Origin: Thermoplasmata archaeon
GTDB taxonomy: Archaea > Thermoplasmatota > Thermoplasmata > RBG-16-68-12
DNA: 45,539 bases
Assembly: GCA_036395115.1 (NCBI GenBank)
Contig: DASWDU010000008.1
Coordinates: 1-45,539, forward strand
Reading direction: 5' to 3'
Shown: piece after piece, positions 1-45,539 of the stretch
How positions within the stretch are numbered: position 1 is the stretch's first letter
Layout of the letters: each line of letters opens with the position of its first letter
Notes under the pieces: generated by a model
What the model was told of the DNA's origin: nothing
Databases searched by the model: none
Seen by the model: only the letters and a program-made list of their open reading frames with translations
Position numbers and translations under genes: made by a program

Positions 1-256
1 TACACCCCTTGGCCTCCTCATGGGAGGCCGGGTTGGCCTGTTGGCCTGTTGGTCGGCCCACGCGAATGGGCCGTCGCTCCTCCGAGATGCAACACCATCG
101 TCGCACCCCGGGCCCGTCCGTGTTCTGCGCAGAGCGCGTCATGCCGGACAGACCACTCGGACGGTGGTCTTCCACCGGAGGTGTGTAATCCACCTAATGG
201 ATGCCGCGCCATCATTGAGACGGAGGGAGGTCGGTGAAAGTGAAAATCCGGACGGA
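1..256 (+). repeat. Dispersed structured element, copy 1 (possible ncRNA), truncated at the window edge
   Basis: This stretch is closely similar to 8658-8906. Perfect stems occur at 11-17/23-29 (GGCCTCC/GGAGGCC), 55-60/67-72 (GGCCCA/TGGGCC) and 151-156/164-169 (GACCAC/GTGGTC). Compared with copy 2, stems are kept while loops and spacers differ in sequence and length. The third stem changes an A-U pair to a G-U pair, which still pairs. After a variable block of about 50 nt both copies share GGAGG followed closely by CGGTGAAAGTGAAAAT, which resembles a ribosome-binding site plus a GTG start at 234. No protein reading is convincing because indels between copies are not multiples of three. It could be a structured RNA, a non-autonomous mobile repeat, or a leader element. 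The true 5' end may lie outside the window. Confidence 0.6.
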
Positions 257-414
257 CCGGCCATCGATGCGACTTCTCGGTGCACGCGCGATGGCGCGCG
301 GGAACGAGATCCGTCGCCAATTCGCGCCGGGGAAATCCTTGCGCGCCGGCCGACTTGGGACTCTGCCAGAGTGCACAAAGCTCTTAGTCGGGCGGACCGT
401 TCGTTTTGGTGACG

Positions 415-1179
415 ATGATCGACGATCGCCGGATGCGGGCCCTCGAGAGCCAGGTGGACGCACTCCGGACGAAAGAGAAGGACTCGGACACGCGGAAGAC
501 GTACGAGCAGGTGTTCGATCGCGCGGCCCTCCTGACGATCGCATCGCTGATCGGCGATGGCGTGATTGCGACGCTGGACTATCCCGTCAGCACCGGGAAG
601 GAGGCGAGCGTGTTCCACGCCACGGACGCCGCGGGGCGGGCGAAGGCGGTCAAGATCTACCGAATCGCCAATGCGACGTTCCGGAACATCGCCGTTTACA
701 TCGAAGGCGACCCGCGTTTCAAGAAAGTGAAGAAGGCGATCCGGCCGACGATCTTCGCCTGGGCCCAGAAGGAGTACAAGAACCTCGTGCGGATGGACGA
801 TGCCGGCACGCGAGTGCCGAAGCCGGAGCGGGTGCTCGATAACGTCCTCGTGATGGAATACATCGGGGACGAGTCGCAGCCGGCGCCAACGCTGCGCGAG
901 GTGGCCCTGGACGATCCCCAATCGACGTACGCGGACGTGGTGGGGAACCTACGGGCGATCCGGAAATCCGAACTCGTGCACGCGGATCTCAGCGAGTACA
1001 ATCTGCTCTATTGGGAGGGACGCGTCATCGTCATCGATGTCGGCCAAGCCGTGACGCTCGACCATCCACGGGCGGAGGACTGGTTCAAGCGGGACATCTC
1101 GAACATCGCGCGGTTCTTCCACCGACGAGGCGTGGACGTGACGCCCGCCCAACTCGAGGCAGCGGTCGTCGAGGACTGA
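415..1179 (+). CDS. rio1: RIO1-type atypical serine/threonine kinase/ATPase
   Basis: Rio1 acts in late maturation of the small ribosomal subunit, using ATP to drive release of assembly factors. The protein has about 254 residues, the usual size of archaeal Rio1 (about 258). Visible motifs are the nucleotide loop STGKEASVF, the lysine in AVKIYR, the hinge VMEYIGDE, the catalytic loop HADLSEYN near residue 189 and the metal-binding aspartate in VIDVGQAV. The next gene begins one base after the stop and encodes the Dim2/Pno1 KH protein, a known functional partner, so the two form an operon. The start is unsure: ATG at 415 is chosen, but GTG at 409 and TTG at 406 are in frame. A weak TATA-like CTCTTAG at 381-387 would fit a leaderless transcript. 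The structured repeat lies about 160 nt upstream. Confidence 0.93.
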   Translation: MIDDRRMRALESQVDALRTKEKDSDTRKTYEQVFDRAALLTIASLIGDGVIATLDYPVSTGKEASVFHATDAAGRAKAVKIYRIANATFRNIAVYIEGDPRFKKVKKAIRPTIFAWAQKEYKNLVRMDDAGTRVPKPERVLDNVLVMEYIGDESQPAPTLREVALDDPQSTYADVVGNLRAIRKSELVHADLSEYNLLYWEGRVIVIDVGQAVTLDHPRAEDWFKRDISNIARFFHRRGVDVTPAQLEAAVVED

Positions 1180-1180
1180 C

Positions 1181-1717
1181 ATGCTTTACGCGCGTATCTC
1201 CTCGGAGCGGATCGGGGTCCTGATCGGGGCGGAGGGTGTGACGAAGGAGCGGCTCCAAGACGCGACCGGCACGCGGATCGCCGTCGACTCGTCCACGGGC
1301 GAGGTGACGATCGACGAGTCGTCGGCGAAGGATCCCGTGCTCGCGCTGAAGGCCCGCGACATCGTCCATGCGATGGCGCGCGGGTTCTCGGAGGACCGTG
1401 CCTTTCGCCTCCTCGACGACGACGCGTACCTCGAGGTGCTCGACATCAAGGACTTCGCCCACTCGAAGAACCGAGTCGGGCAGATTCGCGCACGCCTGAT
1501 CGGGACCAAGGGCAAGACCCGGCGCCTAATCGAAGAACTCGCGGGCGTCGACGTGAGCGTCTTCGGGCACACGGTTTCCTTGATCGGAGGATTCTTCGAG
1601 ATGGCGATTGCCCGCGAGGCCGTCGTCATGCTGCTCCGCGGGAGCGAGCACAAGACGGTCTACCGGTTCCTCGAGCGGAAGCGCGCGGACATCAAGGCCT
1701 ACCAGATGGGGTTCTAG
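1181..1717 (+). CDS. KH-domain rRNA-processing protein, archaeal Dim2/Pno1 (Krr1-like) homolog
   Basis: The 178-residue protein contains two KH-type RNA-binding folds. The first KH loop reads GVLIGAEGVTKERL (about residues 11-24) and the second reads ARLIGTKGKTRRLIEEL (about residues 107-123), with the C-terminal stretch SEHKTVYRFLERKR typical of this family. The Pno1/Dim2 group binds the 3' end of small-subunit rRNA and works with Rio1 and the nuclease Nob1. The length matches archaeal members (about 170-190 residues). The ATG lies one base after the rio1 stop, so translation is probably coupled. Nothing appears truncated. The family assignment is confident; the exact role here is inferred from homologs. 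Confidence 0.9.
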   Translation: MLYARISSERIGVLIGAEGVTKERLQDATGTRIAVDSSTGEVTIDESSAKDPVLALKARDIVHAMARGFSEDRAFRLLDDDAYLEVLDIKDFAHSKNRVGQIRARLIGTKGKTRRLIEELAGVDVSVFGHTVSLIGGFFEMAIAREAVVMLLRGSEHKTVYRFLERKRADIKAYQMGF

Positions 1718-1732
1718 GGTGTGCCGCCGTAG

Positions 1733-1742
1733 CCTTTTAGGG
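1733..1742 (+). promoter_or_regulatory. TATA-like element for the gene at 1766
   Basis: CCTTTTAGGG is centred about 28 nt upstream of the ATG at 1766. That spacing would place the transcript start at or next to the start codon, consistent with a leaderless mRNA. The match to an archaeal TATA box is only moderate. Confidence 0.4.
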
Positions 1743-1765
1743 CCCTGGATTCCTTCCTCGTAGCG

Positions 1766-2425
1766 ATGGGCAAGGGGGATGCGGAAGCCGTCCGCGACGG
1801 TTACCGGGTCGCGCTCCGGGGGGCGTTGACGAGCCCCGATCCGGCCGCCCTCGTGCGGCTCCGGGGGGAACTGCAGATCGTCTCCCGCTGGCTCGGCGTC
1901 GAGCGCCGGGACGACCTCCGTCGGACGGCGGCGTCCGCCCTCGATGCCGTGACCGATTTCTACCAGTTCGGCCTCGAGATCGGCGGGTTCTCGGCCTCGA
2001 CAAAAGCCGCGGAGTCGGCGAGTTTCTACGACCTCGCGTCCATCGGCATCCTCGCGACCGAGAACGTCCTGACCGCGGAGAGGAAGAGCCTCATGCGGTT
2101 CTTGATGAGCGGACTCGCGGAGGGGCTCACGTTCCTCGGAAGCCGGCAGTACGTCGCCGGCAGCGAGGCGGTCCTGCAGGCCGCGTACCGGACGCGCTCG
2201 CTCGCGGTGCACGATGCCCTCTGGTCTCTCGCCACGGAGTTCCGGAATCCGAGCGATCTCCCCTCGATTCGCGAGGCCCGTGGGGCGATCGACGCCGTGT
2301 TCGCGAAGATCGACGGGCCCGGCGTCCCGGTGGGGACGCGCCTCGGCGCGCTCCTCCGGCTCGCCGCGCTGGTCGCGGTCATCCGCTGCGCGAGCCTCCT
2401 CGATGCTCTCGACGCCTTCCGGTGA
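1766..2425 (+). CDS. Hypothetical helical protein
   Basis: I do not recognise this 219-residue protein. It looks almost entirely alpha-helical, rich in Ala, Leu and Arg, with no Walker, zinc-finger or catalytic signature. The last 35 residues or so (GALLRLAALVAVIRCASLLDALDAF) form a hydrophobic or amphipathic helix that could be buried or membrane-associated, but there is no clear signal peptide. It lies between dim2 and pyruvate phosphate dikinase on the same strand, and its own TATA-like element at 1733 suggests separate transcription. Codon use matches its neighbours, which supports a real gene. Confidence 0.7.
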   Translation: MGKGDAEAVRDGYRVALRGALTSPDPAALVRLRGELQIVSRWLGVERRDDLRRTAASALDAVTDFYQFGLEIGGFSASTKAAESASFYDLASIGILATENVLTAERKSLMRFLMSGLAEGLTFLGSRQYVAGSEAVLQAAYRTRSLAVHDALWSLATEFRNPSDLPSIREARGAIDAVFAKIDGPGVPVGTRLGALLRLAALVAVIRCASLLDALDAFR

Positions 2426-2440
2426 TTGGGTCCGAAAACG

Positions 2441-2450
2441 GTTATATAAC
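2441..2450 (+). promoter_or_regulatory. TATA box for ppdK
   Basis: GTTATATAAC, preceded by the purine-rich BRE-like CCGAAAACG, is a strong archaeal promoter. It predicts a transcript start near 2472 and a leader of about 40 nt before the GTG at 2511. Confidence 0.75.
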
Positions 2451-2510
2451 ACTCGGGACTAATATGACAAGCGGGACTACAGCGGCCGAGGTGGCGTCCT
2501 GCCGAAGTAC

Positions 2511-5402
2511 GTGTACCTGTTCGAGGAGGGCGACGCCTCCCTGCGAGACCTGCTCGGCGGCAAGGGCGCGGGCCTCGCCGAGATGACGCGGCTGGGGCTC
2601 CCCGTGCCACCCGGCTTCACGATTACGACGAAAGCATGCAACGCTTACTCCAAGAGCGGCCGTTTCCCGCCCGGCCTCCTCAAGGAGGTCTTCCACGAAC
2701 TCGCGACGATCGAGGCGAAGGTCGGCCGAAAATTTGGGGATCCGGAGAATCCACTCCTCGTGTCCGTCCGGTCCGGGGCGAAGTTCTCCATGCCCGGGAT
2801 GATGGACACGATCCTGAACGTCGGGTTGAACGACGCGACCGTCGGCGCCCTTGCCCGGCAGACGGCGAACGATCGGTTCGCGTGGGACGCGTACCGTCGG
2901 CTGATCGCGCTCTTCGGCCGGATCGTCAAGGAGGTCGATGGGCGCAAGTTCGAGGCCATCCTAGATGGGTTCAAAGGGCGGACGGAAGGCAAGAGGGATA
3001 CGGACCTCACGGCGGACATGCTCCGATCCGTCGTCGAGGAATTCAAGGGCCTCTACCGGACCGAAGTCGGCGAGTCGTTCCCCCAGGACCCGGAGACCCA
3101 ACTCCGCGAGGCGATCGGTGCCGTGTTCCGCTCCTGGAACGGGAAGCGCGCCGTCGACTACCGGAACTTCAGCAAGATCCCGCACACGTTGGGCACCGCG
3201 GCGAACGTGCAGACGATGGTGTTCGGCAACATGGGCCCCGACTCGGGGACGGGCGTCGCGTTCACGCGGAACCCGTCCACCGGGGCCAAGGAACTATTCG
3301 GCGAGTTCCTGCCGGACGCCCAGGGGGAGGACGTCGTCGCGGGGATCCGCACCCCCATGAGGATCGCCCAGCTCCGGGAGAAGTTCCCGGATCTCTACGA
3401 AGAGTTCGCACGAGCTGCAGAGCTCCTCGAGAGGCATTATCGCGATGTTCAGGACATCGAATTCACGGTGGAGCGAGGCCGTCTCTGGATCCTCCAGACC
3501 CGGTCCGGGAAACGGTCCGCACGGGCCGCGGTCAAGATCGCGGTCGATATGGCGGGCGAGGGACTCATCTCGAGGCCGGAGGCGATCCTCCGCGTCGAGC
3601 CGGTCCATGTGGTTCAGCTCTTGCTTCCACAGTTCGACGAAAAGGCGAAGCTCGCGGCAAGGCGCGAGGGCCGATATCTCGCGAGGGGACTGAACGCCTC
3701 CCCTGGGGCCGCCGCCGGCTACGCGGTCTTCGATCCCGACGAAGCCGAGTCGCTCGGTCGCGACGAGAAGAAGGCGGTCGTCTTGATCCGGATCGAGACG
3801 TCGCCGGACGATGTCCATGGAATCCTCCATGCGAAGGGGGTGCTCACGGCCCGCGGCGGCGCGACAAGCCACGCGGCCGTCGTCACGCGAGGGCTCGGGA
3901 TCCCCTGCGTCGCGGGCTGCGAGTCGATCGCGGTCGACTACGACGAAGGGGAGTTCCGCGTGGGCGAGAAAATCGTGCACCGGGGCGACTTCGTGTCGAT
4001 CGACGGCGGCACGGGCGAGGTGTACGAAGGCCAGATCCCGACGATCGATCCCGACTTCACGAAGGAAGCCGATCTCCAAACGCTCCTCGGGTGGGCGGAT
4101 GAGGAGCGGCGCCTCCAGGTCTGGGCGAACGCCGACTACCCCCGGGACGCCCAGCGCGCGCGGGAGTTCGGCGCACAGGGAATCGGCCTCGACCGGACGG
4201 AACACATGTTCATGGAGACGGACCGACTCGACATCATGCACGAGATGATCCTCGCCGCCCCGGACTACCGACGGGTTTCGGCGGAGGTCCGGACGCTGAA
4301 GGCCGAGATGGAGACGGCGCGGGAGGACCGGCGTCGTGCCCTCGAGGACCGCCTCGTGCACCTCGAGCCGAGCCTCCAAGACCTCTCCCGCCGCTACCTC
4401 GGATCTCTCGAGAAACTCGAGCGCCTTCAGAAAGGGGATTTCGTCGGCATCCTGCGGGCGATGGCCGGGCTCCCCGTCATCATCCGTCTCATCGACCCAC
4501 CGCTACACGAGTTCCTGCCGAAGTACGAGACGCTGCTCGTCCAGGTGACGAAGCTCATGCTCGCGTCCGCGAGTCCCGACGTCCTGGTGCGAGCCGCGCG
4601 GTCCGACGACGACCATGCGTTCGTCGAGGAGGTCAAGCGGGCGGGCGAAGGGGAGATCGGCCGGGGGATCGAGACGCTCCTTCCGAGGAAGCAGTTGCTC
4701 CTGGACGCCGTCGCCGCCAGCCGCGAGACGAACCCGATGCTCGGGCTCCGCGGTTGCCGCCTCGGGATCACGTTCCCCGAGATCACCGAGATGCAGGTCC
4801 GCGCGATCTTCGAGGCGGCGTGTCAGCTTGCGAAGGAGGGACTCGACGTCAAGCCCGAGGTCATGATCCCCCTCGCGGGACACGTGAACGAACTCAAAGT
4901 GGAACGGGAGGCCCTCGAGACGGAAGCGCAGAAGGTGATGGAGCGGGAGGGCGTCCGGGTGGACTACAAATTCGGGACGATGATCGAGATCCCTCGAGCC
5001 GCCCTCACGGCGGACGAAATCGCGAAGTACGCGGAGTTCTTCTCGTTCGGGACGAACGACCTCACGCAGACGACGCTCGGCTATAGCCGCGACGACGCGG
5101 AGGGGAAGTTCCTGCTCGACTACGTCGAACGGGGGATCCTTCCCCACAACCCGTTCCAGACCCTCGACCGAGAGGGTGTCGGCGCGCTCATGCGGATGTG
5201 CGTCCAGAAGGGCCGCAAAGTCCGGAAGGACCTCGAGGTCGGGATTTGCGGCGAGCACGGCGGCGATCCCTCGAGCATCGAATTGTGTCACGAAATCGGC
5301 CTCGATTACGTTTCCTGTTCCCCGTTCCGCGTGCCCGTCGCCCGGTTGGCGGCGGCGCACGCGAAGCTGCGGAAGGACGTCGAGCGGCCCGAGGATCGCT
5401 GA
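2511..5402 (+). CDS. ppdK: Pyruvate, phosphate dikinase
   Basis: The enzyme reversibly converts pyruvate, ATP and phosphate to PEP, AMP and pyrophosphate, at the glycolysis/gluconeogenesis junction. Domains in order: N-terminal nucleotide-binding domain (LLGGKGAGLAEM, then SVRSGAKFSMPGMMDT), the phosphohistidine domain with GGATSHAAVVTRG (His about 454), and the C-terminal PEP/pyruvate barrel with GTNDLTQTTLG and GICGEHGGDP (catalytic Cys about 913). It has 963 residues, longer than the roughly 870-880 usual. Part of the excess is a charged coiled-coil-like insertion (about residues 585-640, ending before LQKGDFVGILRAM) where other family members have a short loop. The start is GTG at 2511; no ATG is in frame nearby, and family members begin with a similar KYVYLFEEG. 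The PrsW-like gene follows after 15 nt. Confidence 0.95.
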   Translation: MYLFEEGDASLRDLLGGKGAGLAEMTRLGLPVPPGFTITTKACNAYSKSGRFPPGLLKEVFHELATIEAKVGRKFGDPENPLLVSVRSGAKFSMPGMMDTILNVGLNDATVGALARQTANDRFAWDAYRRLIALFGRIVKEVDGRKFEAILDGFKGRTEGKRDTDLTADMLRSVVEEFKGLYRTEVGESFPQDPETQLREAIGAVFRSWNGKRAVDYRNFSKIPHTLGTAANVQTMVFGNMGPDSGTGVAFTRNPSTGAKELFGEFLPDAQGEDVVAGIRTPMRIAQLREKFPDLYEEFARAAELLERHYRDVQDIEFTVERGRLWILQTRSGKRSARAAVKIAVDMAGEGLISRPEAILRVEPVHVVQLLLPQFDEKAKLAARREGRYLARGLNASPGAAAGYAVFDPDEAESLGRDEKKAVVLIRIETSPDDVHGILHAKGVLTARGGATSHAAVVTRGLGIPCVAGCESIAVDYDEGEFRVGEKIVHRGDFVSIDGGTGEVYEGQIPTIDPDFTKEADLQTLLGWADEERRLQVWANADYPRDAQRAREFGAQGIGLDRTEHMFMETDRLDIMHEMILAAPDYRRVSAEVRTLKAEMETAREDRRRALEDRLVHLEPSLQDLSRRYLGSLEKLERLQKGDFVGILRAMAGLPVIIRLIDPPLHEFLPKYETLLVQVTKLMLASASPDVLVRAARSDDDHAFVEEVKRAGEGEIGRGIETLLPRKQLLLDAVAASRETNPMLGLRGCRLGITFPEITEMQVRAIFEAACQLAKEGLDVKPEVMIPLAGHVNELKVEREALETEAQKVMEREGVRVDYKFGTMIEIPRAALTADEIAKYAEFFSFGTNDLTQTTLGYSRDDAEGKFLLDYVERGILPHNPFQTLDREGVGALMRMCVQKGRKVRKDLEVGICGEHGGDPSSIELCHEIGLDYVSCSPFRVPVARLAAAHAKLRKDVERPEDR

Positions 5403-5417
5403 ATCGCAGGCGGTCTC

Positions 5418-6191
5418 ATGGCGGGCCTCGTAGACTCTCCGTCCTTCGTCTTGGTCCTCGTCGTCTCGGCGTTCGTCCCGCCTCTCGTCTTCATGGCGTG
5501 GATCCGGAACACCGCCCGGTATGGGAAGGAGCCCTGGTGGACCGTGCTAAAGGCGTTCGTCGGGGGCGCCGTCCTTAGCGTGCTCGTCGCAATCGTGGCC
5601 AGCGTCGTCCTCCTCGTGACGCTCGGACAGGTCGGGTCGGTGAACGACTTTTTCGCGCGGCGGTTCACGGACCCGACGATTGCCATCGGCGCCCTGGTCG
5701 TCGCCCCGCTCGCCGAGGAAGCGGCGAAGGGCCTCGGCGTCCGGCCGGGCCGACCCCAGACCCAAGCCCTCGTGGACGGGCTGGTATATGGCGCGGCCGC
5801 CGGCCTGGGGTTCTCCGCGACCGAGAACCTGTTGTACGGCGTCGAAGCGCTGGTGAATCCCAACGGTGGGCCGTCCGCGTCCCTCGTGGTCATCGCGGTC
5901 CGCTCGTTCTCGTCGTCGTTTCTACATGCCAGCTCGACGGCCGTGATGGGATACGGGCTCGCGAAGAGCTGGCTCACCCGTCGCGCGTGGGCGTTCCTTC
6001 CCTTCTACATCGTCGCCGTGATCATGCACGCGACGTTCAACCTGCTGACGAGCCTCGGGCAGCTGTACGCGACGCAGTACGGGGAGGTCGGCGAGACGAT
6101 TGGCTTCGCCGCCGCGGTGGCATTCGCCCTCCTCGCGATTACAATTGTGCGACTCAAACTGGCCGGAGCGCGCCGGGGGGTGGCGAGGTGA
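5418..6191 (+). CDS. PrsW-like intramembrane metalloprotease
   Basis: This 257-residue protein has about seven hydrophobic membrane segments. PrsW-family hallmarks are the glutamate pair in APLAEEAAKGL (about residues 95-105), FSATENLLYG (about 134-143) and histidines in SSSFLHASSTAVMG and VIMHATFNLL. PrsW proteases cleave membrane-anchored substrates; in Bacillus PrsW acts on an anti-sigma factor, a role that cannot simply be carried over to an archaeon. It starts 15 nt after ppdK, so co-transcription is likely. Distantly related CPBP proteases share the EE motif, but the full motif set fits PrsW better. Confidence 0.85.
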   Translation: MAGLVDSPSFVLVLVVSAFVPPLVFMAWIRNTARYGKEPWWTVLKAFVGGAVLSVLVAIVASVVLLVTLGQVGSVNDFFARRFTDPTIAIGALVVAPLAEEAAKGLGVRPGRPQTQALVDGLVYGAAAGLGFSATENLLYGVEALVNPNGGPSASLVVIAVRSFSSSFLHASSTAVMGYGLAKSWLTRRAWAFLPFYIVAVIMHATFNLLTSLGQLYATQYGEVGETIGFAAAVAFALLAITIVRLKLAGARRGVAR

Positions 6192-6207
6192 TCCCACGCC
6201 GCAGCTC

Positions 6208-6858
6208 GTGATCGGCGGCACGTCGATTCCGGCTTCGAAGATCCTGTGCGTCGCGCGGAACTACGCGGACCACGCGAAAGAGATGGGGACACCGGTCCCC
6301 GACGAGCCGATTTTCTTCCTCAAGCCGGAGACCTCGCTCTTGCCGGGAGGGGGGACAATCCTGCTTCCGAGGGAGTCGAAGCGGGTCGAAGTCGAAACGG
6401 AACTCGCCGCCATCTTGGAGGCGGGAGGGAGGGATGTCGCCGCCGGCGACGCGATGCCCCTGGTCGCCGGATACGCGGTGTTCTTCGACATCACCGCGCG
6501 GGACCTACAAACGAAGGCGCGGAAGGACGGCTCCCCGTGGACCGCGTCGAAGGGGTTCGACACATTCGCCCCGATTTCGGAGGGAGTTCCCGCGAACCGC
6601 GTCCGCGAGCCGCACGGCCTCTCGATCCGGCTCCGGGTGAACGATACGGTCCGTCAGGACTCGAACACCGGGGAGATGGTCTTCCGCATCCCCCAGCTCA
6701 TCGAGGCCGCGTCGCGGATCATGACGCTCGAGCGCGGCGACGTGATCGCCACGGGGACGCCCGCAGGGGTCTGGCCCATCGTGCCGGGCGATGTCCTGGA
6801 GGCGGAGATCGCGGAGGTTGGCCGCCTGCGATGCACGGTCGCGGCGCGAAATCGTTAA
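6208..6858 (+). CDS. Fumarylacetoacetate hydrolase (FAH) family protein
   Basis: The FAH fold includes acylpyruvate hydrolases, oxaloacetate decarboxylases/tautomerases and dioate isomerases acting on 2-oxo-acid compounds with a divalent metal. Visible signatures are LCVARNYADHAKEMG at the N-terminus, the metal-binding glutamates in VEVETELAAI, FDITARDLQ, SKGFDTFAPI and the C-terminal GDVIATGTPAGV. From GTG at 6208 it has about 216 residues, the normal size of the single-domain form. The longer upstream reading overlaps prsW and is not family-like. A GAGGTG at 6185-6190 may act as ribosome-binding site. The substrate cannot be read from the sequence; location after PPDK makes a 2-oxo-acid role plausible. 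Confidence 0.88.
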   Translation: MIGGTSIPASKILCVARNYADHAKEMGTPVPDEPIFFLKPETSLLPGGGTILLPRESKRVEVETELAAILEAGGRDVAAGDAMPLVAGYAVFFDITARDLQTKARKDGSPWTASKGFDTFAPISEGVPANRVREPHGLSIRLRVNDTVRQDSNTGEMVFRIPQLIEAASRIMTLERGDVIATGTPAGVWPIVPGDVLEAEIAEVGRLRCTVAARNR

Positions 6859-6887
6859 CTATCCCCGACGGCCTGCGAGGCTGGGCC

Positions 6888-7358
6888 ATGCGTTTTCGCT
6901 TCGAGTTGGATGGGGAGACCTATTCGAAGAACAAGGAGTCGTTCAAGAGACTCCTGGCCAGGCATGGCTTGCGATGGCGAGGGACGTTGGAGCGGCCGTT
7001 CTGGGCGAGCGGGATCGAGCGGGTGACCGCGGTCTTCGATCGCGATCCGGAAAAGGACGCCTTGCGGAGCGCGACCCTGGTCTGGGAGAGCGCGAAGAAA
7101 TCCCCTCTCCTGGAGGATCTAAAGACCTGGGCGTGGCAGATCGGGGGGAGGGCGGTTGAGGACGCCGCGCCGTCCGCGGACCAGGTGACCGACGAGGTCG
7201 AGGCGGCGCTGCGCTCGTGGGACCTCGTCTGGAAGCCGAACGTCGACTGGCTGAAGTCGCAAGGCCGGCCCAAAGAGTGGATCGAGGCCGACGTGCGACG
7301 CTGGAAGCAGCGCCGTCAAGAGCGGCGGCGCGAGCTCATGGGGAAAGCCACGGACTAG
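6888..7358 (+). CDS. Hypothetical protein, charged and tryptophan-rich
   Basis: I do not recognise this 156-residue protein. It begins MRFRFELDGETYSKNKESF, has a probable alpha/beta N-terminal half, and ends in a very basic helix (EADVRRWKQRRQERRREL) that could bind nucleic acid. There are no cysteines and no membrane segments. It lies 29 nt after the FAH gene and its stop overlaps the convergent stop of the minus-strand zinc-ribbon gene. The ATG at 6888 is chosen; upstream sequence in the same frame overlaps the FAH gene and is not plausible. Confidence 0.7.
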   Translation: MRFRFELDGETYSKNKESFKRLLARHGLRWRGTLERPFWASGIERVTAVFDRDPEKDALRSATLVWESAKKSPLLEDLKTWAWQIGGRAVEDAAPSADQVTDEVEAALRSWDLVWKPNVDWLKSQGRPKEWIEADVRRWKQRRQERRRELMGKATD

Positions 7359-7528
7359 AGGCTGTCTTTCGACCGGACCTCGAGGGTATCGAAGCAGTCG
7401 AAGCAATAGCCTTGCCGGCGGTCATCCGGCAGCAGCACGATCCGTGCGTGGCATCGGCGACACCGCCCCTCCCGGTCGCCGCCATCCGAAAGCCTGCGCA
7501 TGTCCGGATGAATCTTCCATGCGATCAT
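7355..7528 (-). CDS. Small zinc-ribbon protein (57 aa)
   Basis: A short minus-strand ORF encodes 57 residues beginning MIAWKIHPDM. It has two CxxC pairs, CRRC and CFDC, separated by about 16 residues, the layout of a zinc ribbon or rubredoxin-like knuckle. The cysteine codons and lack of stops argue for a real gene. The ATG is at 7528-7526 and the TAG at 7357-7355, so it overlaps the last bases of the convergent hypothetical at 6888-7358. Such mini-proteins are common in archaea and usually bind nucleic acid or join larger complexes; the function here is unknown. Confidence 0.6.
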   Translation of the reverse strand: MIAWKIHPDMRRLSDGGDREGRCRRCHARIVLLPDDRRQGYCFDCFDTLEVRSKDSL

Positions 7529-7573
7529 ACCCGCCCCGAGGCGAACCCCGCCGAAGCACGGAGCCGCCGAAGT

Positions 7574-7582
7574 CTATAAAAA
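7574..7582 (+). promoter_or_regulatory. TATA box for thymidylate kinase
   Basis: CTATAAAAA sits between the minus-strand zinc-ribbon gene and tmk. It predicts a transcript start near 7604, about 35-47 nt before the candidate tmk start codons. Confidence 0.65.
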
Positions 7583-7650
7583 CGTTGTGCGGACGCGCGA
7601 TGGACCGGTGTGCGACGGCTTAATCTGCCGTTCCCTCGTTGTCGTCGCGC

Positions 7651-8280
7651 GTGCTCACAGGCTTCGTCACATTCGAAGGAATCGACGGCGCGGGGAAGAC
7701 AACGGTGAGTCGGCTCGTCGCCGAATCCTTCCGTGCGGCGGACCATCGCGTCTTCCTGACGACGGAGCCCACCACGACGTGGCTCGGGGACGCGGTGCGG
7801 CGCGCCTACGACGACGATGTCGGTCCGATCGCCGAGTCGTTCCTGTTCTTGGCGGACCGCGCGACGCACGTCGACGAGATTCGTGCTCACCTTGAGAAAG
7901 GCGAGTTGGTCCTGTGCGACCGGTACGCCGACTCGACTTACGCGTACCAGGGGGCGCGGCTCGAGGGCAAGATGAGCGATCCCCTGCGGTTCCTCCAGCG
8001 TGCGAGCGACGCGTGGATCGTCCGTCCGGATCTGACGCTCCTGCTCCGCGTGCCCGTGGAACTCGGACTGAAACGAATCCAAGCGCGGCCGAATCTCATC
8101 CGATTCGAGGACCTCGCATTCCTGAAGAAGGTCGCTGCAAACTACGACCGGCTCGCTCGGTCCCGAAGATTCGTCGTGCTTGATGGGGCGCGCGATGCCG
8201 AGGCAGTCGCCGCGGAAGCGGTATCGGCGATCGAGAAGCGCGTCAGGCGGCAGCGACCGAGAGCGGGCGTTTCGACGTAA
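7651..8280 (+). CDS. tmk: Thymidylate kinase (dTMP kinase)
   Basis: The enzyme phosphorylates dTMP to dTDP in dTTP synthesis. Evidence: the P-loop FEGIDGAGKTT close to the N-terminus, TTEPTTT (the substrate-binding EP region), LFLADRATHV, and the DRYADSTYAYQG motif with the DR(Y/H) signature. The protein has about 209 residues, normal for the family. GTG at 7651 gives the usual short N-terminus before the P-loop; an in-frame TTG at 7639 would add four residues. The 3' end overlaps a convergent small ORF by 38 bp. It is probably a single-gene transcript from the TATA box at 7574. Confidence 0.93.
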   Translation: MLTGFVTFEGIDGAGKTTVSRLVAESFRAADHRVFLTTEPTTTWLGDAVRRAYDDDVGPIAESFLFLADRATHVDEIRAHLEKGELVLCDRYADSTYAYQGARLEGKMSDPLRFLQRASDAWIVRPDLTLLLRVPVELGLKRIQARPNLIRFEDLAFLKKVAANYDRLARSRRFVVLDGARDAEAVAAEAVSAIEKRVRRQRPRAGVST

Positions 8281-8464
8281 GCACGGCGCGGGTTAGGAAC
8301 GCCCGCGCAAAGATCTTGGCCGTCTCCAGGTCGCCCCGCTGCAATTCGACGAGGAACGCCTTGCCGAACACCATTTGAAGGGAATCTTCTACGACGGCGA
8401 GCGCCATCATCGGATGGCGTCCTCCGAGAACGACTTGAACGCGGCGCTCAAGAATATCAGACAT
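8243..8464 (-). CDS. Small hypothetical protein (73 aa)
   Basis: A 73-residue ORF beginning MSDILERRVQVVLGG is predicted to be mostly helical with a balanced composition, unlike the Arg/Pro-rich shadow frames common in this GC-rich DNA. I do not recognise the family and see no motif. It converges on tmk, overlapping its 3' end by 38 bp. The ATG lies within an AT-richer patch (about 8448-8475), which fits a start region. It may be real but could be chance. Confidence 0.45.
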   Translation of the reverse strand: MSDILERRVQVVLGGRHPMMALAVVEDSLQMVFGKAFLVELQRGDLETAKIFARAFLTRAVLTSKRPLSVAAA

Positions 8465-8514
8465 GATTATCGTTTGGCCATCCAGCAGGTCTACGCTTCG
8501 TGGACGGTTCTGTA

Positions 8515-8556
8515 ACGTTTGCGGGTGATGGCCCTAGCGGACCGCCACCGCAACGT
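8515..8556 (+). other. Long imperfect hairpin upstream of repeat copy 2
   Basis: ACGTTTGCGGGTG at 8515-8527 pairs with CACCGCAACGT at 8546-8556, giving 11 base pairs with two single-base bulges. It lies in the gene-free stretch between the small minus-strand ORF and the dispersed element, and may be part of the same transcript. Window truncation prevents checking whether copy 1 also carries it. Confidence 0.45.
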
Positions 8557-8657
8557 CGCTCCGCTCCGCTTCCGCTCCTCCCGTGCGCCTCTGGCCTCGC
8601 CAGGAGGACGTAGAGGGGACTCATCGCATAATCGCGGAGGGCACCGGGATGGAACCG

Positions 8658-8906
8658 TACACCCCTTGGCCTCCTCGTCGGAGGCCGGGTTCATTCAGTG
8701 GGCCCACGATTGGGCCGTCGCTCCTCCGAGATGCGACGCCATCGTCACACCCCGGGCCCGCCCGTGTTCTGCGCAGGGCGCGTCATGCCGGATTGGGCCA
8801 CTCGACGGTGGTCTTCCACCGGAGGTCTCGGTGGTCTATCCTAACGTGGGCGATTCCCATCGACGTTTTGGGAGGACATCGGTGAAAGTGAAAATGCGAA
8901 CGGAGC
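8658..8906 (+). repeat. Dispersed structured element, copy 2 (possible ncRNA)
   Basis: This is the second copy of the element at 1-256, in the same orientation, about 125 nt upstream of herA. Stems: GGCCTCC/GGAGGCC at 8668-8674/8680-8686 and GGCCCA/TGGGCC just downstream. The third stem becomes GGCCAC/GTGGTC, with a G-U pair replacing an A-U pair of copy 1. The core CACCCCGGGCCCG...CCACCGGAGGT is nearly identical; the first spacer is 11 nt shorter and the block before CGGTGAAAGTGAAAAT is 4 nt longer. The gene-free region 8465-9030 therefore contains this element, the hairpin at 8515 and the herA promoter. Confidence 0.65.
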
Positions 8907-8982
8907 TGTTATCAACGAATCTCCGGTGTGCGAGCGCGCCAATCTGTGAACGAGTTCGGGTGACCGCCCCGACCTGGACAAA

Positions 8983-8991
8983 TCTATTTAA
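8983..8991 (+). promoter_or_regulatory. TATA box for herA
   Basis: TCTATTTAA lies in a locally AT-rich patch immediately after repeat copy 2. It predicts a transcript start near 9013, about 18 nt before the ATG at 9031. The repeat is therefore upstream of, not inside, the herA mRNA. Confidence 0.65.
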
Positions 8992-9030
8992 CTCGACTCC
9001 GGGTTATCGCGCCGCGCATGGGATGCACGC

Positions 9031-10521
9031 ATGGAGTCCGCCGCTCATTCTAGGTCTTCTTCCCATCATGGCGACGGATTTGTCGGCGTCATCTACGGCG
9101 ACATCGGCACGACATCTTTCCGCTGTTCCGTCGTCGATCGGATCGAGCGGAATGAGTTCGTCCAAGTCGAACACGAGACGTGTGGCGTCGTCCTCGGCCG
9201 TGTCGACCAGATTGAGCGGAAGACGGACCTGTCGCTGGACCGCGCTCAGCAGCTGAACGACGGCGACCCGGTCGACGTGGAGGAGCGGGTGTCCGCCCAG
9301 GTCAGCGTGATCGGGTATCGGGACGACCGCCGATTGCTCCAGGTCCCGCGCACCCCGTTCCGCGCCGGCGAGCCCGTGCGTAAGGCGGAGACCGCCACGA
9401 TTCAAGAGGTCATCGGCCTCGAGGAAGACCGAAAGCACGGCGCCTATGTCGGGCTGCTGGCGGGCCATGACGTCCCCGTCTTCCTCGACATCAACGCGAT
9501 GGTCCAGAAACACGTCTCGATCCTCGCGAAGACGGGCGGCGGGAAGTCGTACATCGCGGGCGTCCTCATCGAGGAGCTCATGAAACACCACGTGACTTGC
9601 GTCATCGTCGACCCGCACGGGGAATACGCCGCCCTCCGGGACAAGGGGAAACACCCGGAAGGAGCGGCCCGCTTCCGCGTCGAACCGCGGGCCTACGCGG
9701 ACGTCATCCAGGTATTCTCCCCGGACACGAAGATCAACCCGGGGAGCCGGCCGCTGAAATTCACGCTCAGCAATCTCGACGCAAGGGACATCCTGTCGCT
9801 CACGGGCTCCGCGAAGGTCCGCACGCACCTCACGGGGCTGCGGAAGGCGCTGGACCTCCTGCGGCAGGCGACGAAAGACTACACGATCCGCGACATCATC
9901 CGCGTTCTCGAGCGTGAGGACGACCCACAGAACGCCTCCTTGATCGACGAACTCGAATACCTCAGCGAGGTCGAGATTTTCGCGAAGGAGGGCACGCGGA
10001 TCGACGAACTCGTGATCAAGGGCAAGACAACGATCATCAACCTGAAAGGAGTGCCCCCCGACATCCAGGAGCTCGTCGTGAACCGGCTCGCGACCGCGAT
10101 GTTCGAACTCCGCAAGGTCGGCCGGATCCCGCCCATGATGCTCGTCGTGGAGGAAGCACACAATTTCTGTCCCCAGGTCGGGCAGGTCGCGTCGTCGAAA
10201 GTCTTTCGAACGCTCGCTTCGGAGGGACGGAAATTCGGCCTCGGACTCGTCGTCATCACGCAGCGCGCCGCGAAGGTCGACAAGAACGTCCTCAGCCAGT
10301 GCAACACGCAGATCATCCTGAAGGTCACGAACCCGAACGACTTGAAGGCGATCATCGCGAGCGTCGAGGGCTTGACGACGGCGATGGCGGAAGAAATCTC
10401 CCGCCTTCCGATCGGCGTCGCGATCATGACGGGCGGGGGCCTCCAGATGCCGCTGATGGTCGAGGTCCGGCCGCGGGAGACGCGCCACGGGGGCGAGAGC
10501 GTGAAGGTCATCGAGGACTGA
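9031..10521 (+). CDS. herA: HerA-type hexameric DNA translocase/helicase ATPase
   Basis: HerA forms a hexameric bidirectional DNA translocase which, with the nuclease NurA, Rad50 and Mre11, resects DNA ends in archaeal recombination repair. Visible: an N-terminal HAS-barrel-like region (about residues 15-120), Walker A AKTGGGKSYIAG (Lys about 172), IVDPHGEY typical of HerA/FtsK-like ATPases, Walker B MMLVVEEAHNF, the arginine-containing LASEGRKFGLGLVVITQR, and LSQCNTQIILKV near the C-terminus. The 496 residues are normal for HerA. No nurA, rad50 or mre11 is present in the window, although these genes are often adjacent. Virus- or defence-associated HerA homologs exist, but the complete motif set supports the repair type. 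Confidence 0.9.
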   Translation: MESAAHSRSSSHHGDGFVGVIYGDIGTTSFRCSVVDRIERNEFVQVEHETCGVVLGRVDQIERKTDLSLDRAQQLNDGDPVDVEERVSAQVSVIGYRDDRRLLQVPRTPFRAGEPVRKAETATIQEVIGLEEDRKHGAYVGLLAGHDVPVFLDINAMVQKHVSILAKTGGGKSYIAGVLIEELMKHHVTCVIVDPHGEYAALRDKGKHPEGAARFRVEPRAYADVIQVFSPDTKINPGSRPLKFTLSNLDARDILSLTGSAKVRTHLTGLRKALDLLRQATKDYTIRDIIRVLEREDDPQNASLIDELEYLSEVEIFAKEGTRIDELVIKGKTTIINLKGVPPDIQELVVNRLATAMFELRKVGRIPPMMLVVEEAHNFCPQVGQVASSKVFRTLASEGRKFGLGLVVITQRAAKVDKNVLSQCNTQIILKVTNPNDLKAIIASVEGLTTAMAEEISRLPIGVAIMTGGGLQMPLMVEVRPRETRHGGESVKVIED

Positions 10522-10559
10522 GACAGTCCGATGAAGTCTCCCTCGACAAGGGTCACGGG

Positions 10560-10606
10560 GCGTTGTGCGCGGTGTGATTACACATGATGCAAAAGCCTCA
10601 CAACGC
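10560..10606. promoter_or_regulatory. Nested inverted repeat between herA and the glycosyltransferase cluster
   Basis: An outer 8-bp perfect inverted repeat, GCGTTGTG (10560-10567) and CACAACGC (10599-10606), encloses a smaller palindrome TGTGATTACACA (10573-10584). No T-run follows. It may be a transcription-factor operator for the downstream cluster or a herA terminator hairpin. No convincing TATA box was found between it and the ATG at 10672. Confidence 0.4.
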
Positions 10607-10671
10607 AAACGTGTCCGTCTATCTTCACCGCGCCGGATTTGGTGCCCCCGCAGGAGCGAGGCAGGGGGGGC

Positions 10672-12018
10672 ATGAACGACACCGTCGTCGGCGAGTCTAC
10701 CAAGTCTTGGACGACTGGCCAGTTTCGACCCACGGGAAGGGTGTCGGGGACACGACGTGCCATCGGTGGTCGGGACGACCTTAGACCTTCCAGTGTTCGG
10801 ACCGTGCTTCTGTACGCTCAGGACAGCAAAGGAATGGGTCATGTCGCCCGGACCCTGACGATCGCTCGCCACCTCCTCGCCGCCTATCCGAACACCGTCG
10901 CTTACATCGCGACGGAGTCTCCCGTGACGAGCGAACTCCCCCTCCCGAGCCGATGCGACTACGTCAGACTGCCCACTCATTGGCTCTCTTGGGCGGATCA
11001 TGAGAAAGTTACCCAACACTTGCGCGACGAGCGCGCAAAGCTCCTGCGCGAGATCGCGCTGCAACTGGCTCCGGACCTGGTCATCGTGGATCACGAGCCG
11101 GTCGGCCATAAGGGCGAGTTCCGGGCCGGCCTCTTCGCGCTTAAGGCCGAACGTCCGTCGACCAAATTCGTCTTCGGGCTGCGCGACGTCATGGACGATG
11201 CGGGCCGGATCCAGGCACAGTGGCAGGAATTGGGAGTCTACGAGGCCCTCGAGACCGTGTACGACGTCATCGCCGTGTTCGGCGAACGCGGCGTGTACGA
11301 TATCGCAGATGCGTGCGCCCTCCCCGCATCCGTCCGGTCGAAGCTGCTCTATTGCGGATATGTCGTCCGAGAGCCGCCCCGGGTCGCCGGTCGCGAGGTG
11401 CGTGGACAGTACGGTTTGTCTCCGGAGGGACCCCTCTTGGTTGCCACGGTAGGCGGGGGAAGCGATGGCTACCCGCTGCTCGCGGCGACCTTGGATGCCC
11501 TGGACTGTTTGCAGGCCGCCCACCCGGGCCTCAACGCGATCCTCGTAACGGGACCGCTCATGCCGGCCGACGAGCAACTGGCGCTACGAGGACGAGCCGC
11601 GGCAAGGCGCCGGATCCTTTTCCATGCTGACAACTACCGACTCGTGAGCGTCGCAGACGCCGTCGTGAGCATGGGAGGCTACAACAGCGTGTGCGAAGCC
11701 CTGTGTGCCGGCAAACCCTTGGTCATCGTCCCGCGCATCGTCCCCAAACTCGAACAGCAGATCCGCGCGGCGACCATGGCGGCTAAGGGCTTGGCCCGTT
11801 GGGTCCATCCAAGGGATCTAAACGGGAAGAACCTCGCCGAAGCGATCGACTGGGCGTTGCGGCGCAATCGGGACGCGTATGCGCGACGGCTCCGCGAGGT
11901 GATTCCCTCGTTCGACGGCGCCCCGAGGCTCGCAGCCTACGTCGCCCAATGGCTCGGAAATGGTGACGTTCACCGCTCGCCTCCTAAGGATTCTCTGTCG
12001 GTGGAGGAAGCCGCATGA
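10672..12018 (+). CDS. Predicted glycosyltransferase, GT-B fold, COG4671/MurG-like (paralog A)
   Basis: The protein (about 448 residues) has the GT-B two-domain layout. The N-terminal acceptor-domain loop reads YAQDSKGMGHVARTLTIAR, with the GxGH signature of MurG/COG4671 enzymes. The C-terminal nucleotide-sugar-binding motif reads SMGGYNSVCEALCAGKPLV and is followed by EQQIRAATMAAKGLARWV. It probably transfers a sugar from a nucleotide donor to a lipid or small acceptor at the cytoplasmic face; there is no membrane segment. ATG at 10672 follows a G-rich stretch; an in-frame TTG/GTG reading upstream is less likely. About 35 residues precede the fold and are not conserved in paralog B. The stop overlaps the paralog B start as ATGA, which implies coupled translation. 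Confidence 0.85.
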   Translation: MNDTVVGESTKSWTTGQFRPTGRVSGTRRAIGGRDDLRPSSVRTVLLYAQDSKGMGHVARTLTIARHLLAAYPNTVAYIATESPVTSELPLPSRCDYVRLPTHWLSWADHEKVTQHLRDERAKLLREIALQLAPDLVIVDHEPVGHKGEFRAGLFALKAERPSTKFVFGLRDVMDDAGRIQAQWQELGVYEALETVYDVIAVFGERGVYDIADACALPASVRSKLLYCGYVVREPPRVAGREVRGQYGLSPEGPLLVATVGGGSDGYPLLAATLDALDCLQAAHPGLNAILVTGPLMPADEQLALRGRAAARRRILFHADNYRLVSVADAVVSMGGYNSVCEALCAGKPLVIVPRIVPKLEQQIRAATMAAKGLARWVHPRDLNGKNLAEAIDWALRRNRDAYARRLREVIPSFDGAPRLAAYVAQWLGNGDVHRSPPKDSLSVEEAA

Positions 12019-13331
12019 TCGCCCCCTCTAACGCCTCGATGTCGGAAAGTCCCGCTCGAGCCATGACCGAAGGCCGAAACCAGGACATCCTGATCATCCT
12101 GTTGTACGCGCAGGACAGCAAAGGAATGGGTCATGTCACGCGGAACCTGACGATCGCGCGCCATCTCCTCGCCGCGTACCCGAACGCCGTGGCCTTCATC
12201 GCGACGGAGTCGCCCGTCGTGGACGACTTCTCGCTGCCGAGACGCTGCGACTACATCAAACTGCCCAGGCGTCTGATCCCCGATGGGATTCGCGAAACGC
12301 AAGCCGAAGCATCGGACGGTAAGGACCATTTTCGGGACATCCGAGGGAGGATGCTACGCGAGGCCGCCTTGGGACTGGCCCCGGACCTTGTCCTCGTGGA
12401 TCACGAGCCCTTCGGGTATCGGGGGGAATTTCGCGAAGGACTCTTCGCTCTCAAGGACCGGTATCCCGACACGAAGCTCGTCCTCGGGCTACGCGACATC
12501 ATGGACGACCCGGGGCGGATCCGGGCGAAGTGGCGGGAGAAGGGGGTGTACGATGCTCTCAAGGACCTATACGATGGAATCGCGGTGTACGGCTCGCGTT
12601 CCCTCTACGACGTCGCGGACGCCTACGGCATTCCACCTCCGGTGATGTCCAAGTTGCACTACTGTGGATTTGTCGTCCGCGAACCGCCGGATGTCGATCC
12701 CGTCGCCGTACGACTCCGTTACGGGCTTCCCTCAAAGGGGCCTCTCGTGGTTGCAACGGTGGGCAGCGGCATCGACGGCGCTCCAGTTCTCGAAGCCACC
12801 GAAGCGGCCGTCGAGCGGCTCCGCGCGAAGTTTCCCGACCTCCGCGCCGTCCTCGTGACGGGACCGTTCATGCCGTCCGAACAACAGGCGAAACTTCAGG
12901 AGCACGCGACGGCGGCCGTCCGGGTCGTCCCGCGGGCCGACAACTTCCAGCTCATGGCATGTGCGGATGCGATCGTGAGCATGGGCGGATACAACAGCGT
13001 GTACGAAGCCTTGGTCGTCGGCCGACCGCTGGTGATCGTTCCGAGGTGCACCCACAAGGTCGAACAGCGGATCCGTGCGGAGACGCTCGCCGCACACGAC
13101 CTGGCCCGATGGATCCATCCGGAGAATCTGAACAAGGGTCGCCTCGCAGAAGACCTGGAGTGGGCCCTGACCCGCGATCGAGCAGCGCACGCGCGACTGG
13201 TTCGCGAAGTTATCCCTTCATTCGACGGGGCCGCTAACCTCACGGCATATCTCGGCTCGTGGCTCGGTCGCGCTCCCGCGGGCGGAGGACATTCCGGCAA
13301 AGAACCATCCCCGCTGGTGCAACCCGCATGA
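12015..13331 (+). CDS. Predicted glycosyltransferase, GT-B fold, COG4671/MurG-like (paralog B)
   Basis: This 438-residue protein is a tandem paralog of the preceding gene: YAQDSKGMGHVTRNLTIAR at the N-terminus and SMGGYNSVYEALVVGRPLV at the C-terminus, with nearly the same order of blocks throughout (DLVLVDHEPFG, LGLRDIMDDPGRI, LVTGPFMP). A 10-15 residue insertion after the first third (PDGIRETQAEASDG) differs from paralog A and may alter acceptor choice. Keeping both copies side by side suggests two sequential sugar transfers, or a heteromeric enzyme. It overlaps both neighbours by ATGA junctions (12015-12018 and 13328-13331), strong evidence of one operon. Confidence 0.85.
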   Translation: MIAPSNASMSESPARAMTEGRNQDILIILLYAQDSKGMGHVTRNLTIARHLLAAYPNAVAFIATESPVVDDFSLPRRCDYIKLPRRLIPDGIRETQAEASDGKDHFRDIRGRMLREAALGLAPDLVLVDHEPFGYRGEFREGLFALKDRYPDTKLVLGLRDIMDDPGRIRAKWREKGVYDALKDLYDGIAVYGSRSLYDVADAYGIPPPVMSKLHYCGFVVREPPDVDPVAVRLRYGLPSKGPLVVATVGSGIDGAPVLEATEAAVERLRAKFPDLRAVLVTGPFMPSEQQAKLQEHATAAVRVVPRADNFQLMACADAIVSMGGYNSVYEALVVGRPLVIVPRCTHKVEQRIRAETLAAHDLARWIHPENLNKGRLAEDLEWALTRDRAAHARLVREVIPSFDGAANLTAYLGSWLGRAPAGGGHSGKEPSPLVQPA

Positions 13332-15799
13332 TCCCCATCTCCTCCACCCTGCAACCGGACGAAACGGAGGCTGTCTTAGTTGCGGCGCTGCAGGATCTGC
13401 AAGGGACGGGAACTCGCCTCGAGAGGTGGACCGCGGACGATCGATTCACGGAGCACGGCAAGCGGAAGGTCGTTCGGTACGATCTCGAGGCACGACTGCC
13501 AGGGAGTCACCGCGTCCAGCGCTTTCGATGGCTAGGGAAGTTCTATGACTCCGACGAGGACGCGAGACGGGTCATGGCGGTGCTCCGGGACCTAGCGACG
13601 AACGGGAGCAGCGGCCGGGAGGGCCTCGCGGTCCCGAACGTCATCACCTATCACGCACCCCGCCGACTTCTCCTGATGACATACGAATCGGGCGAGTCGG
13701 TCGGCACGGCCATCGCGCGGGACGCCCAAGCGATTCTGGCGGCTCTCGGACGGGCCCTCGCAACGTTGCATGCGCTGCCGGTAACCCCTCCCCGAGTCAC
13801 ATCCCCCGGTGTCCTCCTGGACGATTTGCGGTCAAGGGTCGAGGATCTCTGCAAGCGGTTCCCCGCCGCGGCGGGTGTCTTGCGGAACGAATTCCTCCGG
13901 CTCGAACAGGAGGCGCCGCCGCTCCCCGCCGTGGCCTCGTTCGTGCACGGAGACTTCGGGCCCGCCAACCTCCTCTGGAGAAGCGGGCACATCGTCGCCC
14001 TGGATTTCGACAAGTGTGCCCAAGGCGATCCAGCCTTGGACCTGGGCAATTTGCTGACGCAGCTGCTCCGCATGACCGTCCGCAAGCCCGAGAAGTTGCA
14101 CGACTTTCCTTCCGCGAGGGCGATCGTCCTCGACGCGTATCAGAGCTCTTCTCCAAAAGATCCTGGCCTGGATGGGCGGGTCGCTTGGTATGAGCGAGCG
14201 ATCCTCCTGCGCAAGATTCACAAGCTGCTTTTCAGCGACAGCCAGAACCGGAACCCGGAGGTGAGGCGAAAGCGGGCGGCCGAAGCGACCCAGCTCGTCG
14301 ATCTCATCTCAGCGGGCCCATCGCACAGGACGCCGGACCGATTCCCTACCGCGAGGATAGAACCTGTGACGGGGACGGGATTTCTTCGTGAGTCGGAGAG
14401 AGCGCGACCCGTTATGGTCCGCCCTGAAGGGTTTCCCTTCGCTCCCAGGTTCCCGCAGCTCGCGCTGGCCAGCGACCCGAAGATCATGCTCGAGGTTTTC
14501 CGGACCCATCTGAAGCCGGTCGGAGGGAGGGTCTACCGTATCGAGGACTGCGTCCCCTTCCGTTTCCGGTGCCACCCGTCTGCGAAGCGCTGCGTCCTCC
14601 AGTACACGCTTCACGTCACGGAGCCCTCCACGGGTCGCCGCTGGGACCAGTGGGTGACGGGCCTCCTGTATGCGGATGAGGGCAAGGCGGAACGGCACTG
14701 GAAGCAGATGGAGTCCACGGACCATCCCGGCCGTGAGATTCCCGAGGGCTGGATCACCTTCGAACCCGTGGTCCTCGTCCCGGAGATGCAGATGCTCGTG
14801 GAGGTCTTCCCGTTCGACCGGAGGCTTCGGAATCTGAGCCTCGTGATGGGCGGCGCGCGACGCAGCCTCGAGCCCCCGCTCCTGGCGCGTTTGGGGCCGG
14901 GCGCCTGGCAGGTCGAGGAGCGGACGATCGAGCCGATTCGATACCGGACCGAGTTGGGGGCCGCCCTCCGGTACACGATCCGCGCGCGGGATGCGCGGAC
15001 GGGACGAGTCGAGACGACCCGTTGCTTCCTGAAGGTCTACAACCACGAGCATGGGGCCGAAACGTTGCAGCTCCTGCGGTCCCTGTCAAAGGCGCCGGAC
15101 GACGGACAAAGGCCGTATTCCGTGATCAAGCCGATCGACTATCTGAGCGAGTTCCGGACCCTTGCCCTCGAGGAAGCCCCGGGCCATCCCCTGAGCCAGC
15201 TCCTCCTTCAGGGCATGGATCCGGCGGACGCCATGCGCCCGGTAGCGCAGGCCATCGCCGCGTTCAACCAAGATGACCTGCCGATTCCGCGGCAGGAGTC
15301 GCGTTCCGACCATCTGGAGGTGGTCCGCAGGGCGTCCAGCCTGGTCCAGTGGGCGTGTCCCGAGACGGGGGCTACCGTCCAGTCGATCACGGATGCGGTC
15401 GTCCAAGGACTGGACGAGGTGCCGCCCGGGCCGATACACGGGGACCTGAAGCCGGATCACATCTTCCTCTCCGAAGACCGTGTGATCTTCATCGACCTCG
15501 ACCGCGCGGCCTTGGGCGATCCCGTCCGGGATCCCGCCCATCTCGTCGCATATCTCCTAGGCAGGCTCGGCTTGGACGCGATGCCTCGCGAGCTGACCCG
15601 CGCAGCCGCGGCCGCGTTCGTAGAGGAGTACTTCCGCCGGGTCCCGTCGTCGTGGCGGGAGCGGTTTCCCCTGCACTGTGCGGGCGCTCTCATCGAGCTC
15701 GCCAGCGGGTTTTTCAGCCGGCACGAATCGGGATGGCGCGATCAAGTCGCGGAGGCCGTCGAGGCGGCACATCACGCACTTTCGGATGGGTTCTGGTGA
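13328..15799 (+). CDS. Double-domain aminoglycoside phosphotransferase (APH)-fold kinase
   Basis: An 823-residue protein contains two protein-kinase-like APH domains. Domain 1 (about residues 20-330) has a candidate ATP-binding lysine in WLGKFYDSDEDA, the Brenner loop HGDFGPANLL (His 207) and metal-binding LDFDKCAQGDPALDLGNL, so it looks catalytically complete. Domain 2 (about residues 400-815) has CFLKVYNHEHGAE, HGDLKPDHIFL (His 704) and IDLDRAALGDPVRD, but the usual asparagine four residues after the catalytic Asp is His. APH-fold enzymes phosphorylate sugars, choline, amino alcohols and antibiotics. The position between two glycosyltransferases and two more kinase-fold genes suggests phosphorylation of a sugar or glycan intermediate. 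It starts at an ATGA overlap. Confidence 0.8.
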   Translation: MIPISSTLQPDETEAVLVAALQDLQGTGTRLERWTADDRFTEHGKRKVVRYDLEARLPGSHRVQRFRWLGKFYDSDEDARRVMAVLRDLATNGSSGREGLAVPNVITYHAPRRLLLMTYESGESVGTAIARDAQAILAALGRALATLHALPVTPPRVTSPGVLLDDLRSRVEDLCKRFPAAAGVLRNEFLRLEQEAPPLPAVASFVHGDFGPANLLWRSGHIVALDFDKCAQGDPALDLGNLLTQLLRMTVRKPEKLHDFPSARAIVLDAYQSSSPKDPGLDGRVAWYERAILLRKIHKLLFSDSQNRNPEVRRKRAAEATQLVDLISAGPSHRTPDRFPTARIEPVTGTGFLRESERARPVMVRPEGFPFAPRFPQLALASDPKIMLEVFRTHLKPVGGRVYRIEDCVPFRFRCHPSAKRCVLQYTLHVTEPSTGRRWDQWVTGLLYADEGKAERHWKQMESTDHPGREIPEGWITFEPVVLVPEMQMLVEVFPFDRRLRNLSLVMGGARRSLEPPLLARLGPGAWQVEERTIEPIRYRTELGAALRYTIRARDARTGRVETTRCFLKVYNHEHGAETLQLLRSLSKAPDDGQRPYSVIKPIDYLSEFRTLALEEAPGHPLSQLLLQGMDPADAMRPVAQAIAAFNQDDLPIPRQESRSDHLEVVRRASSLVQWACPETGATVQSITDAVVQGLDEVPPGPIHGDLKPDHIFLSEDRVIFIDLDRAALGDPVRDPAHLVAYLLGRLGLDAMPRELTRAAAAAFVEEYFRRVPSSWRERFPLHCAGALIELASGFFSRHESGWRDQVAEAVEAAHHALSDGFW

Positions 15800-15802
15800 A
15801 GA

Positions 15803-16957
15803 ATGCTGCCAAACCTTGACGTCCCCAATAACGGCCCGCCCTTGGGGCCTTGGCAGTTGTCCACGGAACTTCCCCAAGATCCCGCGTTGCCCGCCCTGGG
15901 GGCCTTTCGAGCCACGGGACTCTCGGGAGCCCTACCCGAGCTCGCGCTTTCCGATAGCCCCGTCGAGCTTCGGCTCTGCAACTACGTCGTTGGGTCCCGG
16001 GCGACGTTCGAGGCTCGGGCTGGGGACCGCCGTTTCGCCATCAAGCTTTACGCGGACGATCCGTCTCTCGAAGCGGATCTGTACCGAAGGCTCGCTCGCG
16101 TCGGTCTTGCCCGGGAACATGGGCCCCGGGCGCCGCGCTTGCTGGCCTCGGACGCCCGTCTCCGGGTCTTGGTCCTCAGCTGGTTGGAGGGGCCGACCGT
16201 CCATCATCTCGTTCGAGAGGGAAAAGGGGTCCGCGCCGGACAGCTCGCCGCCTCCTGGCTCTGGCATGCCTCCCGGCGACGCGTGAGGTTCGGGCCGCCG
16301 CGCGGCCGGGGACACATGCTATACCAAGCGGGCGTCTCGGCGGGGGCTCTCGGTGTCGTCCAACCCGCGCTTGGGGCTGACGCCAAGCGGGTGGCCAAGA
16401 TGCTTGTGCGCGCGCCGCTCACGGAGGGCCCCCCGACTCTGGTCCACGGGACGTTCTACGCCCGCCACATCTTGGATTTGGGCGACGTCCCTGGAGTGAT
16501 TGACTGGAATCAGTTCGGAGTCGGTCCGATCGAAATCGATGCCGGGATGTTCCTCGCAACGATCTCTCGACTCGCGCTGCGCCACGAGTCGTTCGCCCGC
16601 GAAGCCGAACGGACGAAGCAGTCGTTCTTGGACCGCGCGCGAGGGCTCTTGGACCTTCGAACCTTGGAGTGGTACTGGGCGGCAGGACTGTTGCACCTTG
16701 CCGCGACCGGCTTGAAGACCGCCCAGACTCGAGAAGTTCCGGGAGAAGCCCCCGCGATTCTCGAGGAAGCGGGGCGGCATGCCCGGTTCGCCACGGAGGG
16801 CTTTCCGGATGAGGCCCGGGAGATGCCGACCCTCCTCGCGCGGTTTCGACTGGCCTTCCGCTCCCGATCCCCCGCCCCGGCCCTCGCCCAGAGCGGCCCC
16901 GTCGATCATATGCGACCGAACTCCCCGGACGCCCAAAGGTCCGACCGGAAGGAATAG
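15803..16957 (+). CDS. APH-fold kinase-like protein with HGT in place of catalytic HGD (paralog 1)
   Basis: The 384-residue protein follows the double kinase after 3 nt. It keeps a kinase-like N-lobe with a lysine in RRFAIKLYADDPSLEADLY, a hinge-like VLSWLEGPTVHHLV, a catalytic-loop equivalent LVHGTFYARHILDL (residues about 213-226) and VIDWNQFG, the DFG-position segment. The catalytic aspartate of HGD is Thr (HGT, 215-217) and the loop asparagine is His, so it is probably a pseudokinase or uses altered chemistry. The metal-position Asp and ATP-site Lys are kept, so nucleotide binding may persist. The next gene is its paralog with the same substitutions. The C-terminal 40 residues are low complexity. 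Confidence 0.7.
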   Translation: MLPNLDVPNNGPPLGPWQLSTELPQDPALPALGAFRATGLSGALPELALSDSPVELRLCNYVVGSRATFEARAGDRRFAIKLYADDPSLEADLYRRLARVGLAREHGPRAPRLLASDARLRVLVLSWLEGPTVHHLVREGKGVRAGQLAASWLWHASRRRVRFGPPRGRGHMLYQAGVSAGALGVVQPALGADAKRVAKMLVRAPLTEGPPTLVHGTFYARHILDLGDVPGVIDWNQFGVGPIEIDAGMFLATISRLALRHESFAREAERTKQSFLDRARGLLDLRTLEWYWAAGLLHLAATGLKTAQTREVPGEAPAILEEAGRHARFATEGFPDEAREMPTLLARFRLAFRSRSPAPALAQSGPVDHMRPNSPDAQRSDRKE

Positions 16958-16958
16958 C

Positions 16959-18062
16959 ATGAAAACCAGGACTGACATTCCCGACGACCCCGCGCTCCCC
17001 GCGCTCGGGGCAATCCGATCGGCCGGGCTTGCCGCCGCGCTTCCGGAAATGGGGCTCGATGGAGGGCCTGTAGAACTCCGGTTGTGCGGCTACACGCCGG
17101 GCGCGCGGGCAACGATCGAGGCGCGGGCAGGGGATCGTCACTTCGCGGTCAAGGCTTACGCGAAGAATCCCGTCCGGGAAGGTGCGCTGTACGAAGCGCT
17201 CGGTGCGGCGGGGTCGGCACCCGGCTCCCGGATTCGCGTCCCGCCCCTACTGGCCCGGAATCGCAAACTGCGACTGCTCGTCATCGGATGGCTCGAAGGG
17301 CCGAGTGTTCCCCGGCTGATCAGGGATGGACGAGGCGAGCGCGCGGGATATGTGGCGGCCCGATGGTTCAGGCAGGCCGCCTCGCTCGACCTGCGGTTCG
17401 GGCCGCGACGTGGCGCCGCTCACGCTCTGCGCATGGCGAACCGAGGGTTTGCGGTCCTCGGCGCCGCCGATTCCGGACTCGGAACCATCGCCAGGGCGCT
17501 ATCAAGAAAGCTGGTTCGGACGCGGCCGCGGGATGGCCCGCCGCGTCTCGTGCACGGCACGCTGTACGACCGCCACGTGCTCGACCTCGGCGACTGCACC
17601 GGCGTGATCGACTGGCAACGCTTCGGGCGCGGACCCCTGGAGATGGATGCGGGAATGTTCTTGGCCACGACTGCGCGGATCGCGTTGATGCACGGGCATT
17701 TGGCGGGGGAGGTCGCGCAGGCCGAGGAGGCGTTCCGAAGAGGAACTGCAGGCGTGTTGGACGAGAGGGCTCTCGTCTGGCACCAGGCGGCGGCGTTCCT
17801 CCGGCTCGCTTCGAAGCCGGTCAGCCGTGCCGGAGGCGAGCGGCTCCGGGCCCGTGGTGAGCTGGACCCGCGGGCTGCGGCGATATCGCGTGCCCGGACG
17901 CTCTTGGACGAAGCAGCCCTTGTTGCGGAACCGGTGTTCCGCGACCTCGAGAGAGTCCCAGGACGGATTCGCACCCGCTTTCCGACCTTGGAGGCGCGTC
18001 CACAGGCGCGGTTCGAAACATTCAAGGACGAAGCGGAACCGTCGACGGAGAGGATTAAGTGA
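16959..18062 (+). CDS. APH-fold kinase-like protein with HGT in place of catalytic HGD (paralog 2)
   Basis: This 367-residue tandem paralog of the previous gene starts one base after its stop. Corresponding blocks are DDPALPALGAIRSAGL, RHFAVKAYAKNPVREGALY, VIGWLEGPSVPRLI, LVHGTLYDRHVLDL (His 199) and VIDWQRFGRGPLEMDAGMF. As in paralog 1, the catalytic Asp is Thr and the Asn is His, while the N-lobe lysine and VIDW aspartate remain. Shared loss in two diverged copies argues for a selected non-canonical function, for example a heterodimeric scaffold or a nucleotide-binding regulator of the active kinase upstream. Confidence 0.7.
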   Translation: MKTRTDIPDDPALPALGAIRSAGLAAALPEMGLDGGPVELRLCGYTPGARATIEARAGDRHFAVKAYAKNPVREGALYEALGAAGSAPGSRIRVPPLLARNRKLRLLVIGWLEGPSVPRLIRDGRGERAGYVAARWFRQAASLDLRFGPRRGAAHALRMANRGFAVLGAADSGLGTIARALSRKLVRTRPRDGPPRLVHGTLYDRHVLDLGDCTGVIDWQRFGRGPLEMDAGMFLATTARIALMHGHLAGEVAQAEEAFRRGTAGVLDERALVWHQAAAFLRLASKPVSRAGGERLRARGELDPRAAAISRARTLLDEAALVAEPVFRDLERVPGRIRTRFPTLEARPQARFETFKDEAEPSTERIK

Positions 18063-18155
18063 CCGCACGACGACTTCGCGTTTCGCTCGGGGCAGGCAAT
18101 GTCGGGCTGTGTACCGCCAATGCCTTCGCCAATCAAGGCGGGCTGGTGTGGTAAG

Positions 18156-19205
18156 GTGACGGCCCTTCCCCGAGAGGATCCGAGTCCCCCGGCCCGACTT
18201 GCCCAGTACAAGGCGCTCATCACGGCCGGCGGCATTGGGACGAGACTCCTGCCCTTCTCCAAGGAGATTCCCAAAGAGGTCTTTCCGATCATCGCACGGA
18301 ATGGCGACGGTTCCCTCCAGCTCAAACCCGTGATTCAGGCAATCTTCGAACAGCTGTACACGGCGGGCATCCGGACCTACTACTTCGTTGTCGGGAAGGG
18401 CAAACGGGCCATCGAAGATCACTTCTCCACCGATTTCCGGTTCTTGGAGTATCTGAGCAAGAGAGGGAAGGTTTCCGAGAGCCTGTCCGCATTCTACGAG
18501 AAGATCGGGTCGTCCGATCTCGTGTTCCTAAATCAGATCGAGCCACTCGGATTCGGCAATGCGGTGCTCCTCGGACGAGGCGTCGTCCGGGGTCCATTCC
18601 TAGTCCAAGCCGCGGACACCTTCATCCTTTCCGACCACGACGATTGGATCGACCGCCTGGCGACGATGCACCAGAAGTACAACGCGGCGGCGACCCTCCT
18701 GTTCCATGAGGTCCCGGATCCGAGGCAGTACGGCGTCGTTGAGGGCGATTTCCTCGAGGAAGGAGTCCTCCGGATCGCGTCGGCGGTGGAAAAACCGCGG
18801 GAGCCGCGGAGCAACTACGCGATCATTCCAATCTACCTCTTCACGGACGTGGTCTTCGACGCCCTCTCCGGAATCAAGCCGGGTTTGGATGGCGAGTTGC
18901 AACTTACCGACGCAATCCAGAGGCTCGTGGCCCAAGGGAAGTCGGTCATCGGGGTCGGTCTGAGAGAGGACGAGCGCCGCTTGGATCTCGGCACCGTCGA
19001 GACGATGGTCGAAGCCTTGAAGGCGTCCCTCGCCGACGCGGTTGGGGAAGCAAGCATGGAGCCGGAGGGTGCGGGAACGCCATGGATAGCCGCCCCGCCG
19101 CACGAACCAGAGTCTGGTCTCGCGGATCTGCCGCGCAAGCCCGGACGCTCCGTGGCCCAACTTCCGTCTCCGAAGAGGGCAAGGGGGCGAGCCGATCGCC
19201 CGTAA
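18156..19205 (+). CDS. GalU-like UTP-glucose-1-phosphate uridylyltransferase
   Basis: The nucleotidyltransferase signature ITAGGIGTRLLPFSKEIPKE, with GGxGTR and a distal Lys, is followed by PVIQAIFEQLYTAGI, LGFGNAVLLGR and AVEKPREPRSNYAIIPIYLF, all typical of the GalU/glucose-1-phosphate nucleotidyltransferase group. The enzyme would form UDP-glucose or a similar nucleotide sugar, supplying the two glycosyltransferases at the start of the cluster. From GTG at 18156 it has about 349 residues; an in-frame ATG at 18099 would add 19 residues, and the choice is unsure. The last 60 residues are proline-rich and outside the catalytic fold. dTDP- or other nucleotide specificity cannot be excluded. 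Confidence 0.82.
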   Translation: MTALPREDPSPPARLAQYKALITAGGIGTRLLPFSKEIPKEVFPIIARNGDGSLQLKPVIQAIFEQLYTAGIRTYYFVVGKGKRAIEDHFSTDFRFLEYLSKRGKVSESLSAFYEKIGSSDLVFLNQIEPLGFGNAVLLGRGVVRGPFLVQAADTFILSDHDDWIDRLATMHQKYNAAATLLFHEVPDPRQYGVVEGDFLEEGVLRIASAVEKPREPRSNYAIIPIYLFTDVVFDALSGIKPGLDGELQLTDAIQRLVAQGKSVIGVGLREDERRLDLGTVETMVEALKASLADAVGEASMEPEGAGTPWIAAPPHEPESGLADLPRKPGRSVAQLPSPKRARGRADRP

Positions 19206-19219
19206 ATGGCGGTGACCGC

Positions 19220-21343
19220 ATGAGCACCTATGAGTCACCCGGAATTCTCGGCGGCAACGAGCGGCCGCCTTTCTACGCCGAGGTCCTTCGACGTCTTCGG
19301 GAAAACAAGAAGATGATTGGACGCACGTTGAAGGAGCTCCTCATTGCCCTTGCCATCGAGCACTGGATTTTCCTTCAGACGCGTTTGGTTCCGTCCATCG
19401 TCATGCTCCTCGCGCAGGGAATTCCGTACTCGGAACCGATCTTGCCCTACTTGGTCGATCCTGTGGCATTCTACTCCTTGATTGCAAGCTCCCTTATCGT
19501 CGTCCTTTCCCGGATCCTGATATCGAGGCGTTGGCAGCGCGGGCTGGAGCCGCAACAGCGGTCCACGCTCTCCCGGATCATGTCTTACGTGAAGCCCCAC
19601 TGGCGCTACGCGGTCGCAGTAGGGGCCGCAATCGTCACCTCGTCGTCTCTCGAGCTCGCCCCTCCGTGGATCTTGGGTATCCTCGTCATCGACAGGGTGA
19701 TCAAGAACGCAGAATTGGGGCTCCTACCATGGGTGGTGGTTCTCATGGCTTCGGTCGTCGTCGCCAAGGGGATCGCCTCGTACGCGAAAGATTACCTCAG
19801 CGCGGTACTCGGCCAGAAGACGATTCACGCGCTCCGGTCGGATGTGTACAGGGACATCGAACACCTCCCCGTGGCCTTCTTCGACTCGGCCCGTACGGGG
19901 GAGCTGATCTCCCGCGTGGTCAACGACACGAATGAGATGGAGAAGGTCCTGACCGAGGACCTCGCAAATCTGGTCGCGAATGTGGTCCTGGTGGCCGGGG
20001 CGACACTCCTTCTCTTCCTGGTCGCACCCAGCTTCGCGATTTTCGTTGCGCCTGTCGCGGTGCTCATCGTGATCGTGGTGAACACCTTCAAGCGCGCGAT
20101 TAAGGCCTCGGCAGCCAAGATTCGTGTGGCCTTCGCGGAGCTCACGGCGAGAGGCGTCGAGGTCCTTTCGGGGATTCGGATCGTGAAGAGCTTTCGGATG
20201 GAGGAGCGAGAAGCGCGCGAGTTTCACAATCGCTCGGTAGCAATCGCGAGGGCCAAGGTGAGCCTGGCGCGGCTTTCCGGCATCTACGGATCAACGGTGG
20301 ATCTCCTGACCGCGTCCACGGTCATCGTGATCGTGTGGCTCGCCGCGCCCGCCGCGGTTACAAACACCATACAGGTCGGTGTCCTCGTGACCTTCCTCGG
20401 GTTGTTGGACCGCATGTTCAAGCCTCTCGTCCAGCTCAGCAAGGTCAACATCACGCTCCAGAAGGCGATTGCGGCGGCAGACCGGGTCTTCGAAGTCATG
20501 GACATCGACCCCGAGGTCTCCGACCCGTCCATCGGCCTCGCACCATCCACCCTCCAGGGCCGCATCACGTTCGACGGAGTGTCGTTTGGCTATCGTCCGA
20601 CCAAGAACGTACTCGAGAATTTCTCCCTCGTGATTGAACCCGGGGAGACCGTGGCGGTCGTCGGATCGAGCGGCGCGGGCAAGTCCACCGTGGTCAATCT
20701 CCTCCTCGGTTTCTACCGACCTACGGCGGGGACGATCTACATCGACGATTACCCTCTGGAGAACCTGAACCTCGGTTACCTCCGGAACAAGATCGGTCTC
20801 GTCCTGCAGGAGCCGGTACTGTTCTCTGGCACGATCAAGGAGAATATCGGTCATGGGGATCCCAAGGCGTCGGAGCAGGACATCGAACGAGCCGCCAAGC
20901 TGGCGAACGCGCACGACTTCATCGCGGCCATGCCGAAGGGCTATGACACTGTCGTCGGCGAGCGCGGCGTGACCCTCTCCGTTGGACAGCGGCAGAGGAT
21001 CGCGATCGCCCGGGCGCTCCTCAAGGATCCGAGCATCCTCATCTTGGACGAGGCAACGTCCAACATCGACTCCGAATCCGAGTCCCTCATCCAAGAAGCC
21101 CTGAATCGGCAGGCACGCCGTCGGACGATGATCGTAATCGGCCATAGGCTTTCCTCGGTCATGGATGCGGATCGCATTGTGGTCCTCGAGGACGGCGGAA
21201 TCGTAGAGGTTGGTACCCATGAGGACCTCATCGGTAAAGGAGGGACGTACAGCCGTCTCTATGAAGCCCAGATCGACCGGGGCGAGCCAAGCGAATCCAA
21301 GGACGACGAAATCGAGGAGGATGCTTCCGCACGAACGCGATAG
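19220..21343 (+). CDS. ABC exporter, fused membrane and ATPase domains (MsbA/LmrA-like)
   Basis: The protein has 707 residues. Two extra membrane helices (about residues 35-60 and 80-105) precede the standard six-helix exporter domain, which starts near SRIMSYVKPHWRYAVAVGAA. The C-terminal ATPase has Walker A VGSSGAGKSTVVN, Q-loop VLQEPVLFSGTIKEN, signature LSVGQRQRIAIARALL, Walker B ILILDEATSNID and switch histidine IGHRLSS. This is the half-transporter exporter type that works as a homodimer. In this cluster it is the likely export or flipping step for the product of the glycosyltransferases and kinases. The final 20 residues are acidic and charged. Confidence 0.9.
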   Translation: MSTYESPGILGGNERPPFYAEVLRRLRENKKMIGRTLKELLIALAIEHWIFLQTRLVPSIVMLLAQGIPYSEPILPYLVDPVAFYSLIASSLIVVLSRILISRRWQRGLEPQQRSTLSRIMSYVKPHWRYAVAVGAAIVTSSSLELAPPWILGILVIDRVIKNAELGLLPWVVVLMASVVVAKGIASYAKDYLSAVLGQKTIHALRSDVYRDIEHLPVAFFDSARTGELISRVVNDTNEMEKVLTEDLANLVANVVLVAGATLLLFLVAPSFAIFVAPVAVLIVIVVNTFKRAIKASAAKIRVAFAELTARGVEVLSGIRIVKSFRMEEREAREFHNRSVAIARAKVSLARLSGIYGSTVDLLTASTVIVIVWLAAPAAVTNTIQVGVLVTFLGLLDRMFKPLVQLSKVNITLQKAIAAADRVFEVMDIDPEVSDPSIGLAPSTLQGRITFDGVSFGYRPTKNVLENFSLVIEPGETVAVVGSSGAGKSTVVNLLLGFYRPTAGTIYIDDYPLENLNLGYLRNKIGLVLQEPVLFSGTIKENIGHGDPKASEQDIERAAKLANAHDFIAAMPKGYDTVVGERGVTLSVGQRQRIAIARALLKDPSILILDEATSNIDSESESLIQEALNRQARRRTMIVIGHRLSSVMDADRIVVLEDGGIVEVGTHEDLIGKGGTYSRLYEAQIDRGEPSESKDDEIEEDASARTR

Positions 21344-21604
21344 AGTTCAAGGAACCGGGCACTCGCCGCGGACGCTTGCCCGCGGCGCCTCCCTCGCCAT
21401 GGTCGTGTCCTCACGATGCGGCTCGAATCGGTGCGAGAATGCTCATTGCAATCCGTTGGCGACGCCTTCGATGCGCGCACGACCACGGAAGTGTTATGAG
21501 TGGCGCAGGTTTCGCCACCGGTGGCGACGCTCCCTCCAAGGCGCCGGTGGCTTGCTCGGCGAGACGCCCCTGAAGGGGGGCGAACCAGGGTGGAGAAGCT
21601 AGGC
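21344..21604. other. Gene-free, palindrome-rich region after the ABC exporter
   Basis: I see no convincing gene here or, with confidence, up to about 21895. The hairpin GCCGCGG/CCGCGGC at 21365-21371/21380-21386 lies 21 nt after the exporter stop and could terminate the cluster transcript, though it lacks a T-run. A perfect 14-bp palindrome CGCCACCGGTGGCG sits at 21513-21526, preceded by GTGGCG at 21500-21505 that can pair with its first half. A further GCCCC(TGAA)GGGG hairpin follows near 21567-21580. The region could encode a structured RNA or hold operators. Confidence 0.4.
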
Positions 21605-21895
21605 ATGCGAACGTTCCATCCAGGAACGGGTAGACGCGCCTCGAGTGTGCATCGAGGGCGCCGAGCTCCCGAGGAGGTGCGCCGCCAGTCGAGACTGGGG
21701 CCGTTCCGGTTGCAACCCGCTTCGCCGTTCCCGCGCCGGACCGGTAGAACGGGCCTGAACGGCAAGGGCGAATTGGCAGGAGAGTTGCAGAATCCCTTGG
21801 GCCTATTGAATGGGGTTCCAACGTCACCGGAAGATCTGGGCCCGATCGCGAGGCGGACTTGGGACCCGGACAGCGATGCAGGCGAAGACCCGACC

Positions 21896-23236
21896 GTGGG
21901 CAAGCGGGCCTCGAGGACACCAATCTGGCGTAGGCCATCGCGAAAGACGTTCGCGGCTCTCGCCATCGCGGTCCTTTTGGCGTCCGCTATAGGATGGGCC
22001 CTCGTCGATCGTGGGCCTGGACCAGGGTCGACGTCCGACTTCATCGGACCCCGCTGGAAAGATGAATCGGCGGACCACTTTACCTTCGCGGCCTCCGCGG
22101 ACTTCGGAGGACGTGGCAATGTCGATTCGATCGCCCTCGCCGCACGGGCTAGGGCCTCGGGAGCGTCGTTCCTGGTCGCCCTCGGGGACCTCGGGTACTC
22201 GGGCGAAGGCGGATCGTGCCGGGACGTCGGTCGATATATTCCGGAACTCGTCATCGTGGCCGGCGACCTTGAGGTGGGGCAGTACCAGCGCGGGAACAGG
22301 TCTGGACTCGCCCAGGCTTGTCCCTACAGCCTCTCTTCTCCGTATGTAGCCGGCAACGGGACTCCGGGTTACGGGTTCGAATACTACTTCGATTATCCCC
22401 GCGCGAGCCCGCTCGCGCGTTTCATCATGATTTCCGCGGGCCTCGCGGAGGGGTTCGGTTACAACTACAGCAAACATTCTCCGCGCGTGGAGTGGATTGA
22501 AGACGCCGTCGACGACGCGCGCGACCACGGTCTCCCATGGGTCATCGTGGGCGTCCACCACCAGTGCCTCACCGTGGCCGCAAGACTCAATTGCTCAATG
22601 GGCCAGGCGGTCTTCGACGAACTCGTGGAGTCAAAAGTCGACCTCATCCTCGCGGGCCAAGACACCGCATACGAGAGGACCAAGCAACTCGACCAATCGG
22701 ACGAGTGCCCATCCATCAATGCGACCAATCCGTACGACGCGTCGTGCATTACACCGCAGAGTTCCCCCGACCGCTACGAGAAGGGGGAGGGCACGGTCGT
22801 GGTCGTCCAAGGCGTCGGCGGACGCCCTCTCGAGAATGTGACGATCGACGGCACCAATCCCGAAATCGGATATTTCACCGAAGTGATGGGCCAAAATGCG
22901 AACACGGAGGGCCGGCTTCCCGGGTTCGGCTCCGTCTTCTACAACGTAACCGCCCACTCGATCACTGCGGAGACCGACTTCTGTCCCCCCGGCAGCGTAG
23001 CCGGGGGTTGGCATTGCCTCGCGGGTCGCGATACGGTGTTCACGGATCGGTTTGCCATTTCCGATGCCCCTCTACCACCGGTGCTGTCCCTTTTAGCCGC
23101 TCCTCCGCCCGATGGGTCATTTCCTGACACGTCCAGATCCGCAATCGCGATCGATGTGCCTCGGGCGGACGCCGTGAATGCGGTTTTGAGAGGTGTCTAC
23201 CTCCGCACTCGATGGGCGCACTGGGGTTTCGGTTGA
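21896..23236 (+). CDS. Membrane-anchored calcineurin-like phosphoesterase with degenerate metal site
   Basis: An N-terminal basic stretch and one membrane helix (TFAALAIAVLLASAIGWALV) anchor an outward domain with several cysteines and at least five N-x-S/T sequons. The fold follows purple-acid-phosphatase-like enzymes: FAASADFGGRGN, VALGDLGYSG, VAGDLEVGQY, WVIVGVHHQC and ILAGQDTAYERT. The usual DxH becomes DFG, GNHE/D becomes GDLE and GHxHxYER becomes GQDTAYER, so several metal ligands are missing. GTG at 21896 gives 446 residues; the frame stays open to ATG at 21605, but that 97-residue extension looks like low-complexity non-coding sequence. It may act on, or bind, the product exported by the upstream cluster; this is inference. 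Confidence 0.72.
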   Translation: MGKRASRTPIWRRPSRKTFAALAIAVLLASAIGWALVDRGPGPGSTSDFIGPRWKDESADHFTFAASADFGGRGNVDSIALAARARASGASFLVALGDLGYSGEGGSCRDVGRYIPELVIVAGDLEVGQYQRGNRSGLAQACPYSLSSPYVAGNGTPGYGFEYYFDYPRASPLARFIMISAGLAEGFGYNYSKHSPRVEWIEDAVDDARDHGLPWVIVGVHHQCLTVAARLNCSMGQAVFDELVESKVDLILAGQDTAYERTKQLDQSDECPSINATNPYDASCITPQSSPDRYEKGEGTVVVVQGVGGRPLENVTIDGTNPEIGYFTEVMGQNANTEGRLPGFGSVFYNVTAHSITAETDFCPPGSVAGGWHCLAGRDTVFTDRFAISDAPLPPVLSLLAAPPPDGSFPDTSRSAIAIDVPRADAVNAVLRGVYLRTRWAHWGFG

Positions 23237-23335
23237 GGAGAAGGGACCGGACCGTTTGGATGCCTCGGGAATCCCTCTGGCCGAGAGGCCCGACGGGAGG
23301 AAAGGGTTTTCGGCAGCCACTCCTTTGTCCGGACA

Positions 23336-23620
23336 ATGGAGCTACGAACCCTCGTCGATCATGACATCGTGCTGACGGAACGCGCCCTCGCGAAGGCCAC
23401 CATCGCCGCGCCAAAACGGTCCCATCTTCGCAAAGTCGCGGAGGATTTCGTGGCGATGGCCAGGGCTTACCATCACGACGCCGTCCACTTTCGCCAGAAA
23501 GGAGAGCTCGAGGAAGCCTTGGCGAACATCAACTACGCTCACGGCTGGCTGGACGCGGGCGCCCGGCTGGGTCTCTTCGACGTAGGCGAGGACGACCAAC
23601 TCTTCACGTTGAGCGAGTGA
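23336..23620 (+). CDS. DUF357-domain archaeal protein
   Basis: This 94-residue helical protein ends with FRQKGELEEALANINYAHGW and then LDAGARLGLFDV, the hallmark of the archaeal DUF357 family. The function is unknown; the helix-hairpin pattern resembles a TPR-like or HEPN-like small bundle. ATG at 23336 is chosen. The stop directly abuts the convergent stop of pantoate kinase at 23621, with no spacer. Family members are widespread in Euryarchaeota, which supports the archaeal origin of the window. Confidence 0.85.
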   Translation: MELRTLVDHDIVLTERALAKATIAAPKRSHLRKVAEDFVAMARAYHHDAVHFRQKGELEEALANINYAHGWLDAGARLGLFDVGEDDQLFTLSE

Positions 23621-24493
23621 TTAGAGGACCCGGGCGCCGTCGTTGTCGACCTCGCACCGTTGGAGTGTCCCGAACTTCAGGTAGAGGGTCGCGAGCTGCT
23701 CCCGGTTCCCCGTCGCGAACACGGAGTTGCCGAGCATCGCCATCGTCGCCCGCCCGAACATCCGACTCGCCCGGATGACTTCCAGGATGGTCTTGTTCGC
23801 GAGCCCCGACTCCTCGGCGAACCGGGCCCCGAGGTCGAAAAGCCGGTCGAGCGTCGGCCCTTCTGCGAACGCGTCGACGCATGCACCGCCCACGCGATTG
23901 ATCGCTTCGACCTTCTTCGGATCTCGGATGACGGACTGCGTTGGGATCTCTGGTCCGAGGACGGCGAGGAGGAGATTCGCCTCAACGCGGAACGTTCGCA
24001 CGTCGGCGTAACCGGGTGCGCCCGGTTTCCGTCGCAGGTCCATCCCGCCCAGGGAGGCGGGCACGACGTCGCCGAGCCCGGTGCCGCACTCGATCTCCGT
24101 CTCGTGGGCGATCGCCACGAGCTCGTTACGGGCCGTCCCGCGACCGAGCGCGTCGTCCAACGCGAGGGCGGTGCTGAGCGCCGCGGCGGCGCTCACCCCG
24201 AACCCCTGGGAGACGGGAAGCGGAAACTCGCTCAAGATTTTCACTTCGTGCGACTCGCCCGTAAGGACCTTCTCCGTCACCCGCCGCGTGACTTCTGCCG
24301 TGCCGCGCCGTCCGTTCACGAGGATGTCGATTGACTGTCGCGGCGCATCTCGCACCCGCGCGACCGTGTGGACCCCGAGGCTCAGACAGAGCCCCGCCCC
24401 GCGCGATCCTTTCTTCCGCGGATCCGGGTCGTCAACGACCTCGAAGAACGCGGTCACGTGGCCGGGGCAGAAAGCCTCACCCTCGGACACCAT
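23621..24493 (-). CDS. Pantoate kinase (archaeal GHMP-type)
   Basis: Archaeal pantoate kinase phosphorylates pantoate to 4-phosphopantoate, the archaeal variant of early CoA synthesis. Evidence: N-terminal FCPGHVTAFFEV, characteristic of the COG1829 group, the GHMP ATP loop PLPVSQGFGVSAAAALSTAL and ETEIECGTGLGDVVP. From ATG at 24493 the protein has 290 residues, as expected. The start overlaps the 3' end of coaBC by 17 nt on the same strand, so both enzymes of the CoA branch are translated from one mRNA. The phosphopantothenate synthetase that links them is not in the window. Confidence 0.9.
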   Translation of the reverse strand: MVSEGEAFCPGHVTAFFEVVDDPDPRKKGSRGAGLCLSLGVHTVARVRDAPRQSIDILVNGRRGTAEVTRRVTEKVLTGESHEVKILSEFPLPVSQGFGVSAAAALSTALALDDALGRGTARNELVAIAHETEIECGTGLGDVVPASLGGMDLRRKPGAPGYADVRTFRVEANLLLAVLGPEIPTQSVIRDPKKVEAINRVGGACVDAFAEGPTLDRLFDLGARFAEESGLANKTILEVIRASRMFGRATMAMLGNSVFATGNREQLATLYLKFGTLQRCEVDNDGARVL

Positions 24494-25682
24494 GGAGGAC
24501 CGCCCGCCAGACCCGCTCCGCCGCAAGGGCTTTCGATCCATCGAATGTGTCGGACTGCCCTTTGCGGTCGAAGATCGTGACGGAGGTCGTGTCGGGCCGC
24601 ACCTTCGAGACGTCATTTGCGACGACGAGGTCGAGGTCGGCCTCTTTCAGGAGCGCCATCGCCCGCGCCTTGAGTTCGACGTTCGTTACCCCGGCTTCGG
24701 CCTTGAACCCGACGAGCGCCTTCCGCGTCCCTTTGCGGAATTTCTCGAGGAGCTTCGGCGTGGGCTGGAGGTCCAGCGTGAGACCGCCCTCACGGCTCGG
24801 GATCTTGCCTTTCTGCTTCTTCGCCGGAGTGAAATCCGCCACTGCCGCGGGCACGACGCAGATATCCGCGTCCACCTTCTCGGCCATCGCCGCCAGCTCG
24901 GCGGTCGTCGCGAACGACGCATACGGGAGCCATGCCGGGACCGGCGTCTCGTGTCGCCCGAGCCAGAGCTCCACGTCGGCTCCGTGCTCATAGGCGACTT
25001 TCGCGAGTTCGATCCCGGTGCCGCCGGTCGACCGGTTCGTCACGATGCGGACGTCATCGATCGGCTCGACGGTCGCGCCTGTGACGACTAGGACGCGCAT
25101 CCCGGCGAGGTCTTTCGGGCCGAGGCGACGGATAACGCGGGCCACGATCGTCTCGACGTCCGCCATCTTCGCCTTCTCCTCCTCCCGCTTCGGCTCGATC
25201 AGCTCGATCCCGATCTCCTTGAGCCGTCGCAAGTTTGCCGCGACGGCGGGGTTGTCCATCATCGACTCGTGCGCGGCAGGGGCGACCAGGGTCGGGATGC
25301 CCGAGCCGAGGGCGTTCGTCGCGTACGTCGTCACGGTCGAGTCGTCGATGCCGTGGGCAATCTTGCCGATCGTGTTCGCGGTGGAGGGCGCGATCAGCAG
25401 GAGATCGGCCTTCCCGTCGCGTCCGCACAGGACGAGATACTCCATCGAGCCCGCGATCTCCGTGACGACCGGGTGTCCCGTCGCGTACTCGAGCGCGTTC
25501 GGATGGAGGATCGCCGTCGCGGATCGTGTCATGACCGCATGGACGTCGGCCCCGTGGCGGATCAGTTCGTGAGCGAGCTTGACGGTCTCGACCGCCGCGA
25601 TGCTCCCCGTGACCCCGAGGACGATCGTCTTGCCTTGGAGCTTCATGCTCTTCACGCCGCGCAGGCGTTCCGCCGGATGCAT
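24477..25682 (-). CDS. coaBC: Bifunctional phosphopantothenoylcysteine decarboxylase / phosphopantothenate-cysteine ligase
   Basis: CoaBC adds cysteine to 4-phosphopantothenate and decarboxylates the product to 4-phosphopantetheine. The N-terminal flavoprotein domain shows VLGVTGSIAAVETVKLA, IAPSTANTIGKIAHGIDD and the active-site region ending in MMDNPAV. The C-terminal ligase domain begins near VLVVTGATVEPIDDVR and shows TNRSTGGTG and PAAVADFTPAKKQKGKI. The length is about 401 residues, normal. ATG at 25682 lies 27 nt from the centre of the TATA box at 25705-25714, suggesting a leaderless transcript. The internal ATG at 25646 (MKLQGKTIVLG) gives the shorter N-terminus more usual for the family and remains possible. 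Confidence 0.92.
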   Translation of the reverse strand: MHPAERLRGVKSMKLQGKTIVLGVTGSIAAVETVKLAHELIRHGADVHAVMTRSATAILHPNALEYATGHPVVTEIAGSMEYLVLCGRDGKADLLLIAPSTANTIGKIAHGIDDSTVTTYATNALGSGIPTLVAPAAHESMMDNPAVAANLRRLKEIGIELIEPKREEEKAKMADVETIVARVIRRLGPKDLAGMRVLVVTGATVEPIDDVRIVTNRSTGGTGIELAKVAYEHGADVELWLGRHETPVPAWLPYASFATTAELAAMAEKVDADICVVPAAVADFTPAKKQKGKIPSREGGLTLDLQPTPKLLEKFRKGTRKALVGFKAEAGVTNVELKARAMALLKEADLDLVVANDVSKVRPDTTSVTIFDRKGQSDTFDGSKALAAERVWRAVLHGVRG

Positions 25683-25704
25683 CCCCGCGACGATTGACGT
25701 GCGC

Positions 25705-25714
25705 GGTATATATC
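25705..25714 (-). promoter_or_regulatory. TATA box for coaBC-pantoate kinase
   Basis: On the minus strand this reads GATATATACC. It is the clearest promoter in the divergent coaBC/folC intergenic region and predicts a transcript start near 25683, directly at the ATG 25682. Confidence 0.7.
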
Positions 25715-25800
25715 TGTCGTCCTCCCTCGGCAAATCGCGACGAAGCTCGGCCCGCGCGCCAAGGTTTAACCCGCAACGTCCGTTAGCCCGTCCGCCTCCG

Positions 25801-27087
25801 ATGGACTACCAAACGACGCTGGAACATCTGTACCGCTTGGAGCGGTTCGGCATCAAACTGGGCTTGGACAACATCCGCCGGTTGCTCTCCCTTCTCGGCG
25901 ATCCCCATCGGGACCTGAGGGCCCTCCACGTGACCGGTACGAACGGCAAAGGCTCGGTCTGCGCGTACGCCGCCTCCGCCCTCCGGGCCGCCGGGTACCG
26001 AGTCGGACTGTACACATCGCCCCACTTGATTCGCTTCAACGAGCGGATCCGGATCGACGGCGAGCCGATTTCCGACGACGACGTTCTCCGGCTCTGGTCC
26101 GGGATGCAACCCGCGATTCAAGCGATGACGGCGGCGCGGCGGATCGACCATCCGACGTTCTTCGAGGTCACGACCGCGATGGCGTTCCAGTACTTCCGGG
26201 AACAGCGGGTCGACATCGCGGTCATCGAGGTCGGCATGGGCGGTCGCATGGATGCGACGAACGTGGTCGACGGGCTCGTCTCCGTCGTAACGCGGGTCGA
26301 CCTCGAGCACACGGACCATCTGGGGAAGAGCGTCGAGCGGATCGCCCGGGAGAAGGCGGGGATCATCAAGGCGTCCTCGCGCGCGGTTACGGTGGACCAG
26401 CCGGCGCTCTCCGTCATCGAGGCACGGTGTCGAGAGGTGCACGCGCCCCTGTGCGTGGTGGGCCGCGACGTGCGGTTCGAGCGGCGTGCGGTGGGCCTGC
26501 GGGGACAAACGGTCGCGGTCCGAGCGGCGTCCGGCTCGACAGAGGTCCACACCCCCCTCCTCGGGCCGTTCCAGGCGGAGAACGTCGCGGTCGGCATCGC
26601 GGCCCTCGCGGAACTCCGGACCGTCGGTTTTCAGATTCCGGATGAGGCGATCCGCACGGGCTTCGCCGGGGTGCGCTGGGCCGCGCGGCTCGAGGTGGTC
26701 CGCGAGCGTCCGACCGTCCTCGTGGACGGAGCCCACAACGGGCCTGCCGCGGTCGCCCTCGCGGCCGCCGTGCGGGAAATCTTCCCGGACCGCAAGGCGA
26801 TCCTCGTCGCCGGCATCTTGAATGACAAGGATCTGAGAGCGATGGCCGCCGCCCTCGGCCCCATCGCCGAGCGGGTCTACGCCTGCCGACCGAAGACCCA
26901 TCGCGCGTTCGACCCGGCGGAGGTGGCGGCCGCCTTCCGGCCGTTTGCGGAGGCGGTCGAGGTTCCCGCCGTCCGAGGGGCCATCGATGCCGCGATTGCG
27001 GGAGCAGGGCCGGAGGGCATCGTCTTGATCACCGGATCCATCTACACGGCGGGAGAGGCCCTTGACCACCTCGGCGTCCGCCCGTGA
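25801..27087 (+). CDS. folC: Folylpolyglutamate/dihydrofolate synthase-type Mur ligase
   Basis: FolC ligates glutamate to folate or tetrahydropterin-type cofactors, using ATP. Motifs: ATP loop HVTGTNGKGSVCAYAASAL, TSPHLIRFNERI, IEVGMGGRMDATNVV, the carbamylated-lysine region AREKAGIIK and DGAHNGPAA in the C-terminal domain. The 428 residues from ATG at 25801 match the family. A weak TATA-like GGTTTAAC at 25763-25770 could be its promoter, divergent from coaBC. The 3' end overlaps nth by 26 nt. In archaea using modified folates or methanopterin the exact substrate may differ. Confidence 0.9.
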   Translation: MDYQTTLEHLYRLERFGIKLGLDNIRRLLSLLGDPHRDLRALHVTGTNGKGSVCAYAASALRAAGYRVGLYTSPHLIRFNERIRIDGEPISDDDVLRLWSGMQPAIQAMTAARRIDHPTFFEVTTAMAFQYFREQRVDIAVIEVGMGGRMDATNVVDGLVSVVTRVDLEHTDHLGKSVERIAREKAGIIKASSRAVTVDQPALSVIEARCREVHAPLCVVGRDVRFERRAVGLRGQTVAVRAASGSTEVHTPLLGPFQAENVAVGIAALAELRTVGFQIPDEAIRTGFAGVRWAARLEVVRERPTVLVDGAHNGPAAVALAAAVREIFPDRKAILVAGILNDKDLRAMAAALGPIAERVYACRPKTHRAFDPAEVAAAFRPFAEAVEVPAVRGAIDAAIAGAGPEGIVLITGSIYTAGEALDHLGVRP

Positions 27088-27793
27088 CCGGATCGACTTC
27101 ATCATCCGGGATCTCTCCCGCCGGTACCTGCCCGGAGGGAGCCTTCACGACGGCGAAACGGCCCTCGCGAAGATCGTCACCGAAACCGAGGATCCGTTCC
27201 TCGTGTTGATCTCGACGATCCTCTCACAGCGGACGAGGGACGAGATGACCGAGCGCGCGTCGCGGCAGCTGTTCGCGAAGTACAAGACGCCCGAAGCGAT
27301 CGCCGCCGCCGATGTCGCGGACTTGGAACGCCTCATCAAACCGGTCGGGTTCTACCGTCAGAAGGCGCTCCAGATTCGGAACGTCAGCGGCGTCCTCCTC
27401 GAACGGCACGGCGGCCGTGTGCCGCGGACGTACGAAGAGCTGATCGAGCTCCCGCAGGTCGGCCCGAAGACGGCGAACTGCGTCCTCGTCTACGGTTTCG
27501 GCGAGCCCCGCATCCCGACGGACACGCACGTTCACCGGGTCAGCAACCGACTCGGGCTCGTGCGCACGCGAGCTCCGGAGCAGACGGAGCGACGGCTCAT
27601 GCGGACCGTGCCGAAAGAATATTGGCTCCACATCAACGAGCTCTTCATCCGATTCGGCAAGGACATCTGCCGGCCAATCGGCCCGCGGTGTCCCGAGTGT
27701 TCATTCACGAGATTCTGCCGCCATTATCCGCGGACGAAATGGGCGAAGGCGGTCAAGCGAGCGCGTCGGCATCCGCAAGTTCATCGCGCCTGA
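27062..27793 (+). CDS. nth: Endonuclease III-type DNA glycosylase/AP lyase
   Basis: The enzyme removes oxidised pyrimidines and cuts at abasic sites in base-excision repair. The helix-hairpin-helix LPQVGPKTANCVLVYGF carries the catalytic lysine and the GPD-loop region TDTHVHRVSNRLG carries the catalytic aspartate. The C-terminus has the 4Fe-4S pattern Cys-x6-Cys-x2-Cys-x5-Cys (CRPIGPRCPECSFTRFC). At 243 residues it is slightly longer than E. coli Nth. The start is TTG at 27062, supported by GGGAGAGG just upstream and by the absence of an in-frame ATG or GTG nearby. It overlaps folC by 26 nt, implying co-translation. Confidence 0.92.
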   Translation: MTTSASARDRIDFIIRDLSRRYLPGGSLHDGETALAKIVTETEDPFLVLISTILSQRTRDEMTERASRQLFAKYKTPEAIAAADVADLERLIKPVGFYRQKALQIRNVSGVLLERHGGRVPRTYEELIELPQVGPKTANCVLVYGFGEPRIPTDTHVHRVSNRLGLVRTRAPEQTERRLMRTVPKEYWLHINELFIRFGKDICRPIGPRCPECSFTRFCRHYPRTKWAKAVKRARRHPQVHRA

Positions 27794-27840
27794 TGCGCTT
27801 CCCGATCCATGATCGACGCGGCAGAGCGAGGGAAGGCACC

Positions 27841-27966
27841 CCCGCGCCGCATCCCCCGGGCGTGGGATACGAAGGCAGCTTGGCCCATGCGCCGAACGAG
27901 CACATCCGCCTCGACGATGCCCGCCGGGCCATGAAAGCAGCGGCCGGCATGATCCTGGCGCTCTGA
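27841..27966 (+). pseudogene. C-terminal remnant of an M20-family peptidase
   Basis: The frame encodes GVGYEGSLAHAPNEHIRLDD followed by ARRAMKAAAGMILAL and a stop. This matches the conserved C-terminal end of M20 peptidases (DapE, ArgE and dipeptidase type), where AHAPNE contributes a metal-site His and Glu. Upstream in this frame the DNA is nth, so only about 41 codons remain and the catalytic domain is gone. It lies directly before a dipeptide-epimerase-like enzyme, a natural partner for a dipeptidase. I read it as a gene relic left by a deletion; short chance similarity is the alternative. Confidence 0.5.
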
Positions 27967-28053
27967 GCGTCCTCTGCCGCTCGACGGGGCTTCGTATTCA
28001 GGGACGCGAATCGTGCGAGCACCTTGATATTCGCCTCGTCCGTTCGGGGCCGC

Positions 28054-29106
28054 GTGCGAATCGACCTCATCGAATTCCTCCCGATGACGCTCCAGCGTAA
28101 GGAGACGTTCACAATCGCGCGCGGTTCGTCCGCGATCTCCGAGCTCGTGTTCCTCTCCGTCCACTCGGGCAACCGGGTCGGCCAAGGCTGTGCCGCGCCG
28201 ACGGACGTGACGCGGGAGAACATCCACTCCGCCTTGAACGCGATGCAGACGTTCGCCCGCTCCCTGATGGGCCTCGAGTTCGACCGCCCTGCCCAGATTC
28301 GCGATTGGGCGGACCGCGCTATCGCGGGGATGCCGAGCGCGAAGGCGGCGCTGGACATCGCCCTCCACGATCTCGCGGCCCAGGAAGCCCGGAAGCCGCT
28401 CCACGTATACCTTGGCGCGAAGCGGGACCGGATGCGGACCGACATGACGATCGGCATCATGGACACGGCATCGGCGGTCGCGCGCGCGGAACGCTGGGTC
28501 GGCGCCGGATTCCAGGCGCTGAAGATCAAGGTGGGTCGGGACTGGAAGGACGACGTGAAACGAGTGAAGGCGATGCGCAAAGCGGTCGGGCCGGAAGTCG
28601 AATTCCGGGTCGACGCCAACCAAGGGTACTCCTGGAACGACGCCCTCGCGTTCGCGCGGCACGTCCGGGGGGAGGGGGTCGTGGTCTTGGAGCAGCCGGT
28701 CCCCGTAGGCGACTGGGAAGGGATGCGCGCAGTGACGGAGTCCTCGCCGATCCCAATCATGGCGGACGAGATGGTGCTCACGGCGGAAGACGCGAAGAAA
28801 CTCCGGTGGGCGAACGCAGCGCGTGCGGTGAACCTGAAGCTGATGAAGCACGGCGGAATCGTGCCGACGGGGGAGGTGAACACGATCTGCGAGTCCGCGG
28901 GATACCCCACGATGGTCGGATGCATGGGGGAGCCGCAGCTGTCCATCGCCGCAGGGTTGGCGTTCGCCCTCGCGAACAAGAACGTCCGGATGATCGACCT
29001 CGACTCCCACTTCAACCTCGCGGGGGATCCGTCGTCCGGACTGCGGTTCGAGAACGGGGATCTCGTCGCGCCCGTCCGGCCTGGGTTGGGCATGACGCTC
29101 TCGTGA
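28054..29106 (+). CDS. Enolase-superfamily (muconate-lactonizing subgroup) enzyme, dipeptide epimerase-like
   Basis: The 350-residue protein has the enolase-superfamily capping domain and barrel. Catalytic signatures are the KxK motif in FQALKIKVGRDW, metal-binding aspartate in RVDANQGYSW, glutamate in VVLEQPVP, the third metal ligand in IMADEMVL, and the second acid/base lysine in NLKLMKHGGI. This pattern matches dipeptide epimerases (L-Ala-D/L-Glu type) and related N-acylamino-acid racemases and o-succinylbenzoate synthases; motif reading alone does not fix the substrate. GTG at 28054 gives a standard N-terminus (VRIDLIEF); TTG at 28024 is an alternative. It ends seven bases from the convergent gyrA stop. 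Confidence 0.85.
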   Translation: MRIDLIEFLPMTLQRKETFTIARGSSAISELVFLSVHSGNRVGQGCAAPTDVTRENIHSALNAMQTFARSLMGLEFDRPAQIRDWADRAIAGMPSAKAALDIALHDLAAQEARKPLHVYLGAKRDRMRTDMTIGIMDTASAVARAERWVGAGFQALKIKVGRDWKDDVKRVKAMRKAVGPEVEFRVDANQGYSWNDALAFARHVRGEGVVVLEQPVPVGDWEGMRAVTESSPIPIMADEMVLTAEDAKKLRWANAARAVNLKLMKHGGIVPTGEVNTICESAGYPTMVGCMGEPQLSIAAGLAFALANKNVRMIDLDSHFNLAGDPSSGLRFENGDLVAPVRPGLGMTLS

Positions 29107-29113
29107 CGCAGCC

Positions 29114-32100
29114 CTAAGGATGCGGGGTGTCATCTCGGCCCGGAGGCACAGCGTGAAGGCTCATGGACGTCGCTTCCGCCGCGCTCTCCTTCGCGAGGTG
29201 CGCGACCGCGACAACTTCATCGCCCTCCTCCAATCGGATGAGAAGTACCCCGCTCGCATTCCGCCCCTGCTCGCTCACCCTGTCCGTCTCGCAGCGGATG
29301 GCCATGCCCTTCTTCGTGGACGCGAGAAGTTCGTCCCCCGAAGAGATCGTCAGCGCGTCGACGATCGGCCCGGTCTTTCCGGTGACCCTCATCGCGATCA
29401 CCCCGAGCCCGGCGCGCGAGCGCGTGCGGAACCCCTTACTGGTCTCCGGATCGTACCTCATCCCGGTTCGCTTCGCATACCCGTTCGCGCTCACCGTCAG
29501 CAGGTGGCCCTCGTCCCTCGCGACGACCATCGCGACCACGCGGTCGCCTTCCTTTAGCTTGACGCCCCTCACGCCGATGGAATTCCTACTGACGTCCCGG
29601 ACGTGCATCACGGGGAACCGGACGGCTCTCCCACCGCTCTTGACGACCACCAACTCGTCCGGGGCCTTTACTTTCAGGACGTCGACGACCTCGTCTCCCT
29701 CGCGCAATCGGATTGCCTTGATCCCGCTGACGAGCGGACGCCCATAGCTGGAGAGGACCGTCCTCTTCACGATGCCTTGCCGCGTCGCGAACACGAGGAA
29801 CTCGTCCGCCGAAAAGTCTCGCACAGGGATCATCGCGCTGATCGATTCCCCCGGATGGAGCCGTTCAAGCATGTTCACGATCGGCTTGCCGCGGCTGTAC
29901 CTCGAACCCTTCGGGATTCGGAATGCCTTCAGCCAGAACACCTTTCCCGCGGTCGTGAAGCACAGCAGGGAGTCATGGGTGCTCGCGACAAACGCGTCGA
30001 CGACGAAGTCCTCGTCTTTGGTCTGGATTCCGATCGTCCCCTTCCCGGCGCGGCCCTGCAACCGGTATTCGGACGGCGGAAGCCGCTTGACATAGTGACT
30101 GTTCGTGATGACGATGACGTTGTCCTCCTCGGGAATCAGGTCCTCGACTTCCATCTCCGCGGCTTGGACCTCGACGGTCGTGCGGCGTTCGTCGCCGAAC
30201 TTCTCCTTCATCTCGAGCAACTCGGCCTTGATGATCTCCAAGATTCGCTGCCGGCTCGCGAGGATGGCCTCGAGGTCCTCGATCTTGGCGTTCAGGTCCC
30301 GCTGCTCCTGCCGCAGCTTCTCGATTTCGAGGCCCGTGAGCTGCCGCAAGGTCATCGCGAGGATTGCATTCGCTTGAGCCTCGCTCAGGAGGTAGCGGCT
30401 CATGAGGCCGCCTCGGGCCTCCTCGACAGTGCGGCTGTGACGGATGAGTCGGATCACCTCGTCGAGGTGGTCGACGGCGGTGATCAGCCCCTCGACGATA
30501 TGTAGTCGCTCGCGCGCCTTCCGGAGGTCGCACTCCGTCCTCCGACGGACCATGAGCATGCGATGGTCGAGGTAGACCTGGAGTTCCTCCCGCAGGGAGA
30601 GGTACTTTGGCTTCCCGTCGACGAGGGCGAGGTTGATCACGCCGAACGTGGACTCCATCTGGGTGTGGTGGTAGAGCTGGTTCAGGACGACATCCTCGAG
30701 CGCGTCCCGCTTGAGCTCGAGGACGATCCGCATCCCATCCCGGTCGCTCTCGTCCCGCAGGTCCGTGACGCCCTCGATCTTTCTCGACTTGACGAGCAGG
30801 GCGATTGACTCGACCAGCGCGGACTTATCCACCATGTAGGGGATCTCGGTAATCACGATTCGGGCCTTGTCGCGGCCCGCTTCCTCGAAGTGCGCCTTCG
30901 CCCGGATCGAGATGAGCCCGCGGCCGCTGGTGTATGCGTCCGTGACCCCGCCGACCCCGTAGAGGATCCCACCCGTCGGGAAATCGGGTCCGCGGATGGG
31001 ACCCGTCTCGGGATTGTACAGGTCCACGAGGTCGGCCTGCGGGTTTCCGATCAGGACGATCAAGGCGTCGACGACCTCATTCAGGTTGTGAGGCGGCATG
31101 TTCGTCGCCATCCCGACCGCAATCCCGCTCGAGCCGTTGACGAGCAGGTTCGGGAACTTCGACGGCAGGACGAGCGGTTCCTTCAGCGTCCCGTCAAAGT
31201 TGTCCATCCACTCGACGGTGTCCTTCTCGATGTCCTCGAGCATCGCCTCGGCGGTCTTCGCGAGACGGCACTCCGTGTACCGCATCGCGGCGGGCTCGTC
31301 CTCTGTGCTGCCCCAGTTTCCTTGGCCGTCGATCAGGGGGTAGTGAAGGGAGAAGTCTTGGACCATCCGGGCGAGCGCGTCGTAGACGGCGAGGTCGCCG
31401 TGGGGGTGGAACTTACCAAGGCAATTGTGGACGACCATCCCGTTTGCCACGAAGTTGTGGTCTCCGCTGATCGAGAGGTCGTAAGTAGGCTCGGATGGCG
31501 CTCGTCGCACGGACCGAACTCTTGCGAACCGAAGTTGTGCGACATCAATGAAAAAAAGCTTGTCGGCGAGAGGTGAGCCGATGTTCAAGAGTTTCGAACG
31601 CACCCCCCATTCGGTGACCTGACGGAGGTGCAGCGGCATCAGATCTAGGGTCGACGAGTACCGGATCTTGGTCCCGCCTGGCCAGGCGATCCCCTGTCGG
31701 AATTTTCTCCCAGAAATGTCGAGATACCACCCAGATCCCAGGTGCGCACGGCTAAGCTCGCCGAAGAGCACGTCGGATCCATAGGGAAGGATGTCTGAGG
31801 ATTGTGGCAGGCGACGAACAGGACGCGGTAACTTCGCCGCTCGTATGCGTCGACTCTCCTTCGCCAAGTCTAGCTCTTCGACGAACGCTCCAGCCTCATC
31901 TCCGGTGATTTCCAGGTAATGGAAGCCCTGGCGAGCGCGGACCTTTCGTCCGTTGACCCAGCTCGCCCTTCGCCCGCTGGGACGCGTATAATATCTCTTT
32001 GCGTGGAAACCAAGGTGGTGCAGGAGAACTTGAAGTCGATCAATGAGCTCGCTCGAGACAGATCCATAATGGACGACGCGACGGCGTCCAGCGATGGAAC

Positions 32101-33031
32101 CGTCCCCGTCAACGAGTCCGCTCAAGAATCCGAAGGCGACAGCACGCGGGGAACGGAGGATCTCACCTGGGATCGTCTTGGTCGAGGCCTTGAGTCCGTG
32201 AAGCCGAAATGTCCCGACCAAATAAGCGTTCACGGCATCCCGGCTCACACGCAGTACATACAATGTCCGGTAGCCCGAGTTCGCCGGTTTCTTCGTTTCC
32301 ACGGATGGGCGATATCCGAACACCCGCGCGAGGACCGTTTGGACTCTCGCCACAACCTTTTTGTCGGACGAGACGAATCCAACGCGGACTCGCTTGCCTT
32401 CGTGGGAGGCAAAGCCGTCGGACATCAGGACCCCGAGGAGGTAGGCGAAATCGCGGTCGAGGCGCATCTGTTTCCCGTCCCACTCGGGCAGTCTCACTAG
32501 CTCAGTCAGGAAGGTGGGAAATTCGGAACGAAGCACTACCCATTCGCCCGGTCGGAGGTCCTTTGCCTTCCGCCAGGCAAAGGAGAGGTCGGGGTTTACG
32601 ATCCGGAATTCTTGGGATTCCGTCGCCGTATTGTGTAGTTCGTTGTCGAGGGTAATTCGAACGAGAGGGCGCGGCGGCATCGTGTATAGCTCTGTGACTG
32701 CTCCTTGTCCGGTTTCAGTGTAGACGACGTCGCCGCGGCGAATATCTTGGATTGGAAGAAGGCCCCGTTCCGTCACGACGAGGGTGCCATGGACAAAGCA
32801 CTCGCCGACCACGCGCGCGGCTTTCTTGTACTGGGACCCTGAACTCATCCCGGCCTCGTTCATCGAGTGGAGGATTCGCCGCTGGACGGGCTTCAATCCA
32901 TCCCGCGCATCAGGCAGGGCGCGTCCGACGATGACTGACATCGCGTAATCGATGTAGGAGCGTTGAAGTTCGTCCTCGATCGGCTGGGGGACGATCCGCC
33001 GCACGGGCTGCGCTTGGTTTTCCTCCGGCAT
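29114..33031 (-). CDS. gyrA: DNA gyrase subunit A precursor, intein-containing
   Basis: GyrA cuts and religates DNA in the A2B2 gyrase, which introduces negative supercoils. The precursor has 1305 residues: N-extein 1-77, intein 78-536 and C-extein 537-1305, giving a spliced protein of about 846 residues, normal for GyrA. The exteins join as ARVVGE + CLGKFHPHGD, the conserved HPHGD region. The active-site tyrosine in PAAMRYTECRL lies in the C-extein and is uninterrupted. C-terminal beta-pinwheel repeats (for example GYAKRTGMRY) are present. It lies 7 nt downstream of gyrB on the minus strand. Gyrase in euryarchaea is generally taken to be of bacterial origin. Confidence 0.95.
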   Translation of the reverse strand: MPEENQAQPVRRIVPQPIEDELQRSYIDYAMSVIVGRALPDARDGLKPVQRRILHSMNEAGMSSGSQYKKAARVVGECFVHGTLVVTERGLLPIQDIRRGDVVYTETGQGAVTELYTMPPRPLVRITLDNELHNTATESQEFRIVNPDLSFAWRKAKDLRPGEWVVLRSEFPTFLTELVRLPEWDGKQMRLDRDFAYLLGVLMSDGFASHEGKRVRVGFVSSDKKVVARVQTVLARVFGYRPSVETKKPANSGYRTLYVLRVSRDAVNAYLVGTFRLHGLKASTKTIPGEILRSPRAVAFGFLSGLVDGDGSIAGRRRVVHYGSVSSELIDRLQVLLHHLGFHAKRYYTRPSGRRASWVNGRKVRARQGFHYLEITGDEAGAFVEELDLAKESRRIRAAKLPRPVRRLPQSSDILPYGSDVLFGELSRAHLGSGWYLDISGRKFRQGIAWPGGTKIRYSSTLDLMPLHLRQVTEWGVRSKLLNIGSPLADKLFFIDVAQLRFARVRSVRRAPSEPTYDLSISGDHNFVANGMVVHNCLGKFHPHGDLAVYDALARMVQDFSLHYPLIDGQGNWGSTEDEPAAMRYTECRLAKTAEAMLEDIEKDTVEWMDNFDGTLKEPLVLPSKFPNLLVNGSSGIAVGMATNMPPHNLNEVVDALIVLIGNPQADLVDLYNPETGPIRGPDFPTGGILYGVGGVTDAYTSGRGLISIRAKAHFEEAGRDKARIVITEIPYMVDKSALVESIALLVKSRKIEGVTDLRDESDRDGMRIVLELKRDALEDVVLNQLYHHTQMESTFGVINLALVDGKPKYLSLREELQVYLDHRMLMVRRRTECDLRKARERLHIVEGLITAVDHLDEVIRLIRHSRTVEEARGGLMSRYLLSEAQANAILAMTLRQLTGLEIEKLRQEQRDLNAKIEDLEAILASRQRILEIIKAELLEMKEKFGDERRTTVEVQAAEMEVEDLIPEEDNVIVITNSHYVKRLPPSEYRLQGRAGKGTIGIQTKDEDFVVDAFVASTHDSLLCFTTAGKVFWLKAFRIPKGSRYSRGKPIVNMLERLHPGESISAMIPVRDFSADEFLVFATRQGIVKRTVLSSYGRPLVSGIKAIRLREGDEVVDVLKVKAPDELVVVKSGGRAVRFPVMHVRDVSRNSIGVRGVKLKEGDRVVAMVVARDEGHLLTVSANGYAKRTGMRYDPETSKGFRTRSRAGLGVIAMRVTGKTGPIVDALTISSGDELLASTKKGMAIRCETDRVSEQGRNASGVLLIRLEEGDEVVAVAHLAKESAAEATSMSLHAVPPGRDDTPHP
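31424..32800 (-). mobile_element. GyrA intein with LAGLIDADG homing endonuclease
   Basis: The 459-residue protein-splicing element starts with Cys (CFVHGTLVV) and ends GMVVHN before a +1 Cys. Block A runs from Cys1 through DIRRGDVV; block F/G is YDLSISGDHNFVANGMVVHN. In block B the sequence is TESQEF (intein residues 60-65), so the usual TxxH histidine is Gln (codon CAA at 32614-32612). Two LAGLIDADG motifs, LLGVLMSDGF (about 121-130) and FLSGLVDGDG (about 225-234), keep their acidic residues, so the endonuclease may be active. Base composition and codon use are visibly more AT-rich than the exteins, as expected for a horizontally moving element. Confidence 0.93.
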
Positions 33032-33038
33032 GGTCCAC

Positions 33039-34937
<1,899 letters not shown>

Positions 34938-35017
34938 CTATTTCGCAACCTGTCAGAGCTCGTTCGGATGCCCTCTCGGAGCCCATCCCGGGGGATGCTC
35001 TCAGTATGCGGCGGGGT

Positions 35018-35026
35018 CTTATAAAC
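35018..35026 (-). promoter_or_regulatory. TATA box for gyrB-gyrA
   Basis: On the minus strand this reads GTTTATAAG. It predicts a transcript start near 34996 and a leader of about 60 nt before the gyrB ATG. A second AT-rich element, TTTATATAG at 35091-35099, lies further upstream and can be read as a TATA box on either strand. Confidence 0.65.
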
Positions 35027-35124
35027 ATTCGGAGGCCAGTTTCTATGGAGAAAACGGGCCTCTTCGACGGGTCATTTTTGGGATTGTCGATTTATATAGG
35101 ATAGCACGGTCTTTTTGGACCCTC

Positions 35125-35142
35125 GTTCTCGTCCCTGAGAAC
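35125..35142. terminator. Hairpin downstream of cysS
   Basis: GTTCTC (35125-35130) and GAGAAC (35137-35142) form a perfect 6-bp stem with a 6-nt loop, about 40 nt beyond the cysS stop. It may terminate or stabilise the cysS mRNA; a T-run lies on the plus-strand side only, so the role is uncertain. Confidence 0.3.
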
Positions 35143-35181
35143 GTCGGATGGCGCCGCAAGAACCGGCCTCCCGGACGGGCC

Positions 35182-36591
35182 CTATTTTCTCTTCCAACGC
35201 ACACCGTCGCGCGTGTCTTCCAGGACGAGGCCCAGGGCTCCCAGGGCCTCGCGGATCCGGTCTGCCGCGGCAAAGTCCTTGCGTTTCCGAGCATCCTCTC
35301 GGAGCGCCACGATCAGGTCCATCAGCCCCTCCACGAGATCGGCGCCGGCCGTGGGCGTCGGAAACAGCCCGAGGATGTCGCCGAAGGTCCGGAAGGCCGC
35401 CGCGGTCTCGTCGAGCGCCGCTCGTCCGGCCCCCGTCTCGGCCGCCTTGTTCACGGCGCGCGCGTACTCGAACACGGCCGCAATCGCCTCGCGGGTATTG
35501 AAGTCGTCCGACATCGCCGCATCGAAGTCCGCGAGGGCCTTCTTCGTCGCGGCGCGGAGCTCGCGATCGGCCTTGCTCGACTCCGGCGCCCGTCGGCGCT
35601 CCGCGTCCACGGTGCGGACCGTCTCGCGGAGCCGCTCGTACGAGCGTTTCGCCTCGTCGAGCAACTCCGGGGTGAAGTCGATCGGGCCTCGATACTGGAT
35701 GTTCACGAGGAAGAAGCGGATCACGTCGGGCTCGTATTGCCGGAGTGCTGCCGTGACCGGCCAGAAGTTGCCGAGAGACTTGTGCATCTCCACGCCGCTC
35801 ACCATGACCATCCCGGTGTGCAGCCAATACCTCACGAACGGGGTGACGCCCGTGTACGACTCCGCCTGGGCGATCTCCGCCTCGTGGTGCGGGAACAGGA
35901 GCTCCGTCGCGCCGCCATGGAGGTCGTACTGCGGCCCGAAGTGGCGGATCGTGATCGCGGTGTCCTCGATGTGCCATCCGGGTCGGCCTTTGCCCCACGG
36001 GCTGTCCCACGCCGGTTCCCCGGGCTTCTGCGCTCTCCAAAGGACGAAGTCCGCCGGATGGCGCTTCCGCTCCTCAATCGCGACACGCGCCCCCGGGCGG
36101 AGTTCCTCGACCTTCTGCCCGCTCAGCTTGCCCCAGCCCGAGAACGTCGTCGTATCGAAGTACACGCTCCCGTCCTCCGCGCGGTACGCGTGCCCTTTCG
36201 CGATCAGCCCCTCGATTTGCTCGACGATCTCGTCGATGTAGTCCGTCGCGAACGCGTACACGTCGACGGACGTGCACTGCAGTCGCGCCATGACGCCGAG
36301 GTACTCCGCGAAATACTGCCCGACGATGTCGGTCCACGTCCGGCCGGTCGACTTCATCTTCTCGATGATCCGGTCCTCGATGTCCGTGACGTTCTGCAAG
36401 TAGAACACATGGAACCCCTTGTGGCGCAGGTAGCGCGCGACGACATCGAACGCGACGTACGTCTTCGCGTGGCCCATGTGGGTCTCGTCCTGTGGCGTCA
36501 AGCCGCAGACGAACATCGAGACGCGGTTGCCATGGAGCGGGGCGAAAGGCTCCTTCTTTCGCGTGAGGCTGTTATACACTCGGATCGACAT
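35182..36591 (-). CDS. cysS: Cysteinyl-tRNA synthetase, divergent zinc site
   Basis: CysRS charges tRNA-Cys. The class I HIGH motif appears as THMGHAKTYV and the KMSKS loop as EMHKSLGN. Zinc ligands in typical CysRS are two Cys, His and Glu. Here the first Cys (FVCGLTPQD) and the His/Glu (FPHHEAEIAQAE) are present, but the second Cys position reads PGWHIEDTAI, with Asp where HIEC is usual. The protein has 469 residues from ATG at 36591, normal length; a TATA-like CTTAATAC at 36618-36625 on the minus strand suggests a nearly leaderless mRNA. tRNA-Cys and two cysteine-synthesis genes lie within 4 kb. Confidence 0.92.
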   Translation of the reverse strand: MSIRVYNSLTRKKEPFAPLHGNRVSMFVCGLTPQDETHMGHAKTYVAFDVVARYLRHKGFHVFYLQNVTDIEDRIIEKMKSTGRTWTDIVGQYFAEYLGVMARLQCTSVDVYAFATDYIDEIVEQIEGLIAKGHAYRAEDGSVYFDTTTFSGWGKLSGQKVEELRPGARVAIEERKRHPADFVLWRAQKPGEPAWDSPWGKGRPGWHIEDTAITIRHFGPQYDLHGGATELLFPHHEAEIAQAESYTGVTPFVRYWLHTGMVMVSGVEMHKSLGNFWPVTAALRQYEPDVIRFFLVNIQYRGPIDFTPELLDEAKRSYERLRETVRTVDAERRRAPESSKADRELRAATKKALADFDAAMSDDFNTREAIAAVFEYARAVNKAAETGAGRAALDETAAAFRTFGDILGLFPTPTAGADLVEGLMDLIVALREDARKRKDFAAADRIREALGALGLVLEDTRDGVRWKRK

Positions 36592-36722
36592 GGCGCGGTG
36601 CGCATCTGGGAAGCCGCGTATTAAGGTTCGCGACTTCGCCGCCGGCACGCCGCCGTTTGTCAACCCGAGACGATTCGGCGCGGAACCATTATCGTCCGCG
36701 CGGCGGCATCCTCGGTCCGGAC

Positions 36723-37445
36723 ATGGCGGGCTCGTTCCCCCACCCGCGTGCCTCGCGCACGGCCGGATGGCCCCGAGAGTTGCAGCGGGCGTCCCTGCTG
36801 CTCGGCACCGGCGCGGTGCTATTCTGGATCTCGTTCGTGGTCGGCCGCTGGATCGTCGTCGTGCCCTCCTTCGGCCCGACGTACGTCGACCTAATCCTCG
36901 CCTGGGTCGCGGTGGTGTTGCATGTGTCGGCGTGGCCGGACCTCTGGATCGGGCTGCGACACCTCCGCTCCCGCGACCCGAAGGAAGGCGACGCGACCGT
37001 CGCATGGCGGGCCTTCCTGCTGACGTTAGGATTGGTCCTCGCCGCGGTCGTCGCGCTCCCGCTGCAGTATCACGCGATCGCGTCGACTGACGCGTGGCTC
37101 ATCGCGGTGTACGTCACCGCGTTCCCGTACCTCGCATGGACCTTCGTCCCCGTCCTCGCCCTCCATGCGATCCTGTTCGGGCGCGTCGCGAACTACCTCG
37201 ATCCTCGATCCCGCTACCTGATCGACGCGGGAGCGCTCGTCCTCTTCGCGGTCGCGGCCGCGACGACGGCGGTGATCTTGCAGAATCCCGGGGCCACGGC
37301 GTTCGTCCGGTCCTGGGGCGTCGGCCGCGGCATTCTCCCGGCGGCGGCTCTCGCGGGGTACGGCCTCGTCGCGATCGGCTTGACGGTCGACGCGACGACG
37401 GTCTGGCCCCGAATCCGGTCGTGGACGCCGCAGCGGGTCCGCTGA
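36723..37445 (+). CDS. Multi-pass membrane protein of unknown function
   Basis: The 240-residue protein has six or seven hydrophobic helices (for example ASLLLGTGAVLFWISFVVG and AFLLTLGLVLAAVVALPLQY) joined by short charged loops. I do not recognise a family and see no catalytic or transporter motif. ATG at 36723 is chosen because upstream sequence in frame overlaps the cysS promoter region. It is divergent from cysS and ends six bases from the convergent cystathionine lyase stop, so it sits alone on its strand within the cysteine island. Confidence 0.78.
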   Translation: MAGSFPHPRASRTAGWPRELQRASLLLGTGAVLFWISFVVGRWIVVVPSFGPTYVDLILAWVAVVLHVSAWPDLWIGLRHLRSRDPKEGDATVAWRAFLLTLGLVLAAVVALPLQYHAIASTDAWLIAVYVTAFPYLAWTFVPVLALHAILFGRVANYLDPRSRYLIDAGALVLFAVAAATTAVILQNPGATAFVRSWGVGRGILPAAALAGYGLVAIGLTVDATTVWPRIRSWTPQRVR

Positions 37446-37451
37446 CCTCCG

Positions 37452-38576
37452 TTAGCCGAGTGCCCGTCCGAGGTCCTCGGTCAGGTCCTGCACGTCCTCG
37501 AGGCCGACGGAGAACCGGACGAGTCCGTCCGTGATGCCTTGCTTCTCCCGCTGCTCCTTGGGCACGCTCGTGTGGGTCATCGAGGCGGGATGCTCGATCA
37601 GGGACTCGACCCCGCCGAGGCTCTCCGCGAGGAGGATGACCTCGAGCCGCTTCAGGCGTTCGACGAGGCGGGTCGGGTCGCGCAGCTCGAAGCTGAGCAT
37701 CCCGCCGAACCGCCGCATCTGCTTCTTCGCGATCCCGTGGCCCGGGTCGTCGGGGAGGCCCGGATAGTGGACCTTCGCGACCGCTTTGTGGTCCTTCAGG
37801 AATTTGGAGAGGGTCTCTGCGTTGTCGCAGTGGCGCTCCATACGAACCGGCAGCGTCTTGATCCCACGCAATGTGAGCCAACAGTCGAAGGCGCTGGGGA
37901 CGGCGCCGAGCGCGTTCTGTGAGAATTTGAGTTTCTCGTGGATGTCGTCCCGGTTCATCACGAGGGCGCCTCCGAGGAGATCCGCGTGACCGCCGAGGTA
38001 CTTCGTCGTGCTGTGCACGACCAGGTCGACGCCCAGGGCGAGCGGATTCTGGAGCGCCGGCGAGGCGAACGTGCTGTCGCACACGCTCAGGGCCTCGTGT
38101 GCTTTCGCGATGAAGGCAAGCTCCTTCAGGTCGACGACTTTCATGAGCGGGTTCGTTGGAGACTCTATCCAGAGGATCCGAGTCTCCGGTCGGAACGCGT
38201 CCTCCACGTCGACGAGGTCTCGAAGGTCGAGGAAGGTCGACTCGATCCCGTATTGACTCATGATCCGCGTGAAGATACGATACACCCCGCCATAGCAGTC
38301 GTCGGTGACGAGGACGTGATCGCCCTTCTTCAGGAGCGTGAGGACGTTGGTAATCGCACCCATGCCGCTCGAGAACGCCAGGGCATGCTTCCCGTTCTCC
38401 AGCGCGGCGAGGCTCTGCTGCAGGGCGTCTCGCGTCGGGTTGGCGCTCCGCCCATACGCGTACGCGTCCTGGCCCTTGCGCGAGTACGTCGACGTCGCAT
38501 AGATTGGCGGTGTGACCGCGCCGGTCCGCGGATCCGGCTCTTGGCCCGCATGGATTGCTTTCGTGGCAAAACGCAT
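37452..38576 (-). CDS. Cystathionine gamma-lyase/synthase, PLP-dependent transsulfuration enzyme
   Basis: The Cys/Met-metabolism PLP enzyme fold is clear: ATKAIHAGQEPDPRTGAV, YGRSANPTRDALQ, AFSSGMGAITNVL, ESPTNPLMKV, and the PLP-lysine segment HSTTKYLGGHADLLGG; the C-terminus has SLGGVESLIEHPASMTH. It has 374 residues from ATG at 38576. The next gene upstream on the same strand encodes cystathionine beta-synthase 44 nt away, so the pair probably converts homocysteine and serine to cystathionine and then cysteine (reverse transsulfuration), making gamma-lyase the likelier activity. Sequence motifs alone do not separate lyase from gamma-synthase. Confidence 0.9.
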   Translation of the reverse strand: MRFATKAIHAGQEPDPRTGAVTPPIYATSTYSRKGQDAYAYGRSANPTRDALQQSLAALENGKHALAFSSGMGAITNVLTLLKKGDHVLVTDDCYGGVYRIFTRIMSQYGIESTFLDLRDLVDVEDAFRPETRILWIESPTNPLMKVVDLKELAFIAKAHEALSVCDSTFASPALQNPLALGVDLVVHSTTKYLGGHADLLGGALVMNRDDIHEKLKFSQNALGAVPSAFDCWLTLRGIKTLPVRMERHCDNAETLSKFLKDHKAVAKVHYPGLPDDPGHGIAKKQMRRFGGMLSFELRDPTRLVERLKRLEVILLAESLGGVESLIEHPASMTHTSVPKEQREKQGITDGLVRFSVGLEDVQDLTEDLGRALG

Positions 38577-38620
38577 TCGATCGCCGTGGGCGGAGTCGCA
38601 CCCCGAGGGTAAAGACCTTG

Positions 38621-39991
38621 CTACGCGCGGCCGGCCAGGTACTCGATCACGTCGATGCGGGTGATGATTCCCTCGAACCGATTTTCCTTTCCGATGACGA
38701 CCGCGGGGCTCCCGCGCATCAGGAGCTTGTACACCTGCTCCAGGTCGGCCCCTGGCCCGACGATCGGGAACGGTTTCTCCATCACTTTTGCAACGTAGTC
38801 GTCGTACAACTTCGGATTCTCGAGGAGCGCCTTCATGAGGACCTCCTCGCGCAGGCTCCCCACCATGATCCCTGTGTCGACCACGGGGAGCTGCGACACG
38901 TTGTACTGCCGCATCATGTCCGCCGCCTCGCGGACCTTCGCGGCGACGTCGATCGTGATCACGCCCGGGATCGTCCGCTCCTTCGCGCGGAGAATCGTCA
39001 TGAGCGGCGCGACGGGTTCCTCGAGGTACCCCTGCTCCTTGAGCCACTCCTCGTTGTGGGCCTTCGACAGGTACCGCTCTCCGGTGTCCGGCAACAGGAC
39101 GACGAGGACGTCTCCTTTCCCGAGCGTCTCCGCGATGCGCCGTGCCGCGACGACGGCGGCACCGCTCGAGCTGCCCGCGAGGATCCCTTCCTCCCGTGCG
39201 AGCCGACGGGTCATGAGGTACGCCTCCTTGTCGCCGACCTTCACGATGTCATCGATGACGTCGAACCAAGTGGACTCGGGGACGAAGTCCTCGCCGATAC
39301 CCTCGATTTTATATGTATGAGGTTTAATTATATCCTTCTTATAGAAATAATCCTTGAGGATCGAACCGAGCGGGTCGACGCCGATCACGCGGACGCGGGG
39401 GTCCTTCTCCTTGAGGTATTTCCCGGCGCCGCTGATCGTCCCACCCGTGCCCATGCCGCACACGAAGTGCGTTACCTTGCCGTCCGTGTCCCGCCAGATT
39501 TCGGGTCCTGTCGTCGCATAATGCGCTCGCGGGTTCGCCTGGTTCGCGTACTGGTTTGGCAGGATCGAGTTCGGCGTCTCGCGGTGGATCCGCTCCGCGA
39601 CCCGGTAGTAGGACTCCGGGTGGTCCGGCGGCACCGCGGTCGGCGTGACGACGACGCGGGCGCCGAGCGACTTGAGGAGGTCGATCTTCTCGCGGCTCAT
39701 CTTGTCCGGCATCGTGAAGACGGCGCGGTAGCCCCGGATCGCCGCGACCATGGCGAGCCCGAGGCCCGTGTTCCCGCTCGTGGGCTCGATGATCGTGCCC
39801 CCCGGCCTGAGGAGCCCTTTCTTCTCCGCGTCCTCGATCATCGCCTCGCCGATCCGGTCCTTCACGCTCCCGCCCGGGTTCATCATCTCGAGTTTGGCGA
39901 GGGCGAGGCACGGCACGTCGGCCATGATCCGGGGGAGCTTGACGAGCGGGGTGTTGCCGATTGTCTCGAGGATGGTGTTGAAGTACCGCAC
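38621..39991 (-). CDS. Cystathionine beta-synthase with C-terminal CBS-domain pair
   Basis: The PLP domain shows NPGGSVKDRIGEAM with the Schiff-base Lys, EPTSGNTGLGLAM, GMGTGGTISGAGKYL and EGILAGSSSGAA. Residues from about 340 to 456 form two CBS repeats (ITIDVAAKVREAADMM, VGPGADLEQVYKLL), as in eukaryotic-type CBS enzymes where the pair binds adenosyl ligands. The 456 residues start at GTG 39991, preceded by a TATA box at 40022-40031. The short segment at 39308-39352 is strikingly AT-rich and encodes KDYFYKKDIIKPHTYK without breaking the frame. It is probably co-transcribed with the downstream gamma-lyase/synthase. A cysteine synthase (OASS) role is less likely given the CBS pair. Confidence 0.88.
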   Translation of the reverse strand: MRYFNTILETIGNTPLVKLPRIMADVPCLALAKLEMMNPGGSVKDRIGEAMIEDAEKKGLLRPGGTIIEPTSGNTGLGLAMVAAIRGYRAVFTMPDKMSREKIDLLKSLGARVVVTPTAVPPDHPESYYRVAERIHRETPNSILPNQYANQANPRAHYATTGPEIWRDTDGKVTHFVCGMGTGGTISGAGKYLKEKDPRVRVIGVDPLGSILKDYFYKKDIIKPHTYKIEGIGEDFVPESTWFDVIDDIVKVGDKEAYLMTRRLAREEGILAGSSSGAAVVAARRIAETLGKGDVLVVLLPDTGERYLSKAHNEEWLKEQGYLEEPVAPLMTILRAKERTIPGVITIDVAAKVREAADMMRQYNVSQLPVVDTGIMVGSLREEVLMKALLENPKLYDDYVAKVMEKPFPIVGPGADLEQVYKLLMRGSPAVVIGKENRFEGIITRIDVIEYLAGRA

Positions 39992-40021
39992 GGTGGGCGT
40001 CCCCCGGCACCAAAGGAGGGA

Positions 40022-40031
40022 CGTTATAAGA
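40022..40031 (-). promoter_or_regulatory. TATA box for the cystathionine beta-synthase operon
   Basis: On the minus strand this reads TCTTATAACG. It predicts a transcript start near 40000 and a leader of about 10 nt before the GTG at 39991. Confidence 0.6.
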
Positions 40032-40109
40032 ACGTGCGCGCGGGATGGGCGGGATTCCTCCCATCGGGGCCGTCGAGGTCAGGCCGCGCGCGGCCGGTCG
40101 CGCGTGACA

Positions 40110-40182
40110 TGCCGGGGGAGGGAGTCGAACCCCCAGGAAACCGATCTGCAGTCGGTCACATTAGCCGCTCTGTCACCCCGGC
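40110..40182 (-). tRNA. tRNA-Cys (GCA)
   Basis: The minus strand folds as a tRNA. The acceptor stem GCCGGGG/CCCCGGC has discriminator A, the anticodon stem ACCGA/TCGGT encloses loop CTGCAGA with anticodon GCA, and the T arm has a TTCGACT loop. The D-arm stem is short and loop GAGCGGCTAA contains the GG pair. The CCA end is not encoded and no intron is seen. It lies 118 nt from the start of the cystathionine beta-synthase gene and about 3.5 kb from cysS, so all components for making and charging cysteine are close together. Confidence 0.95.
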
Positions 40183-40267
40183 GCAGGACCGCACATCCGG
40201 GGTGACGTAATTGAAACTTTGCCGGTCCTCCCGAGGCGGACGGCCGAGGTCACAATCGAAGCGGGCA

Positions 40268-40279
40268 ACCGTTAACGGT
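40268..40279. promoter_or_regulatory. Perfect 12-bp palindrome upstream of tRNA-Cys
   Basis: ACCGTTAACGGT is fully self-complementary. It sits about 86 nt upstream of the tRNA-Cys 5' end and 160 nt upstream of the HD gene. It may be an operator for a dimeric regulator. The rest of the gap between the tRNA and the HD gene shows only the promoter at 40410. Confidence 0.3.
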
Positions 40280-40409
40280 CTTCAGTCCGGCGGGCCTCTC
40301 TTCGACACCGATGCCGTGCAGCGCGCGGGATCTCCTCGCCGTCGGGAACGGTCGCGCCTAGGCGTTCGGAGCGCACCGACGGGGGTTTCATCATACAGTC
40401 GGGACGAAG

Positions 40410-40418
40410 CTATTTATC
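40410..40418 (+). promoter_or_regulatory. TATA box for the HD phosphohydrolase
   Basis: CTATTTATC is centred 28 nt upstream of the GTG at 40442, so the predicted transcript begins at the start codon (leaderless). Confidence 0.6.
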
Positions 40419-40441
40419 CACTCCCGGGTGTCGCACCGCTA

Positions 40442-41734
40442 GTGGCAGAACTGAAGACGATCACCGACACCGTGCACGGCACGATTCGGCTCGAACCGCT
40501 GACGCTCGATTTGCTCGAGACGCTCGAGCTCCAGCGTCTCAACTCGATTCGCCAGCTCGGGCTCACGTACCTCGTCTTCCCCGGGGCGAACCACTCCCGC
40601 GTCGAGCACTGCCTCGGTGTTGGCCATGTCGCGGGGGAGATGGCGAAGGCTCTCGAGCTCTCGGACGACGAGCGCAAGCTCGTCCAAGCCGCCGGCCTGT
40701 TGCACGACGTCGGCCATGGCCCGTTCTCGCACACGCTCGAGCATGTCCTCAGCCGCGAGCTCGCCGTGGACCATATGCACCTGACGCAGCGGATCATCAC
40801 CGGCCAGGACGACAACGTCGCTCCCGAGGATCGGAAGGCCTTCCCCGATGTCCTCCGGATCCATCAGGTCCTCACGAAGCACGGCGTCGATCCGGACGCG
40901 GTGGCCGCCTTGATCCGCGGCCCGGCGGAGCGAGGATATGCCCGGCTGGTGCCCGGCAGCCGCCGCGAGCCCACCCGGTACCTCGCGCAGATCATCCACA
41001 GCCCGATGGACGCGGACCAGATCGACTACCTCATGAGGGATGCCCACTACACCGGCGCCGCCCACGGGATGATCGACTTCTCCCGGCTTCTGCAGACGCT
41101 CCGTCGCCACGACGGCGAGATCGCCCTGGACCGGAAGGGACTGCCGGCGCTCGAGGGGATGCTCGTCGCTCGCGGCCTCATGTACTCCTCGGTGTACTTC
41201 CACAAGACGGTCCGGATCGCGGAGCAGATGCTCGCGCGGGCGGTCGAGCGCTCCGACGCGCCGATCGGGGAGATCCAGAAGATGGTCGACCACGAACTCT
41301 TGGGTTGGCTGACGCACCAGGGGCCGCTCCAGCGGGAGATCGCGCTTCGACTGAAGTACCGGAAGTTGTACAAGCGCGTCGTCTCGTACGACCGGGACGA
41401 GCTGACGGAGTCCGCGCGGGACGCGCTGTCGTCCTTCAAGGATGCGTCGGAGCGCCGCCGCGTCGAGGATCGGATCGCGAGGCGCGCGGGAATCAAGCCG
41501 GGTCACGTGATCATCGACGTCCCGTTGCCGGAGCTGCTACTGAGCGAGCCGCGTATCGCGAAGACGGAAGTCCCAATCTTGGACGGGGACTCGGCCAAGG
41601 CGTTTTCCAAGGTGAGTCCCCTCGGTCGCGCGCTCCAGGTCCGGCAAGTCGTCGACTGGGTCGTGATGGTCGCAGCGCCCGCCGCCACGACGTCCGCCGT
41701 CCGCAAGGCGGCCGCATCGTCGCTCTTCGCGTGA
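40442..41734 (+). CDS. HD-superfamily phosphohydrolase (COG1078-type, dNTPase-like)
   Basis: The protein has 430 residues from GTG at 40442. HD-domain metal ligands are visible in ANHSRVEHCLGVGHV (first His) and AGLLHDVGHGPFSHTLEH (HD), with MDADQIDYLMRDAHYTG supplying the distal Asp. This layout is that of COG1078 and SAMHD1/dGTPase-related enzymes, which hydrolyse nucleotides, often dNTPs. The C-terminal third is helical and charged. The frame stays open far upstream, but that part is not conserved-looking and the TATA box at 40410 supports the 40442 start. The exact substrate is unknown. Confidence 0.88.
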   Translation: MAELKTITDTVHGTIRLEPLTLDLLETLELQRLNSIRQLGLTYLVFPGANHSRVEHCLGVGHVAGEMAKALELSDDERKLVQAAGLLHDVGHGPFSHTLEHVLSRELAVDHMHLTQRIITGQDDNVAPEDRKAFPDVLRIHQVLTKHGVDPDAVAALIRGPAERGYARLVPGSRREPTRYLAQIIHSPMDADQIDYLMRDAHYTGAAHGMIDFSRLLQTLRRHDGEIALDRKGLPALEGMLVARGLMYSSVYFHKTVRIAEQMLARAVERSDAPIGEIQKMVDHELLGWLTHQGPLQREIALRLKYRKLYKRVVSYDRDELTESARDALSSFKDASERRRVEDRIARRAGIKPGHVIIDVPLPELLLSEPRIAKTEVPILDGDSAKAFSKVSPLGRALQVRQVVDWVVMVAAPAATTSAVRKAAASSLFA

Positions 41735-41791
41735 TGCTCGAACGGCGGATTCAATCGCGTTTGTCAATCCGGCAGACGCTCGTCGGACAAC

Positions 41792-41800
41792 ATTTAAATA
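41792..41800 (+). promoter_or_regulatory. TATA box for the first ftsZ
   Basis: ATTTAAATA predicts a transcript start near 41822 and a leader of about 45 nt that contains the ribosome-binding site AGGTGA just before ATG 41867. Confidence 0.7.
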
Positions 41801-41866
41801 GCGTCTCCCCGGATACGAGCCCATCTTGCGGGATGGGATGAACTCGCAGGCGCTGCAGGTGACGGA

Positions 41867-42961
41867 ATGAACTCGATGCTAGAGGACGTGCTCGCCCGGG
41901 AAGGGAGCGCACCCGCGTTCGAAGACAGTCGCGTCGACGCCGAGCTCGAAGAGATGCTCAGCAAGATGCGGACGAACATCAAGATCATTGGACTCGGCGG
42001 TGGCGGCTGCAACACCATCTCTCGAGTGTACAACGAAGGCATTGTCGGCGCGGAGCTGTTCGCCTGCAACACGGACGCGCAACATCTCTTGCACATCGCC
42101 TCCCCGAAGAAGGTCCTCCTCGGTCGGCGGATCACCAAGGGGCTCGGGGCCGGCGCTCTGCCGCAGATCGGCGAAGAGGCCGCCCGCGAGGCCGAGGAGG
42201 AGCTCCGGGGAATCGTCCAGGGCTCGGACATCGTGTTCGTGACGTGCGGCCTCGGCGGCGGCACGGGGACCGGCAGTTGCGGCTACGTCGCTCGGCTCGC
42301 GAAGGAGATGGGCGCCCTCACGATCGCGGTCGTCACACTTCCGTTCCGAGGCGAAGGCAAGTTGCGGATGGAGAGCGCCGAGTGGGGATTAGAGCGACTG
42401 CGGGACGCCGCGGACACGGTCATCACGATCCCGAACGACAAGCTCCTCGATCTCGTGCCGCGACAGAGCTTGAACCTCGCGTTCAAGTTCGCGGACGAGG
42501 TCCTGATGCGCTCGATCAAAGGTCTCACGGAGATCATCACGAAGCCCGGCCTCGTGAACCTGGACTTCAACGACGTGAAGACGATCATGAAGGGCGGCGG
42601 CGTCGCGATGATCGGCCTGGGCGAGAGTCAGGCGGTCGGCGACAACCGTGCGGTCGAGGCGATCGAGGAAGCGATCAACTCGCCCCTCCTCGAGGTCGAC
42701 GTCTCGACGGCTCACGGCGTCCTGATCAACGTGACCGGGGGCAACGACATGACGATTTCCGAGGCGGAGCGCGTCGCGGAGGTCGTCCAATCGAAGGTCT
42801 CTCCGACTGCGCGGATTATCTGGGGCGCGACCGTGGACCCGTCTCTGGAGCACACCCTCCGCGTGATGCTCGTCGCCACGGGCGTGAAGTCGAAGCAGAT
42901 CGTCGGGCGCCGCGATCCGGCGGAAGAGCGGGCCCGGGTCGGCATCGACGTGATTCGCTAG
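41867..42961 (+). CDS. ftsZ: Cell-division GTPase FtsZ (paralog 1)
   Basis: FtsZ polymerises with GTP into the division ring. The GTP site shows [23 protein letters not shown] and the tubulin signature [16 protein letters not shown]; the T7 synergy loop [11 protein letters not shown] is intact, so the protein should form and hydrolyse in filaments. After the signature, SCGYV replaces the common AAPVI/GAPVV. The 364 residues end GIDVIR, similar to paralog 2, with no long tail. ATG at 41867 has a good ribosome-binding site. The second ftsZ lies 133 nt downstream with its own TATA box, followed by secE and spt5. Confidence 0.93.
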
Positions 42962-43017
42962 CCGCGAGGTTCCGATTGCCCTGACGACCGTGTGCGGCCC
43001 AAGACGCCGTTCGCAAC

Positions 43018-43027
43018 CCTTATAACC
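43018..43027 (+). promoter_or_regulatory. TATA box for the second ftsZ and secE-spt5
   Basis: CCTTATAACC between the two ftsZ genes predicts a transcript start near 43049. The leader contains GGAGGC at 43080-43085, ten bases before ATG 43095. Confidence 0.65.
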
Positions 43028-43094
43028 GGCACGCTCTTACGCGAGAAGCGAAATTACTCCTCCAGCCGCGAGGCTATTCCCGGAGGCCCGGATC

Positions 43095-44204
43095 ATGGAT
43101 TCGATCGTCAAGGAGGTCGTCACCCGGTCGGGTGGAGAACCTCGGGTGCCCGAGTCCCCCACACAGTTCCTCGGCGTCGGTGCCGAGGACGCCGAGCTCG
43201 AACGGATCCTCGCGAGCCTCCGCACGAACATCAAGATCCTCGGGATTGGGGGCGGCGGCTGCAACACGATCGACCGACTCGTCGAAGCCGGAATCGTGGG
43301 CGCGGAGCTGTACGCCGCGAACACGGACGCGCAACACCTGTTGACGATCCGCTCGCCGCACAAGCTCTTGTTGGGCCGGCGCGTGACCCGTGGACTCGGC
43401 GCGGGCGCTTTGCCGCAAGTCGGCGAAGAGTCCGCGCGGGAAGCGGCCGACGAAATCCGTTCCGTCGTGCAGGGCGCCGACATGATTTTCATCACGTGTG
43501 GCCTCGGGGGCGGCACGGGCACGGGCGGTGCCCCGGTCGTCGCGCAGCTTGCGAAGGAGGCCGGCGCGCTGACGATCGCGATCTGCACGTTCCCCTTCCG
43601 AGCCGAGGGCGCGATTCGCGCGGAGAACGCGGAGTTCGGCCTGGAGAAACTCCGGAGCTTCGCCGACACGGTCGTCGTGATCCCGAATGACAAACTGCTT
43701 GAACTCGTCCCGCGTCTCGCGTTGAATGCGGCATTCAAGGTCGCCGACGACGTCCTGATGCGGGCGATCAAGGGGATCACCGAAGTGATCACGAAGCCCG
43801 GACTCGTGAACCTGGACTTCAACGATATCAAGACGATCATGAAAGGGGGCGGCGTAGCGATGATCGGACTCGGGGAGAATGACCGCGACGACCGCGCGGA
43901 GGCGGCGATCGAAGAGGCGATTAACTCGCCCCTGATCGACGTCGACATCAGCCACGCGACCGGCGCCCTCGTGAACGTGACGGGCGGGAACGACATGAGC
44001 GTCTCCGAGGCCGAGAAGGTTTCCGAGATCGTGCAGGGCCGCATCGCGCCGAACGCCCGCATCATCTGGGGTGCGGCGATCGACCCGAGCCTCGAGCACA
44101 AGATCCGCGTCATGCTCATCCTGACCGGAGTGAGGTCGAAGCAGATCCTCGGACCCGGGGAACACCCGAGGGCGCCCCACGCGGGCGTCGACATCGTGAG
44201 GTGA
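43095..44204 (+). CDS. ftsZ: Cell-division GTPase FtsZ (paralog 2)
   Basis: The 369-residue protein has [23 protein letters not shown], the canonical signature GGGTGTGGAPVVAQLA and an intact T7 loop NLDFNDIKTIM. By eye about two thirds of aligned core residues are identical to paralog 1, closer than I would expect for the two standard archaeal FtsZ1/FtsZ2 classes, suggesting a lineage duplication. A good ribosome-binding site (GGAGGC) precedes ATG 43095. Its stop is next to secE, and FtsZ followed by secE and spt5 is a gene order found in many euryarchaea. It lacks a long C-terminal linker and ends AGVDIVR. Confidence 0.94.
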   Translation: MDSIVKEVVTRSGGEPRVPESPTQFLGVGAEDAELERILASLRTNIKILGIGGGGCNTIDRLVEAGIVGAELYAANTDAQHLLTIRSPHKLLLGRRVTRGLGAGALPQVGEESAREAADEIRSVVQGADMIFITCGLGGGTGTGGAPVVAQLAKEAGALTIAICTFPFRAEGAIRAENAEFGLEKLRSFADTVVVIPNDKLLELVPRLALNAAFKVADDVLMRAIKGITEVITKPGLVNLDFNDIKTIMKGGGVAMIGLGENDRDDRAEAAIEEAINSPLIDVDISHATGALVNVTGGNDMSVSEAEKVSEIVQGRIAPNARIIWGAAIDPSLEHKIRVMLILTGVRSKQILGPGEHPRAPHAGVDIVR

Positions 44205-44209
44205 GGACC

Positions 44210-44458
44210 GTGGCGGACATCGTGGACCGGAGCTGGGAAGTCCAGCGGCGGATCGAGGAGCGGGTGAAGCGGCTCGGGAAGGGCCGGTTCGGCCGCGTCC
44301 TCAAGATGGCCCGCAAGCCGACGTCGGACGAGTACTCGAAGGTCGTCTTGATTACCGGCCTCGGGATCGTCGCGATCGGCGCGCTCGGGTTCGTGATCTA
44401 CCTCGTCATGCGCTACGGGCCGGACGCGATTCGCCGGCTCTTCGGGATCGTGGGCTGA
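44210..44458 (+). CDS. secE: Protein translocase subunit SecE (Sec61 gamma)
   Basis: SecE clamps the SecY channel in the membrane. The 82-residue protein has an amphipathic N-terminal helix (SWEVQRRIEERVKRLGKG), the conserved KPTSDEYSKVV region before the membrane segment, and one hydrophobic helix (LITGLGIVAIGALGFVIYLV). GTG at 44210 follows GAGGTGAGG and gives the normal N-terminus; GTG at 44201 in frame would add three residues and overlap the ftsZ stop. It is flanked by ftsZ and spt5 in one operon. Confidence 0.9.
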   Translation: MADIVDRSWEVQRRIEERVKRLGKGRFGRVLKMARKPTSDEYSKVVLITGLGIVAIGALGFVIYLVMRYGPDAIRRLFGIVG

Positions 44459-44459
44459 C

Positions 44460-45383
44460 ATGGGTCTTCTCGACGACCTCTCGAAGCGGGAGCCAAAGTC
44501 CGAGCCAAAGGCAGAGCCCGTCGCGGGCCACTACGGCGTGAGGCTCGAGCTGAAGGAGGAGAAAGTCTCGCTGACCGCCGGTCAGACGCGGGAGTACGAC
44601 GTCCTCGTGACGAATAACGGCACGGAGGACGACACGATCCGGATCAAGGTCGACTTGGTCTACAATTCGGAGCTGCCCGACCCACCCGAGTGGACCGCGA
44701 AGCTGTTCGGCGTCGAGGAGAAGGTGTGGGACGTCACGTACACGAAGATCACGGAGAAAGAGTTCCTGCTCATCGCGGACGGGCAGCGGGAGATCACCCT
44801 GACGGTCACGTGCCCGAAAGGCGCGCGGTACGGGGACCGCCTGAACGTCGTCGTGAACGCGATCTCGAAAGGGGATCCCGGCGTCTTCGATGCAAAGACG
44901 CTGAGCTTCAGCGCCCGCCAAGCGATCCTCGCCGTCAAGTCGTCGATCGGCCATGAACGGGCCGTCGCGGACGCGATTTACGCCCGGGCGAAGGCGAAAG
45001 ACCTTGGCGTCTTTTCGATCCTCGTGCCCGCGAACTTCCGCGGATACGTCTACGTCGAGTCGATGAACCCGGACCGCCTCGAGGAGATCGTCCGCGGCCT
45101 CCGTCGCGCGCGCGGCGTCGTAAAGGGCGAAGGCGAATCGACGGGCATCGGATTCTCGGAGATCGAGGCGTACCTGACGCCGAAGCCGATCGTCAGCGGG
45201 ATTATGGAGGGCGACATCGTCGAACTCGTCGCCGGTCCGTTCAAGGGCGAGAAGGCTCGGGTGATGAAAATCGACGAGACGAAAGAGGAGATCACGGTCG
45301 AACTGTTCGAGGCGATGGTCCGGATCCCCGTGACCGTGCGGGGCGACAGCGTCCGCGTGTTGCAAAAGGAACAAGAGAAGTGA
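44460..45383 (+). CDS. spt5: Transcription elongation factor Spt5 with N-terminal Ig-like domain
   Basis: Spt5 binds RNA polymerase to increase processivity and link transcription to translation. Residues from about 153 to 240 form the NGN domain (ILAVKSSIGHERAVADAI and GYVYVESMNPDRLEEIVRGL), and residues from about 250 to 300 form the KOW domain (EGDIVELVAGPFKGEKARVM). Unusually, about 150 residues precede these: a charged leader and an Ig-like beta-sandwich (LTAGQTREYDVLVTNNGT, ITLTVTCPKGARYGDRLNV), similar in pattern to NEW3/CARDB-type domains. Typical archaeal Spt5 is about 150 residues. There is no stop or frameshift between parts. ATG 44460 lies one base after the secE stop. Confidence 0.9.
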   Translation: MGLLDDLSKREPKSEPKAEPVAGHYGVRLELKEEKVSLTAGQTREYDVLVTNNGTEDDTIRIKVDLVYNSELPDPPEWTAKLFGVEEKVWDVTYTKITEKEFLLIADGQREITLTVTCPKGARYGDRLNVVVNAISKGDPGVFDAKTLSFSARQAILAVKSSIGHERAVADAIYARAKAKDLGVFSILVPANFRGYVYVESMNPDRLEEIVRGLRRARGVVKGEGESTGIGFSEIEAYLTPKPIVSGIMEGDIVELVAGPFKGEKARVMKIDETKEEITVELFEAMVRIPVTVRGDSVRVLQKEQEK

Positions 45384-45392
45384 CTCGTCCTC

Positions 45393-45539
45393 TCAAGCCA
45401 CGGGGGGAACGGAGCGGTAGATCCTCCACGCGGTCCATGCCTGCCACACGAGTGCGGCGTACACGACGACGTGCTCGAGCAGCCGGTTGCTTGTGGCGAG
45501 GAACGCGACCGCGGCGGCCACGGTGATCCCGGCGAGGTA
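45393..45539 (-). CDS. C-terminal end of a membrane protein (partial)
   Basis: The minus strand is open from the window edge to TGA at 45395-45393 and encodes 48 residues with two hydrophobic segments (AGITVAAAVAFLATSNRLL and HVVVYAALVWQAWTAWRI). The tryptophan-rich end suggests an integral membrane protein. The rest of the gene is outside the window, so no family can be named. It converges on spt5 with a 9-nt gap. Confidence 0.55.
   Translation of the reverse strand, partial: YLAGITVAAAVAFLATSNRLLEHVVVYAALVWQAWTAWRIYRSVPPVA

Follow-up and report, generated by a model that had tools for sequence, protein, structure and literature searches.

The hairpin-rich repeat found twice in the window, i.e. 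the whole stretch of 45,539 nucleotides analysed here, is a short mobile element from soil archaea in which tnpB has been lost but the right-end hairpin, the omegaRNA scaffold and a promoter-like motif at the left end have been kept. It is very probably (about 0.8) a non-autonomous, MITE-like member of an archaeal transposon family with terminal inverted repeats (TIRs), 9-bp target-site duplications and TnpB as cargo, the insertion of which is locked to archaeal promoters. The element resembles MITEs in that it is short, without an open reading frame, bounded by TIRs and target duplications, dispersed, and absent from empty sites in relatives. The window corresponds to contig C8 of an uncultivated Thermoplasmata-type archaeon with a genome of 2.4 Mb, and the nearest relatives are Angelo-type soil 'Euryarchaeota EA' genomes.

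The two copies and their insertion sites

The initial annotation described similarity between positions 1-256 and 8658-8906 in the same orientation, and these segments are indeed 77% identical (E ~1e-48) with blocks of 93-94% identity. Both are intergenic as described, 159 nt upstream of rio1 (ATG at 415) and 125 nt upstream of herA (ATG at 9031). The extents had to be revised, however, because copy 1 ends at 367 and copy 2 occupies 8506-8970; the full length of TnpB-less elements is about 365-520 bp. Likewise, GGAGG followed by CGGTGAAAGTGAAAAT is not the end of the repeat as had been assumed but a subterminal motif that is also found in tnpB-bearing elements. The search of the whole genome that had been called for rendered at least 11 further matches, with 11 matches to copy 1 and 13 to the part upstream of copy 1.

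Base 1 of the window is the contig start and lies inside the repeat. The first 57 bases are shared exactly with the end of contig C17 and, reversed, with the start of contig C46, as is typical of assembly breaks caused by repeats. C17 carries the tail of eIF1A at its end, and relatives have the gene order eIF1A-rio1. Because of the 57-base overlap and this conserved synteny C17 most likely joins C8, so that copy 1 would extend about 160 nt upstream of base 1. These 160 nt at the end of C17, behind eIF1A, comprise the right end, the TIR and most of the omegaRNA scaffold. The 5' end of the scaffold is at 1-9 (minus strand) and the remainder at C17:22115-22223, as placed by the match of a covariance model (R1) on C17 and by alignment. 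The part of copy 1 in the window (1-367) also contains a second structured RNA domain specific to TnpB-less elements, R2 (76-190, minus strand, 125.5 bits with its covariance model, supported by structure and pair counts), and the left-end motif GGTGAAAGTGAAAATCC (233-249, minus strand), which is common to tnpB-bearing elements. The right target duplication AGAGTGCAC (368-376) has its left counterpart AAAGTCCAC on C17 and adjoins the BRE/TATA box of rio1, AAAGCTCTTAG (377-387, plus strand).

Copy 2 (8506-8970) is complete with 465 bp and has no open reading frame conserved between the copies; no reading frame common to the TnpB-less copies was found when these were compared. It is flanked by the left duplication TTCGTGGAC (8497-8505) and the right duplication GACCTGGAC (8971-8979), the latter adjoining the herA BRE/TATA box AAATCTATTTAA (8980-8991, plus strand). 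On the minus strand are the right end with the TIR GGTTCTGTAAC and a hairpin (8506-8558), which would be at the 3' end of the omegaRNA, the scaffold (8559-8666, 109.3 bits with R1), R2 (8720-8834, 125.5 bits) and the left-end motif GGTGAAAGTGAAAAT (8881-8895), a putative promoter.

The TIRs (GGTTCTGTNAC...) are common to the TnpB-bearing and TnpB-less forms, the best copies being similar over about 25 bp, and the elements terminate in ...GAACC. Both forms also have 9-bp target duplications, which are perfect in GAATGGACA (G029:C211, TnpB-less), CCGCCACCG, GAGGCCGCG, ATGCCGCCA, GCGAGTGGC and CTCCGTGAG. Some duplications are imperfect, and in the order set described below, unlike the set of 12 elements, some of their ends were placed visually. 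Empty sites confirm the insertions at rio1 and herA: eleven relatives lack the element before the conserved AAAGCTCTTAG box of rio1, and at herA relatives have GTGGAC followed directly by AAAGATATTTAAC, whereas in the window GTGGAC is followed by the element, GACCTGGAC and AAATCTATTTAAC.

A third, still smaller derivative is located at about 4450-4696 of G029:C139 (L228), upstream of a TFB gene. This element of about 220 bp has the same repeats and a near-perfect 9-bp duplication.

Guide RNA scaffold, second RNA domain and TnpB

A sequence search with a full copy located its first ~185 nt in many relatives, where they are followed by the antisense of the TnpB C-terminus (reverse complement TSKTCPVCGARRRDRVG...CDWEMDRQINAGMNILKTA) and not by the second half found in the window. 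In these loci the conserved 108 nt are the scaffold of the TnpB omegaRNA, on the minus strand with respect to the window. The scaffold is common to the TnpB-less copies and the intact tnpB elements of the same genome, and it overlaps the right end as well as the 3' end of tnpB, as in OMEGA elements. The RNA of the element is most likely on the minus strand, and the left-end motif GGTGAAAGTGAAAATCC may be the promoter of this transcript. The whole minus-strand RNA of copy 2 folds with z = -2.2, and the right ends form a hairpin with a mean z of -2.1 over 25 right ends.

Covariance models and covariation tests, as proposed in the initial annotation, reveal compensatory changes in both RNA domains. 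R1 finds the scaffold at 41 places in 14 of the 37 genomes of the order, with 97.4% of cells paired, two-sided changes in ten pairs and a covariation score of 0.287 compared with 0.104 after shuffling and no more than 0.091 in slid controls. R2 occupies the place of tnpB in the TnpB-less elements; it is found beside an R1 scaffold in 9 of 9 copies, never beside tnpB and nowhere else in the 37 genomes. Its fold is multi-branched; 96.5% of the cells are paired, four pairs have two-sided changes, and the covariation of 0.127 against 0.092, from only nine sequences, gives moderate support for the predicted structure. Rfam gave no match to the element at gathering scores; permissive scans rendered noise only, and matches to glmS and ZEB2_AS1 were rejected as such. 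The proposal of a new ncRNA family or a non-autonomous mobile element is partly borne out in both halves. The mobile side is supported by TIRs, target duplications and empty sites in relatives. On the RNA side the domains covary and have no Rfam family, but half of the repeat consists of the right end and omegaRNA scaffold that TnpB elements also have and is not new in kind.

The nine TnpB-less copies, six in the genome of the window and one each in G018, G019 and G029, span four species, three genera and two families. They might be decaying deletion remnants without RNA function, in which structure is inherited rather than maintained, since TnpB-less and partly deleted copies exist (G000:C11, C36, G008:C46, L009) and recent descent could alone explain the similarity of the scaffolds. 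We find this unlikely because random deletion would not leave copies in four species and three genera with the same extra domain, near-invariant blocks and compensatory changes. The TnpB-less scaffolds moreover have GGGGUG/CACCCC in place of GGGCUG/CAGCCC, a swap in which pairing is compensated. A maintained RNA element that has lost its tnpB is the reading preferred here.

The genome of the window has four tnpB matches to PF07282 in addition to copies broken at contig ends, and intact tnpB genes are present in this genome (G000). The TnpB proteins of the family match PF07282 at 2e-19 and also match TnpB/Cas12f chains in PDB. RuvC-I Asp and RuvC-II Glu are invariant in 34 aligned members, while at the position of the third RuvC Asp, which aligns with the Asp of D-Y-N-A-A in AsCas12f (7wju), all members with that motif aligned have Gln or His, and there is a conserved Asp two residues before this position. 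Because the other residues are fixed, a rearranged active site appears more likely than a dead enzyme; however, cleavage should not be assumed, and with Gln or His at this position both cleavage and a retention step that depends on it are uncertain. Rearranged TnpB sites have reportedly been seen in census work. A class-wide TnpB clade (L135, L136, L137 and loci L263-L296) has DR[QH]xNA compared with the usual DxNAA, and D180, E183, D187 and E271 are invariant in it.

Insertion is locked to promoters in one orientation

The position of the insertions was compared in 28 curated junctions (the order set, with few exceptions from the order), which were aligned where the duplication stops. One base separates this point from the 'AA' of the BRE, with A at +2 in all 28 junctions and at +3 in 27. 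The TATA box follows with T at +7 in 23 of the 28, A or T at +9 in every junction, and in 26 of them also at +10. Positions +25/26 are an A/T pair, which is where the archaeal -10 element is expected. All junctions but one have a TATA box at +7 to +10, the exception being G018:C119 without a clear TATA. Counting from the TATA box, the cut is at about -43/-35 and thus immediately upstream of the BRE.

An independent set was built from TnpB elements with about 45% protein identity, belonging to other families of the class, in which duplications and repeats were located by a script blind to promoters. Twelve elements were resolved, with repeats of the type GGTTCTGTTGC... or GGCTTTGGGATTT... Positions +7 to +12 have 83-100% A/T on the left-end side compared with 17-58% on the right-end side, and the TATA box is beside the left end in these elements, in none of them at the right end. 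The orientation is uniform in these elements of other families (12/12) and in all order-set elements with both flanks read (25/25). Insertion is locked to promoters in a single orientation, with the left end beside the promoter.

At many sites the upstream stop codon is within 15 bp of the duplication, and selection contributes to the positions where intergenic gaps are short. Selection might even be the only cause, if compact genomes spare only insertions between a stop codon and the next promoter. The lock, however, is precise to 1-2 bp. It holds at several sites where the upstream gap exceeds 20 bp, and it is equally precise at seven sites with about 35-145 bp of upstream room (C16, herA, C17b, G011:C162, G018:C143, G019:C119 and G019:C123), the orientation does not vary, and no resolved element is located in a gap without a promoter. 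Selection without targeting is therefore a quite unlikely explanation, and promoter-locked insertion remains the preferred one.

The promoter position also bears on whether the repeat is a cis-regulatory RNA of the downstream genes, such as a riboswitch or a leader. The elements are structured and always upstream of, and co-oriented with, a gene, as such an RNA would be. However, the BRE/TATA of the gene is downstream of the element, which therefore lies outside a leader made from that promoter, and a riboswitch or leader RNA was ruled out on this ground. The downstream genes are moreover unrelated, and relatives lack the element at the same genes, which leaves a cis-regulatory function scarcely credible.

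One promoter site holds a TnpB-less element in G000:C30:35034-35440 and a TnpB-bearing element in G017:C233:1713-2942, in different species; either the site was reused or one form was replaced by the other. In G011:C31, G017:C107, G011:C33 and G024:C29, frameshifts or stops interrupt tnpB, although the promoter-locked ends are intact.

Relation to known systems and a possible mechanism

The initial annotation held that a match to a known transposon end would speak against its proposal. The ends are those of TnpB-bearing elements, but no described IS family was found for these. The target is not duplicated when IS605 transposes (PMC8612924), and IS607 lacks both inverted repeats and duplications (PMC6188088). 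The present elements have both, and therefore do not belong to those families despite TnpB; a transposase other than that of IS605/IS607 is implied. An element of IS605/IS607 type moved by a Y1 or serine TnpA would account for TnpB and a right-end omegaRNA, which are typical there, but it is very improbable with TIRs and 9-bp duplications in most copies and no TnpA beside any tnpB examined.

The closest precedent for the family proposed here is the p-MULT group of Mutator-like elements (TnGBS/ISLre2/ISKra4). These have inverted repeats of 18-39 bp ending in C and duplications of 8-9 bp, and they insert in an oriented manner at a fixed distance upstream of bacterial sigma-A promoters, with the -35 box 15-17 bp away (PMC3942029). 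The orientation has been ascribed to asymmetry of the two repeats, and insertion at archaeal promoters (ISH6, with an AT-rich target) has been the subject of speculation only (PMC3942029). The present elements are similar in their repeats ending in C (with ~25 bp similarity), the 9-bp duplication and the promoter-locked oriented insertion. They differ in that they adjoin an archaeal BRE/TATA and carry TnpB or the omegaRNA only, whereas p-MULT elements encode a transposase.

The enzyme that moves the elements would be a DDE-type transposase, probably Mutator-like, acting in trans. IS256 (PF00872) and DDE_Tnp_1 (PF01609) were considered and rejected as no full gene was found: PF00872 is represented by one fragment in 1 of 19 genomes of the genus, and PF01609 is absent from ten element-bearing genomes. 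A pattern search for an autonomous element with the same TIR rendered only TnpB-bearing and TnpB-less copies, the 220-bp derivative in G029:C139 and chance matches, the last being histidine-kinase genes (family f2). The transposase would recognise the promoter either through the bound TBP/TFB complex or through the BRE-TATA sequence, and insert the element at about -43/-35 in one orientation. A similarly narrow integration window is known from the Ty3 retrotransposon, where it is set by promoter-bound TBP and a TFB-like factor (TFIIIB) and spares host genes (PMC8632968). Ty3, however, is a retrotransposon at Pol III genes, and tethering by proteins is an inference for the present elements.

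A minus-strand RNA would be made, the 3' end of which, consisting of the duplication and the end of the upstream gene, would serve as the guide. Read as an omegaRNA, this transcript would end 16-20 nt past GUNACAGAACC, and the order of scaffold, right end and flank as guide is the geometry of ISDra2. As in the TnpB-reRNA/omegaRNA of IS200/IS605 elements such as ISDra2, the scaffold is composed of the right end together with the 3' end of tnpB, the flank would act as guide, and the target-adjacent motif is beside the left end (PMC8612924). Unlike ISDra2, the present family has TIRs, a 9-bp duplication, no TnpA, Gln or His instead of the RuvC-III Asp, and TnpB-less forms. At the empty site, junction alignments suggest that the guide flank would be preceded on its 5' side by TTN (NAA in reverse complement), which derives from the BRE 'AA' and could plausibly serve as target-adjacent motif. 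A guide formed as a copy of the TIR by the inner arm of the right-end hairpin was also considered. It scored 14.3 against its own TIR compared with 11.6 against others and 10.7 against shuffled sequences, which is explained more simply by the right-end hairpin; the guide was therefore placed beyond the right end, as in ISDra2.

The omegaRNA of the TnpB-less copies may work in trans. TnpB made elsewhere in the genome could target the empty allele and help to keep the TnpB-less element. Trans-acting omegaRNAs are described for IscB, and these too are guide RNAs without an adjacent nuclease gene. The present ones differ in being of TnpB type, archaeal, and mobile with their own TIR and an extra RNA domain. 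We tentatively suggest, at slightly less than even odds, a guide-RNA-only transposon that has dropped the protein, gained a further RNA domain and relies on TnpB supplied in trans; it would belong to an archaeal group with TIRs and 9-bp duplications that integrates with base-pair precision beside the TBP/TFB-bound promoter.

Neither TnpB guide RNAs nor, in bacteria, oriented insertion directed by promoters is new. Archaeal elements with TIRs and target duplications, carrying TnpB or a guide RNA alone and locked to BRE/TATA, were not found in the literature searched. TnpB is known from IS605/IS607 and is here carried by elements with inverted repeats and target duplications. If their scaffold is maintained, the TnpB-less copies would represent natural elements consisting of a guide RNA alone. 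Archaeal promoters are recognised by these elements with a precision of about 1 bp, and their way of finding promoters can be tested with purified TBP and TFB. The junctions can also be used as evolutionary markers of BRE/TATA positions in uncultivated archaea.

Two other repeats were seen in the window. Two adjacent paralogous genes at 10639-13331 have 82% identity over 176 nt, apparently from a tandem duplication of a glycosyltransferase-like gene, and two tandem paralogous genes at 41866-44204 have DNA that is about 70% identical in blocks.
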